Origin: Ruminococcus bicirculans (ex Wegman et al. 2014)
Lineage (GTDB): Bacteria > Bacillota > Clostridia > Oscillospirales > Ruminococcaceae
DNA: 64,000 bases
Reading direction: 5' to 3'
NCBI RefSeq assembly: GCF_000723465.1
Contig: NZ_HF545617.1
Span: forward strand, 434,001 to 498,000
Shown: positions 1-64,000 of the stretch, piece after piece
Numbering within the stretch: the first letter of the stretch is position 1
Layout of the letters: each line of letters opens with the position of its first letter
Position numbers and translations under genes: made by a program
Notes under the pieces: generated by a model
The model's input: only the letters and a program-made list of their open reading frames with translations
What the model was told of the DNA's origin: nothing
Databases searched by the model: none

Positions 1-1583
1 TTGGCAAGCCACTTGGCTTCTCTTGTGCCGCCAAATGAGTCGCTGGCGTTGTTTACGTCTATTGCCATGCCCGTCTGATGGTCGCTGTAGCCGGGTCTTG
101 CGGAGTATTTGTCTGCCGCAGCCTTGCCGTCACGGTTGCAGTACATATCATAAAGGTACCTCTGATCGTAATAAGAGCGGTATCCTGAGCATACCCACAG
201 GCTTATGCCGTCTTTATATGCAGCGGTCTGCATCTTTTTGAATGCCGCTGATGTTTCTTTGGTCAGACCCTTTGGGTCATAGCTTGCAGGGAGGGAATAT
301 GTTTTGTTCGCCAAAAGAACTCCGTCAACATAGCTCATGCCGTTTATGACCTCGACAGTGTGGTCTGGGGTCTTGACGGTTATCTCCTCGGAATATGCTC
401 CATAGTGATTTGAACCTTTATCGTCCGTCTTGCAGGCTCTTACCTTGAATCTGTATGTAGTCTTTGCGTAAAGTCCGTTTATTGCGCAGGAATTTACCGT
501 AGATGAAGCTATGTTCTTCCACTTGCCATTTGTGTATATAAACACCTTGTAGCTTGTGCAGCCTACAGACTTCCAGTTAAGGTCAAGTGTAGAAGCGGTG
601 ATGTCAGAAGCTTTTACTCCTGTTACCTTCCTTGGATTTGTGGCGGAATTGTAGTTTTCACAGTAGTCGCTGTATATCTTAACTCCGTCTACTATCTTAT
701 ATGCTCTTACCTTGAAATTCTCCCTTGTTGCCGCAGGCAGACCCTTGACAGTGTAGGTCGTGCCTTTCACGTCAGCTATCTCAGGATATTTACCCTTTGA
801 ACGCATTCCCACAGAATAGCCGTCCGCACCGCTCACAGCGTTCCAGCTAAGCTTTATAGAACTTGTGTTAGGGGTCTTAGATGTCAGACCAGTGACCTTG
901 TTCACCATGACAGCCTGTGCCGTTATCTCCTGCGAATATTTGCCGTAGTGATTTGCACCCTTATCGTCACGCTTGCAGGCTCTTACTTTAAATTTATAGC
1001 TTCCTGCGTCAAGTCCTATGACAGTGTAGCTGTTTGTATCCGTCTGCGCTATCTGCGTCCACTTGCCGTTTTTCAGCATAAAGACACGATAGTTTGAACA
1101 GCCCACATTTTTCCATGAAAGGCTGACGGAAGCATTGCCCGTCTGAGCTTTAAGACCGCTTATAGGGCGTGGATTTGTGGCGGAATTGTAGTTCACTGAA
1201 TAGTCGCCATAGACCTTTTGACCGTTCACTATCTTATAGGCTCTTACCTTGAAGTTCTCCCTCGTTGCCGCAGGCAGACCTGTAACAAGATATGTAGTGT
1301 CCGTAACGTCTGCTATCTCAGGATACTGACCCTTTGAACGCATTCCCACAGAATAGCCGTCCGCACCGCTCACAGCGTTCCAGCTAAGTCTTATTGAGCT
1401 TATATCAGGCGTTTTAGATGTCAGCCCTGTGACCTGAGGCAGACTTGTCTGCTCCACAGCTTCGGCCGCCTGCACAGGCATACTCACACTTAGCACGCTG
1501 TCAGGCACAGCACCTGCCGCACATATCATCATAGCGGCACAAGCCACTGCCGCTGCATTTTTTCTGTTTATTATCTTTTTCAT
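1..1583 (-). CDS. Secreted FN3-repeat protein with VanY/M15-type D,D-carboxypeptidase domain (C-terminus beyond window)
   Basis: The reading frame enters from the left edge and starts at 1583 with ATG preceded by a good AGGAGG. Residues 1 to about 40 form a signal peptide (KK, then an Ala/Met-rich core ending near VQAAEA). Four fibronectin type III repeats follow, alternating between two subtypes, roughly residues 47-410. The last visible part, from about residue 415, has the M15B peptidase signatures SGYRSYYDQ and SDHQTGMAIDVN, the latter matching the zinc-binding SxHxxGxAxD pattern. Family knowledge: VanY-like enzymes trim D-Ala from peptidoglycan stems. Inference: an exported cell-wall carboxypeptidase held near the surface by FN3 spacers. 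The catalytic domain is cut by the window edge, so the second metal site is not seen. Confidence 0.85.
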   Translation of the reverse strand, partial: MKKIINRKNAAAVACAAMMICAAGAVPDSVLSVSMPVQAAEAVEQTSLPQVTGLTSKTPDISSIRLSWNAVSGADGYSVGMRSKGQYPEIADVTDTTYLVTGLPAATRENFKVRAYKIVNGQKVYGDYSVNYNSATNPRPISGLKAQTGNASVSLSWKNVGCSNYRVFMLKNGKWTQIAQTDTNSYTVIGLDAGSYKFKVRACKRDDKGANHYGKYSQEITAQAVMVNKVTGLTSKTPNTSSIKLSWNAVSGADGYSVGMRSKGKYPEIADVKGTTYTVKGLPAATRENFKVRAYKIVDGVKIYSDYCENYNSATNPRKVTGVKASDITASTLDLNWKSVGCTSYKVFIYTNGKWKNIASSTVNSCAINGLYAKTTYRFKVRACKTDDKGSNHYGAYSEEITVKTPDHTVEVINGMSYVDGVLLANKTYSLPASYDPKGLTKETSAAFKKMQTAAYKDGISLWVCSGYRSYYDQRYLYDMYCNRDGKAAADKYSARPGYSDHQTGMAIDVNNASDSFGGTREAKWLA

Positions 1584-1620
1584 TTTCAGACCTCCTTTGA
1601 TGAAATTCTTTTGCACTTTA

Positions 1621-1649
1621 AGTATAACACATTTTTACCAGTTTGTAAA
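1621..1649 (-). promoter_or_regulatory. Promoter of the FN3/VanY gene
   Basis: Read on the minus strand: TTTACA, 17 nt, TATACT. It lies about 40 nt upstream of the start at 1583. Confidence 0.65.
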
Positions 1650-1752
1650 CACGCAATTCCGAATTATTTTTGTTCACATTTTGTTTTTTATGTTTACTTA
1701 TACTCAGTTGCAAAACCTCTCTTTTGGTTGCTGAAAGAATGTATAAAAAAAC

Positions 1753-1783
1753 AAAGACCGCAGAAAAAATCTACGGTCTTTTG
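1753..1783 (-). terminator. Terminator of the tRNA-Gln pair
   Basis: The arms AAAGACCG / CGGTCTTT form a hairpin; on the minus strand it is followed by a T-rich run (TTTGTTTTTTT). It sits directly downstream of the two minus-strand tRNA genes. Confidence 0.75.
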
Positions 1784-1859
1784 TGGCTGGGGTGGAAGGA
1801 TTCGAACCTTCGGAATGACGGAGTCAGAGTCCGTTGCCTTACCACTTGGCGACACCCCA
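1784..1859 (-). tRNA. tRNA-Gln (anticodon CTG)
   Basis: Minus-strand cloverleaf: acceptor TGGGGTG / CACCCCA, anticodon stem ACGGA / TCCGT with loop CTCTGAC (anticodon CTG), T-loop TTCGAAT, encoded CCA. It is paired with a second tRNA-Gln upstream. Confidence 0.93.
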
Positions 1860-1884
1860 ATGTTTGTTCGATTTAGCTTGTTTT

Positions 1885-1960
1885 TGGTTGGGATAGATGG
1901 ATTCGAACCATCGGAATGACGGAGTCAAAGTCCGCTGCCTTACCTCTTGGCTATATCCCA
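1885..1960 (-). tRNA. tRNA-Gln (anticodon TTG)
   Basis: Minus-strand cloverleaf: acceptor TGGGATA / TATCCCA, anticodon loop CTTTGAC (anticodon TTG), T-loop TTCGAAT, encoded CCA. Together with the CTG gene it covers both Gln codons from one promoter. Confidence 0.93.
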
Positions 1961-1991
1961 TCGTCATGTCCCTCACTCAAACAGCTTAATC

Positions 1992-2020
1992 ATTATAGCA
2001 CACCATTTCGGGAAATGCAA
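1992..2020 (-). promoter_or_regulatory. Promoter of the tRNA-Gln pair
   Basis: Minus strand TTGCAT, 17 nt, TATAAT, about 30 nt upstream of the first tRNA. Confidence 0.7.
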
Positions 2021-2111
2021 TACCTTTTCATGTTTGTTTACAAAGCATTTACAGCGTATTAACATATATGGGCAAAACGACGTAAAACCGTACGATTTTG
2101 TAGAAAAACTA

Positions 2112-2140
2112 TTGAAAATGGTCAAAATATGTGATAAAAT
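2112..2140 (+). promoter_or_regulatory. mscL promoter
   Basis: TTGAAA, 17 nt, TAAAAT, ending about 48 nt before the chosen ATG. Confidence 0.65.
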
Positions 2141-2188
2141 GACCATAAGAGCGTGGCTCGGAACAAAAAACGAAAGGTCGTAACCGTT

Positions 2189-2638
2189 ATGGAAGAGAAG
2201 AAAAAAGGATTTATCAAGAAGTTTGTAAATGAGTTCAAGGCGTTTGCTCTCAAAGGAAACGTCATGGACTTGGCAGTGGGCGTTATCATAGGCGCTGCGT
2301 TTCAGGGTATCGTGACGTCATTTACGGAGAATTTTATCAACCCGATAATAGGCTGTATAGGCGGTGCTGACGTAGAGGGCAAGATACATTTGCTTGGAAA
2401 TCAGTACATAAACTACGGCGCATTTCTGACGGCAGTGATAAACTTCATAATCATGGCGTTCGTTATTTTTGTAATAATGAAGGTCATAAACAAGCTTGCG
2501 TCACTTGGCAAGCATGAAGAGCCTGAAAAGCCGGCAGAGCCACCGGTGGACATAGTGCTTCTTACAGAGATCAGGGATCTTCTCAAGGCACAGCAAGCGG
2601 CTGAGACGAGCAAAGAGGAAGAAAAGGCAGAAGAATAA
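2189..2638 (+). CDS. mscL: Large-conductance mechanosensitive channel MscL
   Basis: 149 residues, normal for the family. The N-terminal helix (KKFVNEFKAFALKGNVMDLAVG) and the pore-lining TM1 (GVIIGAAFQGIVTSF) are clear; TM2 is residues about 78-98 (FLTAVINFIIMAFVIFVIMK), followed by a charged cytoplasmic helix. The homopentameric membrane channel opens under hypo-osmotic stress to release solutes. The ATG at 2189 was chosen over an in-frame GTG at 2153 because the family starts near this lysine-rich stretch and an AAAGG motif precedes it. It has its own promoter and terminator, so it is a single-gene unit. Confidence 0.95.
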   Translation: MEEKKKGFIKKFVNEFKAFALKGNVMDLAVGVIIGAAFQGIVTSFTENFINPIIGCIGGADVEGKIHLLGNQYINYGAFLTAVINFIIMAFVIFVIMKVINKLASLGKHEEPEKPAEPPVDIVLLTEIRDLLKAQQAAETSKEEEKAEE

Positions 2639-2668
2639 GATCTGAAACGGTACACTTTTTAAGTTAAG

Positions 2669-2699
2669 GGACAGCTCCCATGTGGGGCTGTCTTTTTTG
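2669..2699 (+). terminator. Terminator after mscL
   Basis: GACAGCtCCC / GGGgCTGTC stem with a 4-nt loop, followed by TTTTTT. Confidence 0.85.
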
Positions 2700-2815
2700 T
2701 TGGTTATCTTTTTGACGGTATTCGCTCAAATTCAGGTAGGGGCAAACACTTTTCTTCTGTAAAAACTCCACAATTATTTATCTTTCACTTTGTCACTTAT
2801 TCTGTTTTAAATCTC

Positions 2816-2844
2816 TTTACTTTTTTGTCATCATATGATAAAAT
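2816..2844 (+). promoter_or_regulatory. Promoter of the acyl-CoA synthetase gene
   Basis: TTTACT, 17 nt, TAAAAT, about 80 nt before the ATG at 2927. Confidence 0.55.
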
Positions 2845-2926
2845 AATAACATATATGTTTGTGAATACTTTTAAGCTTTTAAGTTTTCTAGCTTTCAAGC
2901 TTTTAATTATGAAAGGAAGTTTTTGT

Positions 2927-4561
2927 ATGCCTATAACCGAGATACTGGAGCGTAACGCACGAGAGTTCGGAAACGATGTTGCTCTGGTAGAGGTCAATCC
3001 TGAGATCAGAGAAACCAGACGTGTGACTTGGAAGGAATATGAGCTTATCGAGCCTAACCCAGTCTGTCATTATCGCCGTGAGATAACCTGGAGCGTTTTC
3101 AACGAAAAGGCTAACCGCTTTGCCAATCTGCTTTTATCCCGTGGGGTAAAAAAGGGTGACAAGGTGGGTATCCTGCTTATGAACTGTCTTGAATGGCTGC
3201 CTATTTATTTTGGTATCCTCAAGACGGGTGCGCTTGCAGTGCCGCTGAATTTCAGATACACTCCAGAGGAGATAAAATACTGTCTTGACCTTGCCGAGGT
3301 GGATATTCTTGTATTTGGTCCTGAATTTATCGGCAGAGTTGAGGAGATAGCTGATGAGATAAGCAAGAACAGACTTCTTTTCTATGTTGGCGAGAACTGT
3401 CCGTCATTTGCAGAGCATTATGACAGGCTCACTGCAAATTGTGCAAGCACTACTCCGTACATAGAGCTTACTGACGAGGACGATGCGGCTATCTACTTCT
3501 CGTCAGGCACAACAGGCTTCCCGAAGGCTATCCTGCACAATCACGAGAGCCTTATGCACGCCGCAAGAGTTGAGCAGAATCATCACGGTCAGACAAAGGA
3601 GGACGTTTTCCTTTGTATCCCTCCGCTTTATCATACAGGTGCGAAGATGCACTGGTTCGGAAGCCTTATCTCAGGAGGCAAGGCGGTGCTTCTCAAGGGC
3701 GTGAAGCCTGAGTTTATCCTTGATACCGTTTCAAGAGAAAAGTGTACTATAGTATGGCTTCTTGTGCCTTGGGCACAGGATATCCTTGACGCTATCGACA
3801 GCGGCGAGGTGACACTTTCAAAGTATGAGCTTTCACAGTGGAGGCTTATGCACATAGGCGCACAGCCTGTTCCGCCGTCACTTATTGCACGCTGGAAAAA
3901 GGTTTTTCCTAACCACAAATATGACACTAACTATGGTCTTAGCGAATCTATAGGTCCCGGCTGTGTACACCTTGGTGTGGATAACATTGACAAGGTAGGC
4001 GCAATAGGCAAGGCAGGCTTTGGCTGGAAGGTCAAGATAGTTGATGATAAGGGCAACACTGTAAAGCGTGGCGAAGTTGGCGAACTTTGCGTAAAAGGTC
4101 CTGGCGTTATGACCTGCTACTACAGAGATCCAAAGGCGACGGCTGAAACTCTCAAAGACGGCTGGCTTTTCACTGGCGACATGGCTCAGGAGGACGAGGA
4201 CGGATTTATTTACCTTGTTGACCGCAAAAAGGACGTTATTATAAGTGGTGGAGAAAATCTTTACCCTGTACAGATAGAAGACTTTTTGAGAAGTCACGAC
4301 GCTATCAGGGACGTGGCAGTAATTGGTCTGCCTGACCAGCGTTTGGGCGAGATAGCGGCGGCAATAATCGAACTAAAGCCAGATCACCCATGCACAGAGG
4401 AAGAGATAATGGCGTTCTGCCAGAAGCTTCCGAGATACAAGCGTCCGCACAAGATAATTTTTGCAGACATACCGAGAAACCCGACGGGCAAGATAGAGAA
4501 GCCGAAGCTCAGGAAGATATACTGTGGCGAGAGCCTTGTGGCAAAGCAGAATCACGGATAA
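2927..4561 (+). CDS. AMP-dependent acyl-CoA synthetase (long-chain fatty-acid--CoA ligase-like)
   Basis: 544 residues, a full-length ANL-superfamily enzyme. Motifs in order: the P-loop FSSGTTGFPK (about residue 190), YGLSES, GWLFTGD (about 411), DRKKDVIISGGENLYP (hinge and A8 region) and the C-terminal PTGK with the catalytic lysine (about 521). The reaction is carboxylate + ATP + CoA giving acyl-CoA + AMP + PPi. The start at 2927 has AAAGGAAG ahead of it and begins MPITEILERNA, typical for the family; longer in-frame starts have no ribosome site. A membrane protein gene follows after 22 nt and is probably co-transcribed. The acyl substrate cannot be read from sequence. Confidence 0.88.
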   Translation: MPITEILERNAREFGNDVALVEVNPEIRETRRVTWKEYELIEPNPVCHYRREITWSVFNEKANRFANLLLSRGVKKGDKVGILLMNCLEWLPIYFGILKTGALAVPLNFRYTPEEIKYCLDLAEVDILVFGPEFIGRVEEIADEISKNRLLFYVGENCPSFAEHYDRLTANCASTTPYIELTDEDDAAIYFSSGTTGFPKAILHNHESLMHAARVEQNHHGQTKEDVFLCIPPLYHTGAKMHWFGSLISGGKAVLLKGVKPEFILDTVSREKCTIVWLLVPWAQDILDAIDSGEVTLSKYELSQWRLMHIGAQPVPPSLIARWKKVFPNHKYDTNYGLSESIGPGCVHLGVDNIDKVGAIGKAGFGWKVKIVDDKGNTVKRGEVGELCVKGPGVMTCYYRDPKATAETLKDGWLFTGDMAQEDEDGFIYLVDRKKDVIISGGENLYPVQIEDFLRSHDAIRDVAVIGLPDQRLGEIAAAIIELKPDHPCTEEEIMAFCQKLPRYKRPHKIIFADIPRNPTGKIEKPKLRKIYCGESLVAKQNHG

Positions 4562-4583
4562 AAAATAAAGAGGGGTAACGAAA

Positions 4584-5177
4584 ATGGGACGAGAAGTAGT
4601 ATTTGCCAACATACGAAAAAGAATGATAGCAATGATAGTTGGCGGTGTGATACTCACGCTAATGGGTGGATTTATCTCATTTGCGGCGGTAGTAGCCGGT
4701 GAATACAGCGTATTGATACTTGGACTTTTTGCGCTTACGCCTGGTGTTATATTTCTTATATTTGGTACGTCACGGAGGACGCACCCTGAAAAGAGCGGCA
4801 TATTCAAAGCCAATCCCGATCTTTTACAGCAGGCTGACGAGCTTTACGCCAACATACAATATCAGGACGATTATATTATCGTATCCGACAGGGTGCTTGC
4901 CAACAAGAAAGTGCCATTTCAGATGTGCTGGCGAGAGGAAGCCTACGGCATTTACCAGCACACAGCGAGTATGAATTTCATCAGCTACACCAACGAGATA
5001 ATCGTCTGCACGAAGCACAAGAAGAATGTACTGCGTTTTAACGTATATGCCAAGGGCAAGGACACCGCCATGGGGCTTATGCAATTGCTTTCCCAATGTT
5101 GTCCCAACGCAATGGTAGGTTACACTCCTGAAACGCTTGCATATGTTAAGGAGATGCAGAGGCGTGCTCAGCAATAG
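4584..5177 (+). CDS. Small membrane protein of unknown function
   Basis: 197 residues. Two close hydrophobic helices (about residues 14-36 and 42-61) form an N-terminal hairpin, followed by a soluble domain of about 130 residues rich in beta-type segments. The domain layout resembles YcxB-like or bacterial PH-like membrane proteins, but no signature is clear enough to name a family. An AGAGGGG ribosome site precedes the ATG. It lies 22 nt after the acyl-CoA synthetase and ends at a strong terminator, so the two form one unit. Confidence 0.7.
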   Translation: MGREVVFANIRKRMIAMIVGGVILTLMGGFISFAAVVAGEYSVLILGLFALTPGVIFLIFGTSRRTHPEKSGIFKANPDLLQQADELYANIQYQDDYIIVSDRVLANKKVPFQMCWREEAYGIYQHTASMNFISYTNEIIVCTKHKKNVLRFNVYAKGKDTAMGLMQLLSQCCPNAMVGYTPETLAYVKEMQRRAQQ

Positions 5178-5185
5178 ATAATTGA

Positions 5186-5230
5186 CAAGCTCTTTGTGCT
5201 TAAATTTGCACAAAGGGCTTGACTTTTTTT
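5186..5230 (+). terminator. Terminator of the acyl-CoA synthetase unit
   Basis: CAAGCTCTTTGTGC / GCACAAAGGGCTTG stem followed by T7. Confidence 0.9.
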
Positions 5231-5247
5231 GTGATTACTTGTATAAT
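5219..5247 (+). promoter_or_regulatory. tRNA-Ser promoter
   Basis: TTGACT, 17 nt, TATAAT. The -35 overlaps the T-tail of the preceding terminator, a very compact arrangement. Confidence 0.75.
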
Positions 5248-5263
5248 AGTATAGTTGACACAA

Positions 5264-5355
5264 GGAGATGTACCCAAGTGGCTGAAGGGTCCGCACTCGA
5301 AATGCGGTAGTACGGCAAAACCGTAGCGAGAGTTCAAATCTCTCCATCTCCGCCA
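5264..5355 (+). tRNA. tRNA-Ser (anticodon CGA)
   Basis: Acceptor GGAGATG / CATCTCC, anticodon stem CCGCA / TGCGG with loop CTCGAAA (anticodon CGA), long class II variable arm, T-loop TTCAAAT, encoded CCA. Confidence 0.95.
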
Positions 5356-5380
5356 GCAGGGGCGTGCCCCTGCACCTAAT

Positions 5381-5413
5381 TCCGCCTTACTGTGGTAGGG
5401 CGGATTTTTTTGT
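5381..5413 (+). terminator. Terminator after tRNA-Ser
   Basis: TCCGCC / GGCGGA stem followed by T7. Just before it, 5356-5373 is an 8-bp GCAGGGGC / GCCCCTGC hairpin with a 2-nt loop directly after the tRNA CCA. Confidence 0.8.
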
Positions 5414-5427
5414 TGCCACACAAAATC

Positions 5428-5456
5428 TTGCATTTCCACACGAACTGTGTTATAAT
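5428..5456 (+). promoter_or_regulatory. Promoter of the serine hydrolase gene
   Basis: TTGCAT, 17 nt, TATAAT, about 35 nt before the ATG. Confidence 0.75.
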
Positions 5457-5491
5457 CCTATATATCAAACATCATAACATGGAGGTCTATC

Positions 5492-6658
5492 ATGTACGAA
5501 AATTTTAAATATCTCGACGCTGTTGCACAAAAAGAGATAACTAAGGGTGTTTTCTCAGGCTCAGTTCTCAGCGTTATCCATAAAGGCGAAACTGTCTATC
5601 TCAAAAGCTTTGGTCTTGCTGACAAGGAGAAAAATATCCCTATGAAAACTGACAGCATTTTCAGACTCTTTTCTATGTCAAAGCCTGTCACAGCCGCTGC
5701 CGCAATGATACTTATCGAGCGTGGTCTGCTTGACACTCGTCACCTGCTCAAGTGGTTTATCACTGAGTTCTCCGACCCTGTGGTTCTTGATGAGAACGGT
5801 GAGCGTCCTGCTGACAGAGATATAACCATAGGCGACCTGCTCACCATGACTTCCGGTATCCCCTATCCTGACGGCACTCCTGCAGGTCAGAAAATGGGTG
5901 CGCTTTGGGGCGAGCAGTCTGAAAAATATCTCAAGGGCGAAAAGCTTCTGGATACTGTGAGCTTCGCAAAGGAAATGGGCAAGCGTCCTCTTATGTTCAC
6001 CCCTGGTGAAAAGTGGATGTACGGTGCATCTGCCGATATCATGGGTGCTGTTATCGAGGTGGTTTCTGGCATGAAGTTCGGAGATTTTCTTAGAAAAGAG
6101 ATCTTTGAACCCCTCGGTATGAACGATACAGGTTTCTATATCCCAGCGGAAAAGTACAGCCGACTTGCCCAGTGTTATGAATACAAAAATGGAGGAAACG
6201 AGCCGTTCACTCACTTCCACCTTTGCCTTACTGATTACACTGTACCTCCTGCCTTTGAGTCGGGCGGAGCAGGTCTTGTTTCCACTGTAGAGGACTATGC
6301 AAAGTTTGCCAAAATGCTTATGAATAAGGGCGAGCTTGACGGCGTGAGGATACTCGGCAGAAACACGGTCGATTTCATGACAAGAAACGGTCTTACACCT
6401 GAACAGCGCAAGACCCTTAACTGGGACAGCACAAAGGGTCACGGCTACGGTAACTTCATGCGTATCCTTGACGACCCTTCCACCGCAGGTCTTATCCAGT
6501 CAGAAGGCTCTTTCGGCTGGGACGGCTGGATGGGCTGTTATTTCAGCATTGACCCAAAAGAACAGCTCTGCATACTATATTTTATCCAGCAGACAGGCGC
6601 AGGCACCACCGATTCTGCAAGGCGTTTGCAGAACATCGCATGGGGTGCAGTAAAATAA
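5492..6658 (+). CDS. Beta-lactamase-related serine hydrolase (class C / esterase-like)
   Basis: 388 residues. The nucleophile motif SxxK is S61-M-S-K64 and the YxN-like position reads YGAS (about residue 176); a GHGYG segment near residue 316 is the likely third motif. There is no signal peptide, so it is probably cytoplasmic and more likely an esterase, peptidase or amidase of the beta-lactamase fold than a resistance enzyme. A GGAGG precedes the ATG. A DUF389 gene follows after 18 nt with its own GAGGAGG, so the two are probably one operon. Confidence 0.85.
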   Translation: MYENFKYLDAVAQKEITKGVFSGSVLSVIHKGETVYLKSFGLADKEKNIPMKTDSIFRLFSMSKPVTAAAAMILIERGLLDTRHLLKWFITEFSDPVVLDENGERPADRDITIGDLLTMTSGIPYPDGTPAGQKMGALWGEQSEKYLKGEKLLDTVSFAKEMGKRPLMFTPGEKWMYGASADIMGAVIEVVSGMKFGDFLRKEIFEPLGMNDTGFYIPAEKYSRLAQCYEYKNGGNEPFTHFHLCLTDYTVPPAFESGGAGLVSTVEDYAKFAKMLMNKGELDGVRILGRNTVDFMTRNGLTPEQRKTLNWDSTKGHGYGNFMRILDDPSTAGLIQSEGSFGWDGWMGCYFSIDPKEQLCILYFIQQTGAGTTDSARRLQNIAWGAVK

Positions 6659-6676
6659 GCAGAGGAGGTCTGAGAT

Positions 6677-8113
6677 TTGAAATTACAGGAAGGCAGATTT
6701 ATACAAGGGCTTAGAAATATGTTCAGCCTGCGCTGGGATATGGCTGACCCTGATGAGATACATAATACGATAATATCTGGCGCAAAGCTTCAGGGTACTA
6801 ATATGTGTATCCTCATGCTTGCCATACTTATAGCTTCCATAGGTCTGAATATGAACTCCACCGCCGTTATAATCGGTGCTATGCTTATCTCGCCTCTTAT
6901 GGGCGGTATAACAGCCATAGGCTATGGAATCGCCACAAATGACCTGACTCTTTCAAAGGGTGCGGCAATAAGACTTGGCATACAGGTGGTCATTTGCCTT
7001 ATCACCTCGACTATTTACTTTACTATCTCACCTATCACCACAGCCTCCTCCGAGCTTCTTGCCCGAACCACACCTACAGCGTGGGACGTTCTTATTGCCC
7101 TTTTTGGCGGACTTGCCGGCATAATAGGTCAGACCCGTAAGGAGAAAAGCAACGTTATCCCCGGCGTGGCTATCGCAACAGCACTCATGCCGCCTCTTTG
7201 TACCGCAGGCTACGGCTTGGCAAGACACCGCCTTGACTATTTCGGCGGAGCATTGTATCTCTTTTTCATAAACAGCTTTTTTATCTGCCTTGCGGCTATC
7301 GTTGTGCTGAAGTTTTTAAGGCTGCCTCACGGCAACGATATTTCCCCGAAGGCTTTGAAAAAGATACACAGAAATATCGCTTTTATCACAGTTATTACCA
7401 TGCTGCCTAGTATTTATCTTGGCTATGATATTGTGAAAAAGACAATGGATAACAGCAGTGCAGAGAAGTTTATCACCGAGAATTTTGACTTTGACGGCAC
7501 TCAGATAGTGCAGAAAACAATAGATACCGATAAACGTATGATAGAAGTGGCACTTCTTGGCAAGAAGATAAGCACTGCCGATACAAAGGCGCTTCAAAGC
7601 GAGCTGAAAGCTTTCGGATTGGGGGATTATAAGCTTGTGATAACACAGACCGAGGTGGAAAGCGGTGTTACCGCTGACGAGGTCGAAAAGATGCTTGAAA
7701 AGAATGCCGACGATGAGGAAACACAGAACAAGGTGGCACAGGTGTTTGCGCAGAAAGAAAACGACGACCTTAAAGCCGAGAATGAAAATCTGAAAGCACA
7801 GCTTGACAGCTATCAGAGCTATGATATCGACATGAGCGATATCGCCGAGGAGCTTGCTATCGTTTATCCAAACATAACAGGTGCGGCAGGCGGTCACATG
7901 AGCAGCCATTCAGTAGGCTCGCCCACAACAGTTAATGGCATAGCAGTGGTGCTATATGAGAACAAGGCTCTTACCGATGAACAGCTCAAAACTGTCACAG
8001 AGCTTCTGAAAAAGCGTCTTGACGTCACAAATGTCACCGTTATCCAGCAGGTGGAGAAGCAGAAAGATACCACCTCAAAGGCTGAAAGCACCGATAAAAA
8101 GAAAAAGAATTGA
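6677..8113 (+). CDS. DUF389 family membrane protein
   Basis: 478 residues from a TTG start preceded by GAGGAGG. The N-terminal half carries the DUF389 core: helices around ILMLAILIASIGLNMNSTAVIIGAMLISPLMGGI, the conserved GLAGIIGQTRKEKSNVIPGVAIATALMPPLC loop and two more helices. The C-terminal half is a soluble extension with a Glu/Asn-rich coiled coil (about residues 350-385). The function of the family is not established. The stop codon lies inside the target-site duplication of the following insertion sequence, so any native terminator has been displaced. Confidence 0.88.
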   Translation: MKLQEGRFIQGLRNMFSLRWDMADPDEIHNTIISGAKLQGTNMCILMLAILIASIGLNMNSTAVIIGAMLISPLMGGITAIGYGIATNDLTLSKGAAIRLGIQVVICLITSTIYFTISPITTASSELLARTTPTAWDVLIALFGGLAGIIGQTRKEKSNVIPGVAIATALMPPLCTAGYGLARHRLDYFGGALYLFFINSFFICLAAIVVLKFLRLPHGNDISPKALKKIHRNIAFITVITMLPSIYLGYDIVKKTMDNSSAEKFITENFDFDGTQIVQKTIDTDKRMIEVALLGKKISTADTKALQSELKAFGLGDYKLVITQTEVESGVTADEVEKMLEKNADDEETQNKVAQVFAQKENDDLKAENENLKAQLDSYQSYDIDMSDIAEELAIVYPNITGAAGGHMSSHSVGSPTTVNGIAVVLYENKALTDEQLKTVTELLKKRLDVTNVTVIQQVEKQKDTTSKAESTDKKKKN

Positions 8114-8127
8114 AAAAATTCTGAAAA
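8103..8127 (+). repeat. Target-site duplication, left flank of IS copy 1 (25 bp)
   Basis: Identical to 9188-9212 on the other side of the element. It includes the last codons and stop of the DUF389 gene. Confidence 0.9.
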
Positions 8128-9187
8128 TGTAGGTTTGTCAATCATATTGGACACTATTATTAAGAAATTCGATAGGCGAAAACCATTTGAGGGGACGCAT
8201 AGGACGGTTGTTTGTTCGACTTAAACGTGCAGCTAGCTGCACGTTTAAGTCGTCGCAGGAATAAAACCTATGGCACGAATAGAATTTGTTGTGATCTTCT
8301 CGGTGACTGCGCTCTACTTTGCCATTGTGCCTGGGCGTATATGGACGAATGAGTTTGTGTTCAATGCCAAGTTGTGAGAGCGTATTCTCAAACAGCGTTT
8401 TCTTGTCTCTTTTGCTTGGCGAAAAGCGGTTAGTAAATTCAAATCCATTGTCGGTCTGAATACATTTCACCGTTATTCCTCTGCGTTTGTACCATTTCAC
8501 CAGCCTGTTTACAAAGTCTGCTGAAGAATAGGTGCTTTGCTCCTCATATCCGTATAAAAATCTTATCCTGGTATACTCATCGATCGCCGTGTATTGGTAC
8601 AGCTTCATCTCAGGGTCAGCTATACACTTTCTCGGAACTACCTTTACGTCCACCTGAATACGCTCTCCGGGGTATGTCATCTGCTCGTATGGCTTTGGTT
8701 TATACGTCGCTTTCTTCGGCTTTTTCGGAAGCATTCCTAGTTTTTTCATAACCCTGTAAAGACTTTCAAGACAGCGTGTATACCCTTGTTTTCTGAGACG
8801 ATGCCATAGTTCGGGAAGCTCAAGTGTCGGGTTCCGTTTGTGATACCTTTTGATAAGATCTATTTCTTCCTTGGTATGCTCATTGGGATGATGATGCGGT
8901 CGGCGTGATTTAACTGCAAGGGACTCCACACTTCCGTCCCAGCGTTTCAGCCAGAAATATATATATGAACGTGATTTATTGTATTTTCTGCTTGCTCGGC
9001 TCACTCCATATTTCTTTGCGTAATTCATTAAGGATTGACGAAACTTCATATCTTGTGTTATACTATTCATGAGAGATAGGCTTCCTTTCTGATTTGAATT
9101 TGGTGTGGTAACTTTATTTTATCAGATTTTTGCCTATCTCTCTTTTCTTTTTTCTTAATTTTGTCCAATATCTATTGTAGCACTACA
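8128..9187 (-). mobile_element. Insertion sequence copy 1 (IS481/IS1202-like, 1060 bp)
   Basis: The element is bounded by TGTAG...CTACA, with imperfect terminal inverted repeats that both contain ATATTGGACA about 15-20 bp in. It encodes one DDE transposase. The 25 bases at 8103-8127 are repeated at 9188-9212, an unusually long target duplication. It lies between the DUF389 gene and the secG promoter and leaves both reading frames intact. Confidence 0.93.
8138..9070 (-). CDS. DDE transposase (rve fold) of insertion sequence copy 1
   Basis: 310 residues. The N-terminal helix-turn-helix (GVSRASRKYNKSRSYIYFWLKRW) is followed by an rve integrase core with candidate catalytic acids in IQVDVKVV, IQTDNGFEF and HNGKVERSHRED. 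A single-ORF transposase without frameshift fits IS481-type families; the long target duplications point to the IS1202 relatives. This copy has Asn where copies 2 and 3 have Lys (VNRLVKW against VKRLVKW). A perfect 36-nt palindrome lies inside the gene at 8217-8252. The start has AAAGGAAG ahead of it. Confidence 0.92.
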   Translation of the reverse strand: MNSITQDMKFRQSLMNYAKKYGVSRASRKYNKSRSYIYFWLKRWDGSVESLAVKSRRPHHHPNEHTKEEIDLIKRYHKRNPTLELPELWHRLRKQGYTRCLESLYRVMKKLGMLPKKPKKATYKPKPYEQMTYPGERIQVDVKVVPRKCIADPEMKLYQYTAIDEYTRIRFLYGYEEQSTYSSADFVNRLVKWYKRRGITVKCIQTDNGFEFTNRFSPSKRDKKTLFENTLSQLGIEHKLIRPYTPRHNGKVERSHREDHNKFYSCHRFYSCDDLNVQLAARLSRTNNRPMRPLKWFSPIEFLNNSVQYD

Positions 9188-9216
9188 AAAAGAATTGAAA
9201 AAATTCTGAAAACCCC

Positions 9217-9245
9217 TTGCAATCTGAGAAGATGTGTGCTATAAT
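9217..9245 (+). promoter_or_regulatory. secG promoter
   Basis: TTGCAA, 17 nt, TATAAT, starting 5 bp beyond the IS target duplication and about 40 nt before the secG ATG. It appears untouched by the insertion. Confidence 0.75.
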
Positions 9246-9282
9246 ATATTAAAATGTATAATTATGTTTTGGAGGAACAAAA

Positions 9283-9537
9283 ATGAGCGTAATTGAGATC
9301 GTTGCAGGCGCACTGCTGATCGTAGCCAGCCTCGTTATCATACTTGTAGTTCTTGCGCAGGACACCAAAGAGCAGGGTCTTACATCTGCTATCGGCGGTG
9401 GATATAACGATTCTTTCTATGGAAAGAACGGTTCAAACACCAAGGACGCTAAGCTTAACAGACTGACAAGGATAAGTGCGATACTGATATTCGTGATAAC
9501 TCTTGCTGTAAATATCATTTATCAGATCAAGAAATAA
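9283..9537 (+). CDS. secG: Preprotein translocase subunit SecG
   Basis: 84 residues with two membrane helices (about 5-26 and 62-81) and the conserved cytoplasmic loop VVLAQDTKEQGLTSAIGGG between them. SecG helps SecYE and SecA move preproteins through the membrane. TTTGGAGGAAC precedes the ATG. The secG-rnr order is common in clostridia; rnr follows after a short hairpin terminator, so some read-through is likely. Confidence 0.93.
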   Translation: MSVIEIVAGALLIVASLVIILVVLAQDTKEQGLTSAIGGGYNDSFYGKNGSNTKDAKLNRLTRISAILIFVITLAVNIIYQIKK

Positions 9538-9543
9538 TTGCCC

Positions 9544-9571
9544 GCCCTGCTCCGTGCAGGGCTTTTTCTTT
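9544..9571 (+). terminator. Hairpin between secG and rnr
   Basis: GCCCTGC / GCAGGGC stem, then TTTTTCTTT. No promoter is evident between it and rnr, so it probably attenuates rather than ends the transcript. Confidence 0.75.
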
Positions 9572-9607
9572 TGGAAAGTAAAGTAATAGTAAAAAGAAAG
9601 GAAATTT

Positions 9608-11719
9608 ATGAAACTGGATTACAGAAAAATAATATACTCAAAGTTAAAAAAAGCAGGCAAAAAGCCACTGACTTTCAAAGAACTGCTGAGATCATGCAGA
9701 GGAAAGGGCTTTGAGTTTGAAAAGTTCACAAAAGCCGTTGACAAAATGAAGAAAAACGGCGAGATAATAGAAGATAAATTCGGCATAAGGCTCGTTGACC
9801 CTAAGAAATTCGTCAAGTGCGAGGTGGTAAGGCTCAATAAGACCTACGGCTTTGTGAAAAATCTTGACACTGACGAGGAAATTTTTGTTGTGGGCAAGTA
9901 CCTCAAAGGCGCAATGCCACACGATATCGTCCTTGTGAGAACGTTCAAGGGCGAGGGAGCTTGCACCGAGGGCGAGGTCATGAGCATTGTGGAGGAGAAT
10001 TTTGCTAAGTTCACAGGGGAGCTTGTGAGCGAGTTCGGCGTGCTGAAAATAGTCCCTGATATGCTGTCAAAATATGCAATGACCTTTGAGAACCCTATGC
10101 GTCTTGAGCTACATGAGGGCGATAAGGTGGTGGCGCAGGTCACAAAGCGTGGAAACAGGCACTCTGAACACGTCTGCGAGATAGTTTCAAGCTATGGAAG
10201 CTCCATGAAAGCCTCTGCCTGTGCAATGAGCGTACTTGAGGTCAATGGTCTGACCCCTGTTTTCCCAAGCGAGGTCATCTTTGAGGCTAGGAAAGTGTCT
10301 GATTATTCAAGGATAAAAGAGGAGATACCTAACCGCCTTGACCTCCGTGACAAGCCGATATTCACCATTGACGGCGCAGATACAAAGGATATCGACGACG
10401 CAATTTCTGTTGAACGAACCAAAACAGGTTATCTCCTTGGCGTTCACATTGCCGACGTTTCCCACTATGTTCAGCCAAAGTCACAACTGGATAACGAAGC
10501 TTTCAAACGTGGCACAAGCGTCTATTACGCAAACCGTGTTATACCAATGCTCCCTAAGGAGCTTTCAAACGGCATCTGCTCCCTTAATCCGAATGAGGAC
10601 AGACTTGCGTTCTCATGTCTTTGTGAACTTGACAAGCAGGGCAATATCACAGACTATAAGTTTGCAAAAACTGTTATCCGCTCCCGTGTAAAGGGCGTTT
10701 ATTCCGAGATAAATTCACTTTTGGCAGGCAGTGACGATGCTGAACTTAAAGAAAAGTATGCCGAGGTTTCAGATCAGCTTCCTATTATAAAAGAGCTTGC
10801 GGATATTTTGTATAAAAACAAGAAAAACCGTGGCTGTCCTGAGCTTGAAACCTCTGAGAGCAAGCTTATCATCAATGACGAGGATATCTGCGTGGGCGTT
10901 GAGAGGCGTACCCGTGGAAGAAGCGAGGAGATAATAGAGGACTTCATGCTTGTTGCAAACGAGTGTGCCGCAAGATTTGGCATGGATAATAACCTGCCGT
11001 TCGTTTATCGTATCCACGAAGAGCCGTCAGACGAAAAGCTTGAATCTCTGAGAGAAGCGCTTGTCAAGCTCAACGTCCAGTATAAGCTGGGCGAAAAGGC
11101 TTGCCCTGGGGATATGTCGGAGATACTCAAAGCCGCAAAGGGTACTGATATCGACCTTATCATGAACAATATCGTTCTGAGAAGTATGTCAAAGGCAAGA
11201 TATTCCACCGAACCTGTGGGTCACTTCGGACTTGCGCTGGAGGATTACGCACACTTCACCTCGCCTATCAGACGTTACCCTGACCTGACTATCCATAGGA
11301 TAATGTCAGCTTTTCTCAGTGGCAGCAGTGCAGAGGAGTGCGCCACAAAGTTCAACAAGTTCGTTTACGCCTCAGCCGACCAGTCCACAAAGACGGAGCT
11401 TACCGCAATGCAGGTGGAGCGAAGCTGTGAGGATTGCTACAAGGCTGAGTATATGAACGCTCATATCGGTGAGGAGTTTGACGGAACTGTGGTGTCAGCC
11501 GTCGAGTTCGGACTTTTCATCGCCTTGCCGAACACCTGTGAGGGACTTCTTCACACGGACAATATGCCTGACGGCGAATATGTCTGCGACGATATGGTGA
11601 GCCTGAAAAACCTTACAAACGGCATGGAATATCGTGTGGGCGACCCTATCAGAGTAAAGGTGATAAACGCAAATGTAAATTCGGGCAAGATAGATTTTGC
11701 ACTTGCTGACGAGGACTAA
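9608..11719 (+). CDS. rnr: Ribonuclease R
   Basis: 703 residues, typical RNase R length. Domain order: N-terminal winged-helix region (1-60), cold-shock OB folds (about 65-200), the RNB catalytic domain with TIDGADTKDIDDAISVE (about residue 256, metal-binding aspartates) and HFTSPIRRYPDLTIHR, and a C-terminal S1 domain (GEEFDGTVVSAVEFGLFIAL). It is a 3'-5' exoribonuclease able to degrade structured RNA and to act in trans-translation. AAGAAAGGAAA precedes the ATG. smpB, often next in clostridia, is absent here; a strong terminator follows directly. Confidence 0.95.
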   Translation: MKLDYRKIIYSKLKKAGKKPLTFKELLRSCRGKGFEFEKFTKAVDKMKKNGEIIEDKFGIRLVDPKKFVKCEVVRLNKTYGFVKNLDTDEEIFVVGKYLKGAMPHDIVLVRTFKGEGACTEGEVMSIVEENFAKFTGELVSEFGVLKIVPDMLSKYAMTFENPMRLELHEGDKVVAQVTKRGNRHSEHVCEIVSSYGSSMKASACAMSVLEVNGLTPVFPSEVIFEARKVSDYSRIKEEIPNRLDLRDKPIFTIDGADTKDIDDAISVERTKTGYLLGVHIADVSHYVQPKSQLDNEAFKRGTSVYYANRVIPMLPKELSNGICSLNPNEDRLAFSCLCELDKQGNITDYKFAKTVIRSRVKGVYSEINSLLAGSDDAELKEKYAEVSDQLPIIKELADILYKNKKNRGCPELETSESKLIINDEDICVGVERRTRGRSEEIIEDFMLVANECAARFGMDNNLPFVYRIHEEPSDEKLESLREALVKLNVQYKLGEKACPGDMSEILKAAKGTDIDLIMNNIVLRSMSKARYSTEPVGHFGLALEDYAHFTSPIRRYPDLTIHRIMSAFLSGSSAEECATKFNKFVYASADQSTKTELTAMQVERSCEDCYKAEYMNAHIGEEFDGTVVSAVEFGLFIALPNTCEGLLHTDNMPDGEYVCDDMVSLKNLTNGMEYRVGDPIRVKVINANVNSGKIDFALADED

Positions 11720-11729
11720 ATTAAAAATC

Positions 11730-11762
11730 AAAAGGACGGCGAAGAAAAGCCGTCCTTTTTTG
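11730..11762 (+). terminator. Terminator after rnr
   Basis: AAAAGGACGGC / GCCGTCCTTTTTT stem with an 8-nt loop. Confidence 0.9.
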
Positions 11763-11774
11763 TGTGTCAAAAAA

Positions 11775-11802
11775 TGTAGGGGCTGGCGCCCTCGACAGCC
11801 CG
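11775..11802. repeat. Dispersed TGTAGGGG palindromic repeat, copy 1
   Basis: Begins TGTAGGGG, with inverted arms GGGCTG / CAGCCC around GCGCCCTCGA. Related copies lie at 11863, 19366 and, more diverged, 25364. Confidence 0.7.
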
Positions 11803-11862
11803 CTTTTCTCCCACGTCACTATTTATGTTGATTTTCACATTGTATAAACATCGCTCGAACCA

Positions 11863-11890
11863 TGTAGGGGACGACGCTCTCGGCGTCCCG
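11863..11890. repeat. Dispersed TGTAGGGG palindromic repeat, copy 2
   Basis: TGTAGGGGACG ... GGCGTCCCG, same plan as the copy 60 bp upstream. The two occupy the space between the convergent rnr and glgP genes. Confidence 0.7.
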
Positions 11891-11949
11891 TTCCTTTCGC
11901 TCGTCTTTTGGTCTTACAAACTTATCGTTTCATGAATTGCGTATATGTA

Positions 11950-11996
11950 CAAAAAATCGGACAGTCGCACCAAGCAACTGTCCGATGATTTTTTTG
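11950..11996. terminator. glgP terminator (bidirectional)
   Basis: TCGGACAGT / ACTGTCCGA stem with A-rich and T-rich flanks on both sides, just downstream of the glgP stop. Confidence 0.85.
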
Positions 11997-12006
11997 TATT
12001 AATAAA

Positions 12007-14418
12007 TTACTTTGAAAGACCCCAGATATCTCTAGCGTAGTCCTCAACAGAACGGTCTGCGGAGAAAATGCCTGCGCCTGCAATGTTTGCAAGGCTCATC
12101 TTCTGCCACTTTGTCTGATCCTTGTAGCACTCAGAAGCGTAAGCCTGTGCCTTCTGGTAAGAATCGAAGTCCTTGAGAGCCATGTATGGGTCAGAGTTCT
12201 TCAGGCTGTCAGCGATCTCGTTGAACTGCTGTCCGTTGATGCCGTACTGAAGTGTGTCGATAGCCTGCTTAACAACTGCGTTGGAGTTGTAGATGTCCAT
12301 AGGCTTGTAGCCTGACTTGCAAGCGTTTACCTCGTCAACGTTCATACCGAAGATGATGATGTTGTCGTCGCCTACCTGCTCGTGTATCTCAACGTTTGCA
12401 CCGTCAAGAGTACCCAGTGTGATAGCACCGTTTATCATAAGCTTCATGTTACCTGTACCTGAAGCCTCTGTACCTGCAAGTGAGATCTGCTCAGAGATGT
12501 TTGCCGCTGGCATGAGTATCTCAGAAAGTGATACGTTGTAGTCCTCAAGGAAGATAACGTTGAGCTTCTCGTTGAGCTTCTTGTCCTTTTTCAGCTCCTG
12601 AGAAATGTTCCAGATAAGCTTGATGATCTGCTTTGCCATGTAGTAGCCAGGAGCAGCCTTTGCAGCAAAGATATATGTCTTTGGTACAAAATCAGCGTTT
12701 GGATTAGCCTTGAGGTAATTGTACTGTGCAATGATGTTCAAAGCGTTGAGCTGCTGTCTCTTGTATTCGTGAAGTCTTTTTACCTGAACGTCAAAGATAG
12801 AGTCAGTGTTGAGAACAACGCCGTACTGATTCTTTACATACTTTGCAAAACTCTTCTTGTTGTCAAGCTTGATCTTTGCAAGTCTGTCAAGAACGTCCTT
12901 GTCGTCCTTGAATACAGCAAGCTTAGAAAGCTCAGCGGCATTCTTGAGGAAGCCGTCGCCTATCTTCTCGCAAAGAAGATCTGTCAGACCCTCGTTAGAC
13001 TGATAGAGCCATCTTCTGTATGCGATACCGTTTGTAACGTTCTTGAACTTTGTTGGTGTGTCAAGATACTCGTCCTTGAATGTTTCCTTCTTGATTATCT
13101 CGGAGTGTATCTTTGCAACGCCGTTTACACTGTGGCAAGCGTGTACGCAAAGTGTAGCCATTTTCACCTTGTTGTCCTCAACGATAGACATATGTGAAAC
13201 CTTAGCCTGATCCTTGTATCTCTCCCAAAGATCCTTGCAGTAACGCTCGTTTATCTCGATAATGATAGAGAAGATTCTAGGGCAAACGCTCTTGAGGAGG
13301 TTGCAGTCCCACTTCTCCAAAGCCTCTGGCATTACAGTGTGGTTTGTGTATGCAAATGTGTTCGTAACGATGTGCCAAGCCTTGTCCCATGAATATCCGC
13401 AATCATCAAGAAGAACTCTCATAAGCTCTGGGATAGCAAGTGTCGGGTGAGTATCGTTGATGTGGATAGCTACCTTTTCATGGAGATTGTCAAGTGTGCC
13501 GTAAACGCTCATGTGCTGGTTTACGATATCGCCGATAGAAGCAGCGCAAAGGAAATACTGCTGTCTAAGTCTGAGTGACTTGCCCTCTGCGTGGTTGTCG
13601 TTAGGATAAAGCACCTTTGTGATAGCCTGTGAAATGATGTTCTTGCTAAGAGCCTTCTGATAGTCGCCCTGATTGAACATTGACATATCAAAGTCAGCCA
13701 TTTCAGCTTTCCAAAGTCTGAGCTTTGAAACTGCCTCGCTGTTGTAGCCTGATACGAACAGATCGTATGGAACAGCCATAACTGATGTGTAGTTCTCGTG
13801 AGTTACGCAGTGATACTGATTGTCCCAGTATTCCTTAAGCTCGCCGTCAAAACGAACCTCGACAGCCTTTGACGGAACAGGAACGAGCCATACAGAGCCG
13901 CCCGGGAGCCAGTTGTCAGGAAGCTCGGTCTGCCAGCCGTCCTCCAGCTTCTGCTTGAAGATACCGTATTCATAGCAGATAGAATAGCCTGTAGCATGAT
14001 AGCCGTCGGCAGCAAGAGCGTCAAGATAGCAGGCAGCAAGTCTTCCAAGACCGCCGTTGCCAAGACCTGCGTCAGGCTCGCACTCGTATATGCCGTTTAT
14101 AGAAATGCCCATATCCTTAAGGACCTTTGTAGCCTGCTTCTGCATTTCAAGGTTATAAAGAGAAGTCTTAAGGCTTCTTCCCATAAGAAATTCCATTGAA
14201 AGATAGTAGACCTTCTTCTTGCCCTCAGACTGAGTTTTAACGGTGAACTTTCTTCTCTTAGCTTTAAGAATGCCTACAACGATCTTAGAAAGAGCCTCGT
14301 ATACCTGCTGATCGGAAGCGTCCTCAGGTGTTGTCTGGAAATCGTTGTGAAGAACGTCAAGAAGCTTTTCTTTAAGTTCCTGCGTGGAAATTGTTTTTTC
14401 TACAGCACTATTTGCCAT
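12007..14418 (-). CDS. glgP: Glycogen/starch/maltodextrin phosphorylase
   Basis: 803 residues, standard for family GT35. The C-terminal PLP site reads EASGTGNMKLMINGA with the Schiff-base lysine near residue 659, followed by TLGTLDGANVEI; the N-terminal half has YYLSMEFLMGRSL and LGNGGLGRLAACYLD. It releases glucose-1-phosphate from alpha-1,4-glucan using phosphate. GGAGG precedes the ATG; a perfect-spacing promoter lies about 130 nt upstream and a terminator directly follows, so it is a single-gene unit. Confidence 0.96.
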   Translation of the reverse strand: MANSAVEKTISTQELKEKLLDVLHNDFQTTPEDASDQQVYEALSKIVVGILKAKRRKFTVKTQSEGKKKVYYLSMEFLMGRSLKTSLYNLEMQKQATKVLKDMGISINGIYECEPDAGLGNGGLGRLAACYLDALAADGYHATGYSICYEYGIFKQKLEDGWQTELPDNWLPGGSVWLVPVPSKAVEVRFDGELKEYWDNQYHCVTHENYTSVMAVPYDLFVSGYNSEAVSKLRLWKAEMADFDMSMFNQGDYQKALSKNIISQAITKVLYPNDNHAEGKSLRLRQQYFLCAASIGDIVNQHMSVYGTLDNLHEKVAIHINDTHPTLAIPELMRVLLDDCGYSWDKAWHIVTNTFAYTNHTVMPEALEKWDCNLLKSVCPRIFSIIIEINERYCKDLWERYKDQAKVSHMSIVEDNKVKMATLCVHACHSVNGVAKIHSEIIKKETFKDEYLDTPTKFKNVTNGIAYRRWLYQSNEGLTDLLCEKIGDGFLKNAAELSKLAVFKDDKDVLDRLAKIKLDNKKSFAKYVKNQYGVVLNTDSIFDVQVKRLHEYKRQQLNALNIIAQYNYLKANPNADFVPKTYIFAAKAAPGYYMAKQIIKLIWNISQELKKDKKLNEKLNVIFLEDYNVSLSEILMPAANISEQISLAGTEASGTGNMKLMINGAITLGTLDGANVEIHEQVGDDNIIIFGMNVDEVNACKSGYKPMDIYNSNAVVKQAIDTLQYGINGQQFNEIADSLKNSDPYMALKDFDSYQKAQAYASECYKDQTKWQKMSLANIAGAGIFSADRSVEDYARDIWGLSK

Positions 14419-14550
14419 AAATCTTTACCTCCTATATACTTTCAAGTCGAGCTTTGCGCTCTGCACCTTTATTACTGTATTGGCGAAAACGTTTGAGAAA
14501 TAAGGATAGTTTTCAGCCGTTGGGGGAATAGCACGCCCCTGCTCCTGATA

Positions 14551-14579
14551 ATTATACCACAAGCCGACAATTTTTGCAA
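14551..14579 (-). promoter_or_regulatory. glgP promoter
   Basis: Minus strand TTGCAA, 17 nt, TATAAT, giving a leader of about 120 nt. Confidence 0.75.
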
Positions 14580-14922
14580 GAAAAAATGCCAAACGCCCCT
14601 AAAATTTAAACACTTTTTACATAGGGCAGGCATATGATTTGTAGAAATCATAGACGCTGATATGCTATTTCTGCAATAGTTGTCATATTATGTTTGGAAT
14701 ATAATACAGGATATTGCATTTGTCTAATTTTATTATATGGTATAGTTGCATAATTGTCAAGGCGTTCAATTGTATAAAATGCTGATTTTGGAAGAATGAA
14801 CAGCAAAAGGGGGCAGTAGGGGCGGTAGTTTTTATATAATCACAAGAATATGAATTTGCTAGGTGGGCATATAGTCCATACGATATGTGTTCAGAAAAAA
14901 GTGTACTTACGTTATTTGTAGC
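14580..14922. other. Non-coding stretch between glgP and the DUF368 gene
   Basis: AT-rich, about 340 bases. Apart from a small ATGATTT / AAATCAT hairpin near 14634-14652 I see no gene, repeat or RNA motif. Confidence 0.5.
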
Positions 14923-14962
14923 AAAAGGCTCAATTTCTATGATGCAGAAATTGAGCCTTTTT
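14923..14962. terminator. Terminator downstream of the DUF368 gene
   Basis: AAAAGGCTCAATTTCT / AGAAATTGAGCCTTTT perfect 16-bp stem with a 7-nt loop, T-rich on both strands. Confidence 0.85.
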
Positions 14963-14989
14963 ATATATTCGTTCGTTTTGATATAATAT

Positions 14990-15895
14990 CTATTCTTCTT
15001 CTATCTTTTCTTCAGCCTTTGCAAGCTGTTTCTTGTCATACACGCTCTTTGCTACCTGAATACCGAACACGATCGCCGCACCGATGATAAAAAATACGAT
15101 GCTGAATGTACTGAAGGTCATAGGGTCTTTAGGCTCTTTAAGCGTTGTAGGACCTATAACAATGGCGTACAGTGAGCCTATCATCATGCCGATAACGCAG
15201 TAGATAGTCTGGCTTCTGAACTTTTCAAGAGCCTTTTTGATAAGCCTGAGAGTAACGAAAACGCCGAGGATAATGCCGATACCCAAAGAGCAGAGAAGTC
15301 CGAAATACTCGAAATTCAGATGAAGGAACTCTTTTATTCCCGTGATAACAGGCATATAAAGACCGAATGTGAGAAGTATGGTGGAGCCTGAAATGCCGGG
15401 AAGCACCATTGCAGATATTGCGCACATTCCTGCAAGAACAACGAATATCACTGTGCCTATATTCATGTGAGAAACGTCAGCTCCGCTGCCGGAGGGATTT
15501 ATAAGGGAAATGCCCACAACGATAGCAATGCCGATAACAGCCCATACGATGTTGTAATATTTGCCCTTAATGCTCTCTTTTTCTTCCATTATCATGACCG
15601 GTATCGCCAGAATGATAAAGCCCAGAAACAGCGAGCTTACCTTGTAGATTCCGCTTTCAAACACGTTGGCAAGAACGCTTACTGCAAGAAGCATACCGAT
15701 CACCCAGCCAATGCCAAGCTTTATAAGAAAGAAAAATGCTTTTTTACGCTTTGCATTGTCACGTCCCATAATGTCGTTAAGGGAATTTATGAAGCTGTCA
15801 TAAAAACCCAGCAGGAATGCTATAGTTCCTCCTGAAACTCCCGGAACGCTGTCCGCAAGAGCCATGCAAAAGCCTCTGAGTGCGTTTATTATCAT
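14990..15895 (-). CDS. DUF368 / PopT-like polyprenyl-phosphate translocase
   Basis: 301 residues with about eight to nine membrane helices. It carries the two conserved DUF368 signatures, ADSVPGVSGGTIAFLLGFYD near the N-terminus and SAMVLPGISGSTILLTFGLY in the middle. DUF368 proteins have been shown to recycle undecaprenyl phosphate across the membrane for cell-wall synthesis; assignment here is by family. The charged C-terminus (KKQLAKAEEKIEEE) is cytoplasmic. It follows the TPR gene by 15 nt on the same strand and is probably co-transcribed. Confidence 0.88.
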   Translation of the reverse strand: MIINALRGFCMALADSVPGVSGGTIAFLLGFYDSFINSLNDIMGRDNAKRKKAFFFLIKLGIGWVIGMLLAVSVLANVFESGIYKVSSLFLGFIILAIPVMIMEEKESIKGKYYNIVWAVIGIAIVVGISLINPSGSGADVSHMNIGTVIFVVLAGMCAISAMVLPGISGSTILLTFGLYMPVITGIKEFLHLNFEYFGLLCSLGIGIILGVFVTLRLIKKALEKFRSQTIYCVIGMMIGSLYAIVIGPTTLKEPKDPMTFSTFSIVFFIIGAAIVFGIQVAKSVYDKKQLAKAEEKIEEE

Positions 15896-15910
15896 ACTTG
15901 TTTCTATGCC

Positions 15911-16780
15911 TTAAAAGGCATATCCTCCTTCCGTGGTGTTGTCTGCTTTCGTATCAGCAGACTTTTCTTTTGTTCTGATGTAAGCTTTTTCTACCTGTGT
16001 CATCAGCTTTCCAAGCTGTGCTTCCTGCTTATCGTCACTAACGAGCGCCGCACTTTTTTCAGCCGAAGCCTTTGCCGATCTCACATCACCCTGAGCGAGA
16101 AAACACTCGCCCTTGTAAAGCTCACAGTTGCACCGAAGCGTCTTGTCAGCGTCACGGCTTTTCTCTGCGCTGTCAAAAAACTTCACCGCCGCTTCAAAGC
16201 GTTCGTTGAAATATTCCAGCAGACCAAGTGTGAAAAGCATTTGCCCATTGCGTTTATCGAGAAGACCACGCTTGAAGTAATGCTCTGCCGAAACAAATAT
16301 CTCGTTTGCCTGAGAAATATCTCCTGACATGAGCCTGCCGTAAAGAAGCAGTTCAAAATACTTGTTCTGATCTGAGGGGGTAAGCTTATCAAAAGCTATA
16401 CGGTCAAGTGTGAGAAAACAGTTTTCAAAGCGTTTTTCTGAAATGTAAACAGCGGCAAGCTTCAAAAGCCCGTGGCCCTTATCTTTGTTCTGCCTGAGAA
16501 GATATTTTTCAAGAAGCTCAAAATATTCGTCACAGCCGCCCTTTTTAGCGTAGAGCCTTTCGAGCTTTTTTATTTTGAAGACCCATATGAAAAGCCCTGC
16601 AAGCTCGACGATGCACAGGAATATAAGACAAAGAGGAAGCGCTCTCATAAAAACGTTTATGCAAAACTGCGCTCCATAGCGACAGCCCTTTGAAAGCCAT
16701 GCAATGCACATCACAGCATAACTCAGCACCAGGCTCAATGCGGCAATGAGCCACAAGGTCCTTATAACGCCTTTATGCAC
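15911..16780 (-). CDS. Membrane-anchored TPR-like protein, function unknown
   Basis: 289 residues from the GTG at 16780, chosen because GAGGTG lies 6 nt upstream; an ATG eight codons earlier (16804) has no ribosome site. Two N-terminal membrane helices (about residues 5-28 and 45-70) precede a helical region with tetratricopeptide-like repeats (LLKLAAVYISEKRFENCFL, GQMLFTLGLLEYFNERFEAA, CELYKGECFLAQGDVRSA). Such proteins usually act as scaffolds. Operon position with a DUF368 gene hints at an envelope role, but no function can be read. Confidence 0.75.
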   Translation of the reverse strand: MHKGVIRTLWLIAALSLVLSYAVMCIAWLSKGCRYGAQFCINVFMRALPLCLIFLCIVELAGLFIWVFKIKKLERLYAKKGGCDEYFELLEKYLLRQNKDKGHGLLKLAAVYISEKRFENCFLTLDRIAFDKLTPSDQNKYFELLLYGRLMSGDISQANEIFVSAEHYFKRGLLDKRNGQMLFTLGLLEYFNERFEAAVKFFDSAEKSRDADKTLRCNCELYKGECFLAQGDVRSAKASAEKSAALVSDDKQEAQLGKLMTQVEKAYIRTKEKSADTKADNTTEGGYAF

Positions 16781-16898
16781 CTTGCTCACCTCTTTGTAAA
16801 TCATATCACATATAAGTAAAAATCAAATGTTGTCTGTGTAAAGAATGGGTAAAAATGTATAAACTGTTCAAAAGTTTTTAAATTTAATCTATTGCCGT

Positions 16899-17999
16899 CT
16901 ACTGCATATCCTTATTTCTGTTTTTGAGAAGCTTCTGTCTTTTGCGTTCGTGTCTATCCATAACTATCTTTTCGCAGAAGTCTACGACTTTCTTCATGAA
17001 AGGCTTGAAAATGTAGAAAAATTCGCCCTCATAGGTAACGACCTCGCCGTTAAAGCCCTTTTTGAACTTGTATACGCCGTAGTTAGGGTTTGTTTCATCA
17101 TTGTAGAATGGTATGCCCTGAAAATCATAGATATAGTTTTTGCCCTCCAAAGCCCAGTTTATCATCGTCCACTGCATGAGATAGTTAGGGTAGAGGTTTC
17201 TGTGGTGGTTTGCGGAAGCACCATAAACATAGCAGGTCTTGCCTGCATACTGTGTTGTTACTGCACCTGACAACGGTATCTGCTTGCCGTCCTCGTCAAC
17301 ATAGCACATGAAAAGTCGGCAGTGTTCAGGACCAAGACCATTGAGCATTTTTACAAAATACTCCTTTGAACGGATAGAGAAGCCATCTCTGATACCTGTT
17401 GCCTGCATGAGAGGGTAGAAATCGTCAAGAGCCTCAGTGCCGCAAGCCTTGCAGTAAACGCCCTTTCTAGGGGCTTTTCTGATACGGTTTCTCCAGTCAG
17501 GCTTGAAAGTCGCCATGACCTCGTCAGGGGTCTTGCCCTCGATATTTCTGAGCATATAGTTATTACGAGCCTGAATAGTGGTCAGCTCAGCCGCCTTGTG
17601 TATGTGCTTGAAGCCCATGTCCTCGATAAGCTTTGTACACTTGTCGTCGCCCTCCTCGAAACAAGGGTCCCACATAAACTGGTAGCATTTGTATTTCTTT
17701 GCAAGCACCTTTACGCCTTCAAAAAGGTCGGTCATGACCTCTTTATCAGACCAGTCGCAAACAGGGCCATGAGGGGCATACATAAAAGTAACACCGAAAA
17801 TAGGCACTTTTTTGATTATGATAAGGCAAGTTCCACGGATATTGCCGTCAGCGTCACGGGAGATAACAGCGTCCCAGCCCCAGTTGTCCTTTACTTTCGG
17901 CCATTTGAGGGATTGCATGAAATTGCCGTATTTGCTGGTGCTTGCGAACTGTTCATATTCTGCAAGGAGTTTTTCATCGGACTTATTGATTATTTCCAT
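16899..17999 (-). CDS. FemAB-family peptidoglycan interpeptide bridge aminoacyltransferase
   Basis: 366 residues of the FemAB/MurM type: paired GNAT-like halves with WDPCFEEGDD, FKPDWRNRIRKAPRKGV in the middle and a C-terminal LSGAVTTQYAGKTCYVYGASANHHRNLYPNYLMQW segment that is a hallmark of the family. These enzymes add amino acids from aminoacyl-tRNA to the lipid-linked muropeptide side chain. The usual tRNA-binding coiled coil is short or missing. Its promoter (18054-18082) lies just downstream of insertion sequence copy 2. Confidence 0.9.
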   Translation of the reverse strand: MEIINKSDEKLLAEYEQFASTSKYGNFMQSLKWPKVKDNWGWDAVISRDADGNIRGTCLIIIKKVPIFGVTFMYAPHGPVCDWSDKEVMTDLFEGVKVLAKKYKCYQFMWDPCFEEGDDKCTKLIEDMGFKHIHKAAELTTIQARNNYMLRNIEGKTPDEVMATFKPDWRNRIRKAPRKGVYCKACGTEALDDFYPLMQATGIRDGFSIRSKEYFVKMLNGLGPEHCRLFMCYVDEDGKQIPLSGAVTTQYAGKTCYVYGASANHHRNLYPNYLMQWTMINWALEGKNYIYDFQGIPFYNDETNPNYGVYKFKKGFNGEVVTYEGEFFYIFKPFMKKVVDFCEKIVMDRHERKRQKLLKNRNKDMQ

Positions 18000-18053
18000 T
18001 TTATAAAGATCCTCTCTGTAAGAATTTTTCTGTTATTATGCACTATTTCATTT

Positions 18054-18082
18054 ATTATACTACATATTACGGGAAAAATCAA
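18054..18082 (-). promoter_or_regulatory. Promoter of the FemAB gene
   Basis: Minus strand TTGATT, 17 nt, TATAAT. The IS target duplication starts 5 bp beyond the -35. Confidence 0.7.
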
Positions 18083-18113
18083 GGGGGAGTTTAAGTGAGG
18101 AGTGAGGAGTGAG

Positions 18114-19173
18114 TGTAGTGCTACAATAGATATTGGACAAAATTAAGAAAAAAGAAAAGAGAGATAGGCAAAAATCTGATAAAATAAAGTTACCACACCA
18201 AATTCAAATCAGAAAGGAAGCCTATCTCTCATGAATAGTATAACACAAGATATGAAGTTTCGTCAATCCTTAATGAATTACGCAAAGAAATATGGAGTGA
18301 GCCGAGCAAGCAGAAAATACAATAAATCACGTTCATATATATATTTCTGGCTGAAACGCTGGGACGGAAGTGTGGAGTCCCTTGCAGTTAAATCACGCCG
18401 ACCGCATCATCATCCCAATGAGCATACCAAGGAAGAAATAGATCTTATCAAAAGGTATCACAAACGGAACCCGACACTTGAGCTTCCCGAACTATGGCAT
18501 CGTCTCAGAAAACAAGGGTATACACGCTGTCTTGAAAGTCTTTACAGGGTTATGAAAAAACTAGGAATGCTTCCGAAAAAGCCGAAGAAAGCGACGTATA
18601 AACCAAAGCCATACGAGCAGATGACATACCCCGGAGAGCGTATTCAGGTGGACGTAAAGGTAGTTCCGAGAAAGTGTATAGCTGACCCAGAGATGAAGCT
18701 GTACCAATACACGGCGATCGATGAGTATACCAGGATAAGATTTTTATACGGATATGAGGAGCAAAGCACCTATTCTTCAGCAGACTTTGTAAAAAGGCTG
18801 GTGAAATGGTACAAACGCAGAGGAATAACGGTGAAATGTATTCAGACCGACAATGGATTTGAATTTACTAACCGCTTTTCGCCAAGCAAAAGAGACAAGA
18901 AAACGCTGTTTGAGAATACGCTCTCACAACTTGGCATTGAACACAAACTCATTCGTCCATATACGCCCAGGCACAATGGCAAAGTAGAGCGCAGTCACCG
19001 AGAAGATCACAACAAATTCTATTCGTGCCATAGGTTTTATTCCTGCGACGACTTAAACGTGCAGCTAGCTGCACGTTTAAGTCGAACAAACAACCGTCCT
19101 ATGCGTCCCCTCAAATGGTTTTCGCCTATCGAATTTCTTAATAATAGTGTCCAATATGATTGACAAACCTACA
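18114..19173 (+). mobile_element. Insertion sequence copy 2 (IS481/IS1202-like, 1060 bp)
   Basis: Same ends, length and transposase as the copies at 8128 and 33857. The 27 bases at 18087-18113 are repeated at 19174-19200. It landed in a GAGGAGT-type heptamer repeat tract just upstream of the FemAB promoter. Confidence 0.93.
18231..19163 (+). CDS. DDE transposase (rve fold) of insertion sequence copy 2
   Basis: 310 residues, identical to copy 3 and different at one residue from copy 1 (Lys in VKRLVKW). N-terminal helix-turn-helix, then the rve core with the three acids in IQVDVKVV, IQTDNGFEF and HNGKVERSHRED. The near identity of three copies indicates recent transposition. The 36-nt palindrome is at 19049-19084. 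Confidence 0.92.
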   Translation: MNSITQDMKFRQSLMNYAKKYGVSRASRKYNKSRSYIYFWLKRWDGSVESLAVKSRRPHHHPNEHTKEEIDLIKRYHKRNPTLELPELWHRLRKQGYTRCLESLYRVMKKLGMLPKKPKKATYKPKPYEQMTYPGERIQVDVKVVPRKCIADPEMKLYQYTAIDEYTRIRFLYGYEEQSTYSSADFVKRLVKWYKRRGITVKCIQTDNGFEFTNRFSPSKRDKKTLFENTLSQLGIEHKLIRPYTPRHNGKVERSHREDHNKFYSCHRFYSCDDLNVQLAARLSRTNNRPMRPLKWFSPIEFLNNSVQYD

Positions 19174-19275
19174 GAGTTTAAGTGAGGAGTGAGGAGTGAG
19201 GAATGAGGAATGAGGAATTAGGAGTGAGGAATGAGGAATTAGGAGTGAGGAGTGAGGAGTGAGAAGTGAGGAATT
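19174..19275. repeat. Heptamer minisatellite (GAGGAGT / GAGGAAT units)
   Basis: About a dozen 7-bp units with GAGT, GAAT and AATT variants. The same units occur at 18095-18113 on the other side of the IS, so the tract was split by the insertion. It has no spacers and is not a CRISPR. Confidence 0.8.
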
Positions 19276-19365
19276 GGCAAAGCAGACCAAAGTAAATTGC
19301 AAGCATAAAGTAAAATAAAGCATCGAGCGAAGTGATTGTGCGGTGATATAACGTGGCGAACATGA

Positions 19366-19392
19366 TGTAGGGGACGGCGCCCTCGACGTCCC
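19366..19392. repeat. Dispersed TGTAGGGG palindromic repeat, copy 3
   Basis: TGTAGGGGACGG ... TCGACGTCCC, nearly the same as the copies at 11775 and 11863. Confidence 0.7.
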
Positions 19393-19520
19393 ATTCGAAG
19401 TGGCGAGGTTTGAATTACTATAAATTTGTGCAGAGTAACATTGTGGGAATGCGGTGTAAAAGTGTTTTTTATACCACAATGTAAGGCGTAAAATGCCCGC
19501 CACGGCGAGTGACGGTACAA

Positions 19521-19551
19521 AAAAACGGACAGTATAACGCTGTCCGTTTCA
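19521..19551. terminator. Terminator of the hydrogenase gene
   Basis: AAACGGACAG / CTGTCCGTTT stem with a 7-nt loop, just downstream of the minus-strand stop. Confidence 0.8.
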
Positions 19552-19561
19552 ATTCTATTTC

Positions 19562-21100
19562 TTATTTGTCATCATGCGGCTCGGTGATAAGATCAAGATT
19601 GATCTCATATTTGGAGTCGAGAGAGTTCTGCAAAGGTGCGTCCTTTACATATTTGTTTACAAGCGCTGTGCTCTTTTCTACCGCCTGAAGCGTTCCTGCA
19701 CCTGCTACACAGCCGCCAGGACAAGCCATACCCTCGAGAAGATAGCCGTCATATTTGCCTGCTTTCGCAAGTGTGAGAAGCTTGCGGCAGTCTTTAAGTC
19801 CCTGCGCTGATACTACCTTGACCTCACGCTCTGGGTCAAGCTTGTGGATAACGTCTGCTACTGCCTTTGCTACGCCGCCGCTTACTGCAAAGCCACGTCC
19901 GTCACCTGTACCCTCGCAAAGATCTACCTTTTCTTCATCTGTAATGTCTTCAAATGTTACGCCCTTGGCATTGAACATTCCCATGAGTTCTTCAAAGGTA
20001 AGCACAAAGTCTACGTCGCTGCGGATAGTACGTCTTGAAGCTTCAAGCTTCTTTGCCGCACATGGTCCGATAAATGCGATACAAGCGTCAGGATCGTCCT
20101 TTTTGAGCATTCTCGCTGTAAGTACCATTGGGGTCAAAGCCATTGAAATGTATGGGGCAAGGGTAGGGAAAAGCTTCTTCGCCATTACTGACCATGCAGG
20201 ACAGCATGATGTCGCCATAAATGGCTGATGTTCAGGAACTTCTCTCATGAAGTCCTTTGCTTCCTCGATAGAGCAAAGGTCTGCACCTATTGCTACCTCG
20301 ACCACGTCTGCAAAGCCAAGCTTCTTCATTGCCGCTGTGAGCTTTTCAGGGCTAGCCTTTGGTCCAAACTGACCTACAAATGCAGGTGCTACAATAGCAA
20401 TGACCTTCTTCTTTTTCTTCATTGCTGTTATAAGCTGGAATATCTGTCCCTTGTCTACGATAGCGCCGAATGGACAGTTTACAAGACACATTCCGCAGGA
20501 TACGCACTTGTCATAATCTATTTTTGCCTTGCCCTCTTCGTCTGAGCCGATAGCGTCCATGCCGCAGGCTCTTGCGCATGGTCTTTCCATTTTGTTTATT
20601 GCATTGTATGGACAGACACTCTGACATCTGCCGCACTTTATACACTTAGACTGATCTATTACTGACTTGCCATGCTTGATGGTTATGGCACCCTTTGGAC
20701 AGACTTCCTGACATGGGTGTGCAAGACAGCCCTGACAGCAGTCGGTAACATGATAATGAGTTTCAGGACAGCCGTTGCAGGCAAACTTGATTATGTTTAC
20801 AAGCGGTGGATCGTAATACTTTTCTGCGATCGCACTTTCTTCAATGCCGTCAGCCACAGATTTATGCTCCTCGATCGGTCTTAGGGGCAGACCGATAGCA
20901 AGACGGAGCCTTTCTTCAACGATAGCTCTTTCAAGGAAGATAGACTCACGGTAAACAGCTTTGCTTCCCGGTACTATCTTATAAGGAAGCTCTGCGATCT
21001 TTTCGGCATAATCGCCCTCTTCATAGGCAAGTCTTGCCACCTCTGTAAAGACTTTTCGTCTGATATCTGTTACTGAGGAATAGATACCTCTCATTTTCAT
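19562..21100 (-). CDS. Monomeric [FeFe] hydrogenase, group B type
   Basis: 512 residues from the ATG at 21100, which has AGGAGG 6 nt upstream; longer in-frame starts lack one. The N-terminal part has several cysteine clusters: CNGCPETHYHVTDCCQGC, then CIKCGRCQSVCPYNAI and CVSCGMCLVNCPFGAI, binding [4Fe-4S] centres. H-cluster motifs follow: TSCCPAW (about 297), IGPCAAKK (about 347) and MACPGGCVAGAG (about 463). TSCCPAW rather than TSCCPGW, and GPCAAKK, fit the group B clostridial enzymes. It probably evolves or oxidises H2 coupled to ferredoxin; the physiological direction is not known for this group. Confidence 0.9.
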   Translation of the reverse strand: MKMRGIYSSVTDIRRKVFTEVARLAYEEGDYAEKIAELPYKIVPGSKAVYRESIFLERAIVEERLRLAIGLPLRPIEEHKSVADGIEESAIAEKYYDPPLVNIIKFACNGCPETHYHVTDCCQGCLAHPCQEVCPKGAITIKHGKSVIDQSKCIKCGRCQSVCPYNAINKMERPCARACGMDAIGSDEEGKAKIDYDKCVSCGMCLVNCPFGAIVDKGQIFQLITAMKKKKKVIAIVAPAFVGQFGPKASPEKLTAAMKKLGFADVVEVAIGADLCSIEEAKDFMREVPEHQPFMATSCCPAWSVMAKKLFPTLAPYISMALTPMVLTARMLKKDDPDACIAFIGPCAAKKLEASRRTIRSDVDFVLTFEELMGMFNAKGVTFEDITDEEKVDLCEGTGDGRGFAVSGGVAKAVADVIHKLDPEREVKVVSAQGLKDCRKLLTLAKAGKYDGYLLEGMACPGGCVAGAGTLQAVEKSTALVNKYVKDAPLQNSLDSKYEINLDLITEPHDDK

Positions 21101-21147
21101 ATTTTTACCTCCTGCGTTGTTCTTCAAATTTGTGTCATACACTTACT

Positions 21148-21175
21148 ATTGTACTATTTTTTCGGCTTTTGTCAA
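21148..21175 (-). promoter_or_regulatory. Hydrogenase promoter
   Basis: Minus strand TTGACA, 16 nt, TACAAT, about 45 nt upstream of the start. Confidence 0.7.
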
Positions 21176-21518
21176 GTAATATATACTTTTTTTCATAAGG
21201 TATATTGAAAGTTTCGCATGACTTACATATTTGTCTGAAATAATGTGCAGTAAGTGGTACGAAACGTCCTAAAAAATAAAAGTATTTCTTTTTACCAAAA
21301 GTTTTTCTGTTCATGAAAGTATGTGGCTTTTTCACAGTTTTGGGCAGGACGATTTATGCAAACAAATGATAAATGATTTAATTTGACAACATTTCTGCAA
21401 TTGTTGCATTTTTTATGCAACAAAAGGGGCATTTTTCGGGATAAGTGAGAGATGTTTTTTGAGAGCCGTTAAGATACGGTGGTACATCTTTCGCAGAAAT
21501 TAAAAAAGGAGGAACGAT
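21176..21518. other. Non-coding stretch upstream of the phage-like cassette
   Basis: AT-rich. A 9-bp stem-loop TTGTTGCAT / ATGCAACAA lies at 21401-21423, with TTGACA at 21383 but no convincing -10. The promoter of the cassette was not identified. Confidence 0.4.
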
Positions 21519-21983
21519 ATGGCAGGCGAACAGAAAAGATTTGCGAGATTTTTCTTTTATCTGAGAAATCTTCGTGAAGCGGCTTTGCACACCGGTGCAA
21601 GGGCGGAGGAGGCTGAGGACAGGGGGCTTGAGCTTCTGCACTCGGCAGAAACGGAGGCGGAGCTTAAAAAGCTGGAGGAGGCTGACAGCGACACCCTTTC
21701 TTATGTGAAGCGAGGGCTGAACAGGATAGCTTTCGGGGCGGTGAATGACGCTGTAAAGCTTGTTTTTGACGCTGATAACATGACGGCAAGGGACATCATG
21801 GGCATGGATCTTTTCAATGTGAGTGAGATAAAGATCAGCGGAAAGAACGTTTTGGAGATCAAGTTTTTTGACAGGCAGAAAGCCTTGGAAAAGCTTGGGG
21901 AGCTTGCGCCTCAGCTTGACGGCGGCGGTGAGTCGAAGCGACTTATCGAGAGCATTTACGGCAGGGACGGTGATAGCTTGTGA
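21519..21983 (+). CDS. Phage terminase small subunit-like protein
   Basis: 154 residues, highly charged and helical, with no catalytic motif. The assignment rests on position: it overlaps the terminase large subunit gene by 4 nt and starts the cassette. Its central region (VKRGLNRIAFGAVNDAVKLVF) is similar in style to phage DNA-packaging small subunits. AAAAGGAGGAACG precedes the ATG. Confidence 0.6.
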   Translation: MAGEQKRFARFFFYLRNLREAALHTGARAEEAEDRGLELLHSAETEAELKKLEEADSDTLSYVKRGLNRIAFGAVNDAVKLVFDADNMTARDIMGMDLFNVSEIKISGKNVLEIKFFDRQKALEKLGELAPQLDGGGESKRLIESIYGRDGDSL

Positions 21984-23224
21984 AAATAACAAGGCTGTCG
22001 GAAAATCAGAGGTTTGTTTTCAGATGGTGGACGGCACGGGATCTTAGTGATTACGACGGGATAATCTGTGACGGTGCGGTCAGATCGGGCAAGACCTTTT
22101 GTTTGTCGGCGTCTTTTATGACATGGGCAATGACTAATTTTGACGAGTGCATTTTTGGGCTATGCTCAAAAACTATCGTGTCGCTGAAAAGAAATATCCT
22201 GCCTGCGCTCAGGGGATATATGAAAGCCATGGGCATGACGGCTGTGGAGGTCGCGTCAAAGAACTATATGGACGTGAGCTTTTGCGGCAGGAAAAACAGG
22301 TTTTACTACTTTGGCGGCAGGGACGAAGGCTCGCCCTCTCTTATCCAGGGCGTGACCCTTGCGGGGGTGCTTCTTGACGAGGCGGCACTTATGCCCAGAA
22401 GCTTTATAGAGCAGGCTGTGGCAAGGTGTTCGGTGGCGGGGAGCAAGCTGTGGTTTAACTGCAATCCTGACAATCCTTACCACTGGTTCAAGAAAGAGTG
22501 GATAGACAAGGCGGAGGAAAAACGGCTTATCTACAGACATTTTGTTTTGGAGGACAATCCGACCCTTGACAGGGCAGTGATAGAACGCTATCACAGGATA
22601 TATACGGGGACGTTTTACGAGCGTTTTGTACTTGGCAAATGGACGGCGGCAGAGGGGCTTGTTTACCCTATGTTCGACGAGGAGAAAAACGTCTTTGAAG
22701 GGGATATACAGTGCGAGCGGTATGTTATAAGCTGTGATTACGGCACTGTAAATCCTTCAAGCTTCGGGCTTTGGGGCGAGAGTGGTGGAGTATGGTACAG
22801 GCTCAGGGAGTATTACTATGATTCTCGACGTGAAGGTATGCAGAAAACTGACGAGGAGCATTACAAGGGGCTTGAAGAGCTTGCCGACGGGCTTTGCATC
22901 GAAAAGGTCATTTGCGACCCCTCGGCGGCTTCGTTCATACAGTGCATACGCAGGCATGGAAAATTCACTGTCCAGCCTGCAAAGAACGACGTTGTTTCGG
23001 GTATCAGGCTTGTGTCGGACTGCATAAAGGACGGCAGGATAAGGATAAACCGCAGGTGTCGTGATACGCTTCGTGAGATAAATCTTTACCGCTGGGACGA
23101 AAAGGCAGGAAAGGACGCACCTGTGAAAGAGAACGATCACGCCATGGACGATATGAGGTATTTTGCGGCAGAATGTCTGGGACGTGAAAAGGACGACTTT
23201 TTTGTACTGACAGTTGAGCATTAG
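21980..23224 (+). CDS. Phage terminase large subunit (PBSX-like)
   Basis: 414 residues. Walker A GAVRSGKTF (about 31-39), Walker B VLLDEA (about 129-134), and a C-terminal RNase H-like nuclease domain (VISCDYGTVNPSSFGLW, with VICDPSAASF and an acidic HAMDDMRYF near the end). It would pump DNA into a capsid using ATP and cut it. The gene begins with GTG overlapping the previous stop. The reading frame is complete with no disabled motif. Confidence 0.9.
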   Translation: MKITRLSENQRFVFRWWTARDLSDYDGIICDGAVRSGKTFCLSASFMTWAMTNFDECIFGLCSKTIVSLKRNILPALRGYMKAMGMTAVEVASKNYMDVSFCGRKNRFYYFGGRDEGSPSLIQGVTLAGVLLDEAALMPRSFIEQAVARCSVAGSKLWFNCNPDNPYHWFKKEWIDKAEEKRLIYRHFVLEDNPTLDRAVIERYHRIYTGTFYERFVLGKWTAAEGLVYPMFDEEKNVFEGDIQCERYVISCDYGTVNPSSFGLWGESGGVWYRLREYYYDSRREGMQKTDEEHYKGLEELADGLCIEKVICDPSAASFIQCIRRHGKFTVQPAKNDVVSGIRLVSDCIKDGRIRINRRCRDTLREINLYRWDEKAGKDAPVKENDHAMDDMRYFAAECLGREKDDFFVLTVEH

Positions 23225-23257
23225 TGCAAAAAAACGTACAGAAAGAAAGGAGAGAAA

Positions 23258-24424
23258 ATGAGTATTTTCAGAAAGAAGGTCCGTGAATTTGTGCCGAACA
23301 CGGCAGGCTCTGACAGAGAGTCGGGGTTTCATTACAGTCTTGCGCCTGAGGGGGTTTTTCAGCAGGAGCTTTATGACGCACTCAGGGCGAATGTTCCTGT
23401 TATCGACGCTTGCTTCGGCAAGATAATAAGGCTCACAGGGGGCTTTAAGGTTACGGCTTGTGACGAGAGGGCGCAGGTGGAGCTTGACGGGTTTTGCAGA
23501 GAGGTTTCCGTGGGGGTGTCGGGAAAGTCCATTTACACTTTTGCGGATATGTATCTGGATTCACTGCTTACATATGGCAAGGCGATAGGCAGGATATATG
23601 CAGATTACAGGACAGGCAAGGTAAAGGGGATATATGTTGGCGACCCGACTTTGTACAGAGTGCGTGAGGGCAGGAACGCTTTTGAAAAACGTATTTTTTA
23701 CATGGGAAGCGGTGAGGAGATACCGGTAAGAAGTCCTGAAAAACTGCTTTACACGGCGCTCAATCCTAGTCCTAAGCACCCTGACGGAGTGTCCATACTC
23801 CGTGGATTGCCTGCGCTGAGCGAGATACTTATGCGAATTTACGAGTGCATGGGGCAGAACTTCGACAGGGTAGGAAATGTGCGCTATGCGGTGACTTATC
23901 ACCCTGAGGGGGAGAGCGACAGGGCGAGAGCCAAGGAACGTGCAGAGCAGATAGCTCAGGAATGGAGCAGGGGCATGAGAGCCTCACGAAACGGCTCGGT
24001 GCAGGATTTTGTGGCTGTGGGTGATGTGGACATAAAGGTCATAGGCGCTGACAATCAGATGATAGACACGGAGATACCTGTCAGACAGCTTATGGAACAG
24101 CTTGTAGCGAAGCTTTCAATACCACCGTTTTTGCTTGGGCTGAACTGGTCAACCACTGAGCGAATGTCTGCACAGCAATCGGATATCCTCACAAGCGAGC
24201 TTGAATATTACCGCAGACTGCTTGAACCTATACTCAGAGAGATATGCGAGGCGTTTTTAAGGCTTAACGGATATGCTTGTGGGGTGGAGATAGAGTGGGA
24301 CAACATAAATCTTCAGGACGAGGAAGCGTTGGCGAAGTCAAGACTTTACAATGCGCAGGCTAAGGCGGCGGAGCTTGAAAACGAAAGGGTAGAGAACGAG
24401 AGAAAAAAGGAGGAAATGCAATGA
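23258..24424 (+). CDS. Phage portal protein
   Basis: 388 residues. Portal signatures include MYLDSLLTYGKAIGRIYADY, EKLLYTALNPSPKHPDGVSILRGLPAL and a C-terminal LAKLSIPPFLLGLNWSTTERMSAQQSDILTSELEYYRRLLEPI segment typical of SPP1/PBSX-type portals. It forms the dodecameric ring through which DNA enters the head. AAGAAAGGAG precedes the ATG; the end overlaps the next start by 4 nt. Confidence 0.88.
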   Translation: MSIFRKKVREFVPNTAGSDRESGFHYSLAPEGVFQQELYDALRANVPVIDACFGKIIRLTGGFKVTACDERAQVELDGFCREVSVGVSGKSIYTFADMYLDSLLTYGKAIGRIYADYRTGKVKGIYVGDPTLYRVREGRNAFEKRIFYMGSGEEIPVRSPEKLLYTALNPSPKHPDGVSILRGLPALSEILMRIYECMGQNFDRVGNVRYAVTYHPEGESDRARAKERAEQIAQEWSRGMRASRNGSVQDFVAVGDVDIKVIGADNQMIDTEIPVRQLMEQLVAKLSIPPFLLGLNWSTTERMSAQQSDILTSELEYYRRLLEPILREICEAFLRLNGYACGVEIEWDNINLQDEEALAKSRLYNAQAKAAELENERVENERKKEEMQ

Positions 24425-25257
24425 GCGAAACAGTATCAGGCGAGGAGCTTGAAAAGATAAACGGCTATGCGAGAGAGCCGCTCACGGAGGACAAGGTCTT
24501 TGTTTTCAGGGTGGCGCTTTGTGACAATGACATTGACAGAGATGGTGAAAAGTTTTCATCAGGCGCTTTGGAGAAGCTTGCGGAGCTTTTTAAGGGCAGA
24601 ACGGGTATTTTCGACCATGACCCTAAAAGCTCAAAGCAGACTGCCAGAATATTCGACACTTGGGTGGAAACTCTGCCTGAGAAAACTACAACAGACGGAG
24701 AGGTCTACCGCAGGCTTATGGCAAAGGCTTACATGGTGCGTACTGCTTCTAACGGCGACCTTATAAGCGAGATCCAGGGCGGAATAAAGAAAGAGGTATC
24801 CGTTAGCTGCACCATGGGAAAGAAGCTTTGCTCTGTATGCGGAGCGGATATGTACAAGGGCGGCTGTGACCATGAAAAGGGCGGTGAATACGGCGGTAAG
24901 CTGTGTTATCACATTCTTGACGAGCCGCTTGACGCTTACGAGTGGTCGTTCGTGGCAGTGCCTGCACAGGTGAACGCAGGGGTAACGAAGCGTTTTGCCT
25001 TAAGGGAGAAGCAGGAAAGCACCGACAAGAGCTATGAGCTTGCCCTTGCGAGGGAAGCTTTTGAGAAGGACGTTTTAAGGCTCAGCTATTTCTGCAAGCC
25101 TTTTATGAGTGCAAAGCGTGTGAAAGAACTTGCGGAGCTTATGACAGTTACGGAGCTTATTGACTTCCGTGGCAGGCTTGAAAAGCAGGCGGCTGAGAAT
25201 GAGGAGGTCTACAAAGCCGAAAGGGAGAGCTTTATCACGGGTGATTACAAGATGTAA
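24421..25257 (+). CDS. Probable phage prohead protease / capsid assembly protein
   Basis: 278 residues. Between portal and capsid genes this is the usual place of the head maturation protease. IFDHDPKSSKQTARI supplies a candidate catalytic histidine and KKEVSVSCTMG a candidate serine, as in S78-type proteases. A CSVCGADMYKGGCDHE segment (about residue 139) looks like a zinc knuckle, unusual for the family. The C-terminal part is helical and may act as scaffold. The family assignment rests on position plus these motifs. Confidence 0.65.
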   Translation: MSETVSGEELEKINGYAREPLTEDKVFVFRVALCDNDIDRDGEKFSSGALEKLAELFKGRTGIFDHDPKSSKQTARIFDTWVETLPEKTTTDGEVYRRLMAKAYMVRTASNGDLISEIQGGIKKEVSVSCTMGKKLCSVCGADMYKGGCDHEKGGEYGGKLCYHILDEPLDAYEWSFVAVPAQVNAGVTKRFALREKQESTDKSYELALAREAFEKDVLRLSYFCKPFMSAKRVKELAELMTVTELIDFRGRLEKQAAENEEVYKAERESFITGDYKM

Positions 25258-25363
25258 TGGACAGATGTGAAAGGGGGCGATGACGATGTGGAGATATTGG
25301 GCTTAAATGCCTAATGGGACTATATTGCTCACCTGCAAACAGACGAAAATGCGTAAACATTCG

Positions 25364-25386
25364 TAGGGGCGAACAGTGTTCGCCCG
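25364..25386. repeat. Dispersed GTAGGGG palindromic repeat, diverged copy
   Basis: Perfect GGGCGAACA-G-TGTTCGCCC palindrome (25367-25385) preceded by GTAGG, inside the 230-nt gap between the protease and capsid genes. Confidence 0.6.
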
Positions 25387-25487
25387 TTATCTGAAAAGGT
25401 TTTATGCAGGCTGAGTTTACAATGCGATACACAAAAAACAAGTACAAAAAATCGGACAACTTTAATTATCGAAAAGGAGAAAATAAT

Positions 25488-26462
25488 ATGTACAACAATA
25501 TCAAACTTGAAAAGGGACTTTATTCTATCACAGGCAAGACATTCACACAGGCGCTGGCTGAGCTTGATCCTGACGCAAACTATGAGAACACCGAGCTTAA
25601 AGGTCTTGACGCTTTTGAAAGACAGCTCAAGCGTTTTGACATCAAGGTAAAGGGTGCAAATTCTGACAGGGTGGAGAAATTTTTCATTTCCACTGAGTCG
25701 GCAGTGCTTTTCCCTGAGTACATAAGACGCACTGTCAAGCAGGGCATGGACGAGGCTTCTATCATGGGCAAGGTAGCGGCGGCTGTTTCATACACTGACG
25801 GAGTGGATTTCAGAGGTCTGAACGTTACAAAGTCAGGTTCAACTGACGTTGTGGCAGAGGGTGGAAATGTGCCTATGACAACTGTCAGACTTAGCACCGC
25901 CAGTAAGACTCTTACAAAGTTTGCAAGACGTCTTAACTGTTCTTTTGAGTCTGTAAGGAAGCAGAAGCTTGAAGCTTTCGGCGTGGTGCTGAGAAACCTT
26001 GGAGCGACCATAAGCAGAGATGTGAACAGCTTTGCTATGACTGAGATAACAAGAGGTATTACAGCTCAGACTCTTATTGGCAGTGAGCTTACTTACGCTG
26101 ATCTGGCGGCTTTTTGGGCTTCCATGGGCGAGTTTAACATGACGACCATGATCTGTACTCCTGATGTTATGGCTAAGATCCTTGCTATGGACGAGATGAA
26201 ATACTGCATTGGCGACTATATGGCAGGCGGCACAGTTCAGACGCCATATGGTGTAACGCTTGTAAAATGCCCTCAGCTCACAGGCGGTATTGCGGTGGGC
26301 ATCGACCAGAGCAGTGCTGTTGAAATGGTGCTTGGAGGAGATGTTATCGTGGACTACGATAAGCTTATTACTAATCAGTGCAACGAGATCGTTTGCTCAG
26401 TGCTTGCAGGTTTCTCTGTACTTACGAGCGGTGCTGTAAGGACGCTGAAAACTACAAAGTAA
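25488..26462 (+). CDS. Phage major capsid protein (HK97 fold)
   Basis: 324 residues from the ATG at 25488, which has AAAAGGAGA ahead of it. After an N-terminal arm (VEKFFISTESAVLFPEYIRRTVKQGMDEA) the sequence follows the HK97-type capsid plan: VVAEGGNVPMTTV, KTLTKFARRLNCSFESV (spine helix), repeated beta strands and a C-terminal VLAGFSVLTSGAVRTL. It would form the shell of a head. The short length means the N-terminal scaffold region is absent or supplied by the preceding protein. Confidence 0.82.
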   Translation: MYNNIKLEKGLYSITGKTFTQALAELDPDANYENTELKGLDAFERQLKRFDIKVKGANSDRVEKFFISTESAVLFPEYIRRTVKQGMDEASIMGKVAAAVSYTDGVDFRGLNVTKSGSTDVVAEGGNVPMTTVRLSTASKTLTKFARRLNCSFESVRKQKLEAFGVVLRNLGATISRDVNSFAMTEITRGITAQTLIGSELTYADLAAFWASMGEFNMTTMICTPDVMAKILAMDEMKYCIGDYMAGGTVQTPYGVTLVKCPQLTGGIAVGIDQSSAVEMVLGGDVIVDYDKLITNQCNEIVCSVLAGFSVLTSGAVRTLKTTK

Positions 26463-26524
26463 GCTGAGAGGACAATGAAAAAAAGGGACGGTGGGCGGGT
26501 ATATTTTTTGAAAGGAGCAGGAAA

Positions 26525-26905
26525 ATGGCAATAAGCAAAGACAATGTAAAGAGCAATTTCATGGAGCTAAGCGGACTTGACAGCACGTCGGCTGAGGTGT
26601 ATGCAGGGCTTATAACGGTGTGTGCTGACGAAATGGAAAAGGCTGTTGACCAGGAGCGAATGGTCGCTGAGGGCGGGACGGCTATATGCGAATTTGCGGC
26701 GGCAGCGGAGGTATTTTACAGATTTATTTGTCTGAAAGCGGCTGAATACAAGATCATGTTTACGGCACAGGGCAAGGCGGTGGAGGCTTTTGACGAGGAG
26801 AACAGGATAAAGGCGGCAAGAGAGCTTCGTGACAGTGCAGTTTCAAGGGCGGAAAGATTTTTCTCAAAGGACGGCTTTGTATTCAATGCCGTTATTGCAT
26901 ATTAG
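26525..26905 (+). CDS. Phage head-tail connector-like protein
   Basis: 126 residues, all helical, with a conserved-looking AVDQERMVAEGGTAICEFAAAAEVFYRF. Its position after the capsid gene and its size fit a gp6/gp15-type head completion protein. AAAGGAGCAGG precedes the ATG. Confidence 0.6.
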   Translation: MAISKDNVKSNFMELSGLDSTSAEVYAGLITVCADEMEKAVDQERMVAEGGTAICEFAAAAEVFYRFICLKAAEYKIMFTAQGKAVEAFDEENRIKAARELRDSAVSRAERFFSKDGFVFNAVIAY

Positions 26906-26920
26906 GAAGGAGGACGAGCC

Positions 26921-27343
26921 ATGACAGTTTGGACAGAAATGGCGGCAGAGATAAAAAAGATACTTGACGGAGCAGGCTTTACTGCAATGGGTGAATACAC
27001 TTCGGCTGACAGTTTATTGCACAGTGGGGAAGCAATTGGCTTCTATGGACTTAAAGGCTATGATGTGGTCGATGAAGTCATTGGGCAGGGCGGCAAAAAG
27101 CTTTACACTGAGTATATATGTCATATCGACCTGCGGCTCATGGGCAAGGCAGGAAAATACGATGACATGGAGGAACTTCAGGAAAAGTGTGAAAGCGTTA
27201 TGGCGGAGCTTGCAAAAAGCGAGGTTCTGAATGTAAAGAGCGCAAAGCTTGGAGGCGCAGTTCAGACATTGCCCCTTCACAGGCTCGAAAGGCAGGCAGA
27301 GCTTAGTATCGGCATTTGCAGTGAGGAGGATATAAGTGAGTAA
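26921..27343 (+). CDS. Phage structural protein (tail-completion-like)
   Basis: 140 residues, mixed alpha/beta. Size and position match the tail terminator or minor head-tail protein of PBSX-type phages. It overlaps the next gene by 8 nt. No sequence motif proves the role. Confidence 0.5.
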   Translation: MTVWTEMAAEIKKILDGAGFTAMGEYTSADSLLHSGEAIGFYGLKGYDVVDEVIGQGGKKLYTEYICHIDLRLMGKAGKYDDMEELQEKCESVMAELAKSEVLNVKSAKLGGAVQTLPLHRLERQAELSIGICSEEDISE

Positions 27344-27680
27344 GAAGGGTAAGATAAAGCTTGACATCGGCACACGGTCATTTTACATGGACGGAGTTAA
27401 GCGAAGCGGAGGTTACATTCAGGAGGAAACAAAGGCTGTGAATGGTATTTTGCGAAATATCTCAGGCAAGGCAGCGGAGATATTTCAGTTCAGCGGCAGG
27501 ATCGCTCCGTCGGACAAGGCTTACGCTTGGGCTGCTCTAAGCGAGAACGGAGGAAAGGCGATCAATTTCACGGCAGACGGGGTCTTATACAGCGGATACA
27601 TACTCTCAGAGATAGAAATGGATTTTCAGCCTGACAGGATGATCGGAAGCCTTATGATAAAGCTTAGGGGGGCGGAATAA
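27336..27680 (+). CDS. Phage-cassette protein of unknown function
   Basis: 114 residues, beta-rich, with GYIQEETKAVNGILRNISG and a C-terminal ILSEIEMDFQPDRMIGSLMIKL. It is placed where a small tail or baseplate protein would be and overlaps the next start by one base. No family is recognised. Confidence 0.5.
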   Translation: MSKKGKIKLDIGTRSFYMDGVKRSGGYIQEETKAVNGILRNISGKAAEIFQFSGRIAPSDKAYAWAALSENGGKAINFTADGVLYSGYILSEIEMDFQPDRMIGSLMIKLRGAE

Positions 27681-28588
27681 TGGCGAAGATATACATCAGG
27701 TTTGAACTTATTGGCAGTGGCAATTTGGACTATAGAAACATTGTTTCAGCAAGGCTTGTGAAAGACCGCTATACGCCATACAGTGAACTTAGAGCGTCTG
27801 TCCTTCTGAATAACAGCATAAATCTTAACAATATCAGGCGTGTGGCACTTTATATAGGCAGCAAGCGTATGCACTACGGTCCTGCGGATTACATCAGAAC
27901 AAGGGTGAGAGGCGGAAAAACTGTTCTTGAACTTATAAGCCGTGGGATAACACTTATGCTGGGGCAGAACGAGCCTGAACCTGGGGTATGGTCTAAGGTG
28001 AGTTTGACAAATATTATGAAGAGCTACAGCCCCTCAAGCGAGATAACCTACGAGAGTGGAACTGACACTGTGAACTATGTGAACATCAAAGAGAAGTCTA
28101 CACTGTGGGAGGCTATCGGCGTATATGCGGTCAAGGCTTACGGCAGGCGTGCATATATCAGAGGGGACAGGCAGGTCAATGTGTCGCTGAGTATCCTTTC
28201 GGTGAATATCGGTACCCAGCGTATTATTGAATACGGAAAACAGCTTGATACGAGATCGTTGCTGTCGAAGATATATATGAAAAACGTGGACGGGGAGTAT
28301 GGATATAGCTTTTCAAGCGGTAAAACTATACCACATGGTATCACGAGGGAGAAGTATTATGGTCTTGATAAGCAGTGGCTCAATAATGTAGTTGTCGGGC
28401 TTAAAGATAGGATAGAGTTTGCAGAGAGGGAGTATTTGGTGGAGCATATCACTTATGAGGGGTATTGCGGTGAGGATATCACGGATAAAATAATTTGTAA
28501 TGGATATGGCGTAAATGGAAAAAGAGTGAGCAGAATGGAGATAACGGTCAATAGCAAAGGTATGCAAACGAAGCTTTTATGTGAATAG
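27680..28588 (+). CDS. Phage baseplate hub / XkdQ-like protein
   Basis: 302 residues. The beginning (IYIRFELIGSG, then LVKDRYTPYSELRASVLL) and the layout resemble XkdQ/gpD-type baseplate hub proteins, which sit under the tail tube. It is the last gene of the cassette; tape measure, tube, sheath and lysis genes are missing. A bidirectional terminator follows. Confidence 0.55.
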   Translation: MAKIYIRFELIGSGNLDYRNIVSARLVKDRYTPYSELRASVLLNNSINLNNIRRVALYIGSKRMHYGPADYIRTRVRGGKTVLELISRGITLMLGQNEPEPGVWSKVSLTNIMKSYSPSSEITYESGTDTVNYVNIKEKSTLWEAIGVYAVKAYGRRAYIRGDRQVNVSLSILSVNIGTQRIIEYGKQLDTRSLLSKIYMKNVDGEYGYSFSSGKTIPHGITREKYYGLDKQWLNNVVVGLKDRIEFAEREYLVEHITYEGYCGEDITDKIICNGYGVNGKRVSRMEITVNSKGMQTKLLCE

Positions 28589-28618
28589 GAAAGAGAAGTA
28601 AGGAATGAATAGAGCAAA

Positions 28619-28651
28619 AAAACAGCGTACAGAAAAACTGTACGCTGTTTG
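28619..28651. terminator. Bidirectional terminator between the phage cassette and the ABC operon
   Basis: AACAGCGTACA / TGTACGCTGTT stem with A-rich and T-containing flanks between convergent genes. Confidence 0.8.
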
Positions 28652-28661
28652 AAGCTTCGTA

Positions 28662-29543
28662 TTAACCCTTTACGCTTCCCAGAGCAACACCACGAATGAT
28701 GAACTTTGAAAGACAAAGGTAAACAATTACTACAGGGAGGATAGCAAGTACGATGTACAAGCTGAACATTCCCACGTCCTTCTCCTGTGGTCCTGCATAA
28801 CGCATTGCGTTGAGTACCAGAGGGATTGTGTACTTACTCTTTGATGTAAGAATAAGTCTTGGCATAAAGTAGTTGTTCCAGTTTGTTACGAATGTAAAGA
28901 TGATCTGAACTGCGAATGCAGGCTTGAGGATAGGAGTAACGATCTTGTTGAAGGTCTTGAACTCTCCGCAGCCGTCGATACGGGCGGCTTCTACGATCTC
29001 AAGCGGAAGTGCAGACGCCATATACTGCTTCATGAAGTAGTATGTAGCTGGTGCTGCGACAGCAGGAATGATCAGCGGAATATAAGTATCTGTCCAGCCA
29101 AGCTTGTTCATGAACTGGTAGAAACCGATAGCTGAAGCCTGTGTTGGAACCATCATTACGATGAGAATGAACATATCTGCGAACTTTCTCAGCTTGAACT
29201 GGTAAACGTGTGTTGCATATGCTGTCAGTGCTGAGAAGTATACGCTGAGCAATGAAGCACAAGCTGATATGAACAGTGAGTTAGCCAGTGAACGCCATAC
29301 GCTTCCGTATGCTACGGCTGTTGAACCGCTGAAAAGGTTCTTGAAGTTTGTTGCGAGGAAGTGGTCAGGATACCATCTGATACCTGCCTGTGATCTGCCT
29401 CGTGTTGCGTTGATTATCAAAAGATAGAATGGGAAAAGTGAAACAACGACCAAAAGAACAAGGACAACATAAGCTATTATCCTATGTATGATAAGACCAG
29501 TACTATTTGTCTTTTCACCAACTATTTCAGTACTTCTTGGCAT
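28662..29543 (-). CDS. Carbohydrate ABC transporter permease (MalG type)
   Basis: 293 residues with six membrane helices. The EAA loop reads EAARIDGCGEFKTFNKIVTPILKP, the ATPase-contact motif of sugar permeases. It pairs with the MalF-type permease that ends 6 nt upstream. No ATPase gene lies in the operon, so a shared MsmX-type ATPase elsewhere is expected. Confidence 0.9.
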   Translation of the reverse strand: MPRSTEIVGEKTNSTGLIIHRIIAYVVLVLLVVVSLFPFYLLIINATRGRSQAGIRWYPDHFLATNFKNLFSGSTAVAYGSVWRSLANSLFISACASLLSVYFSALTAYATHVYQFKLRKFADMFILIVMMVPTQASAIGFYQFMNKLGWTDTYIPLIIPAVAAPATYYFMKQYMASALPLEIVEAARIDGCGEFKTFNKIVTPILKPAFAVQIIFTFVTNWNNYFMPRLILTSKSKYTIPLVLNAMRYAGPQEKDVGMFSLYIVLAILPVVIVYLCLSKFIIRGVALGSVKG

Positions 29544-29549
29544 TTCAGC

Positions 29550-30479
29550 TTACCCCCTTTTCTTCTTTTTCTTCTTTCCGTCATGGTCAGCAGACGCAAA
29601 CATAAGTGCAAGTCCGATAATAGCGGAAACGATAAAGATTATTACGCAGAGTGCAGACGCCTTACCGATGTCGCCCTGCTTATTTGCCTGGATTATCATT
29701 ACGACGGTCTTAAGCTTTCCGTTAGGGCTACCCATATCCTTTGTGAGGAGGGCAGGTACGTCGTACATCTGAAGTCCACCGATGAGTGATGTTACAAGAA
29801 CATATGACATGATAGGCTTGATGAGCGGAATTGTGATCTTCCAGAATGTCTGGCTGGAAGTTGCACCGTCGATCTGTGCTGACTCATAGAGTGATGTATC
29901 AACACCCATGATAGCAGCCATAAGAAGAATTGTTGTATTACCATACCAAAGTATGAAGTTGATGAGTCCAACTACACCTCTTGATCCCCAAACGCTTTCA
30001 AGGAGTGGTACCTTGATAAGATCATAGATAGCGCCGCCTCTGCTGAACAAGCTGTAGAACAGAAATGCAAAAGCAGATGCCATGATTACGTTTGGAAGAT
30101 AGATAACAGCCTTGAAGAATCCCTGAGCCTTTATCTTAAGACGAAGGTCAGTGAACCATACTGCAAGGATAAGAGAGATAACGATCTGTGGGATAAATCC
30201 TACGATCCACATGATGATCGTATTCCAGAAAGACTGGAGAAGGTCACTTCCTGATGTGAATATAGTTGAATAGTTATCGAAACCGCAGAATGTCGGTGTT
30301 ACTTCGACAGCCTGTCTTGTCCAACCACCGCCGATAGAGCCCTGATCCTTAACATAGTCCGTAAAGCTGTAATAGAAAGTCTGGAACAGAGGATATAGTG
30401 AGAAGATGATGTAAACTACAAAGAATGGGATAAGGAAAATATATCCCCACTTGGCATAGCTTATGCTTTTTCTCTTCAT
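29550..30479 (-). CDS. Carbohydrate ABC transporter permease (MalF type)
   Basis: 309 residues with six membrane helices and the EAA-loop segment ESAQIDGATSSQTFWKITIPLIKP. A long periplasm-facing loop follows TM1 (about residues 38-80). It forms the membrane channel with the MalG-type partner. A poly-Lys C-terminus (DHDGKKKKKKRG) ends the protein. Confidence 0.9.
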   Translation of the reverse strand: MKRKSISYAKWGYIFLIPFFVVYIIFSLYPLFQTFYYSFTDYVKDQGSIGGGWTRQAVEVTPTFCGFDNYSTIFTSGSDLLQSFWNTIIMWIVGFIPQIVISLILAVWFTDLRLKIKAQGFFKAVIYLPNVIMASAFAFLFYSLFSRGGAIYDLIKVPLLESVWGSRGVVGLINFILWYGNTTILLMAAIMGVDTSLYESAQIDGATSSQTFWKITIPLIKPIMSYVLVTSLIGGLQMYDVPALLTKDMGSPNGKLKTVVMIIQANKQGDIGKASALCVIIFIVSAIIGLALMFASADHDGKKKKKKRG

Positions 30480-30516
30480 ATAAGTATACCTATTCCTTTC
30501 GTGAGATTAATAAATA

Positions 30517-30544
30517 ATAGGGGGGGATATCCTCCACCCCCTAT
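30517..30544 (-). other. Intercistronic hairpin after the binding-protein gene
   Basis: ATAGGGGG / CCCCCTAT arms with an inner GGATATCC palindrome and no T-tail, between the binding-protein and permease genes. Such hairpins usually protect the upstream message and raise binding-protein level over permease level. Confidence 0.6.
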
Positions 30545-30573
30545 ATTTAATTAGATACTGTTTTTTTATACGA

Positions 30574-32088
30574 TTAGAAATCGCAAGTAAGGTTACCATA
30601 GAGGTCTGTGATGTTCTTCTTGAAGTTCTCAAGAGCAGCCTCATATGAATCAACTGTGCCAAGGAAGTAGTCCTTCATAGCACCCTGGAATTTCTCGTTG
30701 CAGCCCTGGTCATAAGCAGAAAGCTTGTTCTCGAGGGAGATCTTGTCAGCAGCCTCTGTAAGAAGTGCAAGGTGATCCTGTCCGCCGAGGAATGCGTTTG
30801 TATAACCGCCGTCGATAAGCTCCTTGATAGCAGCCTTGTTGTTTGTGTAGTCCTGCTCGCCCTCAGTGATAGCCTTAGCTACGTCCTTGTTGCAAGTCAT
30901 AACCTTCATGATATCAGCAACGATATCCTGGTTATCGGAGTCGATAGCGCCGCAGATCCATGTACCGCCCCAGTAGTAAGCCTGTGGGCCTGAGCAAGCC
31001 TTCCAGAGACCATAACCGCCGTTGCCTTCCTTAGCGTTTGAACCATCAGCCTTGATCTCTTCGTCAACTGTGTTTGGAAGAAGTGTGAAAGGAATGCCCC
31101 ATGTTGAGAAGAAGTAGCCGAATACGCCACCGTCGATCTTCTGGCCAGCAGCCCAAGCATCGTCCCAAAGGGAAGTCTTGTTGTTGTAGCCCTTGTCTGT
31201 GTATTCCTTAGTCTGGTCAGCCCAAGCCTTGATCTGTGGGTCAACTGTGATCTTGTTGTCTGTTACCCATGGGCTTGACATATTGTTTGAGAAGCATCTG
31301 TATGTATCATCGAAACCAGATACCATCTTGTAGCCCTTGTCAGCCATCTTCTGAGCTGTTGCTGTGAATGTATCCCAATCCTTAACAGCTTCCTGAACCT
31401 TCTCTGGATCGCTTGTGCCGAGAACGTCCTCAGCGATCTTTGTGTTGTAGAGGAACAGACCTGGAGTTGCCTGCCATGATACACCCTTCAACTCGCCTGT
31501 CTTTGTATCTGTTGCAACGTCCTTTGTGTACTGATACATCTGTGACATATCGTCGTCTGTGATGCCGAGGTCCTGAATAGAAAGTGCAACGTCGCCGTTA
31601 GCATACTTCAGAGCGTAGTCAGCTTCCATAAGGAACATATCTACCTTCTCTGTGCTGTCCTGCTGACCCTTAAGAGCCTCGTCCAGCTTTGTCTGGTAAG
31701 CGTTACCTTCGTTTTCAACCTGTACCCAGTTCAGCTTAACGCCGTTGATTGTTGCGATCTCCTTAGAACCATCAGCAAGCTCGTTGTATGTAAGCTCGTT
31801 TGATGTGCCCTGTGGATAGTACTTATCAAGTCTTGACTTGAACTCTGTGTTCCAGCAGTAAATTGTAAGAGTCTTCTTTGAATCCTCTGATGAGTCTACA
31901 CCGTGGAGTTCAGCTGTGTTTACTCTGTCTGCGTCCTTGTTGATACCTGTGCCGTCGCCAGCCTTTGATGTGCTGCCGCCATTCTTGTCAGATGTTGAAG
32001 ATGAATCTGTGCTGCCGCAAGCTGTGAACATTGAAGCTGCCAGACAGAGGCTCAATGAACCTGCAAGTACTTTCTTAAGATTTGCCAT
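30574..32088 (-). CDS. Extracellular solute-binding lipoprotein of a sugar ABC transporter
   Basis: 504 residues. Lipoprotein signal with lipobox FTAC (Cys about residue 24), then a Ser/Thr-rich linker and a family 1 binding-protein fold. It would be anchored outside the membrane and deliver an oligosaccharide to the two permeases downstream. The ligand cannot be read from sequence. It is the second gene of the lacI-binding protein-malF-malG operon. Confidence 0.9.
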   Translation of the reverse strand: MANLKKVLAGSLSLCLAASMFTACGSTDSSSTSDKNGGSTSKAGDGTGINKDADRVNTAELHGVDSSEDSKKTLTIYCWNTEFKSRLDKYYPQGTSNELTYNELADGSKEIATINGVKLNWVQVENEGNAYQTKLDEALKGQQDSTEKVDMFLMEADYALKYANGDVALSIQDLGITDDDMSQMYQYTKDVATDTKTGELKGVSWQATPGLFLYNTKIAEDVLGTSDPEKVQEAVKDWDTFTATAQKMADKGYKMVSGFDDTYRCFSNNMSSPWVTDNKITVDPQIKAWADQTKEYTDKGYNNKTSLWDDAWAAGQKIDGGVFGYFFSTWGIPFTLLPNTVDEEIKADGSNAKEGNGGYGLWKACSGPQAYYWGGTWICGAIDSDNQDIVADIMKVMTCNKDVAKAITEGEQDYTNNKAAIKELIDGGYTNAFLGGQDHLALLTEAADKISLENKLSAYDQGCNEKFQGAMKDYFLGTVDSYEAALENFKKNITDLYGNLTCDF

Positions 32089-32108
32089 AATAATTTTCCT
32101 CCTTAAAA

Positions 32109-32160
32109 TCGCATTAGTTTATTTGATTTGCTCCGCAGCATTTCTGCGGAAAATTAATGC
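32109..32160 (-). other. Nested inverted repeat between lacI and the binding-protein gene
   Basis: Outer arms GCATTA / TAATGC enclose an inner CCGCAG / CTGCGG hairpin (32133-32149). No T-tail, so it is more likely an mRNA processing or stability structure than a terminator. Confidence 0.5.
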
Positions 32161-32166
32161 CTTGAA

Positions 32167-33177
32167 TTAGTTTATGTCGCTTACCGAGCCGCCTTCCAGC
32201 AGCTTTCCGTCGACTGTTATCACCTCTTTAAAGGTGGTCTGTGGGTTTTCTATCAGTGATACCAGCTGTTTTGCGGCTGTTACACCGATAAGGTCTGTGT
32301 CCTGAAGATAAGTCGTAAGCTTTGGAGAGAGAAGCTGTGAATAAGCTATTCCGTCGTAGCCCACTATCGAGATATCCTCCGGTACTGAAAGACCCATTTC
32401 CTTGACTGCATTGAAAGCTCCCATTGCTGAATAATCATCGGGCATGAAAACGCAGGTCGGTTTGTTCTCTCTGCTAAGAAGTTCTTTTGTCAGCTTATAA
32501 GTCAGATCAGGGTTGTGATAATCACCGTTAAGTATCCAATCGGGATCAACTGAAATTCCTCTTGTCATACAAGCTTTATAGAAGCCTGCCAGACGTCTTT
32601 CGGCTACTGCCGATCTGTTGCCCTGGATAAAAGCGATCTTCCTATGCCCCATCTTCGTCACATAGTTGATAAGCTCTTCCATACCTTTTTCATTATTGGA
32701 CATGATCGCTGTTCTGCAATCGAAGATGTGGTCGATCGTGACCACTGGTATATCTCCGTTTATCACCTCGTACACGTCCTGCGACGTAAAATCCGTACAG
32801 GCAATGATAACACCGTCAACATTGCGGTATTTGCAATGTTCGTATGTAGACATTTTCTGCTTGCCCACATCTCTATTTATAAAGGTTATATCATATCCTG
32901 CTGCTTCAGCCGTAGTCTTAAAGCTGTCAAGCACCTTTGCGAAAAACTCATGGGTAAGACCGCTTCCTGCTTCATCGAGATACATGACCCCGAGATTATA
33001 GGTCCTGTTGGTCTTTAAAGCTCTTGCCTGAGAATTTGGGAAGTAACCCATTTCTTTGGCGGCTTTCATAAGTCTTTCTCTTGTTGCCTCGCTTACGTCC
33101 TTATGGCCGTTGAGGGCTTTGCTTACGGTTGCGACGGATACTCCGCAACGAACGGAAATGTCTTTTAAGGAAACCAA
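32167..33177 (-). CDS. LacI-family transcriptional regulator
   Basis: 336 residues. The N-terminal helix-turn-helix with hinge (VSLKDISVRCGVSVATVSKALNGHKDVSEATRERLMKAAKEMGY) is canonical; the rest is a periplasmic-binding-protein-like sensor domain. It is the first gene of the sugar ABC operon and probably represses it, including itself, because AAACGTTT operators lie between its promoter and its start. Confidence 0.92.
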   Translation of the reverse strand: MVSLKDISVRCGVSVATVSKALNGHKDVSEATRERLMKAAKEMGYFPNSQARALKTNRTYNLGVMYLDEAGSGLTHEFFAKVLDSFKTTAEAAGYDITFINRDVGKQKMSTYEHCKYRNVDGVIIACTDFTSQDVYEVINGDIPVVTIDHIFDCRTAIMSNNEKGMEELINYVTKMGHRKIAFIQGNRSAVAERRLAGFYKACMTRGISVDPDWILNGDYHNPDLTYKLTKELLSRENKPTCVFMPDDYSAMGAFNAVKEMGLSVPEDISIVGYDGIAYSQLLSPKLTTYLQDTDLIGVTAAKQLVSLIENPQTTFKEVITVDGKLLEGGSVSDIN

Positions 33178-33203
33178 TGATATTTCCGCCTTTCCGTAGA
33201 TTT

Positions 33204-33251
33204 TAAACGTTTACGCTTGATGTTTTCCGTGAAAACTTATTTCAAACGTTT
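33204..33251. promoter_or_regulatory. Candidate LacI-family operators (two)
   Basis: TAAACGTTTA (33204-33213) and AAACGTTT (33244-33251) lie downstream of the -10, with GTTTTC-CGT-GAAAAC (33222-33236) between them. AAACGTTT is the usual core of LacI-family operators. Two more copies are at 33573-33580 and 33707-33714. Confidence 0.65.
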
Positions 33252-33262
33252 CCGTTAATAAA

Positions 33263-33291
33263 AATATACAATATTCTCGGCATAATTTCAA
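33263..33291 (-). promoter_or_regulatory. Promoter of the lacI-ABC operon
   Basis: Minus strand TTGAAA, 17 nt, TATATT, about 85 nt upstream of the lacI start and immediately upstream of an operator. Confidence 0.65.
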
Positions 33292-33856
33292 GTCTTTTTT
33301 CACATTTTTATGCCCTCTGTAATAAATTATGGAGGTTTAGCCAATTTTTCAACTTTACTTTTGTGCATTTTAACAATGCTATTTGGACAATTGTAATCGA
33401 TTTGTTACAAAGGAACTGACAGGCTAATCAAAAAGCTGCGAAAATGCACTGCGTTTTCTGAGGGGTATATGAAACCAGGCTGTGTGGTATGTGTAAAATG
33501 TATATAAACATTTCTTTTGTATACAATTATGTTATGTGAAATTACAAAAACCATTAAAGAACTTTATTCATTAAACGTTTTCGGATAATAATTGTTGAAA
33601 AATGTGTTGTGACATATGATATTGTTAAAATATTGTCTTGATATGAAAATATGATAGTCATTTGATCGGAAAAGTTGGAATATTCGGTGTTTGCGAAGAT
33701 ATTTTGAAACGTTTAAGCATATTTCAGCATTTTTTTATTGTGCAAAATAACGATGTGGAAAGAAAACGTATTTATTTCATACATTATACTCACAAACTAC
33801 ATATGATATGACTATTTGATAGGGATTTTGCAAAGCTTTGAAAAAAATCTTGAATT
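33292..33856. other. Long AT-rich region upstream of the ABC operon
   Basis: About 565 bases with no reading frame of note. It holds two further AAACGTTT sites (33573-33580, 33707-33714). No other RNA or repeat is visible. Confidence 0.5.
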
Positions 33857-34916
33857 TGTAGGTTTGTCAATCATATTGGACACTATTATTAAGAAATTCG
33901 ATAGGCGAAAACCATTTGAGGGGACGCATAGGACGGTTGTTTGTTCGACTTAAACGTGCAGCTAGCTGCACGTTTAAGTCGTCGCAGGAATAAAACCTAT
34001 GGCACGAATAGAATTTGTTGTGATCTTCTCGGTGACTGCGCTCTACTTTGCCATTGTGCCTGGGCGTATATGGACGAATGAGTTTGTGTTCAATGCCAAG
34101 TTGTGAGAGCGTATTCTCAAACAGCGTTTTCTTGTCTCTTTTGCTTGGCGAAAAGCGGTTAGTAAATTCAAATCCATTGTCGGTCTGAATACATTTCACC
34201 GTTATTCCTCTGCGTTTGTACCATTTCACCAGCCTTTTTACAAAGTCTGCTGAAGAATAGGTGCTTTGCTCCTCATATCCGTATAAAAATCTTATCCTGG
34301 TATACTCATCGATCGCCGTGTATTGGTACAGCTTCATCTCTGGGTCAGCTATACACTTTCTCGGAACTACCTTTACGTCCACCTGAATACGCTCTCCGGG
34401 GTATGTCATCTGCTCGTATGGCTTTGGTTTATACGTCGCTTTCTTCGGCTTTTTCGGAAGCATTCCTAGTTTTTTCATAACCCTGTAAAGACTTTCAAGA
34501 CAGCGTGTATACCCTTGTTTTCTGAGACGATGCCATAGTTCGGGAAGCTCAAGCGTTGGGTTTCGTTTGTGATACCTTTTGATAAGATCTATTTCTTCCT
34601 TGGTATGCTCGTTGGGATGATGATGCGGTCGGCGTGATTTAACTGCAAGGGACTCCACACTTCCGTCCCAGCGTTTCAGCCAGAAATATATATATGAACG
34701 TGATTTATTGTATTTTCTGCTTGCTCGGCTCACTCCATATTTCTTTGCGTAATTCATTAAGGATTGACGAAACTTCATATCTTGTGTTATACTATTCATG
34801 AGAGATAGGCTTCCTTTCTGATTTGAATTTGGTGTGGTAACTTTATTTTATCAGATTTTTGCCTATCTCTCTTTTCTTTTTTCTTAATTTTGTCCAATAT
34901 CTATTGTAGCACTACA
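33857..34916 (-). mobile_element. Insertion sequence copy 3 (IS481/IS1202-like, 1060 bp)
   Basis: Same boundaries and length as copies 1 and 2. The 26 bases at 33831-33856 are repeated at 34917-34942. It sits 30 bp upstream of the tRNA-Thr promoter. Confidence 0.93.
33867..34799 (-). CDS. DDE transposase (rve fold) of insertion sequence copy 3
   Basis: 310 residues, identical in protein to copy 2; a few silent differences (for example around 34553-34565) separate it from copy 1. Helix-turn-helix followed by the rve core with the DDE acids. The 36-nt palindrome is at 33946-33981. Confidence 0.92.
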   Translation of the reverse strand: MNSITQDMKFRQSLMNYAKKYGVSRASRKYNKSRSYIYFWLKRWDGSVESLAVKSRRPHHHPNEHTKEEIDLIKRYHKRNPTLELPELWHRLRKQGYTRCLESLYRVMKKLGMLPKKPKKATYKPKPYEQMTYPGERIQVDVKVVPRKCIADPEMKLYQYTAIDEYTRIRFLYGYEEQSTYSSADFVKRLVKWYKRRGITVKCIQTDNGFEFTNRFSPSKRDKKTLFENTLSQLGIEHKLIRPYTPRHNGKVERSHREDHNKFYSCHRFYSCDDLNVQLAARLSRTNNRPMRPLKWFSPIEFLNNSVQYD

Positions 34917-34946
34917 CAAAGCTTTGAAAAAAATCTTGAATTGATG

Positions 34947-34975
34947 TTGACAAATGTGTGGTTTTGGTGTATAAT
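34947..34975 (+). promoter_or_regulatory. tRNA-Thr operon promoter (consensus)
   Basis: TTGACA, 17 nt, TATAAT: a perfect housekeeping promoter 16 nt before the interrupted tRNA. Confidence 0.9.
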
Positions 34976-34990
34976 ACTTAGGTCTGATGT

Positions 34991-35148
34991 GCTGATATGG
35001 CTCAGTTGGTAGAGCAGCTCATTTGCTGAGCAAGCGACCGCTGCCAGAGGCAGATGAAGGGAGCTTGCGAAGGGAAGAAATAAGGAGAATTGCGACAGCG
35101 ACAGCCGAGCAAGGCGACTATATTTCTGACCGTATATGAGCAGGTCGT
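34991..35148 (+). pseudogene. 5' part of a split tRNA-Thr gene, with a 106-nt insert in the anticodon loop
   Basis: 34991-35025 reads as a tRNA 5' half (acceptor GCTGATA, D-arm, anticodon stem GCTCA, loop start TTTG). It is broken after the second anticodon base by about 106 nt (35026-35131), after which TATGAGCAGGTCGT resumes the anticodon stem and variable loop. The rest of the gene (T-arm and acceptor TATCAGC) is 12.6 kb away at 47796-47827. The joined halves most resemble tRNA-Thr(TGT). Confidence 0.8.
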
Positions 35149-35209
35149 GGGTTGTTGATAAAGCGACACGGCGGCGGATCAAATAAGCTAACAGAAAAAT
35201 TTAATATAT

Positions 35210-35285
35210 GCTGGAATAGCTCAGTTGGTAGAGCAGCTCATTCGTAATGAGCAGGTCGCGTGTTCAAGTCACGTTTCCAGCTCCA
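35210..35285 (+). tRNA. tRNA-Thr (anticodon CGT)
   Basis: Complete cloverleaf: acceptor GCTGGAA / TTCCAGC, anticodon loop TTCGTAA, T-loop TTCAAGT, encoded CCA. It lies inside element 1, 62 bp from its left end, and shares its D-arm and anticodon stem with the broken gene. It has no clear promoter of its own, so the host promoter at 34947 probably transcribes it. Confidence 0.95.
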
Positions 35286-35294
35286 TATTGTAAT

Positions 35295-35334
35295 AGTCCG
35301 AACACTGGAAAGTGCTCGGACTTTCTTGTTTTTA
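35295..35334 (+). terminator. Terminator after tRNA-Thr(CGT)
   Basis: AGTCCGAaCACT / AGTGcTCGGACT stem, GGAA loop, then TTCTTGTTTTT. Confidence 0.85.
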
Positions 35335-35423
35335 TGCCTGATCTTGAAGTGTTTGTGATGAGGGTAAGATTTAAGCACTGATAACATAAGAAAGCCATAC
35401 CGCAACTGCAGTATGGCTCTTTA

Positions 35424-36359
35424 TCAAAACAGCTGAAGCTGTCCATCGATATTTGATTTTACATTACGTATATTCACTTTATCATCATCTTCGATTTTGC
35501 CAGAGATGAGTGGGGATAACGGATTGTGTTTCTCATGATTTTTGCGTGCCATTTCGCCGTTGAAATTTGCATAGCAGTACATACAACCGTTTTCACATGT
35601 GTTATACATACCTATATCAATACTCTCAATGCAGCCGCAAACGCCCCTTTGATTTTTATCTTTCCCTATCTTAAGCTGATAATTACCTATCCTTTCAAGG
35701 CGTTGTTTATCAATGCAGCAGGCATGTTCGACATTTAAAGATGAAAGGTCATATTCTTCAGCGCAAGTATCAATATATATTCCATTATCTTTTGCAACTG
35801 TCGAAAAAAAGTCCATTAAGTCAATGACCTCATCATTTAAAGGTATATGAATGTTCAGAGGCTGAATATTTCTTTCTGTGTTTTTATATAGGTCTATGAA
35901 GCTTACTGTGCATTTTTCCGTATAATTGCTTAAGGATTCACATAACTTTTTAAAGTATTTTTTGTGATATTCTATTGTATAGTGTTCATTTATCAATATC
36001 GGGTCGTATCTCCATACAATGCGCTCTTTTCCTATTATCGATGAAAGCTTTTTAAAAGTTGGTATAATCACATCATTTTTGGACGGTATATTTTTTTCTA
36101 CATCTTTTCCATAAGAATTAAGGGTGAATTGAAAATAATATGTGTATTTATCAAGTTCGTGTATTCTTTCAAGCATAGGTGTAGGATTTTTTGTCCAGAA
36201 TACTATACCGTCAACAACGTCAGGTGACAGACTTATTTGGCTTATCTGGTGTATATTCATTGGATTCCTTACACAAACATAGCCTTCTTTTAATCTGTTA
36301 AACATCCAATCGGAGTAAAATGAAGGAATGTCTGTTCTTCTGCTTGCACTTATAATCAT
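35424..36359 (-). CDS. DUF1848 family protein (radical-SAM-like Fe-S protein)
   Basis: 311 residues. The start MIISASRRTDIPSFYSDWMFNRL is the DUF1848 signature; a VFWTKNP segment and a C-terminal CENGCMYCYANFN, preceded by ACCIDK and GVCGC, give a cysteine set able to bind an Fe-S cluster. The biochemical role of the family is not established. The ATG overlaps the stop of the methyltransferase-like gene by 4 nt, so the two are translationally coupled at the end of the R-M operon. Confidence 0.85.
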   Translation of the reverse strand: MIISASRRTDIPSFYSDWMFNRLKEGYVCVRNPMNIHQISQISLSPDVVDGIVFWTKNPTPMLERIHELDKYTYYFQFTLNSYGKDVEKNIPSKNDVIIPTFKKLSSIIGKERIVWRYDPILINEHYTIEYHKKYFKKLCESLSNYTEKCTVSFIDLYKNTERNIQPLNIHIPLNDEVIDLMDFFSTVAKDNGIYIDTCAEEYDLSSLNVEHACCIDKQRLERIGNYQLKIGKDKNQRGVCGCIESIDIGMYNTCENGCMYCYANFNGEMARKNHEKHNPLSPLISGKIEDDDKVNIRNVKSNIDGQLQLF

Positions 36360-37270
36360 TTATTCACCTTCTTTATTATCATTTGAGCGCTGGCACAAGT
36401 ATTAAATGGTGAAAACTTCTTCAGATTCGTTAGATTAAAAAGATTTTGATTGTCAGGTAATTCTTCACCGTATGTATATCCTCTTGGATAGTATTCACTG
36501 GTAGCATTATCATTGCAAAAGTGAGTTTTTGAATATTGTGAATTATTTAACTTGCTTAATAAAGTATCAAAATGATCTCTTCCGCCGCCATATCCGCATC
36601 CTAAGTTAATATCATTTAGAATTACATATGTGTTTTGTAAAACTTTGGCATTGTAGTATTCTGCGAATGTATCTATAGAGTGTTTGATATCATTTGCAGT
36701 CGTATGTTTTTGAATATCTGAAAATACATACTGAAAAACGATAAGATTTGGGACCCATTTTCCGTTTGCAATTTCATCAATCAGAATACATGCGTCTTTA
36801 TAGTAAAAATGTATATCTATATTGTCTTTTTTAAGTTTATTAATATCTTGATGGATATTTGCCCAAACATCTTTGCTGTAATCTACACCACGATACTTAA
36901 TGCTATTAAACGATATTAGCTTTTTTTCTTTAAGAGCATCTAAAGCAAACAAATCTGTACAAGGACCGCAACCAAAAGATAAAACTTTTAATTCGTCAAC
37001 ATTTTGTATGCCTGAACATCTTTGAATTGCATACATTAACTCTGATGTATACCTACAAGAGTACTTGCAGGTATAAAAATCAGCCATATGAACACAATCA
37101 TATTTTCTTTCGGGGGCATTTTGAGGGGCATGTTTGGGATTATGTAAGTAATCCAGACATTTTTCGCAGTCGTGCGGACAATATTCTCCATATGAACAAT
37201 CTTCGCATTGTTCGCATTCCGGTTTCTCATAGCGATTTATGCATTTTTCAAGGATTTCATAAATCAACAT
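36356..37270 (-). CDS. Cys-rich protein with methyltransferase-like Rossmann domain
   Basis: 304 residues. An N-terminal cysteine-rich region (CEQCEDCSYGEYCPHDCEKC, residues 19-38, with more Cys to residue 72) probably binds metal or an Fe-S cluster. VLSFGCGPCTDLFAL (about 94-108) is a class I SAM-binding glycine loop, followed by YRGVDYSKDVW. The substrate is unknown; the usual NPPY of DNA methylases is absent. A GGAGGG ribosome site lies 5-10 nt upstream. It is the third gene of the R-M operon, coupled to DUF1848. Confidence 0.65.
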   Translation of the reverse strand: MLIYEILEKCINRYEKPECEQCEDCSYGEYCPHDCEKCLDYLHNPKHAPQNAPERKYDCVHMADFYTCKYSCRYTSELMYAIQRCSGIQNVDELKVLSFGCGPCTDLFALDALKEKKLISFNSIKYRGVDYSKDVWANIHQDINKLKKDNIDIHFYYKDACILIDEIANGKWVPNLIVFQYVFSDIQKHTTANDIKHSIDTFAEYYNAKVLQNTYVILNDINLGCGYGGGRDHFDTLLSKLNNSQYSKTHFCNDNATSEYYPRGYTYGEELPDNQNLFNLTNLKKFSPFNTCASAQMIIKKVNK

Positions 37271-37307
37271 ACTATTTCCCTCCTACTTATATTTATATAT
37301 TTGCCGC

Positions 37308-38402
37308 TTAATTATCTGATACAATCTTTTTTGTTGCCGCAATTTTCTTGTCGGAATACAAAACAACGTCCTTGATAACAAGCTTATGTACTGATGAAAT
37401 AAGCAATTCCATAGTCTCAAAATCAGGTGTCCCATTTTTCACAGGAAGCTGAATGAATAATTCATCTGCATCCTTGGCATAGAAGTTCTTCCCATAATTA
37501 AATTGACCGTTATGTGAAGATTTATGTATCGCTGTTGTCACAAATATAGAAGCATACTTAGGCAGCTTTTCTGTGTGAACAACTGCAATATGGTCATCTG
37601 CACCGTATTTGTAATTCCGATACTTTGCTGAGCCGAACATATCAATGGTGGTAGTATTCTTTTCAAAAACTTCAACATCATTACTGATGTAAGCAGAAAT
37701 GCCCTCATCAGCTTCACCGGCTGTAACAAACGGTAAAGTACCACTTATTCTATCTGCACCTTTTAATCTCTTGCCACGTGTAGATTGACCGAACAAATCT
37801 TTAAGATTAAACGAACTCCATTCAAGCATTTCAAATTTTTGAAGAGCGTCCAGCTCTTCGTCCGACAATTCATAATTGTCGTATCCGCTTACTTTTAAGT
37901 AAGCGGATAGCTCCGCTACTCGCTCCGCCTCCAGCTCCGCTACTCGCTCCGCCTCCAGCTCCGCTATAAAGGACTCCATAAAATCAAAATCGATTTTGCC
38001 GTTTTTGGTGGGGAGTTTAATTTTGTCATTTTTTATTCTTTCCCAACCAGCTTTATTAGTCCATTCATAATTACCATAAATTGTTTTATGTATTGAGCTT
38101 GTTAAAAAGATATAACTGTTATCCGACAATTTTTCATCTGTGTATATCCATTTAATAGCATATGCGTCCTGCAATACTGTAAACTCTTTACTTTGATAAA
38201 ATGTTGCACCTGTATTTGCACCATTAGCAGAAATAGAAATAACATTTTTCAAAATAGTGGCATTATCTCTTGGAACATAATTATTAAGACCTTGGTTTTG
38301 GATTCCTGCTGTTAAAGCAGGAAGAACACACTCGTTTGTAGGAATATTTGGCAATTCCGAAGTTTTGTATTTTAAAGAGTTTACTGAAATTTTTTCAAAC
38401 AA
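37308..38402 (-). CDS. R-M specificity subunit (BcgI-B / HsdS-like), probably made by -1 frameshift from the preceding gene
   Basis: At least 364 residues. Two target-recognition half-domains (about 1-150 and 190-330) surround a central helix containing the 8-residue unit AELEAERV twice, and a C-terminal helix. Conserved coding continues upstream of the TTG at 38402: the frame reads ...NVEWGEYRLGDLFEK, a typical start for S subunits, but contains no ATG, GTG or TTG before it closes at 38489. The frame is entered instead by a -1 slip at GGGAAAA (38465-38471) from the methylase gene. A lone TTG start would lose part of the first domain. Confidence 0.8.
   Translation of the reverse strand: MFEKISVNSLKYKTSELPNIPTNECVLPALTAGIQNQGLNNYVPRDNATILKNVISISANGANTGATFYQSKEFTVLQDAYAIKWIYTDEKLSDNSYIFLTSSIHKTIYGNYEWTNKAGWERIKNDKIKLPTKNGKIDFDFMESFIAELEAERVAELEAERVAELSAYLKVSGYDNYELSDEELDALQKFEMLEWSSFNLKDLFGQSTRGKRLKGADRISGTLPFVTAGEADEGISAYISNDVEVFEKNTTTIDMFGSAKYRNYKYGADDHIAVVHTEKLPKYASIFVTTAIHKSSHNGQFNYGKNFYAKDADELFIQLPVKNGTPDFETMELLISSVHKLVIKDVVLYSDKKIAATKKIVSDN
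37884..37907. repeat. Perfect hairpin inside the S-subunit gene
   Basis: TCCGCTTACTT / AAGTAAGCGGA, 11-bp stem with a 2-nt loop, coding for the segment just after the AELEAERV repeats. Confidence 0.7.
37909..37966. repeat. 24-bp tandem repeat in the S-subunit spacer helix
   Basis: 37909-37932 and 37933-37956 are identical; a third unit starts at 37957 and runs about 10 bp. Each unit encodes eight residues of the helix between the two recognition domains. Confidence 0.9.
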
Positions 38403-38420
38403 ATCCCCAAGCCTATACTC

Positions 38421-38471
38421 GCCCCACTCAACATTGCTCAGCTTTTCATTGAGTGAGGCATTTATTTTCCC
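38421..38471 (-). promoter_or_regulatory. Candidate programmed -1 ribosomal frameshift signal
   Basis: On the coding strand: G GGA AAA heptamer (38465-38471) in the correct zero-frame phase, immediately the zero-frame stop TAA (38462-38464), a 5-nt spacer, then a stem-loop whose arms GCCTCACTCAA (38449-38459) and TTGAGTGGGGC (38421-38431) pair over 11 bp with one G-U. After the slip the frame reads into the S subunit without interruption. Confidence 0.7.
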
Positions 38472-40513
38472 AGGCGTTCGTTCTCGTTATCCTGATTTTT
38501 AAGCAATGTTGATACTTCCCAGGCAAGATAGTCGCTTACTGTTTTCTTGAAATCTTCAAGCGTAGGCTTTGTATCAATCGGTGATGTCTGGTTCCAGTCT
38601 GCACCGTTTTCAGGGTCTATTGTTCCCTCGTAGTATTCTTTTTCAGTGAAAATATTGAGCTTTGATTTTCCATATCGAACAAGGTCAACAACTTCCTGAT
38701 ATCTGCCCTTGGCGTTGTCTGTATCAAATAAATTGCAGCTTGCTTTTTTACGATTGCTGCGTGTATAACCATCGTTGGAAAAATCAATGAATTTTACAAC
38801 ATCGTCCTTCTGATGAGCTTCGCCAACACGGAAAACGTATACATTTGTCTGAACGCTTGATTTTCCGACAAATAAATCTATGGGCATTTTTATACTTGCA
38901 AGAAGTGTGCTGTGTTTCAGTATTTTCTTGTTATATCCGCTTGCTTTTCCCGAACCTGCGGAGTTCTGAATAATAATAGCAGCATATCCTTTTTCCATCA
39001 TTGATAAAGCTTTTTCAACGAATACCATACCATTTCCGGGCGCTGAATATGGTGGATTAAGAACAAATGCGTTTGCCGGGAACTTATCATTGGTGTTGCC
39101 AAAGCCGTAATTACCGTTAAAGTCTTTTAATGAGTCTTTATTCAAGATATTAGAGCTGCCATCACCCATCATAATCATATTAAGTATGGCAAGCATATAA
39201 ACGCTCGAAAGAATTTCCAGACCAAGAAGCTGAGTTGCTTTTATTTGGGCGGATTTTATTGCCAACTGTTCGGGAGATTTAATTTTGTCCTTCGCATCAA
39301 TGAGCATTTCGTTCATAGCAGCAACAAGAAGACCTGCCGAGCCTGTTGCAAAGTCCCATACATACGAATCCTTGTTTACCCTTGCAAGCTTAACAAGCAG
39401 AGTTGCGACATAGGAGGGAGTAAGAACTACATCGTTGAGCTTGTCCTGTGTAAACCCAAGCCAGCCGTACATTTCATTGAACAGCTTGCCGGTAAAGTCT
39501 GTTGTGAGTCCTATTTTATAGTAAATACCGAGGTCATCAACTATTTTTGTGAAAACACGCTTCAGCTGGGTTTCTCCGTTTTCAACCTTGTTGATATTGT
39601 CGGTAGTAAGTGTATTCTGAAGTGTTCTTACAATTAAATCTCTTTTATCTTCGGGAAGCTTTTTGGCAGCAAGAAAAGCTTTGATTTTCCGCACCATAAT
39701 ATCGCCGTCGGTATTGTCTTTTTCATCGGAAGAAATCAAATCAGATTTTTTCAAAGGGTATACATTGTGCTCGACATCGCCGAGCGTTGCCATAATAGAG
39801 GCGGCAACAAGATATACTCTGTCGTTTTCACCAAGCCCCTTTTCGTTTTGATAGATATCATTATTCAGCTTTACAAGGCTTGCATCTATTTCACGCTCAC
39901 GGCGTTCCTTTAATTTTTCTATTTCTTCCTGCGTAAGAGACAGAAGTCCTACTTTTTCTATAAAAGCATCGAAGTTTTCCTTTTTAAGAAAAGAAAGGTC
40001 GGTATAGTCATCAACTTTCTGACCAACACCGAAATTGCTTTTTGAAACATAATACACTCCGATAGAATGTTCAAGTTTTCCGCTATCGTTTTTAAAGCCG
40101 GTAACTCCGATAGCGATTACATCGGTATAGCCTGTATAATGAAGTATAGCGTTTGCATAGTGAACAGCTCCATTCACTGCATAAGAGTTTATATTCTTAT
40201 AGTCAGGTTCGTTTTTGGAATTCTTGTTTGCAACATTTTTTTCACTATCAAGCTTAATAAGCTTATCTTTATAGCCCTTATATTCAATAAGGATAGGATA
40301 GTACTTACCATCACTGCTACGCAATAACAGCTTTGCATCAGGTCTGTTACCGCCTTTGCCACCGCTTTTTGAAAAATAGTCGTTTAAAGCCTGGTCTATT
40401 TCAGTGTTTAACGACTCCTGCTCCAATTTATAATCAAGCTTATATGATTTAAGCCAACCATTTACTAAATCAGCAATATTGGGTTCAACCGACTGAACTT
40501 TTATTTTAGCCAT
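38462..40513 (-). CDS. Fused endonuclease / N6-adenine DNA methyltransferase (BcgI-A-like)
   Basis: 683 residues. The N-terminal part has a PD-(D/E)XK-like nuclease pattern, RPDAKLLLR then ILIEYKGYKDKL (about 57-83). The methylase half has DFATGSAGLLVAAM (SAM loop, about 385), LGLEILSSVYMLA and the catalytic NPPYSAPG (about 494). Domain order and size match the A subunit of BcgI-type Type IIB systems, which cut and methylate only with a separate S subunit. The gene ends right at a slippery heptamer and may also be made as an A-S fusion. It leads the operon M, S, methyltransferase-like, DUF1848. Confidence 0.88.
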   Translation of the reverse strand: MAKIKVQSVEPNIADLVNGWLKSYKLDYKLEQESLNTEIDQALNDYFSKSGGKGGNRPDAKLLLRSSDGKYYPILIEYKGYKDKLIKLDSEKNVANKNSKNEPDYKNINSYAVNGAVHYANAILHYTGYTDVIAIGVTGFKNDSGKLEHSIGVYYVSKSNFGVGQKVDDYTDLSFLKKENFDAFIEKVGLLSLTQEEIEKLKERREREIDASLVKLNNDIYQNEKGLGENDRVYLVAASIMATLGDVEHNVYPLKKSDLISSDEKDNTDGDIMVRKIKAFLAAKKLPEDKRDLIVRTLQNTLTTDNINKVENGETQLKRVFTKIVDDLGIYYKIGLTTDFTGKLFNEMYGWLGFTQDKLNDVVLTPSYVATLLVKLARVNKDSYVWDFATGSAGLLVAAMNEMLIDAKDKIKSPEQLAIKSAQIKATQLLGLEILSSVYMLAILNMIMMGDGSSNILNKDSLKDFNGNYGFGNTNDKFPANAFVLNPPYSAPGNGMVFVEKALSMMEKGYAAIIIQNSAGSGKASGYNKKILKHSTLLASIKMPIDLFVGKSSVQTNVYVFRVGEAHQKDDVVKFIDFSNDGYTRSNRKKASCNLFDTDNAKGRYQEVVDLVRYGKSKLNIFTEKEYYEGTIDPENGADWNQTSPIDTKPTLEDFKKTVSDYLAWEVSTLLKNQDNENERLGK

Positions 40514-40549
40514 TTTGAATTCTCCTTATCAGTTTTTTATGATGACAAT

Positions 40550-40593
40550 TGAGTTATCTTCACCCGCCCACCCCGTAGGAGATAACTCAATCG
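40550..40593. promoter_or_regulatory. Leader hairpin / operator of the R-M operon
   Basis: Perfect 12-bp inverted repeat ATTGAGTTATCT / AGATAACTCAAT around a C-rich 20-nt loop, between the promoter and the methylase start. There is no T-tail. It could be a repressor operator or an RNA structure in the leader. Confidence 0.65.
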
Positions 40594-40629
40594 GTGATAG
40601 TGCCGAATATGTATAACTTTTCATTATTT

Positions 40630-40658
40630 ATTATACCACAACGTTTGTCAAAATTCAA
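40630..40658 (-). promoter_or_regulatory. R-M operon promoter
   Basis: Minus strand TTGAAT, 17 nt, TATAAT, about 120 nt upstream of the methylase ATG. Confidence 0.7.
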
Positions 40659-40746
40659 TGGGAATTTCCATATTTCTGCTAAATAAGCATAAATTTATCC
40701 GTCTGAAAACGCTCAGGCGGATTTTTTATGAGCCGTTATGTGAAAA

Positions 40747-41140
40747 TTTGATGAAAATTTGCTTAAACAGTGAACCACCCGTCCATTTTTTCGGCGTATA
40801 AAAGTGAGTGGTGATTTTCGGTGTTATTGCAATTGTGAAAGTTTGATGAAAATTCACGGGAAAAGGTGGTCACCTGCCCGATTTTTTACTGTATATAGTA
40901 GAAGGTGTTTTTCAAACAGACGCAGAGGTGCGTAACGGAATGTTATTTTGATAAAAATTCAGGACAAAAGGTTAGCACCTGCCAGATTTTTTGGCGTATA
41001 AAAGTGAGGGGAATTTTCATCGCAACTGAAATTGTGAAAGTTTGATGAAAATTCAAGAGAAAAGATGGTCACCTGCCCGAATTTTTACTGTATATAGTAG
41101 ATGGCGTTTTTTATGTAGGCTCAAAGAGACGTGACAAAAT
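40747..41140. repeat. Four imperfect tandem repeats of 95-103 bp
   Basis: Units start with TTTGATGAAAATT-like sequence at 40747, 40842, 40945 and 41041. Units 1 and 3 share CGGCGTATAAAAGTGAG; units 2 and 4 share CACCTGCCCGA and ACTGTATATAGTAGA. The plan is therefore a duplicated pair of about 198 bp. No open frame runs through it. Confidence 0.75.
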
Positions 41141-41220
41141 GGTATTAATGTAAAATGTGACATTTTGGGTTTACCCCGTCATTTTTATTCGTCTTGAATA
41201 GTAGAGGTTGTAATTTTATT

Positions 41221-41538
41221 TCAAATCTTCTGTGAAACAAGGTGTAAATTTGCCTTAAAAATGGCAGTGAGTAGAGGTTGAAACAGAAAAATTGAGATTT
41301 TTAACGATAACATAATGACAATATAATAGTCCAATTTGTGAGATTCTAAATTTTTAATTTTTTGAAAACTTTTTGCGAGACTAAAAAAAGTCTCCGAACA
41401 AGCTTCTTCGGCTAACGTTTTATTTTTCAAAATATTAAACGCAATCGCATAAGCCTTAGACCTATTTTGATTATATAAATCCTCAAATGATTTCTTATCG
41501 TCTTCGTTATCAATTAAGGTTAAGTATATTGCAAGCAT
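41221..41538 (-). pseudogene. Degenerate ECF-type sigma factor
   Basis: The start MLAIYLTLIDNEDDKKSFEDLYNQNRSKAYAIAFNILKNKTLAEEACSETFFSLAKSF is a good match to region 2 of clostridial ECF sigma factors. After DYYIVI the frame loses similarity, while the next frame continues as VIVKNLNF, so a frameshift is likely, and region 4 is missing. It starts at 41538 right after a short open segment that ends at 41551. Confidence 0.65.
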
Positions 41539-41550
41539 AATGCCCCCCAT

Positions 41551-41643
41551 TTATTTTTGTTTATCATTTTCATACAGCAAAACCAAAAACTCCGCCAACG
41601 CCCGTAATTTCGCCTTAAACTCGTCAGATATTTCAACGGATTC
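41551..41643 (-). other. In-frame open segment after the stop of the sigma gene
   Basis: Directly after the TAG at 41644 the same frame stays open for 30 codons (ESVEISDEFKAKLRALAEF...) and ends in TAA. The sequence looks protein-like and has no start codon or ribosome site of its own. It may be a former C-terminal part of the sigma protein or the remnant of a small gene. Confidence 0.5.
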
Positions 41644-42459
41644 CTATGCTGTCCTACCCTCCAAGGCATCCTTAACCGCCCGGTTACACAACCGCCACCA
41701 TTTCAGCTTACTCCCGTTATGGTATTCCTTGCGAAGAATCTCTGTTGCAGAATTAACAGCCTTGTTTACAGCGTTTCTGGTGATCAGCATATAGTCCGCA
41801 ATGTCGTTAACGGAGGTCTCTTCATACCCGAATGCACCATATTTTCTGCCGAGAATTTCTCTGTCCCTGGCTGATAAGTTTTCAAACAATTCCTTGAAAA
41901 GCTCAAGGCTAACTTCAATGTAAACCTTGTTATCGGGGTGCAGATCGTTAACGACAAGCCCAGGATTTTCAATGTACTCAATTCCGTTCTCTGTTTCCGC
42001 CCGTATCATCAGCGTTTCCGTTTTAAAAGAGAATGACAGACAGCTTTGAACGGTTTTCCTGTCCATGCCAAGCTCCTTGGATATATCCGAATTTGACATA
42101 CCTTCATTATGCAGCTTGCGGCATCTTTGTATTTTTGAGAAATCGGAATGTGAAAGTCCTGCCGGAGAACTGAAATTTTCAATAAACTCCTGCATTGCAT
42201 ATCGAAGTTGGGGAGTAAGATATGTCAGTAGACTGCCCTTTCTTGCGTCATATTTTTTTGCTTTCAGCTTTTCAAAGAACGTCAAACTGCCAACCTGAAC
42301 AAGGTCTTCAAAGGTATCGCTGAAACGCAAATAATTTTTGTAGTCTTTTGCGACCGCAGCAGCAACGCTCTGTATGAACCCGACATTCTGCTCGTACAGA
42401 TCATATAAAGCTTGCATATTACCGTCATAATATTTCGATATCAGTTCCTCATTTGTCAT
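41644..42459 (-). CDS. Sigma-70-like RNA polymerase sigma factor of a mobile element
   Basis: 271 residues from the ATG at 42459, preceded by AAAGGCGG. Region 2 is at about residues 40-105 (FSDTFEDLVQVGSLTFFEKLKAKKYDARKGSLLTYLTPQLRYAMQEF), then a helix-turn-helix-like part (MSNSDISKELGMDRKTVQSCL) and region 4 (LSARDREILGRKYG ... SVNDIADYMLITRNAVNKAVNSA). It probably directs transcription of element genes. It overlaps the DUF6076 gene by 11 nt and is translationally coupled to it. Confidence 0.75.
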   Translation of the reverse strand: MTNEELISKYYDGNMQALYDLYEQNVGFIQSVAAAVAKDYKNYLRFSDTFEDLVQVGSLTFFEKLKAKKYDARKGSLLTYLTPQLRYAMQEFIENFSSPAGLSHSDFSKIQRCRKLHNEGMSNSDISKELGMDRKTVQSCLSFSFKTETLMIRAETENGIEYIENPGLVVNDLHPDNKVYIEVSLELFKELFENLSARDREILGRKYGAFGYEETSVNDIADYMLITRNAVNKAVNSATEILRKEYHNGSKLKWWRLCNRAVKDALEGRTA

Positions 42460-43579
42460 TCTTAACCGCCTTTGGTCTGCCTCTCTTCGGAACGTCAAAA
42501 CCGCATAATTTGTAAAGATTTTCAGACTGCATTTGCTGTTCAAATTCCTCATTGCTGAATTCGGGAGAGGTCATTGCTCTATGGTACAGTTCTTCTGCTT
42601 GTCGCAGAAGAACAGATTTTTGTTTTTCATCAATAACTTTTCTCTGATAGCTTCGCATAACCCTGTTAAGACAGCGCCGATATGACTGATATTTCGGATT
42701 ATCCGCATTTTCTTCCTTAATTCTGACCGTTCTGTAAGCCATCTGATTACAGGTAAACCTCGGATTTTCAGGCGCAGCCTTGTCGCAGTATCTTGTTTTG
42801 TAGCCTTTGGTCATAAGAAAGAATCGTCCGCAATGTTCACATCTGCGTATATGATGTCCTGCCATAAGACCTTTTAGAAAATCGACCTTTAAAAAGCTCT
42901 GCAATCTATCAACATGGTAGTATTCCGCAATTACATACTCTCCGCAGCCATCGGTTATTTCTTTGGGGATCATATTCATTTCAAGAAAATCAGCGCTTGT
43001 ATACGACATATATTCATTCATGATAGGATTTGCAATCATCTTGTACGCCATAGGATTTGTAAGAAAGTCATAGTAAGCGGCGGCAAAATTTTCGGGATCA
43101 AGCTTTTTAAGATGTGACAGAAAATCGTTCACAAAGTAATACATAGTCTTATTGAAATTAAAAATATCATCGATCACAGGCTTGTAAAGACTTGCGGTCT
43201 TGTAATAAAGCTCCCAGTTTTCGGAATTCATAATTGTGCCGTCCATATCAGTAAATCCTTTGAAAAATTCGACAGCATTCTGAGTATCAAGAACCTGAAA
43301 TATTTTATGTTTTTTCAAAGCCGTATCTATTTCGACCATCATGCTGTTCAGCCTGCCCCACTCCTTTTTTAAGGGCGGTATATATTCAACGGAATTATCC
43401 TTTTCAGCATTGATTTCATGGTTCATTATGTATTCCGCCGATCTATACTTATCATATATCTCTTCGAATTCGGAAGGAGGTATATTCATACATGATGCCG
43501 AAAGCTCGCCCAATAAAAAGTCCTGACCGTTGACCTCAATCATATTTCCTTTGACATAAAAACAAATATCGTTAAACAT
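42449..43579 (-). CDS. DUF6076 domain-containing protein
   Basis: 376 residues. The helical N-terminal two thirds have no recognised motif. The C-terminal part has RRCEHCGRFFLMTKGYKTRYCDK (about 250-272) followed by FTCNQ, a zinc-binding Cys set typical of DUF6076. Such genes accompany sigma-like genes in clostridial integrative elements; the function is unknown. Its promoter is at 43621-43649. Confidence 0.75.
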   Translation of the reverse strand: MFNDICFYVKGNMIEVNGQDFLLGELSASCMNIPPSEFEEIYDKYRSAEYIMNHEINAEKDNSVEYIPPLKKEWGRLNSMMVEIDTALKKHKIFQVLDTQNAVEFFKGFTDMDGTIMNSENWELYYKTASLYKPVIDDIFNFNKTMYYFVNDFLSHLKKLDPENFAAAYYDFLTNPMAYKMIANPIMNEYMSYTSADFLEMNMIPKEITDGCGEYVIAEYYHVDRLQSFLKVDFLKGLMAGHHIRRCEHCGRFFLMTKGYKTRYCDKAAPENPRFTCNQMAYRTVRIKEENADNPKYQSYRRCLNRVMRSYQRKVIDEKQKSVLLRQAEELYHRAMTSPEFSNEEFEQQMQSENLYKLCGFDVPKRGRPKAVKNDK

Positions 43580-43620
43580 AATTACACCTCAAGGCTGTCG
43601 TTTTTACAGTTTCCAAATTA

Positions 43621-43649
43621 AGTATATCATATTTTGCCGCAATATGCAA
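43621..43649 (-). promoter_or_regulatory. Promoter of the DUF6076-sigma operon
   Basis: Minus strand TTGCAT, 17 nt, TATACT, about 45 nt upstream of the start. Confidence 0.7.
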
Positions 43650-43715
43650 CTGAAAATGTCGTGTTGAATAAAAAAATAATGTTATGTGATTTTATTCATT
43701 TTCTGAATTTCCGCA

Positions 43716-43775
43716 TATAATAATATCAGAGGGTAAAAAACGCACCGCAGAAAACTAAATCTGCGGCGTTTTTTG
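43716..43775 (+). promoter_or_regulatory. -10 element followed at once by a terminator (leader of the ATPase gene)
   Basis: GCATATAAT (-10 at 43716-43721, weak -35) is followed after about 15 nt by a strong hairpin, CCGCAG / CTGCGG extended by AAAAACG / CGTTTTTT (43736-43775). A transcript started here would end within about 50 nt unless it is antiterminated; the ATPase gene starts 50 nt beyond. Confidence 0.55.
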
Positions 43776-43825
43776 TTTGCAGAACCGAGGTCAGCGGCTT
43801 TGCATATCAAAAGGAGGTCGATAAA

Positions 43826-45118
43826 ATGAAAGAATTAAAAATGTACAGCAGCGAGTATATTATGAATACTCCGATGAAACCGATCGAATATTGTGTTGAC
43901 GGTTTGATCTCGCAAGGATTGTTCGTCCTCGCAGGAGCACCGAAAGTCGGTAAATCGTGGCTGGCTCTCGATATGTGCCTGTCCATTGCAAAAGGAGAAA
44001 AGGTGCTTGGAAAAGAAACGTTATGCGGTCATGCGGTATATCTTGGCTTAGAGGATAGCCTGATACGTCTGCAAAACAGGTTGTATGAACTGACAGACGA
44101 GCCGTCCGACAATCTTCACTTTGCAATTATGGCGGAATCAATGTCAAACGGTCTGCCTGAACAAATTGAATACTGCAGGAAGCGGTTTGACGATTTGAAA
44201 ATTGTTGTGATAGATACATTACAAAAGGTGCGTAACGAATCGGAGTCAGGCTACAGTTCTGATTACAAAGAGTTGTCTGTGTTGAAATCTCTTGCAGATA
44301 AGCTTGGCGTAGCTATTGTTCTGGTTCATCACACACGAAAGTGTTCTGACAGCGACCCATTTAATATGATTTCGGGCAGTACAGGTTTGAGCGGTTGCGT
44401 TGACGGAAGTATGGTTCTGATTGAAAGTAAACGTGGAAGTCGTACAGCAAAGCTTCATTGTGTAGGTCGAGATATTGAAAATCAAGAGATCAATGTTGTG
44501 TTTGAAAGCAGCAGATGGAAAGTGTCTGATGAGATTAAAAATATCGAACCCGACTATTTTTCATTTGCTGTTCATGACTTTATGGTAACTCAGAAAACGT
44601 TCAAAGGCTCTGCTACTGAACTTGCTGAAAAGTTATCTGCTCTGCTGGACAAAGAAGTGTTTTCAAATCGTGTCAAAAAAGATTTAATTCAGCACGCTTA
44701 TGAATTGCTGAATTACGGAGTGACGTTTGAATCCAAACGCAGCAACGGACAGCGAATAATTATTCTGAATTACGATATGAAAAGTGACAGCAGTGACGGC
44801 AGAAATCTTATGCCGGAGGTGTGTGAAAACGCTGACCCTGCTGTCACTTGCGGTAACAGTGAAATGCTTGAAAAGCCTTTAAATACGTTGCTTGCGATTG
44901 ATGAGTACGAAGTTGAGGCAGAAAAATCCGCTGTCACTGTTTGTGATTCTGCCGACCCTGTTGATGACGTTACTGACCCTGCCGCTAATGAAGTTTATGA
45001 AATCGAGTTAATGAGCCTTGATGAAGTACTGCATATGTCTGCTAATAAAATAAGAAGTCAGCTTGCGAATAAGGGGATTGAAATTCCGCCGTTTGAAACG
45101 CAAAGAAAGGCAACGTAA
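43826..45118 (+). CDS. RecA-like AAA ATPase (RepA/AAA_25-type replication helicase)
   Basis: 430 residues. Walker A is GAPKVGKSW (about residue 37), Walker B is LKIVVIDTL (about 132), and VLVHHTRK with ISGSTGLSG follows as in RepA-type hexameric helicases. The C-terminal part is long, acidic and low in complexity. It probably acts in replication or mobilisation of element 1. AAAAGGAGG precedes the ATG. Confidence 0.8.
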   Translation: MKELKMYSSEYIMNTPMKPIEYCVDGLISQGLFVLAGAPKVGKSWLALDMCLSIAKGEKVLGKETLCGHAVYLGLEDSLIRLQNRLYELTDEPSDNLHFAIMAESMSNGLPEQIEYCRKRFDDLKIVVIDTLQKVRNESESGYSSDYKELSVLKSLADKLGVAIVLVHHTRKCSDSDPFNMISGSTGLSGCVDGSMVLIESKRGSRTAKLHCVGRDIENQEINVVFESSRWKVSDEIKNIEPDYFSFAVHDFMVTQKTFKGSATELAEKLSALLDKEVFSNRVKKDLIQHAYELLNYGVTFESKRSNGQRIIILNYDMKSDSSDGRNLMPEVCENADPAVTCGNSEMLEKPLNTLLAIDEYEVEAEKSAVTVCDSADPVDDVTDPAANEVYEIELMSLDEVLHMSANKIRSQLANKGIEIPPFETQRKAT

Positions 45119-45270
45119 GCCGATTTGCGTGGCTTGAATTTTTGTCGGGTAAGTCTAGCAGAAACAGCTTAAAAGCCGACACAGGCGATTTGTTAGCCGC
45201 TGTGGGCGATATGTGTGAGAGGTTTTAATTCTGATAATAAAAAGGCAGTTGTTAATCTGCACAAATACCA
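45119..45270. other. Non-coding start of the gap between the ATPase and the TnpW-like gene
   Basis: No gene or clear signal; the whole gap is 45119-45672, and its middle is the conserved block at 45271-45475. Confidence 0.4.
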
Positions 45271-45475
45271 GATATGCAGCAGTTAAAGCAAAGTAAAATA
45301 TTTCATTGCAAGTTAAAGTTTCGGGGTCGTAGCCCCCTAAACGTTCACAGCGGACGAGCAAAGCTCGCTGCAAAAATGCCGAAAACACGCAGTTTCAGCA
45401 AAATGATTGTGCATAATTTTTATGGGGTCATAAATTTGAGCTTTGAATGATTGAGGGGTCGTAAGTGCAGAAGAC
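45271..45475. repeat. Conserved non-coding block, copy in element 1
   Basis: About 200 bp that recur in inverted orientation at 50737-50932 in element 2. Shared landmarks: GATATGCAG, AAGTTAAAG, CGGGGTCGTA, CACAGCGGAC, ACGCAGTTTCAGCAAAAT, GCATAATTTTTATGGGGTCA and GGGGTCGTAAGT. It has no reading frame and lies upstream of a small gene and the recombinase in both elements. Confidence 0.75.
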
Positions 45476-45672
45476 TGCACAAAATCGGCATATTTTCAGG
45501 CGTTGTAATTGGAAAATGTGAATTTACGACAAGAAAAAAGCTGTATATTAAAAAACAGTTAAGATGGTGCGTAACTAATTAGCACCATCAAAATTTAAAT
45601 ATGAAAGGACTGAACTGATTTGTTTATACGAAAATTAACAATCGACGTAATGAAACGGAGCGTGATAAGCGA

Positions 45673-45942
45673 ATGGCAGAAGAAAAGACTAAAAGATACA
45701 GCCTTGATAAACCTCTGTGTCAGGACAACACAGAGGTGCAGTCGGCTGAATATACCGATCACTACATCAACGGTGTGACCTATCGTGTGTGGTCTGCATT
45801 TGAGGGTAAAACCAATGTAGCTGATAGTCTCAGCAGACTAATGTTTCGCAAACTGGAATCAGGCGAACAGGTCGGAGAGGTAGTCGATGAATTTCAAAAA
45901 GGAATAGAGCGTATCAATAACAGCTCCTTAGTAACAATGTAA
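45673..45942 (+). CDS. Small TnpW-like protein of the element
   Basis: 89 residues. HYINGVTYRVWSAFEGKTNVADSLSRLMFRKLE resembles the core of the transposon-encoded TnpW family, which sits before serine recombinase genes in Tn4451-like elements. The resemblance is short and partial. The function of TnpW is unknown; the position 150 nt before the recombinase supports the call. Confidence 0.5.
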   Translation: MAEEKTKRYSLDKPLCQDNTEVQSAEYTDHYINGVTYRVWSAFEGKTNVADSLSRLMFRKLESGEQVGEVVDEFQKGIERINNSSLVTM

Positions 45943-46088
45943 AATTTCAATAATCGGACTTAGCAACATTCAACAAATATTTTTACAGACAGCGGATTTT
46001 ACTGGCATTTACAGCATAGTTGTGATATACTTGTGGAGCGGAAGATACCGCAAGGCTTATTAAATCCGCTGCTGAGAAAGGAGTTACT

Positions 46089-47726
46089 ATGAAAAAACAG
46101 CAGCATTACAAGGCAGCACTTTATTGCAGACTTTCGGTTGATGACGGAAACTTTGGAGGAAGTGTTTCTATCGAAACTCAGAAAATTCTGCTTGAGCAGT
46201 ACTGCAAAGATCATAAAATTACAGACTACAAATTCTATTGTGATGACGGTTGCAGCGGAACGAACTTTGACAGACCGTCCTTCAAAAAAATGCTTTCGGA
46301 CATTGATGAGGGCAAAATCAATCTTGTTATCGTCAAAGACCTTTCTCGGTTTGGACGAAATTATGTCGAGGCAGGTATGTATGTTCAACGGTTTACCGAC
46401 AGCAATATCCGATTTATTGCGGCGGACGATAACTATGATTCTCTTGTGAACAGCGACGATTTGCTGTTCCCGATAAAGAATGTAGTCAACGAAATGTACG
46501 CTCGTGACGTTTCAAAAAAGACCAAAGCGGCGAAAAAAGCTAAGGCGAGGGACGGACAGTTTATCGGATCAAAAGCTCCGTTCGGCTACAAGATAGACCC
46601 AAATGACCGTCATCATTTAATCGTGGACGAGCCTGCCGCACAGGTTGTTAAAAGAATTTTCAGACTTGCATCAGAGGGTGTTGGCTACAACAAAATGGCA
46701 AAAATATTTAGAGAAGAAAAGGTACTAACTCCCATTGCCTACTTCAACCTCAACAATCCGGATTACTTCAAATCGGATTACTGGCGCAAGGAATTTGACT
46801 GGCACGTTACTTCAATCCGCGCGATACTCAACAATGAAGTCTATCTAGGCAAGCTTGTTTACGGCAAGCAGAGAAACAAATCCATGAAAAGTAAAGAAAA
46901 GGTACGCAATCCTAAAGAGGATTGGATCGTGGTTGAAAACTGCCACGAGCCTATCATTACGCAGGAACTGTGGGATACGGTACACAAAATTCTGAATGCC
47001 AAGCACCGTCCTGCAAAGGCGGGAGAGGTTCAGATGTTTGCCGGACTTCTCTACTGTTCGGATTGCGGTCATTGCCTGACTTACTCGCAGAAACAGCGTA
47101 AAGACGGCAGTTATCACGGAGCGTACTCCTGTTGGATGTACAAAACTCACGGCAAAGAATACTGCGCTTCGCACTACATTACGTTTGATACAATTTACGA
47201 GCTTGTACTGATCGACATTCAGCGTAACTTGTTTCAGTACCGCAAAAATACGGATAAATTCAAGTCGATTTTAAGTCGGAAATATCAGTCTGATTCACAA
47301 AAGCAAGCGGAACAAATCACACTCGAATATGAGCAAAAGCAAAAACGCTGTGAGGAACTGGATAAGATTATCAGCCGACTTTATGAGGACAATGTTCTTG
47401 GGAGGATAGGCGATGAGAGATATGAGTCTATGTCGCAGAGTTACGAGTTGGAACAGGTGGAAATCAAAAAGGCGTTACCTATTCTCAAATCGAAAATTGA
47501 CGAGTTGAAAAGACAATCAGATTGTGCGGATAACTTTATTAACGTTATAAAAAAATACACCATAATCGACAAGTTGGATGCCGCAATACTAAATGAGCTG
47601 ATAGACAAAATTGTTGTTCATCACAAAGAACAAGCTGAGGACGGAAGAACATTTCAGCAGATTGAGATTTATTACAGATTTGTCGGAAAACTCGGCACGG
47701 AGAATGAATTATCCAAGGCGGCATAA
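46089..47726 (+). CDS. Large serine recombinase of element 1 (TnpX-like)
   Basis: 545 residues. Resolvase domain with the catalytic serine S16 in YCRLSVDD and DLSRFGRNYVEAG; recombinase domain (about 165-300); zinc ribbon CSDCGHCLTYSQ ... YSCWMYKTHGKEYC; coiled coil (about 405-470); C-terminal DUF4368-type end. It would catalyse integration into and excision from the tRNA-Thr site. The stop lies 70 bp from attR, the usual arrangement. AGAAAGGAG precedes the ATG. Confidence 0.93.
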   Translation: MKKQQHYKAALYCRLSVDDGNFGGSVSIETQKILLEQYCKDHKITDYKFYCDDGCSGTNFDRPSFKKMLSDIDEGKINLVIVKDLSRFGRNYVEAGMYVQRFTDSNIRFIAADDNYDSLVNSDDLLFPIKNVVNEMYARDVSKKTKAAKKAKARDGQFIGSKAPFGYKIDPNDRHHLIVDEPAAQVVKRIFRLASEGVGYNKMAKIFREEKVLTPIAYFNLNNPDYFKSDYWRKEFDWHVTSIRAILNNEVYLGKLVYGKQRNKSMKSKEKVRNPKEDWIVVENCHEPIITQELWDTVHKILNAKHRPAKAGEVQMFAGLLYCSDCGHCLTYSQKQRKDGSYHGAYSCWMYKTHGKEYCASHYITFDTIYELVLIDIQRNLFQYRKNTDKFKSILSRKYQSDSQKQAEQITLEYEQKQKRCEELDKIISRLYEDNVLGRIGDERYESMSQSYELEQVEIKKALPILKSKIDELKRQSDCADNFINVIKKYTIIDKLDAAILNELIDKIVVHHKEQAEDGRTFQQIEIYYRFVGKLGTENELSKAA

Positions 47727-47795
47727 CCGTGCAAATACAGCGGTTACACACGAAAAATCAAAATACGATATGACGTCGCTTTATCGACAGCCCAT

Positions 47796-47827
47796 GGTCG
47801 TCGGTTCGAGTCCGACTATCAGCTCCA
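47796..47827 (+). pseudogene. 3' part of the split tRNA-Thr gene (attR)
   Basis: Variable-loop end, T-arm GTCGG-TTCGAGT-CCGAC, acceptor TATCAGC, discriminator T and CCA. The acceptor pairs perfectly with GCTGATA at 34991, so both parts come from one gene. Confidence 0.88.
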
Positions 47828-47849
47828 TCGCAGCGTGGTCTGCAGTTTG

Positions 47850-47884
47850 CCCTCCGATTCATTTGTATGGGTCGGAGGGTTTTG
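47850..47884 (+). terminator. Original terminator of the tRNA-Thr operon
   Basis: CCCTCCGA / TCGGAGGG stem followed by TTTTG, just after the tRNA 3' part. Confidence 0.8.
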
Positions 47885-47933
47885 TTATGTTGGCAGTGTA
47901 GGACATGGGGCAATGGCTGATATAATAGTACAG

Positions 47934-47973
47934 AAAAAAGGACTGCTGCTGTCAGGCGGCGGTCCTTTTTGGT
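47934..47973. terminator. spoVT terminator
   Basis: AAAAAGGAC / GTCCTTTTT stem with inner GC pairing, directly downstream of the minus-strand spoVT stop. Confidence 0.8.
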
Positions 47974-47974
47974 A

Positions 47975-48430
47975 TTATTCTTCGATTTGTTTTCCCAAGA
48001 ACATGGCGGCGGCTTTGGCGAGCATGGATTGTTTATCGGTACAAAGCTCGGTATCGTCGGTAGCCATGAATGCCACTGCGCCTGTTATATCGCCGTTTGT
48101 GAGGATAGGGGCGATGGTGAGGGCGTGGGTGGTGATACCCTCGACGGCTCTAAGCGGCTCGGCTGTGGTATCGGTATAGTCAAAGGTTTTGCGGTTTTCC
48201 AAAAGCTCCTCCAGAGCAGGGGAGAGGCGGCGCTGTGAATACTCTTTTTTCGGCACGCCTGACACTGCCACGACGTGGTCCTTATCGAACACCACGGCAG
48301 GCGCTCCCCCAAGCTTTGAGATGACTTCCGCTGCCTGAGCTGCGCCCTCGGACATTTCGTTTATGGCAGAATATTTTTTGAAGATGACCTCGCCGTCGGG
48401 ATTGGTGTAGATCTCGAGGGGGTCGCCGTT
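47975..48430 (-). pseudogene. spoVT: 3' part of spoVT (GAF domain), separated from its start by element 2
   Basis: From GDPLEIYTNPDGEVIFKKYS to the stop the sequence follows SpoVT: end of the AbrB-type DNA-binding domain, then the GAF domain (VVFDKDHVVAVSGVPKKEY ... TIAPILTNGDITGAVAF). The first 30 or so codons of spoVT are missing and replaced by recombinase coding sequence in frame. SpoVT controls late sporulation genes with sigma-G. Confidence 0.85.
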
Positions 48431-50170
48431 ACTGATAACGTTGACACTAAGATTCCTGCCTCTGCTGTCCGTTACAGCAGCTGCAAGCTGTCCGGCTGAC
48501 TTTCCGATCTTAGTGCCTTGATTAAAATTTTCGGCTGATCCATCTGCTCCGACTGTCACAAGCTGCTGCTCTGTAAGCGTGCCGTATTTCAGCAAACAGT
48601 CGATATCCGCTTTGAGATGAATTTCAATTCTGTTTTCAAAGACCACTATCTTGTCAATTATAAAATTCAGGTCGTTCTTGTCAAGAGCGGGCTTGTTAAT
48701 GATGTCATCGAAAATCTCCAGCACGGTTCTGGCGGTGCGGTTCACTCTGACAACGGTGTTGTGCTTGTCGACTGCAAGCTGCATCTGATTTTTCAGTCCC
48801 TCGATACGCAGAGTAAGCTCGTCTATCATCTCGGTGTAGGTCTCCTCGATTATCTCCGCACGGTCGGGGTGTTTCATAACATCCCTCGCCTGCTGTCGGG
48901 TGAGCATTTTCATTTCCGCCTTTGCGTCCTCTATCTGCCCCTTAATCACGTCAACGGTGGACTGACTGCTTTTCGTTTCATGCTGTTCTTTAGCAATGGA
49001 CTCCTGCAAGCGTTCGATCATCTCTGTGGAGTTGTCACGCACCTTTTTGATATAGCTTTTCAGCAGATCGTCCAGCATATCAACTCTGGTATGGTGCGAG
49101 GTACAGCCTTTTGTTCCTCGCTTGTGGTAGGTTCCGCAGGTGTAGGCAGGAGCAAGATCGTTACGGCTCATTGCGAACATGGGTGAGCCGCAGTCTCCGC
49201 AGAAAAGATAGCCCGAGTACACATTGTCGTACTTTTTCACTCCCCGATAGTGAGAGGTCGTACGCTTCTTCAGCTGCTCCTGAGCCAGAGCGAACACCTT
49301 GTAATCGACGATAGGAGTGTGATTATTTTCAAATACTATGTGGTCTGTTTCGTCCTGCTTGACCTCCCCGCCGTTTATCTTCTTACGCCTGTACTTGCCC
49401 TGACGGAGCGTGCCGATATAAAAATCGTTCTGCAATATCTCGCTGACGGTGATGATACTCCACGTCTGCTTTACCTCACGCTTGCACTCCTCGCCTTTAG
49501 CCTCCCTGCGCATTTTTTCGCACATTCTAGGCGTGGGAATATGCTTGTCCGTAAGATAGTTGGCAATTTTTTTGTATCCCCAGCCGCTGTTGTACCTGTC
49601 AAAAATATCTCGGACAACCTCCGCCGCAGGTTCGTCAACCTCGAACTGCATGGTCTTGTTGTTTATCATAACGTAGCCGTAGGGCACAGCGCATATCCAC
49701 TTGCCCTCCTCCTGACGGCGTTTGATGACCGATTTGACCTTTTTGGACGTATCGGTAACAGGCATTTCATTGATAAGAAAGCGGAACTGAATTGCCGTCC
49801 AGTCGTCATAGGTAGGATAATCAATGTTATCGCCAATCGAGATAATCCTCATTCCTGCGTCACGCAGATCTTCCAATTCCACCAGTCCCTTGCTGTTTCG
49901 TCGGGAAAATCTGGAGAAGTCCTTGATGATCAGAATATCGTACTCTAATCGAAGCATTTTCTTTCGCAGCTCCTGATAGCCCTCACGCTGTTCAAACGTA
50001 TATCCCGATCGGTCACGGTCCTCATAGAAATCAAGCGTGCTGTCTGGAAACTTGCGTTTCACAAAGTCGGCTATGATAGCTTTTTGGTTTTCTATCGAGG
50101 TGTTGTCTCTGTCCATTTCCTCGTCGACAGAAATTCGGCAATAGCCTGCTATGCTGTACTTTATGCTCAT
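47975..50170 (-). CDS. Large serine recombinase of element 2, fused in frame to the SpoVT C-terminal domain
   Basis: 731 residues. Resolvase domain with catalytic S14 in YCRISVDEE, recombinase domain, zinc ribbon CGDCGSPMFAM ... YTCGTYHKRGTKGCTSH, long coiled coil (about 375-490) and the usual recombinase end near residue 545. A short linker follows, and from about residue 580 the chain is SpoVT. Integration into the early codons of spoVT explains the fusion: the recombinase gene lacks its own stop and borrows that of spoVT. Whether the SpoVT tail is needed or tolerated is not known. Its promoter is at 50269-50297. Confidence 0.88.
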   Translation of the reverse strand: MSIKYSIAGYCRISVDEEMDRDNTSIENQKAIIADFVKRKFPDSTLDFYEDRDRSGYTFEQREGYQELRKKMLRLEYDILIIKDFSRFSRRNSKGLVELEDLRDAGMRIISIGDNIDYPTYDDWTAIQFRFLINEMPVTDTSKKVKSVIKRRQEEGKWICAVPYGYVMINNKTMQFEVDEPAAEVVRDIFDRYNSGWGYKKIANYLTDKHIPTPRMCEKMRREAKGEECKREVKQTWSIITVSEILQNDFYIGTLRQGKYRRKKINGGEVKQDETDHIVFENNHTPIVDYKVFALAQEQLKKRTTSHYRGVKKYDNVYSGYLFCGDCGSPMFAMSRNDLAPAYTCGTYHKRGTKGCTSHHTRVDMLDDLLKSYIKKVRDNSTEMIERLQESIAKEQHETKSSQSTVDVIKGQIEDAKAEMKMLTRQQARDVMKHPDRAEIIEETYTEMIDELTLRIEGLKNQMQLAVDKHNTVVRVNRTARTVLEIFDDIINKPALDKNDLNFIIDKIVVFENRIEIHLKADIDCLLKYGTLTEQQLVTVGADGSAENFNQGTKIGKSAGQLAAAVTDSRGRNLSVNVISNGDPLEIYTNPDGEVIFKKYSAINEMSEGAAQAAEVISKLGGAPAVVFDKDHVVAVSGVPKKEYSQRRLSPALEELLENRKTFDYTDTTAEPLRAVEGITTHALTIAPILTNGDITGAVAFMATDDTELCTDKQSMLAKAAAMFLGKQIEE

Positions 50171-50268
50171 TGTTTCACCCTTTCAATGTTGATTATTTTT
50201 TCGGTTCGGTTTTACCTTTGCGAATACTTACAATGTTGTCAGAAATATTCGTTTTAATTTATATCAAT

Positions 50269-50297
50269 ATTGTATCATATATCTTTCAGAATTGCAA
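50269..50297 (-). promoter_or_regulatory. Promoter of the element 2 recombinase
   Basis: Minus strand TTGCAA, 17 nt, TACAAT, about 100 nt upstream of the start. Confidence 0.65.
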
Positions 50298-50400
50298 TAG
50301 GCAAAGGCAATAAATATCCGAGTGAAGATTTTATGACTTTGCCGCAATTTATGTTTTTTTACGTCAGTTATGTACGGTGCGCCTGATTGCGCACCACAAA

Positions 50401-50607
50401 TCATAGGCAGAGGTTGTGCTCTATCAATCCCTCCGTGCAGTCAAACAAGTCGTTGTCCCCCGACATAAATACGGCAACCTTGTATTTTTTATCGCTGTAC
50501 TTGTCTGCAGTATTCTGCACGAATTCGCTGATACTATCGTCCTCCTGCTCCTGATTTGTCAGCCAGATCTCTACGATCCGCTTATTTTCACTGACGTTAA
50601 TTTCCAA
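50401..50607 (-). CDS. Small conserved mobile-element protein
   Basis: 68 residues from a TTG at 50607, chosen because AAGGAG lies 9 nt upstream; an ATG eight codons earlier (50631) encodes that ribosome site itself. The start (L/M)EINVSENKRIVEIWLTN and the middle KKYKVAVFMSGDNDLFD fit a small family seen in clostridial integrative elements (from memory, function unknown). It occupies the same place before the recombinase as the TnpW-like gene does in element 1. Confidence 0.65.
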   Translation of the reverse strand: MEINVSENKRIVEIWLTNQEQEDDSISEFVQNTADKYSDKKYKVAVFMSGDNDLFDCTEGLIEHNLCL

Positions 50608-50736
50608 TAGGCAACACTCCTTTTGATTCATTTTTGACTTTGGGATTTAAGTTATTCAATTTTGAAAAATGCGGCAATGTCCTTTGATTTTCTGTTACGA
50701 CTCCTGAAATCACACCGATTTTACGTGATTTTCAGT

Positions 50737-50932
50737 ACTTACGACCCCTGAATTCTTCAAACCTCGAATTTATGACCCCATAAAAATTATGCACAACAAT
50801 TTTGCTGAAACTGCGTATTTTCGGCACTTTTGCGGTCAGCTTTGCTGTCCGCTGTGACTGCATCGGGGGCTTACGACCCCGATGCTTTAACTTGCTTTAC
50901 AATATTTCGATTTGCTTTAACCTCTGCATATC
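50737..50932. repeat. Conserved non-coding block, copy in element 2 (inverted relative to element 1)
   Basis: Reverse complement counterpart of 45271-45475, with the same landmarks in the same order. The rest of the 50632-51086 gap shows no gene. Confidence 0.75.
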
Positions 50933-51086
50933 GGTGATCGTGCAATACTGACAGGAGCAATTTTTACCGGACTTTCATTCTCTCATCAGAAATCACCGTT
51001 AACCGCCTCGGACGTCGCACACATTCGGCGTGTATGGGCTTTAACCAACATAGGTGGGGCAAGGATACCGCCGAGAATCGGCAGGC

Positions 51087-51716
51087 TCACACGGGCGAGA
51101 TTTCGGCGTTTCTTGCCGTGCGCAGTTCGTTACTCACCGCAGAGCATTCAATCAAGCGACTGGTTTCGTTACTTACCTCATCACAGAATTCAGCGTCTAT
51201 AATATCATCTTCTTTCATAGCCTTTTCATAAAATTTCGATATCAAATCTGCCGCCTTATCAGGATGGTCCAGACAGTAGTTCCAGAACTGATAACATTGT
51301 ATTTCCATTAGCTTACGCTTAAGCTTTTCGGGATTGCCGTCGCACTCCGCAAGAACCTTCGGCGTAACATAAAATCCGTACTTCCTTATCGTCGGGAGCA
51401 CCTCGTCGCATATCCAAGCACGAAACTGTCTGCCGATCGGTAACCTTGAATTGAAAATCAGCGAATACAGATCTCCCTCGCTGATATAATTCTTCACGAT
51501 AGTTTTTAACGGACTTTGCGGATGCGGAACAGTAAGCTTTATTGGCTCGTCGCAATGGTCTATGATAGCTTTTCTCGGATTGTGATATCCGAGAACCTTT
51601 GCACACTCCGATGCGGGGAAGTACAGCTTTCCGTTAACTTCAACACACTCAAGCTGACCGAACTCTGTGTCCGCAAAAGGATTACCATCAATTATCATTA
51701 ATTTTTTCAACTTCAT
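51087..51716 (-). CDS. Bro-N domain phage antirepressor-like protein
   Basis: 209 residues. The N-terminal Bro-N domain (KLYFPASECAKVLGYHNPRKAIIDHCDE ... ISEGDLYSLIFNSRLPIGRQFRAWICDEVLPTIRKYGFY) is clear. The C-terminal half is helical without a known domain. Bro-N proteins bind DNA and often antagonise repressors in phages and mobile elements. AAAGGAA precedes the start. Confidence 0.87.
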   Translation of the reverse strand: MKLKKLMIIDGNPFADTEFGQLECVEVNGKLYFPASECAKVLGYHNPRKAIIDHCDEPIKLTVPHPQSPLKTIVKNYISEGDLYSLIFNSRLPIGRQFRAWICDEVLPTIRKYGFYVTPKVLAECDGNPEKLKRKLMEIQCYQFWNYCLDHPDKAADLISKFYEKAMKEDDIIDAEFCDEVSNETSRLIECSAVSNELRTARNAEISPV

Positions 51717-51963
51717 AAAAATTCCTTTCCATAGCAGAAAAATGAAAATCGCAGATGCGCAATTTGATATTCCGCCTCCATTTCGTTACGCACCTACCAA
51801 TACTTATCTCTACTATACATTCTTTCTTCTGCTATATTAATATTATTAGTATGTTATATTAAAGGTATGTCTATGTGACACGGAGGGTATCGCAATTTAT
51901 GTAATTCTGACCGCGTTGCCAATTCGTTACATACCACATTGAATTTATTTAGACAACAAAAAA
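51717..51963. other. Non-coding stretch upstream of the Bro-N gene
   Basis: Part of an 894-bp gene-free gap. No confident promoter or RNA motif seen in this part. Confidence 0.4.
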
Positions 51964-52050
51964 GCTCGCACATATTTCAAGTTCACGATTAGTGCAAAAG
52001 GATATAATTATCCCGTTGCTATCAAAATCGTGCCTTAAATATGTACGAGC
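51964..52050. repeat. Long imperfect hairpin
   Basis: Arms GCTCGcACATATTT...CACGATT and AATCGTG...AAATATGTaCGAGC pair over about 20 bp (13 + 7 with an internal loop) around a 34-nt centre. It could be a small mobile hairpin element or an RNA structure. Confidence 0.6.
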
Positions 52051-52374
52051 ATTAAGCTCTAAAAGTATTTGCCGATATGTTTATGTAAGTAAAAGGCACT
52101 TATTTATTAAATTGTAATTTTATGTTAAATGCTGTTGTTTCTATTTGATATTATAGCATTAGAACACTCGTTTGTCAAGGGCTGATAAAAAACTTTTTGG
52201 CACTCCAATATTTTTATTCTCGGAGAGCGCTTTGTTTTGAACTACAAGTATATCACACAATGCTACAAAATTCAGTAACCAACTTAAAGCATAAGCAATA
52301 AACCTTTAAAATGGACTTGACTTCTCCCTAAAACAGAGTTAACATACGACAAAATGTGCAGTATACGCCGAAAT
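52051..52374. other. Non-coding stretch before the integrase
   Basis: AT-rich, no gene or repeat recognised. Confidence 0.4.
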
Positions 52375-52403
52375 TATCTTATAATATACCACTATAAGAA
52401 AAA
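52375..52403 (+). repeat. Left 29-bp inverted repeat around the integrase gene
   Basis: Exact reverse complement of 53799-53827. Contains TCTTATA and TATAAGA arms separated by 9 bp, the shape of a tyrosine-recombinase core site. Confidence 0.9.
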
Positions 52404-52610
52404 AAAATCAATCCACGGATTGACTAAAACTGACAAAATTTACTGTATGTTTTGCACAAATTCAACGAACGAAATCTCACAATCTGTATATTTAATTGCA
52501 AAATATCAAGGATTTTAGGCTGTTTTTAACTCTTTTTTCTTCTATTTCTGGTCAAAAATCTCGTCAAAACGGGTGTATACTTAAAGTACATATTTTAAGG
52601 AGGTTTCGCC

Positions 52611-53720
52611 ATGTCAAGACGAGGAAAAAACATATTCAAACGCAAGGACGGTCGCTGGGAGGGCAGGTATATTTCAAGTTACATGGAAAACGGTAGAGCA
52701 AAGTATTCGTCTGTTTACGCTTACAGCTATGTGGAATGTTCGCAGAAACTACAGCTTGCTAAAGTTGATTTGTTGCCGAAAAACGATCCGATAACGGTAT
52801 CAGAACTGTTCTCGGTATGGCTTGCAAGTCGCAAAAATAGCATTAAATCATCAACCTATGTCAGTTATCGCACTATGTATCAGAATTACATCGCTGCGCC
52901 GTTCGGAGATATGCGTGTTGGCAGAGTGACTTCATTTATAATCAATCGCTATGTGTCCGAACTGTTGGAATGCGGCGGAGATGACGGAAAAGGGCTTTCA
53001 TCAAGGAGCGTGCAGGCAATTCTGATCATGATGAAATCTGTATTCGCATACGGAGAAACTGAATACAAGCTAGATGACCCTGCTAAAAATGTATCGCTGC
53101 CAAAATCGGAACATAAGGAAATTGAGGTTTTTACAAGCGTTGAAATGGCAAAAATCCGTCAAAATGCTTTGTGTGATGACTGTCAAATACTTGGCGTTCT
53201 GCTGTGTCTTTATACGGGTCTGAGAATAGGCGAGATATGCGCTTTGAAATGGCAGGATATTGACCTTGTAAATCAGGTAATTCATGTATGGAAAACGCTC
53301 CAGCGGATTAAAAATCCGAACGGAATTAGTCCTAAAACTATTGTAATAATCGATGAGCCTAAGAGTGCAAAGTCTATCCGTGATATTCCTATTCCGACTT
53401 TTATGCTGTCGCAGATTGCTAAAATCAAACGAAATGTCAATCCTGACTGCTACTTCCTGACTTGCTCTTTGAATTATACCGAACCGAGGACTTATCAGTA
53501 CAGGTACAAAACTTTTCTGAAACACATTGGTGTAACGTATAAGAATTTTCATGTTCTGCGGCATACCTTTGCTACGGAGTGCATTCGGCTTGGGATTGAT
53601 GTAAAGACGGTCAGTGAGCTGCTGGGTCATGCAAGCGTGAAAATTACTCTTGAAAGATATGTGCATTCCAACATGGATATGAAGCGTAAACAGCTTGAAA
53701 AACTGTATGCTTATGTTTAG
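52611..53720 (+). CDS. Tyrosine recombinase / integrase
   Basis: 369 residues. The N-terminal arm-binding region (RRGKNIFKRKDGRWEGRYI) and SAM-like core-binding domain (about 60-150) precede the catalytic domain. Catalytic set: Arg in YTGLRIGEICALKW (about 204), HVLRHTFATE (about 313-317), LGHAS (about 339) and Tyr in LERYVHS (about 348). AAGGAGG precedes the ATG. The gene is enclosed by perfect 29-bp inverted repeats, and degenerate direct repeats containing TTTCTGGTCA flank it (near 52540 and 53733). It may be an integrase of a nested element or an invertase acting on these repeats. Confidence 0.92.
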   Translation: MSRRGKNIFKRKDGRWEGRYISSYMENGRAKYSSVYAYSYVECSQKLQLAKVDLLPKNDPITVSELFSVWLASRKNSIKSSTYVSYRTMYQNYIAAPFGDMRVGRVTSFIINRYVSELLECGGDDGKGLSSRSVQAILIMMKSVFAYGETEYKLDDPAKNVSLPKSEHKEIEVFTSVEMAKIRQNALCDDCQILGVLLCLYTGLRIGEICALKWQDIDLVNQVIHVWKTLQRIKNPNGISPKTIVIIDEPKSAKSIRDIPIPTFMLSQIAKIKRNVNPDCYFLTCSLNYTEPRTYQYRYKTFLKHIGVTYKNFHVLRHTFATECIRLGIDVKTVSELLGHASVKITLERYVHSNMDMKRKQLEKLYAYV

Positions 53721-53761
53721 CTTTTCTTTTTTATTTCTGGTCAGAATTGTGGTCGGAAAGC

Positions 53762-53803
53762 TCCGCAAAGCCTTGATTTATCGGGGATTGCGGGGCTCTT
53801 TTT
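53762..53803 (+). terminator. Probable integrase terminator
   Basis: CCGCAA / TTGCGG stem plus AGCC / GGCT pairing, followed by CTTTTT; the T run is part of the right inverted repeat. Confidence 0.5.
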
Positions 53804-53827
53804 CTTATAGTGGTATATTATAAGATA
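53799..53827 (-). repeat. Right 29-bp inverted repeat around the integrase gene
   Basis: Exact reverse complement of 52375-52403. It lies 41 bp upstream of the first gene of the signalling island. Confidence 0.9.
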
Positions 53828-53868
53828 GGTATAGACACTTAGATTTATTCAAGTGAAGGAGCTTTATT

Positions 53869-54621
53869 ATGTTTTGCAAAAAATGCGGAAAGAAATTATC
53901 AGACAACACAGTTATTTGTCCCGTTTGCGGAGAACCTACGGGAATGCAGCCGACGCCTTTCCCTCAACCAAAACCTACGGGAATGATGCCGCCGCCTTAC
54001 ACTCCACCAAAACCTACGGGAATGATGCCGCCTTACACTCCACCACAGCCACCCATTCATCCGGATCCTGCCACTCAGGTGAGTTATTGCCGTAAATGCG
54101 GTGCTGCTTTGCCTTATGGGCAGACTCTATGCAGCAATTGCCAAGCAGGTCAACTAACCGGGCAAAACCCGAAAGTAATAACATTTATGATCTCACTCTT
54201 ATTATTCTATATGAAAGGTGAGATTAGAATGGAACAGAATTTTATTAAAACCAAACTTCCGAATGCGATTTTATTCATACCATTTGGCACTAAACGAAAA
54301 AGTATTCCTATTAATCAAATTTCATCAGTCAATTCAAATTTCTCATTGAATCCAAAATCCTTTATTTGCGGACTTGTTGCTTTAATTGCTGCCATTATAT
54401 GCTTAGGTGGATCTCCTGCATGGGGAATTATATTGTTATTACTGGCAGCATTGTATATTATAGATTCTTTTACAACAATGCTTGTCATAGAAAAGACATC
54501 GGGAAACGTAGAAGAAATTCCATTTTACATTATGGAAAAAACAAAATGTGAAAACATTGAAGAGATGATAAATCAGATTATTTCTCAAAGAATGTATTCA
54601 ACCATGCAAAATAATTTTTAG
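53869..54621 (+). CDS. Zinc-ribbon membrane protein with proline-rich repeats
   Basis: 250 residues. N-terminal zinc ribbon (MFCKKCGKKL ... ICPVCGEP), a Pro-rich linker with the unit KPTGMMPP repeated, a second ribbon (YCRKCGAALPYGQTLCSNCQ, about 68-87), then a PH-like soluble part and two membrane helices (about 167-185 and 188-205). Cytoplasmic zinc ribbons on a membrane anchor suggest a sensor or scaffold. AAGGAG precedes the ATG. First gene of the island; the first 76 nt are identical to those of the next gene. Confidence 0.75.
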   Translation: MFCKKCGKKLSDNTVICPVCGEPTGMQPTPFPQPKPTGMMPPPYTPPKPTGMMPPYTPPQPPIHPDPATQVSYCRKCGAALPYGQTLCSNCQAGQLTGQNPKVITFMISLLLFYMKGEIRMEQNFIKTKLPNAILFIPFGTKRKSIPINQISSVNSNFSLNPKSFICGLVALIAAIICLGGSPAWGIILLLLAALYIIDSFTTMLVIEKTSGNVEEIPFYIMEKTKCENIEEMINQIISQRMYSTMQNNF

Positions 54622-54634
54622 GAAGTGACCAGCT

Positions 54635-55276
54635 ATGTTTTGCAAAAAATGCGGAAAGAAATTATCAGACAACACAGTTATTTGTCCCGTTTGCGGAGAA
54701 CCTACGGGAAAGCAGCCACGCCCTCAACCACAGCCACGCCCTCAGCCGCAGCCTGCTCCTGCCCCTCAGGTGAGTTATTGTCCTAAATGCGGTAATGCCG
54801 TTGCACCTAATGCGGAATTCTGTCTACATTGCGGATGTGTTTTAAATAACTTCAACCCTCAAGATGGAGGATTTGCAGCAATAATGAAAACTAATAAAAA
54901 ACGTAATATACTTATTGCTATTATATTAATGTTGTTTATTGTTATAATTGCTTTTATTTTATTCAGGATATTTGAGAGCAACGAGAGTAAGATTCAAGGA
55001 AAATGGTTGCTTTATTCTGATGGTACCGAATTGGTAGATAAAGAAGATCAAGTGACTTGGGAATTTACCAATGGAAGGTTACTCATTTCCGGTGCTTATT
55101 CCGAGGAAGGCTACTACTCAATCGATGGTGATACTCTTGAAATATATGATGATGATTATAGAGTAAGTAAGTTACTTGGACATTCTAAAAGGTATGTAAT
55201 TGAAAAGCTTTCCTCCAACAAATTGATTTTGAGGAAAATAAATACAGATAGAACGTATGTTTTTAAGAGGTTATAA
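54635..55276 (+). CDS. Zinc-ribbon membrane protein with extracytoplasmic domain
   Basis: 213 residues. Double zinc ribbon (same first 25 residues as the previous protein; second ribbon YCPKCGNAVAPNAEFCLHCG), a Pro/Gln/Arg linker between them, one membrane helix (about 89-110), and an outside beta-rich domain (IQGKWLLYSDGTELV ... WEFTNGRLLISGAYSEEGYYSIDGDTLEIY) resembling small lipocalin-like domains. 14 nt after the previous gene and 2 nt before the next, so the genes form one operon. Confidence 0.75.
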   Translation: MFCKKCGKKLSDNTVICPVCGEPTGKQPRPQPQPRPQPQPAPAPQVSYCPKCGNAVAPNAEFCLHCGCVLNNFNPQDGGFAAIMKTNKKRNILIAIILMLFIVIIAFILFRIFESNESKIQGKWLLYSDGTELVDKEDQVTWEFTNGRLLISGAYSEEGYYSIDGDTLEIYDDDYRVSKLLGHSKRYVIEKLSSNKLILRKINTDRTYVFKRL

Positions 55277-55278
55277 CT

Positions 55279-56244
55279 ATGATTTGTAAAGAATGCGGCA
55301 ATAAAATAGATGATAACTCAACTTTTTGCAAATTTTGCGGATACAAAGTATCTGCGGAATCATCTTGCCAGAAAGCGTATTTAAATACCCCAACCGAAAA
55401 CAGTTCTGCAATAAAGTCTAAACAAGTGAAAAAAAATATTATAATATCACTATCCTCTATTATAACTGTATTAACTGCTATAGTTTTGATAACAGTTATT
55501 ATTAAAATACATAATAAACAAGAAAATATTGTCACGGATGACGATTTATCAAAAACAGAGATTGGATCTGGTGTTACTGATAATGCTATTAAAAGCAAAT
55601 CAGCCAAATCAATAACAGATTCTAATACAAACGTTGAAATAGAGTCTGAAAAAACAGACTCAAATAATAAAACCTATGAATCGATTGAATTCATTGGAAT
55701 CGATAATTATGACGACTGGTCAGCTGCAAATTTTTATGATACTGACGGAAACGAAGTAGAGTATATCGATAACAAATACTTTTCTGATTTCGAAGAAACA
55801 GGTTGTTCAATAACTGTTACTTTAAAATATCTTAATACTGATTATTATGTATTTGCACCCAAAGATGCTGTAGATTGGAATGCTCTTTATAAGCTTGACG
55901 GGAATTACATAACCGGTGTACCTACGGCAGCAGATGCAGTCAGCATTAATAATGAATCATATACTTTTCCAAATGAGATCAGTAATGACATTATTGAAAA
56001 TACAAGAACATTTATACAATCAGACGGTTTTTTCTGTTTATTTGACTTTAAGCCTGAGACAGTTTCTTTCAATCTTTCTGCAAAAGCCATATCTTATCTA
56101 AAAAACAACGCTACTATAAACGATGACAATACAGAATATGGTGGGATAGTATTTCAAATGTACGGATGTATTATTACTGATTTGGTAATTGATGTGCCTC
56201 TCTCAGTTAATGATGTAGGTATGATTATAAAATCAAACCAGTAA
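55279..56244 (+). CDS. Zinc-ribbon membrane protein, acidic extracytoplasmic domain
   Basis: 321 residues. One zinc ribbon (CKECGNKIDDNSTFCKFCG, residues 3-21), a membrane helix (about 53-76), a Ser/Thr/Asp-rich stalk and an outside domain of about 190 residues with no recognised family. Same plan as the two proteins before it, with unrelated outside parts. Confidence 0.72.
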   Translation: MICKECGNKIDDNSTFCKFCGYKVSAESSCQKAYLNTPTENSSAIKSKQVKKNIIISLSSIITVLTAIVLITVIIKIHNKQENIVTDDDLSKTEIGSGVTDNAIKSKSAKSITDSNTNVEIESEKTDSNNKTYESIEFIGIDNYDDWSAANFYDTDGNEVEYIDNKYFSDFEETGCSITVTLKYLNTDYYVFAPKDAVDWNALYKLDGNYITGVPTAADAVSINNESYTFPNEISNDIIENTRTFIQSDGFFCLFDFKPETVSFNLSAKAISYLKNNATINDDNTEYGGIVFQMYGCIITDLVIDVPLSVNDVGMIIKSNQ

Positions 56245-56283
56245 ATATTCTAATTATATATAACAAATTTAGGAGGACTTATT

Positions 56284-56976
56284 ATGCCAAAATTAAACCA
56301 AAGAGATTTCAATGACGAACCGGTAAAATACGTTACGGAAAAACACGTTGCCTGTGTTTTTCTATTGGATACGTCAAGTTCAATGAACAGCAATGAAGCA
56401 ATAAAACAGCTTAACGAGGGACTCAGAGTATTCAAGCAGCAGACCCTATCAAGTCTTGATACCCATGCAAAGGCTTGTATTGATGTGGCTGTTGTTACGT
56501 TCGACAGTGATGTCAAGGTAATTCAGGATTTTGCTCCGGTAGAAGAAATGGAATTACCTGAACTAAAAGCATATGGAAATACTGCTATGGGCAAAGCCCT
56601 GGAAACTGCAATGGATATGGTCACGATGCAAAAAAATAAATACAACTACGCAGGAACACCTTATTTCAGACCTTGGATCTTTTGCGTAACTGATGGTGGT
56701 CCAAATGATGATTACCGTGAGTCAGCTGAGAGATTAAAGTGGATGGAGAATAACGGAAAGGCGATTGCATACTGTGTTGGCGTGGACGGTTTTAGAGCCG
56801 ATATTATGAAACAAATATTTGATCCAAATAATATATACGGATTAAAAAATTGTGATTTCACTGGGCTGTTTAAATTTGTTTCATCCAGTCTGGATGCTTT
56901 GAGAAACAGTACTGAGGAATCCGGTTCGTTAAATATTCCTGCACCTGATACAATGTTTAAGGTTCCGCTTGATTGA
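56284..56976 (+). CDS. VWA domain protein (TerY/YegL-like)
   Basis: 230 residues, essentially one von Willebrand A domain. The MIDAS motif is D29-T-S-S-S (FLLDTSSSMNS), with the conserved Thr in AYGNTAMGKAL and Asp in FCVTDGGPNDD. It has no signal or membrane helix, so it is cytoplasmic. In TerY-P triads this protein is encoded with a PP2C phosphatase and a kinase, as here. AGGAGGAC precedes the ATG. Metal-dependent ligand binding is inferred. Confidence 0.88.
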   Translation: MPKLNQRDFNDEPVKYVTEKHVACVFLLDTSSSMNSNEAIKQLNEGLRVFKQQTLSSLDTHAKACIDVAVVTFDSDVKVIQDFAPVEEMELPELKAYGNTAMGKALETAMDMVTMQKNKYNYAGTPYFRPWIFCVTDGGPNDDYRESAERLKWMENNGKAIAYCVGVDGFRADIMKQIFDPNNIYGLKNCDFTGLFKFVSSSLDALRNSTEESGSLNIPAPDTMFKVPLD

Positions 56977-57050
56977 GCCTGCGGAAATTTTTAAAGATAT
57001 GAAATAGATCGGAAGATACACTCTGCTGATAAAGGAGTAAGTTTGTAAGA

Positions 57051-58445
57051 ATGATTGGATATTTTAAAATTTCGGCAATAGGAACAGCACATTTAGAAAA
57101 TCCTGACGGTGTATGTCAGGATTATTCTGATGTGCTAAAGCTTGACAACGGATATACAATAGCTGTAATTGCCGACGGTTTAGGCAGTGCAAGTAAATCG
57201 GATATAGGTGCAAAAGTGGCTGTGAATTCATTCTTGGCTTACATAAATTTGCATATTAAAACCAAAAAAAGCGATAAGTTTTACATTGATCTTATATCAC
57301 AGGCATATCAAGAAGCATATAACAACGTAATGAATACTGCCGAAGACATGAAAATAGATTTTTCGGAATATAATACAACCCTCACTGCTGCGATTTATAA
57401 TGGTAAAAACTTATATTACGGTCAATGCGGTGACGGCGGTATTATCGTTTTAACGCCGAGCGGTAATTATGATTGTGCAACAGAAGTAAAAAAGGGAGAA
57501 GCATTCAATGAAACATATCCGCTCTTGGGCGGTCCCGACAATTGGTCCTTTGGAAAATATCCCGACGAGGTCTGTGCATTAACGCTTATGACAGACGGCA
57601 TATTTGATATTGTGTGTCATCCTCTGCTTGCAAATGAAGCTCAAAAAATAAATATTCCATTTATCCGCCGATTTATGGACAGAAATATTCTTAGGGCAAA
57701 TAACAAAACTGATTTTGAAAATCTGCAAAAAAGCATATCTAAATTTGTTTCGGGAAACGGCTTGCCTAATGTAACAGATGATAAAACTATCGTAGGATTG
57801 ATAAACACTGATATTTTAGCAGATTTAAAAGACGAGGAATATTACAAGGAACCTGATTGGGATAAGTTAAACGAAAACATGAAACGCAAACTCCGTGAAG
57901 GCCGCAGACCTACTCCTATTGATATAAAAAAGCCTACAAATATAATCAAAGTAACTCCTACTGGTGAAAGCGTAGTAATTAATGATGAATCCAGAAAGTT
58001 AAAGAAAAGATTACAAAATTCGTATAGAATCAACCGCCAACTAAGGAAAATCGTTTTGATACAGCTGATAGTGATATTAGTGCTTATTATTTGTTCTATC
58101 TGTATTGTTTTTTTAAACAAAGGTAACGTTCAGGATACATCGAAAAAGAGTATGGAATCTTCCAGTATAAGTAAGGATAGCGCTTACAACGGCAAACATA
58201 CGCAGGGAAGCGCTATTGCGGATGATGATACTTCTGATCATGCAGATGATTCTACACAAAGCGATAGTATGGCGTCAAATTCTGAAAATGATAAAGCTAA
58301 AGATAAAGCTATAAAAGATGCTTTACCAAGAATGAAACAAGCTCTCCAAGAGGTGGGAACATCGACTCATTTTACTTATATTAATTCAGAAGCTGTTGAT
58401 GAGCACTATAGTAATATAACGGGGGGTTCCAGCAGTGGCTTCTAA
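57051..58445 (+). CDS. PP2C-type protein phosphatase with membrane anchor (PphC/YegK-like)
   Basis: 464 residues. PP2C metal-site motifs: VIADGLGSASKSDIGAK (about 41-57), YGQCGDGGIIVL (about 124) and LMTDGIFDIV (about 180). A linker with Pro/Lys leads to a membrane helix (about 340-360) and a Ser/Asp-rich outside tail. It would remove phosphate from Ser/Thr, probably reversing the kinase encoded next; their genes overlap by 11 nt. The membrane anchor is an addition to the plain cytoplasmic phosphatase expected in this triad. Confidence 0.88.
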   Translation: MIGYFKISAIGTAHLENPDGVCQDYSDVLKLDNGYTIAVIADGLGSASKSDIGAKVAVNSFLAYINLHIKTKKSDKFYIDLISQAYQEAYNNVMNTAEDMKIDFSEYNTTLTAAIYNGKNLYYGQCGDGGIIVLTPSGNYDCATEVKKGEAFNETYPLLGGPDNWSFGKYPDEVCALTLMTDGIFDIVCHPLLANEAQKINIPFIRRFMDRNILRANNKTDFENLQKSISKFVSGNGLPNVTDDKTIVGLINTDILADLKDEEYYKEPDWDKLNENMKRKLREGRRPTPIDIKKPTNIIKVTPTGESVVINDESRKLKKRLQNSYRINRQLRKIVLIQLIVILVLIICSICIVFLNKGNVQDTSKKSMESSSISKDSAYNGKHTQGSAIADDDTSDHADDSTQSDSMASNSENDKAKDKAIKDALPRMKQALQEVGTSTHFTYINSEAVDEHYSNITGGSSSGF

Positions 58446-60348
58446 TAATGATAGAAGAATTTATTACGATTTGAATAGCGGACAAAAATATGTATTATTT
58501 GAAGAAAGCATTACTTCCGGCGGCGAGGGCAGCATTTATAATATAGAAGGTATGCCCGATTTGGTTGCAAAGATCTATCATGAAAAGAATCGTACCGAAA
58601 ACAGGAAAAATAAACTTCTGGCTATGCTTGAAACAGATTCAAATGACTTGTCTGAATGTGCATGGCCTCACGCCATTCTGTATCAGGATAACAATTTTTG
58701 CGGATATGTAATGCAAAAAGTGTCAGGGTTAAGCAGCTTGATAGATTTTTACGTTTATGATAACAGAAAAAAATATTTGTGGTCACAATATGTAAAAGTG
58801 GCAGAAAATATTGCTGCCGCCGTGAATAATGTTCACGACAGCGGACATATAATCGGAGATCTGAACCCAAATAATTTCATGTTAGATGTGAACACTGGTC
58901 GAGTTATGCTTGTAGATACGGATTCATATCATATCAAAAGTAAATCAGGAGAAATTTTTCCATGTACTGTAGTTACTCCGGAGTTTATTCCTCCTGAGCT
59001 TCAGGGTAAAACTTTTGATGAAAATAATGCACGGAATATGTTTAACGAAAGCACAGACAATTTTGCTCTTGCAGTTATTATTTTCAGGCTTTTAATGAAC
59101 GGCGTTCATCCTTTTTCATGCGTTGTTACCACCAAAGAATCTATGAGTAATTTCCAACCTGTAAAGAACATACAAAATGGATATTGTCCTTATTTTACAA
59201 AAAGTAATATTAATGGGAAAATAGCAAAAACGCGCTATTCACCTAATATAGGTATTCTTCCGAGAGATATTCAAAAGCTATTTGAAAGAGCATTTATTGA
59301 AGGTCAACAAAGCAAGAGCGCCAGACCGAGAGCAGACGAATGGTTTTACGCACTTGATTCTTTAAGTCAGAGATTGTGCAAATGTACCGACAATCCAAAG
59401 CATGAATACTTTATAGGACTAAGCAGTTGTCCTTGGTGTAAGCTTGACATGGAAATAAGAAATAAATCAAAGCCAAATCCGGGAGATTTGAAAATTGACG
59501 ACGGATGGGAGGAATTTCGCAGGAAGCAAAATAAAGAAAAAGCATCAAAAGATGAAATAAATACAAAAACTCACAACGAAGACAAGAAAGCGACAAGAGC
59601 ATTGATAGCTACGATTCTCATAATATCATTTTTTTTAATACTTGCTTTGATTGGTATTTATTCAGATGAATCCTCCCCAAATTATGCTGAAAATGTTACT
59701 GATACATATAATTATTACGATGATACTATCGACAGCAGTTTGTATAAAACAAATTCGATTTTTACTCCGATGTCAACTATAGATAAAAATGAATTGTCAG
59801 AAAATAAACAAGAAATATCAATTGAAAATATAGAAACTAATGTTGATGAAATATCGGCTTACGCTGAGATAGACTTTGACGAGGAGGTAATTTGGGATGT
59901 TCCCGAAACTATCTCTTCGTATGAGTCGTCTACAATACCTGCACCTACCCTCAGTTTTAGTGTTAATATTTATGATATCGATATATCTTTTGATTCGGAC
60001 GCAACGGTTTATGACCTTATCGCAGAAACGGATTGCGATAAAGCTTATGTAGATCCATTTTCTAAAAATGGTATTGACTTTTATGATAAAGAAAACGGTC
60101 ATGCGACCGTAAGCCTTTTCTATGCAGCTCCATGTTCAGGAAATCTATTTATAAAAAAATCAAATGGTGAAGTTTTAAAAAAAATCCCGATAGATATAGC
60201 GTGGAAAGACTGTGAATTTGTTTCAAGTAACGAAGATATTATAACATTTGGTGATGAACAGTTTGAAATAAAGTCTACAGGCAAGTTAACGATTTCTTAT
60301 ATTTATGGTGATGATGTTGTAGCAGAAAAGGAAGTTGAAGTAATTTAA
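58435..60348 (+). CDS. Membrane-anchored Ser/Thr protein kinase (YegI-like)
   Basis: 637 residues from a GTG overlapping the phosphatase stop. Kinase domain about 1-300: glycine loop SGGEGSIY, VAKIYH (lysine), catalytic loop HIIGDLNPNNFML in place of HRDLKPEN, and VDTDSYH in place of DFG, variants known in TerY-P kinases. A zinc-finger-like CKCTD ... LSSCPWCK (about 322-345), a membrane helix (about 387-407) and an outside Ig-like beta domain follow. It probably phosphorylates island partners such as the zinc-ribbon proteins (inference). Confidence 0.86.
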   Translation: MASNNDRRIYYDLNSGQKYVLFEESITSGGEGSIYNIEGMPDLVAKIYHEKNRTENRKNKLLAMLETDSNDLSECAWPHAILYQDNNFCGYVMQKVSGLSSLIDFYVYDNRKKYLWSQYVKVAENIAAAVNNVHDSGHIIGDLNPNNFMLDVNTGRVMLVDTDSYHIKSKSGEIFPCTVVTPEFIPPELQGKTFDENNARNMFNESTDNFALAVIIFRLLMNGVHPFSCVVTTKESMSNFQPVKNIQNGYCPYFTKSNINGKIAKTRYSPNIGILPRDIQKLFERAFIEGQQSKSARPRADEWFYALDSLSQRLCKCTDNPKHEYFIGLSSCPWCKLDMEIRNKSKPNPGDLKIDDGWEEFRRKQNKEKASKDEINTKTHNEDKKATRALIATILIISFFLILALIGIYSDESSPNYAENVTDTYNYYDDTIDSSLYKTNSIFTPMSTIDKNELSENKQEISIENIETNVDEISAYAEIDFDEEVIWDVPETISSYESSTIPAPTLSFSVNIYDIDISFDSDATVYDLIAETDCDKAYVDPFSKNGIDFYDKENGHATVSLFYAAPCSGNLFIKKSNGEVLKKIPIDIAWKDCEFVSSNEDIITFGDEQFEIKSTGKLTISYIYGDDVVAEKEVEVI

Positions 60349-60406
60349 TACATATTAAGGCGTTGATTATAGATGATTAATACAGGAGTGAGATAGTTTA
60401 TGTATT

Positions 60407-60685
60407 ATGAATGGTTATTTTTTTAATAAAAATGGTACCTTTATAGCATACTGTTATCCGCCGGAAGATTCCTTTTTATCATGTCAAATTCCGAAAGGAA
60501 GCGCAAAATTCGTTTATACGGCATTTGACAAACCCGAAGACGGAACGAGATCGCTTCTGACATTAAAAAATGATGAGCAATATATTATAAAAATTGATTA
60601 TAAGACAAAAACGATAGAAGTATATACGGAAAAAAGGAAAAATACTCAACAAAGCCACAATTTCAAAGTAATTCATAGGAAGTGA
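60407..60685 (+). CDS. Small island protein with doubtful start
   Basis: 92 residues as read from the ATG at 60407. The ribosome site AGGAG (60384) is correctly spaced for another ATG at 60400, which reads MYYEWLFF and stops after a run of seven T (60418-60424). One T fewer would join it to NKNGTFIAY in this frame. So the gene is either started at 60407, frameshifted, or switched by the T run. It is beta-rich with no family recognised. Confidence 0.55.
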   Translation: MNGYFFNKNGTFIAYCYPPEDSFLSCQIPKGSAKFVYTAFDKPEDGTRSLLTLKNDEQYIIKIDYKTKTIEVYTEKRKNTQQSHNFKVIHRK

Positions 60686-60691
60686 CATACA

Positions 60692-63424
60692 ATGAATAAA
60701 AGATGCCCTAAATGTGGGAAGCTGCTAAATGAAGATGCGAGAAGCTGTAATATATGCGGATATAAATTTAAAATTAATATACCCTACGATCCCAACTACG
60801 ATCCCATTGTTATGAGGAAATGCAGCAAATGCGGCACCGGATTTACCATTCACAGCTCTAACCCAGGAAAATTATGCCCCAATTGCATGGAAAATAGGTC
60901 TAAAATAAATTCTTCCCGGAAGAAAAATCGTGTTGAGAAAATAGCTGCTTGTGTTTTTTCTGTTGCAGTTCTGGGAATAGGAGCTTTTTTTGCATATAAA
61001 TATCTATCCTCAAATAAACCTACTGTTCAACAAGTCCAAACCGCTTATGAAAGCTATGAAAAGGTAAACTCTACTTTGAGAGATATAATATCCGATCCTG
61101 ATTATAAGAATGGATCAGAGAACGACAAAAAAGAAAAAATCGAAAATGCATTAAACTGTATGGTCGAGGAATCAATGATCAGCGACATTGACTACAGTGA
61201 AGATACTATGATTTATGAATATGTCTATAACGATGGCTCTTTGGGCGGAGTAATGCTGGAACCTTTTGACGAGAGTGTTAATGGAATAGCAAAAAACTAT
61301 GCCGATGTAGATCAAAACGGTCAAATCAAAGCAATCGATAATAAAGTAGCCTTTGATTCGGAAAAATATTCATACAGCAAAACTGATATGAAAGCAAAAG
61401 TAATGTATGGTCTTGGATACGATGATATGCTTGAATTGTTAAATCAGCGTTCAGATGTGTGGACAAGCGAAAAGCTTTTAACAGATATCGACACAGATTG
61501 TACTGTTGCAGATTTTGCAGAGGAATTGGCTGGATATGATTTTATTGATATTGAAGAGCATGGTACACTTTATAATGATACTCCTATTATATGTACAAAG
61601 GAAGTTGTGACTGAACAAAATATCGGAGAATATTTTGATGATATAATTAACGGTAATATTATTCAAGTGACATATGATGACGATAGCTCCGGAAATACTT
61701 ATTACTGTATTATGCCGTCCTATTTTACATCTCACTATAAAAATAACGAGCTTGAAGGATCAATAGTATTTTTAGGTTCCTGTAAAGCATACATAAACGA
61801 TAAGCTTGTGAATGCATTCAAAGACGCAGGAGCATTAAGTGTAATTGCAAATACAGAAACAGTATATACATATTACAATTACTATATTCAGGACGCATTT
61901 GTTTATAGCTTAATGTGCGGAGACAGCATAGACGAAGCCCTTGATTTTGCAACAGATATCTGGGGTGAAAGTGATATAGAATGGGCTGATATGTATCTAA
62001 CCGATAATGAGATCAAGCCAGAAGTTGCTACTCCCAAAATTGCAATAGGAGGTCAAAATAAGCTTGTTGAAGTAAATGAAAACACATCTCAACAAACGCC
62101 GGAATTCGTTGAAGAAATATTAAGCTGGTCGGAAGAACATGAACCTATGGACAGCGGTACCGGTTGGCTTGATTCATATGAAATGTATAAAGGTTATATT
62201 GGTCATAATTATGCTGAAAAGGATGAAATGTGGTTCCAGGATCTAACCGGAGATGGGGAACCTGAACTTATTATTGGCGGATATGGACTTATGATCGGAC
62301 AGGAGGAGCAAAAATGCTTCACTGTTTATGAAAAAGATAATGGAATTATTGCAACGGGAGAAGATCTCTATACCGTATGGAGTAGTAACAGAAGTGATTA
62401 TGGACATGATGCGTTTACCTTTACTCCATATAAAGATTCAAACGGAAAAATAATATTGGCAGACGGACAATTTTATGCATACACAGGTACAGATCTTCCT
62501 GAAGATGCAGGCGCATATACCTTAAATGAAGTTGTTTTAGGAGAGAACGATAAAAAAGTAAGGTGTACCGAGAAGATATACTTTAATTATGACGGTGAAA
62601 ATAAAAAGTATTCTTCATTTAAAGTAGGAAATGATGAAACTACATCAAGTGAAGTCATTAATGCATATAACAATTATTTTGCAGATAAAACTCCTTTAAA
62701 AGCGTCAGTTAAAACTATAAAAAAGCTGGATTATCTAAAAATGACTCAGGAAGAACGTAAAAAGGCATTGACTGAATCTTATTATGCTTTTAAATATACC
62801 GAAGATAAAAGCATTAGGCCTCCGCTTAAAGATATGATCGATAGTATTCCTAAAGACAGTTCTGATAAAAAGGACACCGATAACATAGAAAAAAATAAAA
62901 ATCCCGACGATGGTAAGAACACTGATGTTAAAGATATATACAGTGCATATCTTGACAAATTATCGGAATTAAATCAACAATCTTCCGTAGAACCCGCTTA
63001 CGCTTTATTTGACATAAATAGAGATGGTACAGATGAATTGATTTACATATATGATATAGCAGCAGCAGCCTCAAGGTTTCATGTATATGAATATGACCCT
63101 GATGATGGATCGGTAGTATCTACAGGTGATAGTGATACTGGCTGGGATGATCTGTATTATTCAAAAACGCTCAATTGCCTTGTAGATTATTATTCTCATG
63201 GTTGTGATGTTAATGCAAATACACCCAGTGGAATAATAACCTTTCTTACAAAGTATTCCTTGTCTAATGGTAAATTAACGTCAGAGGAAATTTATAAAGG
63301 AGATGCACTTGAATTTTCTGAGAATGAATATTCATATTACAATTTTTACGAAATAACTATTGAGCAATGTAATGGCTGTACTATTGATGATTTAAAATCA
63401 AATGCCGAAAGAAATAAATTTTGA
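60692..63424 (+). CDS. Large zinc-ribbon membrane protein with Ca-binding-like repeats
   Basis: 910 residues. Two zinc ribbons (CPKCGKLLNEDARSCNICG; then CSKCGTGFTIHSSNPGKLCPNC), a membrane helix (about 84-104), then about 800 residues outside. Two repeats each contain an acidic loop like EF-hand/FG-GAP motifs: DLTGDGEPELI (about 515) and DINRDGTDELI (about 772). Surface adhesion or ligand sensing is a reasonable guess. GGAAGTGA precedes the ATG, 6 nt after the small gene. Confidence 0.75.
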   Translation: MNKRCPKCGKLLNEDARSCNICGYKFKINIPYDPNYDPIVMRKCSKCGTGFTIHSSNPGKLCPNCMENRSKINSSRKKNRVEKIAACVFSVAVLGIGAFFAYKYLSSNKPTVQQVQTAYESYEKVNSTLRDIISDPDYKNGSENDKKEKIENALNCMVEESMISDIDYSEDTMIYEYVYNDGSLGGVMLEPFDESVNGIAKNYADVDQNGQIKAIDNKVAFDSEKYSYSKTDMKAKVMYGLGYDDMLELLNQRSDVWTSEKLLTDIDTDCTVADFAEELAGYDFIDIEEHGTLYNDTPIICTKEVVTEQNIGEYFDDIINGNIIQVTYDDDSSGNTYYCIMPSYFTSHYKNNELEGSIVFLGSCKAYINDKLVNAFKDAGALSVIANTETVYTYYNYYIQDAFVYSLMCGDSIDEALDFATDIWGESDIEWADMYLTDNEIKPEVATPKIAIGGQNKLVEVNENTSQQTPEFVEEILSWSEEHEPMDSGTGWLDSYEMYKGYIGHNYAEKDEMWFQDLTGDGEPELIIGGYGLMIGQEEQKCFTVYEKDNGIIATGEDLYTVWSSNRSDYGHDAFTFTPYKDSNGKIILADGQFYAYTGTDLPEDAGAYTLNEVVLGENDKKVRCTEKIYFNYDGENKKYSSFKVGNDETTSSEVINAYNNYFADKTPLKASVKTIKKLDYLKMTQEERKKALTESYYAFKYTEDKSIRPPLKDMIDSIPKDSSDKKDTDNIEKNKNPDDGKNTDVKDIYSAYLDKLSELNQQSSVEPAYALFDINRDGTDELIYIYDIAAAASRFHVYEYDPDDGSVVSTGDSDTGWDDLYYSKTLNCLVDYYSHGCDVNANTPSGIITFLTKYSLSNGKLTSEEIYKGDALEFSENEYSYYNFYEITIEQCNGCTIDDLKSNAERNKF

Positions 63425-63463
63425 TTGATACGGGTTGAAAAATATAAAGGAGGTCGGTAATAT

Positions 63464-64000
63464 ATGGACTTAAGGAATTGCACAAAACAAGAATTGTCTC
63501 AAATGCCTTATGAATATGTTCGTGAAGCATATTATCAGCACAACCCGAACGCTGTATGGATATTAGGAGTATTTTTTCGTCACGGAAAAAATGGTGCACC
63601 TCAAAACTATGAGAAAGCAAGACAGCTCCTTGAAATAGCTTACGAATATGAAGGTGCAGGATCGGGATTTATTTTGGGGAATATATATGAAGAAGGACTT
63701 GGAACAACTGTTGATCTAAAAAAAGCAGAAGATTATTATTGTGCATTTTCTGAAGAAACGCATGATCCAACCGGATACTCAGCCGCAGCTTTTTTATATC
63801 TGAAAAATGAAAACTTGCCGAATAGAGATGAAAAAATTCCGGAGTATCTAAAGAAAAGTGAGGCATTAGGCGGATGTCCATTATCAGATACGCTTATTGG
63901 TCAGTTATATATTGCAGGTACACCAGACTTTCCGAAGGATATTAATAAAGCTGTATTTTATCTTGAACGTTCAAAAAATTATAAAATACTTGGTGATTTA
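63464..64000 (+). CDS. Sel1-repeat protein (runs off the window)
   Basis: 179 codons visible. Repeats of the SLR type, for example ARQLLEIAYEYEGAGSGFILGNIYEEGLG and INKAVFYLERSKNYKILGD, form helical pairs used for protein binding. AAAGGAGGTCGG precedes the ATG. No membrane helix is seen in the visible part, so it is probably a cytoplasmic partner in the signalling island. Confidence 0.8.
   Translation, partial: MDLRNCTKQELSQMPYEYVREAYYQHNPNAVWILGVFFRHGKNGAPQNYEKARQLLEIAYEYEGAGSGFILGNIYEEGLGTTVDLKKAEDYYCAFSEETHDPTGYSAAAFLYLKNENLPNRDEKIPEYLKKSEALGGCPLSDTLIGQLYIAGTPDFPKDINKAVFYLERSKNYKILGDL

Follow-up and report, generated by a model that had tools for sequence, protein, structure and literature searches.

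The window (the whole stretch of DNA that was analyzed, 64,000 nucleotides of Ruminococcus bicirculans) carries a BcgI-like (Type IIB) operon in which the RM and S reading frames are very likely joined by a dnaX-like programmed -1 ribosomal frameshift. The sequence of the signal, its conservation, the covariation of its hairpin, the absence of a usual start codon for S, and the pairing of a single TRD with signal loss in fused relatives are shown; slippage itself, its efficiency, and the protein products are inferred. The positions of all features are given in Table 1.

Table 1. Features of the RM-S locus in the window
Feature	Position	Strand	Basis
RM subunit (zero-frame product, 683 aa)	38462..40513	minus	ORF; ends CTG GGA AAA TAA
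Slippery heptamer G GGA AAA, X XXY YYZ phase	38465..38471	minus	sequence; in-phase GGGAAAR or AAAAAAR in 87/89 loci
Zero-frame stop TAA directly after heptamer	38462..38464	minus	sequence
5-nt spacer TAAAT, heptamer to hairpin	38460..38464	minus	sequence
Hairpin 5' arm, predicted stimulatory	38448..38459	minus	12 pairs; pairing in 97.8% of cells (85 sequences)
Hairpin 3' arm, predicted stimulatory	38421..38432	minus	folding and covariation
S subunit, -1 frame, 386 codons and stop, two TRDs	37308..38468	minus	open frame; Methylase_S; PADLOC Specificity_II
TRD1 (Methylase_S, residues 12-180 of -1 frame product)	37929..38435	minus	domain match
TRD2 (residues about 206-362 of -1 frame product)	37383..37853	minus	PADLOC PDLC03591
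24-bp tandem repeat, 2.4 copies, (AELEAERV)n linker between TRDs	37909..37966		repeat search

The RM and S genes and their junction

The RM protein combines an N-terminal PD-(D/E)XK-like nuclease and an N6-adenine methylase (NPPY) in one chain. Domain searches returned N6_Mtase (3.7e-19) and VRR_NUC (3.5e-4, below the curated VRR_NUC cut-off), and PADLOC matched the protein to REase_MTase_IIG (3e-239). The nuclease assignment leans solely on the sub-threshold VRR_NUC match and on an invariant PD...EYK motif; P58, D59, E77, and K79 were invariant in a 22-row alignment (protein alignments were made with 23, then 22 chosen rows). An AlphaFold model of RM (pLDDT 69.9), used for the fold family only given its moderate confidence, resembled Type I M subunits and BsaXI chains. 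Sequence searches of solved structures, by phmmer and by profile, gave no match at the limits used. Since these domain, PADLOC, and model matches are accompanied by two Methylase_S stretches in the -1 frame product, we assign the pair by domain matches and fold to the BcgI-like (Type IIB) restriction-modification systems; cleavage on both sides of a bipartite site and A2B assembly are inferred.

The -1 frame is open from within RM through KINASLNEKLSNVEWGEYRLGDLF... for 386 codons up to its stop (37310..37308). It holds no ATG, GTG, or TTG upstream of TRD1; the first such codon is the TTG of 'GDLF', 69 nt past the heptamer start and within the conserved start of TRD1. Because S lacks a start codon of its own, we infer that most or all of it is produced as the C-terminal portion of a ~1068-aa RM-S fusion; initiation of free S at an unusual codon has not been ruled out experimentally. 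Neither known Type IIB layout is met: S as a separate chain, as in BcgI-like enzymes, would require a usual start before TRD1, and one continuous RM-S frame, as in AloI-like single chains, is ruled out by the RM stop at 38462 and the -1 position of S.

The 24-bp repeat (37909-37966) is perfect and lies inside the S coding sequence. Repeats comparable to this inter-TRD linker are known from EcoR124I. The length of the linker varies among relatives, with L031 the shortest and L043 the longest (35 of 83 parsed), and the gap of the recognized site may therefore vary with it.

The zero frame of RM closes with an in-phase slippery heptamer, and a downstream RNA structure (a covarying 12-bp stem) follows at the usual distance, 5 nt away. 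The window hairpin has a minimum free energy of -18.8 kcal/mol (z = -3.26), and only 1 of 200 dinucleotide shuffles folded at least as well. The original prediction, made from sequence alone, had described the CTG GGA AAA TAA end, the in-phase heptamer, the immediate stop, the 5-nt spacer, an 11-bp stem-loop, and an upstream S sequence without ATG, GTG, or TTG. All of these held, the stem being extended by a twelfth pair (U-G). An upstream Shine-Dalgarno (SD)-like element had been missed; it occurs in most relatives, but the window has no canonical copy.

A dnaX-type layout consists of an SD-like element, a heptamer, and a stem-loop. The -1 signals of insertion sequences likewise combine an SD-like element, an X_XXY_YYZ heptamer, and a stem-loop (PMC4066793), and the junction resembles them except for the SD-like element. 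It differs from both dnaX- and IS-type signals in serving a restriction system. Among the heptamers, G_GGA_AAG ranked in the top three in E. coli when stimulators were present (PMC4066793). For G_GGA_AAA the same paper is mixed, citing older work in which it was inefficient in E. coli and elsewhere placing it among the more efficient IS motifs.

Conservation of the signal among relatives

Relatives were taken from a one-genome-per-species scan, of which the best 80 of 312 were kept (so that distant relatives are under-sampled), and from nearby genomes, viral contigs, and plasmid and phage records. RM and S were out of frame in 92 of the 96 rows with more than 60% identity and in a continuous frame in the other four. 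Dropping L115, L116, and L118, which have the same junction as L122, left 89 distinct out-of-frame loci including the window, to which the relatives are 68-89% identical. The records holding these loci belong to at least eight named phyla, many being metagenome bins; isolates of Allobaculum, Gilliamella, and Apibacter are among the carriers. Their distribution is scattered, and plasmid, phage, or viral-contig records hold some of them, which suggests transfer. At E <= 1e-100, a locus was found in 6 of 391 genomes of the same class (including the window's own genome, and G217 with ~48% identity and no frameshift signal as one of the five others), in 1 of 295 genomes of another class (an already known genome), and in 2 of 398 genomes in the phylum scan (own genome included). 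A scan of viral contigs with the RM of L120 recovered only L120 itself, and two cassette patterns run over viral contigs gave four and three stretches, all in contigs already holding a locus. Among complete E. coli genomes, 29 of 5426 carried a copy, 20 of these with most of the query.

The in-phase heptamer was kept in 87 of the 89 loci, as GGGAAAA (65), GGGAAAG (16), AAAAAAA (4), or AAAAAAG (2); L046 (GGGACAA) and L076 (GGAAAAG) lack a canonical form. Elsewhere in the same genes, in-phase GGGAAAR or AAAAAAR occurs at 0.16% of codons (91/57,936). The RM stop was TAG in 48, TAA in 27, and TGA in 14 loci, and in five (L053, L102, L105, L114, and L117) it did not directly follow the heptamer.

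This conservation is not an amino-acid effect and reflects a synonymous constraint, since all 72 genes ending in Leu-Gly-Lys use NNG GGA, compared with 6.6 expected from each gene's own codon usage and with just 39 of 437 internal Leu-Gly pairs. At the AAAAAAA loci, the peptide becomes LKK or SKK and the slippery shape is retained. Codon choice was also skewed further upstream in the 72 genes: GAG encodes the Glu seven codons from the end, at the place of the SD-like element, in 52 of 55 cases, but two codons later GAA is used for Glu in 18 of 19. With a stimulatory window close to the definition in PMC4066793, an SD-like element was present in 76 of the 89 loci, compared with 9.3% of positions elsewhere in the genes.

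The third codon position of the slip site differs between hosts. AAG is the slip codon in most Pseudomonadota and Campylobacterota loci and AAA in Bacillota; GGGAAAG was found in none of the 49 frameshift loci labeled Bacillota but in nine of ten from Pseudomonadota and Campylobacterota (a count that takes in one plasmid and one phage host), and other E. coli loci (L135, L136) use AAAAAAG. Possibly, the slip codon follows the host via lysine tRNA supply, although this is a lead only, confounded by ancestry and metagenome binning.

The hairpin is conserved as a structure. For covariation, L090 (cut) and L101, L114, and L117 (different stems) were omitted, and L053 was shifted to its heptamer. 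In the resulting 85 gap-free junctions, 97.8% of 1020 cells pair, whereas sliding one arm by one to three columns leaves no more than 47.8%. Two-sided changes were seen in five of the 12 pairs (20 of 500 shuffles reach five), and 40 cells were changed on both sides versus 11.8 in shuffles, with none of 500 shuffles as high. RNAalifold gave the identical 12 pairs. Some loci carry another stem in the same place: an unrelated one in L101 (12 pairs, -24.9 kcal/mol), an ACTCCCG/CGGGAGT stem in L114 and L140 (about -20 kcal/mol), and a further one in the E. coli locus L135 (-17.6). The ACTCCCG stem is also present in L117, yet it is not the lowest-energy fold there. Over the 92 frameshift loci, the 55-nt fold after the stop had a median of -19 kcal/mol. 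It was weak in L053, L105, and L101 (-1.6, -6.3, and -10.8, respectively) because the stop or the stem sits elsewhere in these loci; measured from the heptamer, the values were -20.4, -14.0, and -24.9.

These data bear on a simpler explanation, namely that a recent one-base deletion or a sequencing error has split a former single RM-S gene. In its favor, one added A joins the frames, and L151 (56% identity) has literally such an in-frame junction. Against it, the 92 out-of-frame rows nearly always have heptamer and hairpin, S is open for at least 340 codons in 78 of them, the same junction was found in five of five further genomes, and RM and S are also out of frame in all five complete E. coli genomes inspected (where several copies lie beside phage genes). 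A deletion or error is all but excluded, since relatives at 68-89% identity keep the heptamer, the stop, and the covarying hairpin. The original prediction had put forward both a programmed -1 signal joining RM and S and the deletion, with a comparison of homologous junctions set beforehand as the test. The deletion failed, and the programmed signal is strongly supported by conservation, its products being inferred. Heptamer, stop, and stem proved to be conserved, and the four continuous-frame homologues have one TRD and a decayed signal. ATG-started S genes without the heptamer, which had been named as a refutation, exist only below 50% identity among those seen and in separate lineages, and so do not refute it.

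Slippage of RNA polymerase, or phase variation, at the A run could also join the frames. The AAAAAAA site in four of the 89 loci and a GACA repeat between the TRDs of L151 speak for this explanation. RNA polymerase slippage usually needs runs longer than the three to four A residues, which are all that 81 of the 89 loci have; moreover, the hairpin and the SD-like element both have the spacing of ribosomal frameshifting, and the heptamers of the loci read differ through substitutions and not in run length. We regard this explanation as all but excluded. A phase-variable restriction-modification system as such was rejected as a candidate: it would have a long simple repeat at the junction, where the run is GGGAAAA and conserved.

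A third possibility is translational coupling, by which ribosomes reaching the end of RM would restart on a nearby codon and release free S, as proposed for EcoKI hsdM-hsdS. Supporting it, and speaking against the generality of a fusion, the TGA stop of 14 of the 89 loci creates an ATG in the S frame (ATGA). The distant loci L005, L006, and L141 have TAATG, and L004 has an ATG just before the stop. In contrast, TAA and TAG stops give ATA (heptamers ending in A) or GTA (ending in G) at this place, and 39 of the 89 loci have no ATG, GTG, or TTG in the S frame before TRD1, some of them for more than 200 nt. A start codon lies inside RM, upstream of the slip site, in 25 loci, and at or after the slip site but before TRD1 in another 25, in many of which it is the ATG created by the TGA stop. 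Independent initiation of S could contribute in relatives with such a codon, but not generally. Coupling would also leave unexplained the in-phase heptamer, the NNG GGA bias, and a hairpin 5 nt past the slip site, and we consider it very unlikely as the main route to S.

In-frame and distant relatives

RM and S are fused in frame in four relatives (L063, L065, L108, and L120), which represent three changes inside the frameshift clade according to a quick tree with many open forks, in which the branch of L120 is long and uncertain (the tree excludes L009, L121, and the three duplicates). All four have a single TRD. By comparison, of 78 frameshift loci with a long S frame (three duplicates included), 77 had two TRD hits and L043 had three from a split domain. 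In the remaining 14 of the 92, S was short or truncated at a contig end; seven of these frames were closed and all showed two TRDs once all frames were read, and the other seven were not judged. The four in-frame relatives have also lost the heptamer, and their best 55-nt fold near the junction reaches only -4.6 to -7.1 kcal/mol. The coincidence of one TRD and signal loss fits a frameshift that sets two RM per two-TRD S, a reading that rests on three origins in the quick tree.

L151 joins RM and S in frame by one extra A (TTG GGA AAA ATA GAT). Between its TRD1 and TRD2 lie 17.2 perfect GACA units (L151:6604-6672). Because TRD2 is out of frame behind this repeat, we infer that it is likely a phase-variable switch between a one-TRD and a two-TRD enzyme.

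Most of the relatives examined below 50% identity have ordinary S start codons and form separate lineages. One system, present in three contigs (L148-L150, 27% identity to the window), nevertheless carries A AAA AAA TAG and an 11-bp stem of its own (-20.6 kcal/mol; about 5859-5935). As its sister loci (~54% identity to these) have ordinary start codons, we infer that the frameshift arrangement arose repeatedly or was passed from one lineage to another.

Proposed mechanism and relation to known systems

In the mechanism that we propose, most ribosomes translating RM would terminate at the stop codon that adjoins the heptamer, yielding free RM (683 aa). The hairpin, together with the upstream SD-like element in most relatives, would hold the ribosome, and a fraction would shift back from GGA AAA to GGG AAA and continue into S in the -1 frame, which would produce the RM-S fusion. 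One free RM and one RM-S would rebuild the RM2:S core of BcgI, i.e. two catalytic modules and two TRDs; BcgI itself has two RM per S (PMC4081073, PMC9159934). We infer that slippage serves both the subunit ratio and tethering. The fixed ratio of A to tethered A-B that had been predicted from the A2B form of BcgI fits the one-TRD exceptions, the ratio itself remaining an inference.

Alternatively, the frameshift may be real, but its purpose may be to hold S, and with it DNA cutting, at a low level, e.g. during establishment in a new host. This is possible, as it would limit an activity harmful to the host, and the scattered plasmid, phage, and viral loci suggest transfer; on its own, it does not predict the single TRD of in-frame chains. 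Under the ratio hypothesis, a bolder reading can be formulated, for and against which we would give equal weight: a restriction-modification clade spanning at least eight named phyla would use the -1 frameshift as its main route to S, fixing RM : RM-S; the exit would be TRD loss with in-frame fusion, so that each TRD keeps one catalytic module; the slip codon would follow the host; and a distant RM lineage would have gained or received the device.

The system can be compared with several known designs. Like the window locus, BcgI and BsaXI have an RM with nuclease and gamma N6-methylase and an S with two TRDs; their S is described as a separate chain, whereas the window S lacks a usual start codon and is encoded after RM in the -1 frame. 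In the single-chain Type IIB enzymes AloI, TstI, and CjeI, RM and S are covalently joined as in the predicted fusion. Every such chain has two TRDs, a ratio of 1 RM : 2 TRD that has been called a mystery (PMC3874165), whereas the window system should also make free RM and its in-frame relatives have one TRD. HaeIV-like enzymes, single chains thought to be homodimers, resemble these one-TRD relatives and differ from the window locus, with its two-TRD S and frameshift. The family suggests a natural answer to the single-chain puzzle: either a single message yields both RM and RM-S in a fixed proportion, or one TRD is lost.

Both solutions have laboratory-made counterparts. An engineered EcoKI M-S fusion (Type IMS) needs extra free M for activity in vitro (PMC3510504), and an engineered M-half-S fusion dimerizes and is active (PMC6158711). 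The 'frameshift' in that work is a 1-nt gene overlap with translational coupling, and no slippery site is mentioned in the sections bearing on it. By analogy, the natural family likely holds both arrangements, i.e. fusion with free M and half-S dimer.

No programmed frameshifting in a restriction system was found in the open-access literature searched (supplements and subscription papers lay outside, and a GeneTack entry is not excluded); a frameshift census (PMC3711429) and a review (PMC5009743) contained none in the sections bearing on restriction or methylases. Each part of the device is already known, and within the literature searched its combination in a restriction system is likely new.

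S genes of such systems can be mis-annotated. In RefSeq, one E. coli S starts at an inner GTG inside TRD1 (L134:3392-4477), another is recorded as a partial pseudogene plus a fragment (L133:3365-4477), and a third starts at a CTG inside RM (L135:3265-4518). Because S records are mis-started or split in this way, surveys of defense systems may count a working system as broken, although this is inference. In a further E. coli copy, an IS1 element, annotated with its own programmed frameshift, lies just after RM and inside the S frame (L136:3433-4130).

The surroundings of the window locus (33867-45118) include an rve integrase (33867-34799), DUF1848 (35424-36359), sigma-like genes (41221-42552), DUF6076 (42449-43579), and an AAA_25 protein (43826-45118), and the locus may sit in a mobile island. 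A BcgI-like RM gene on a Macrococcus plasmid has an IS30 transposase gene immediately ahead of its matched part (L160:1777-2736).
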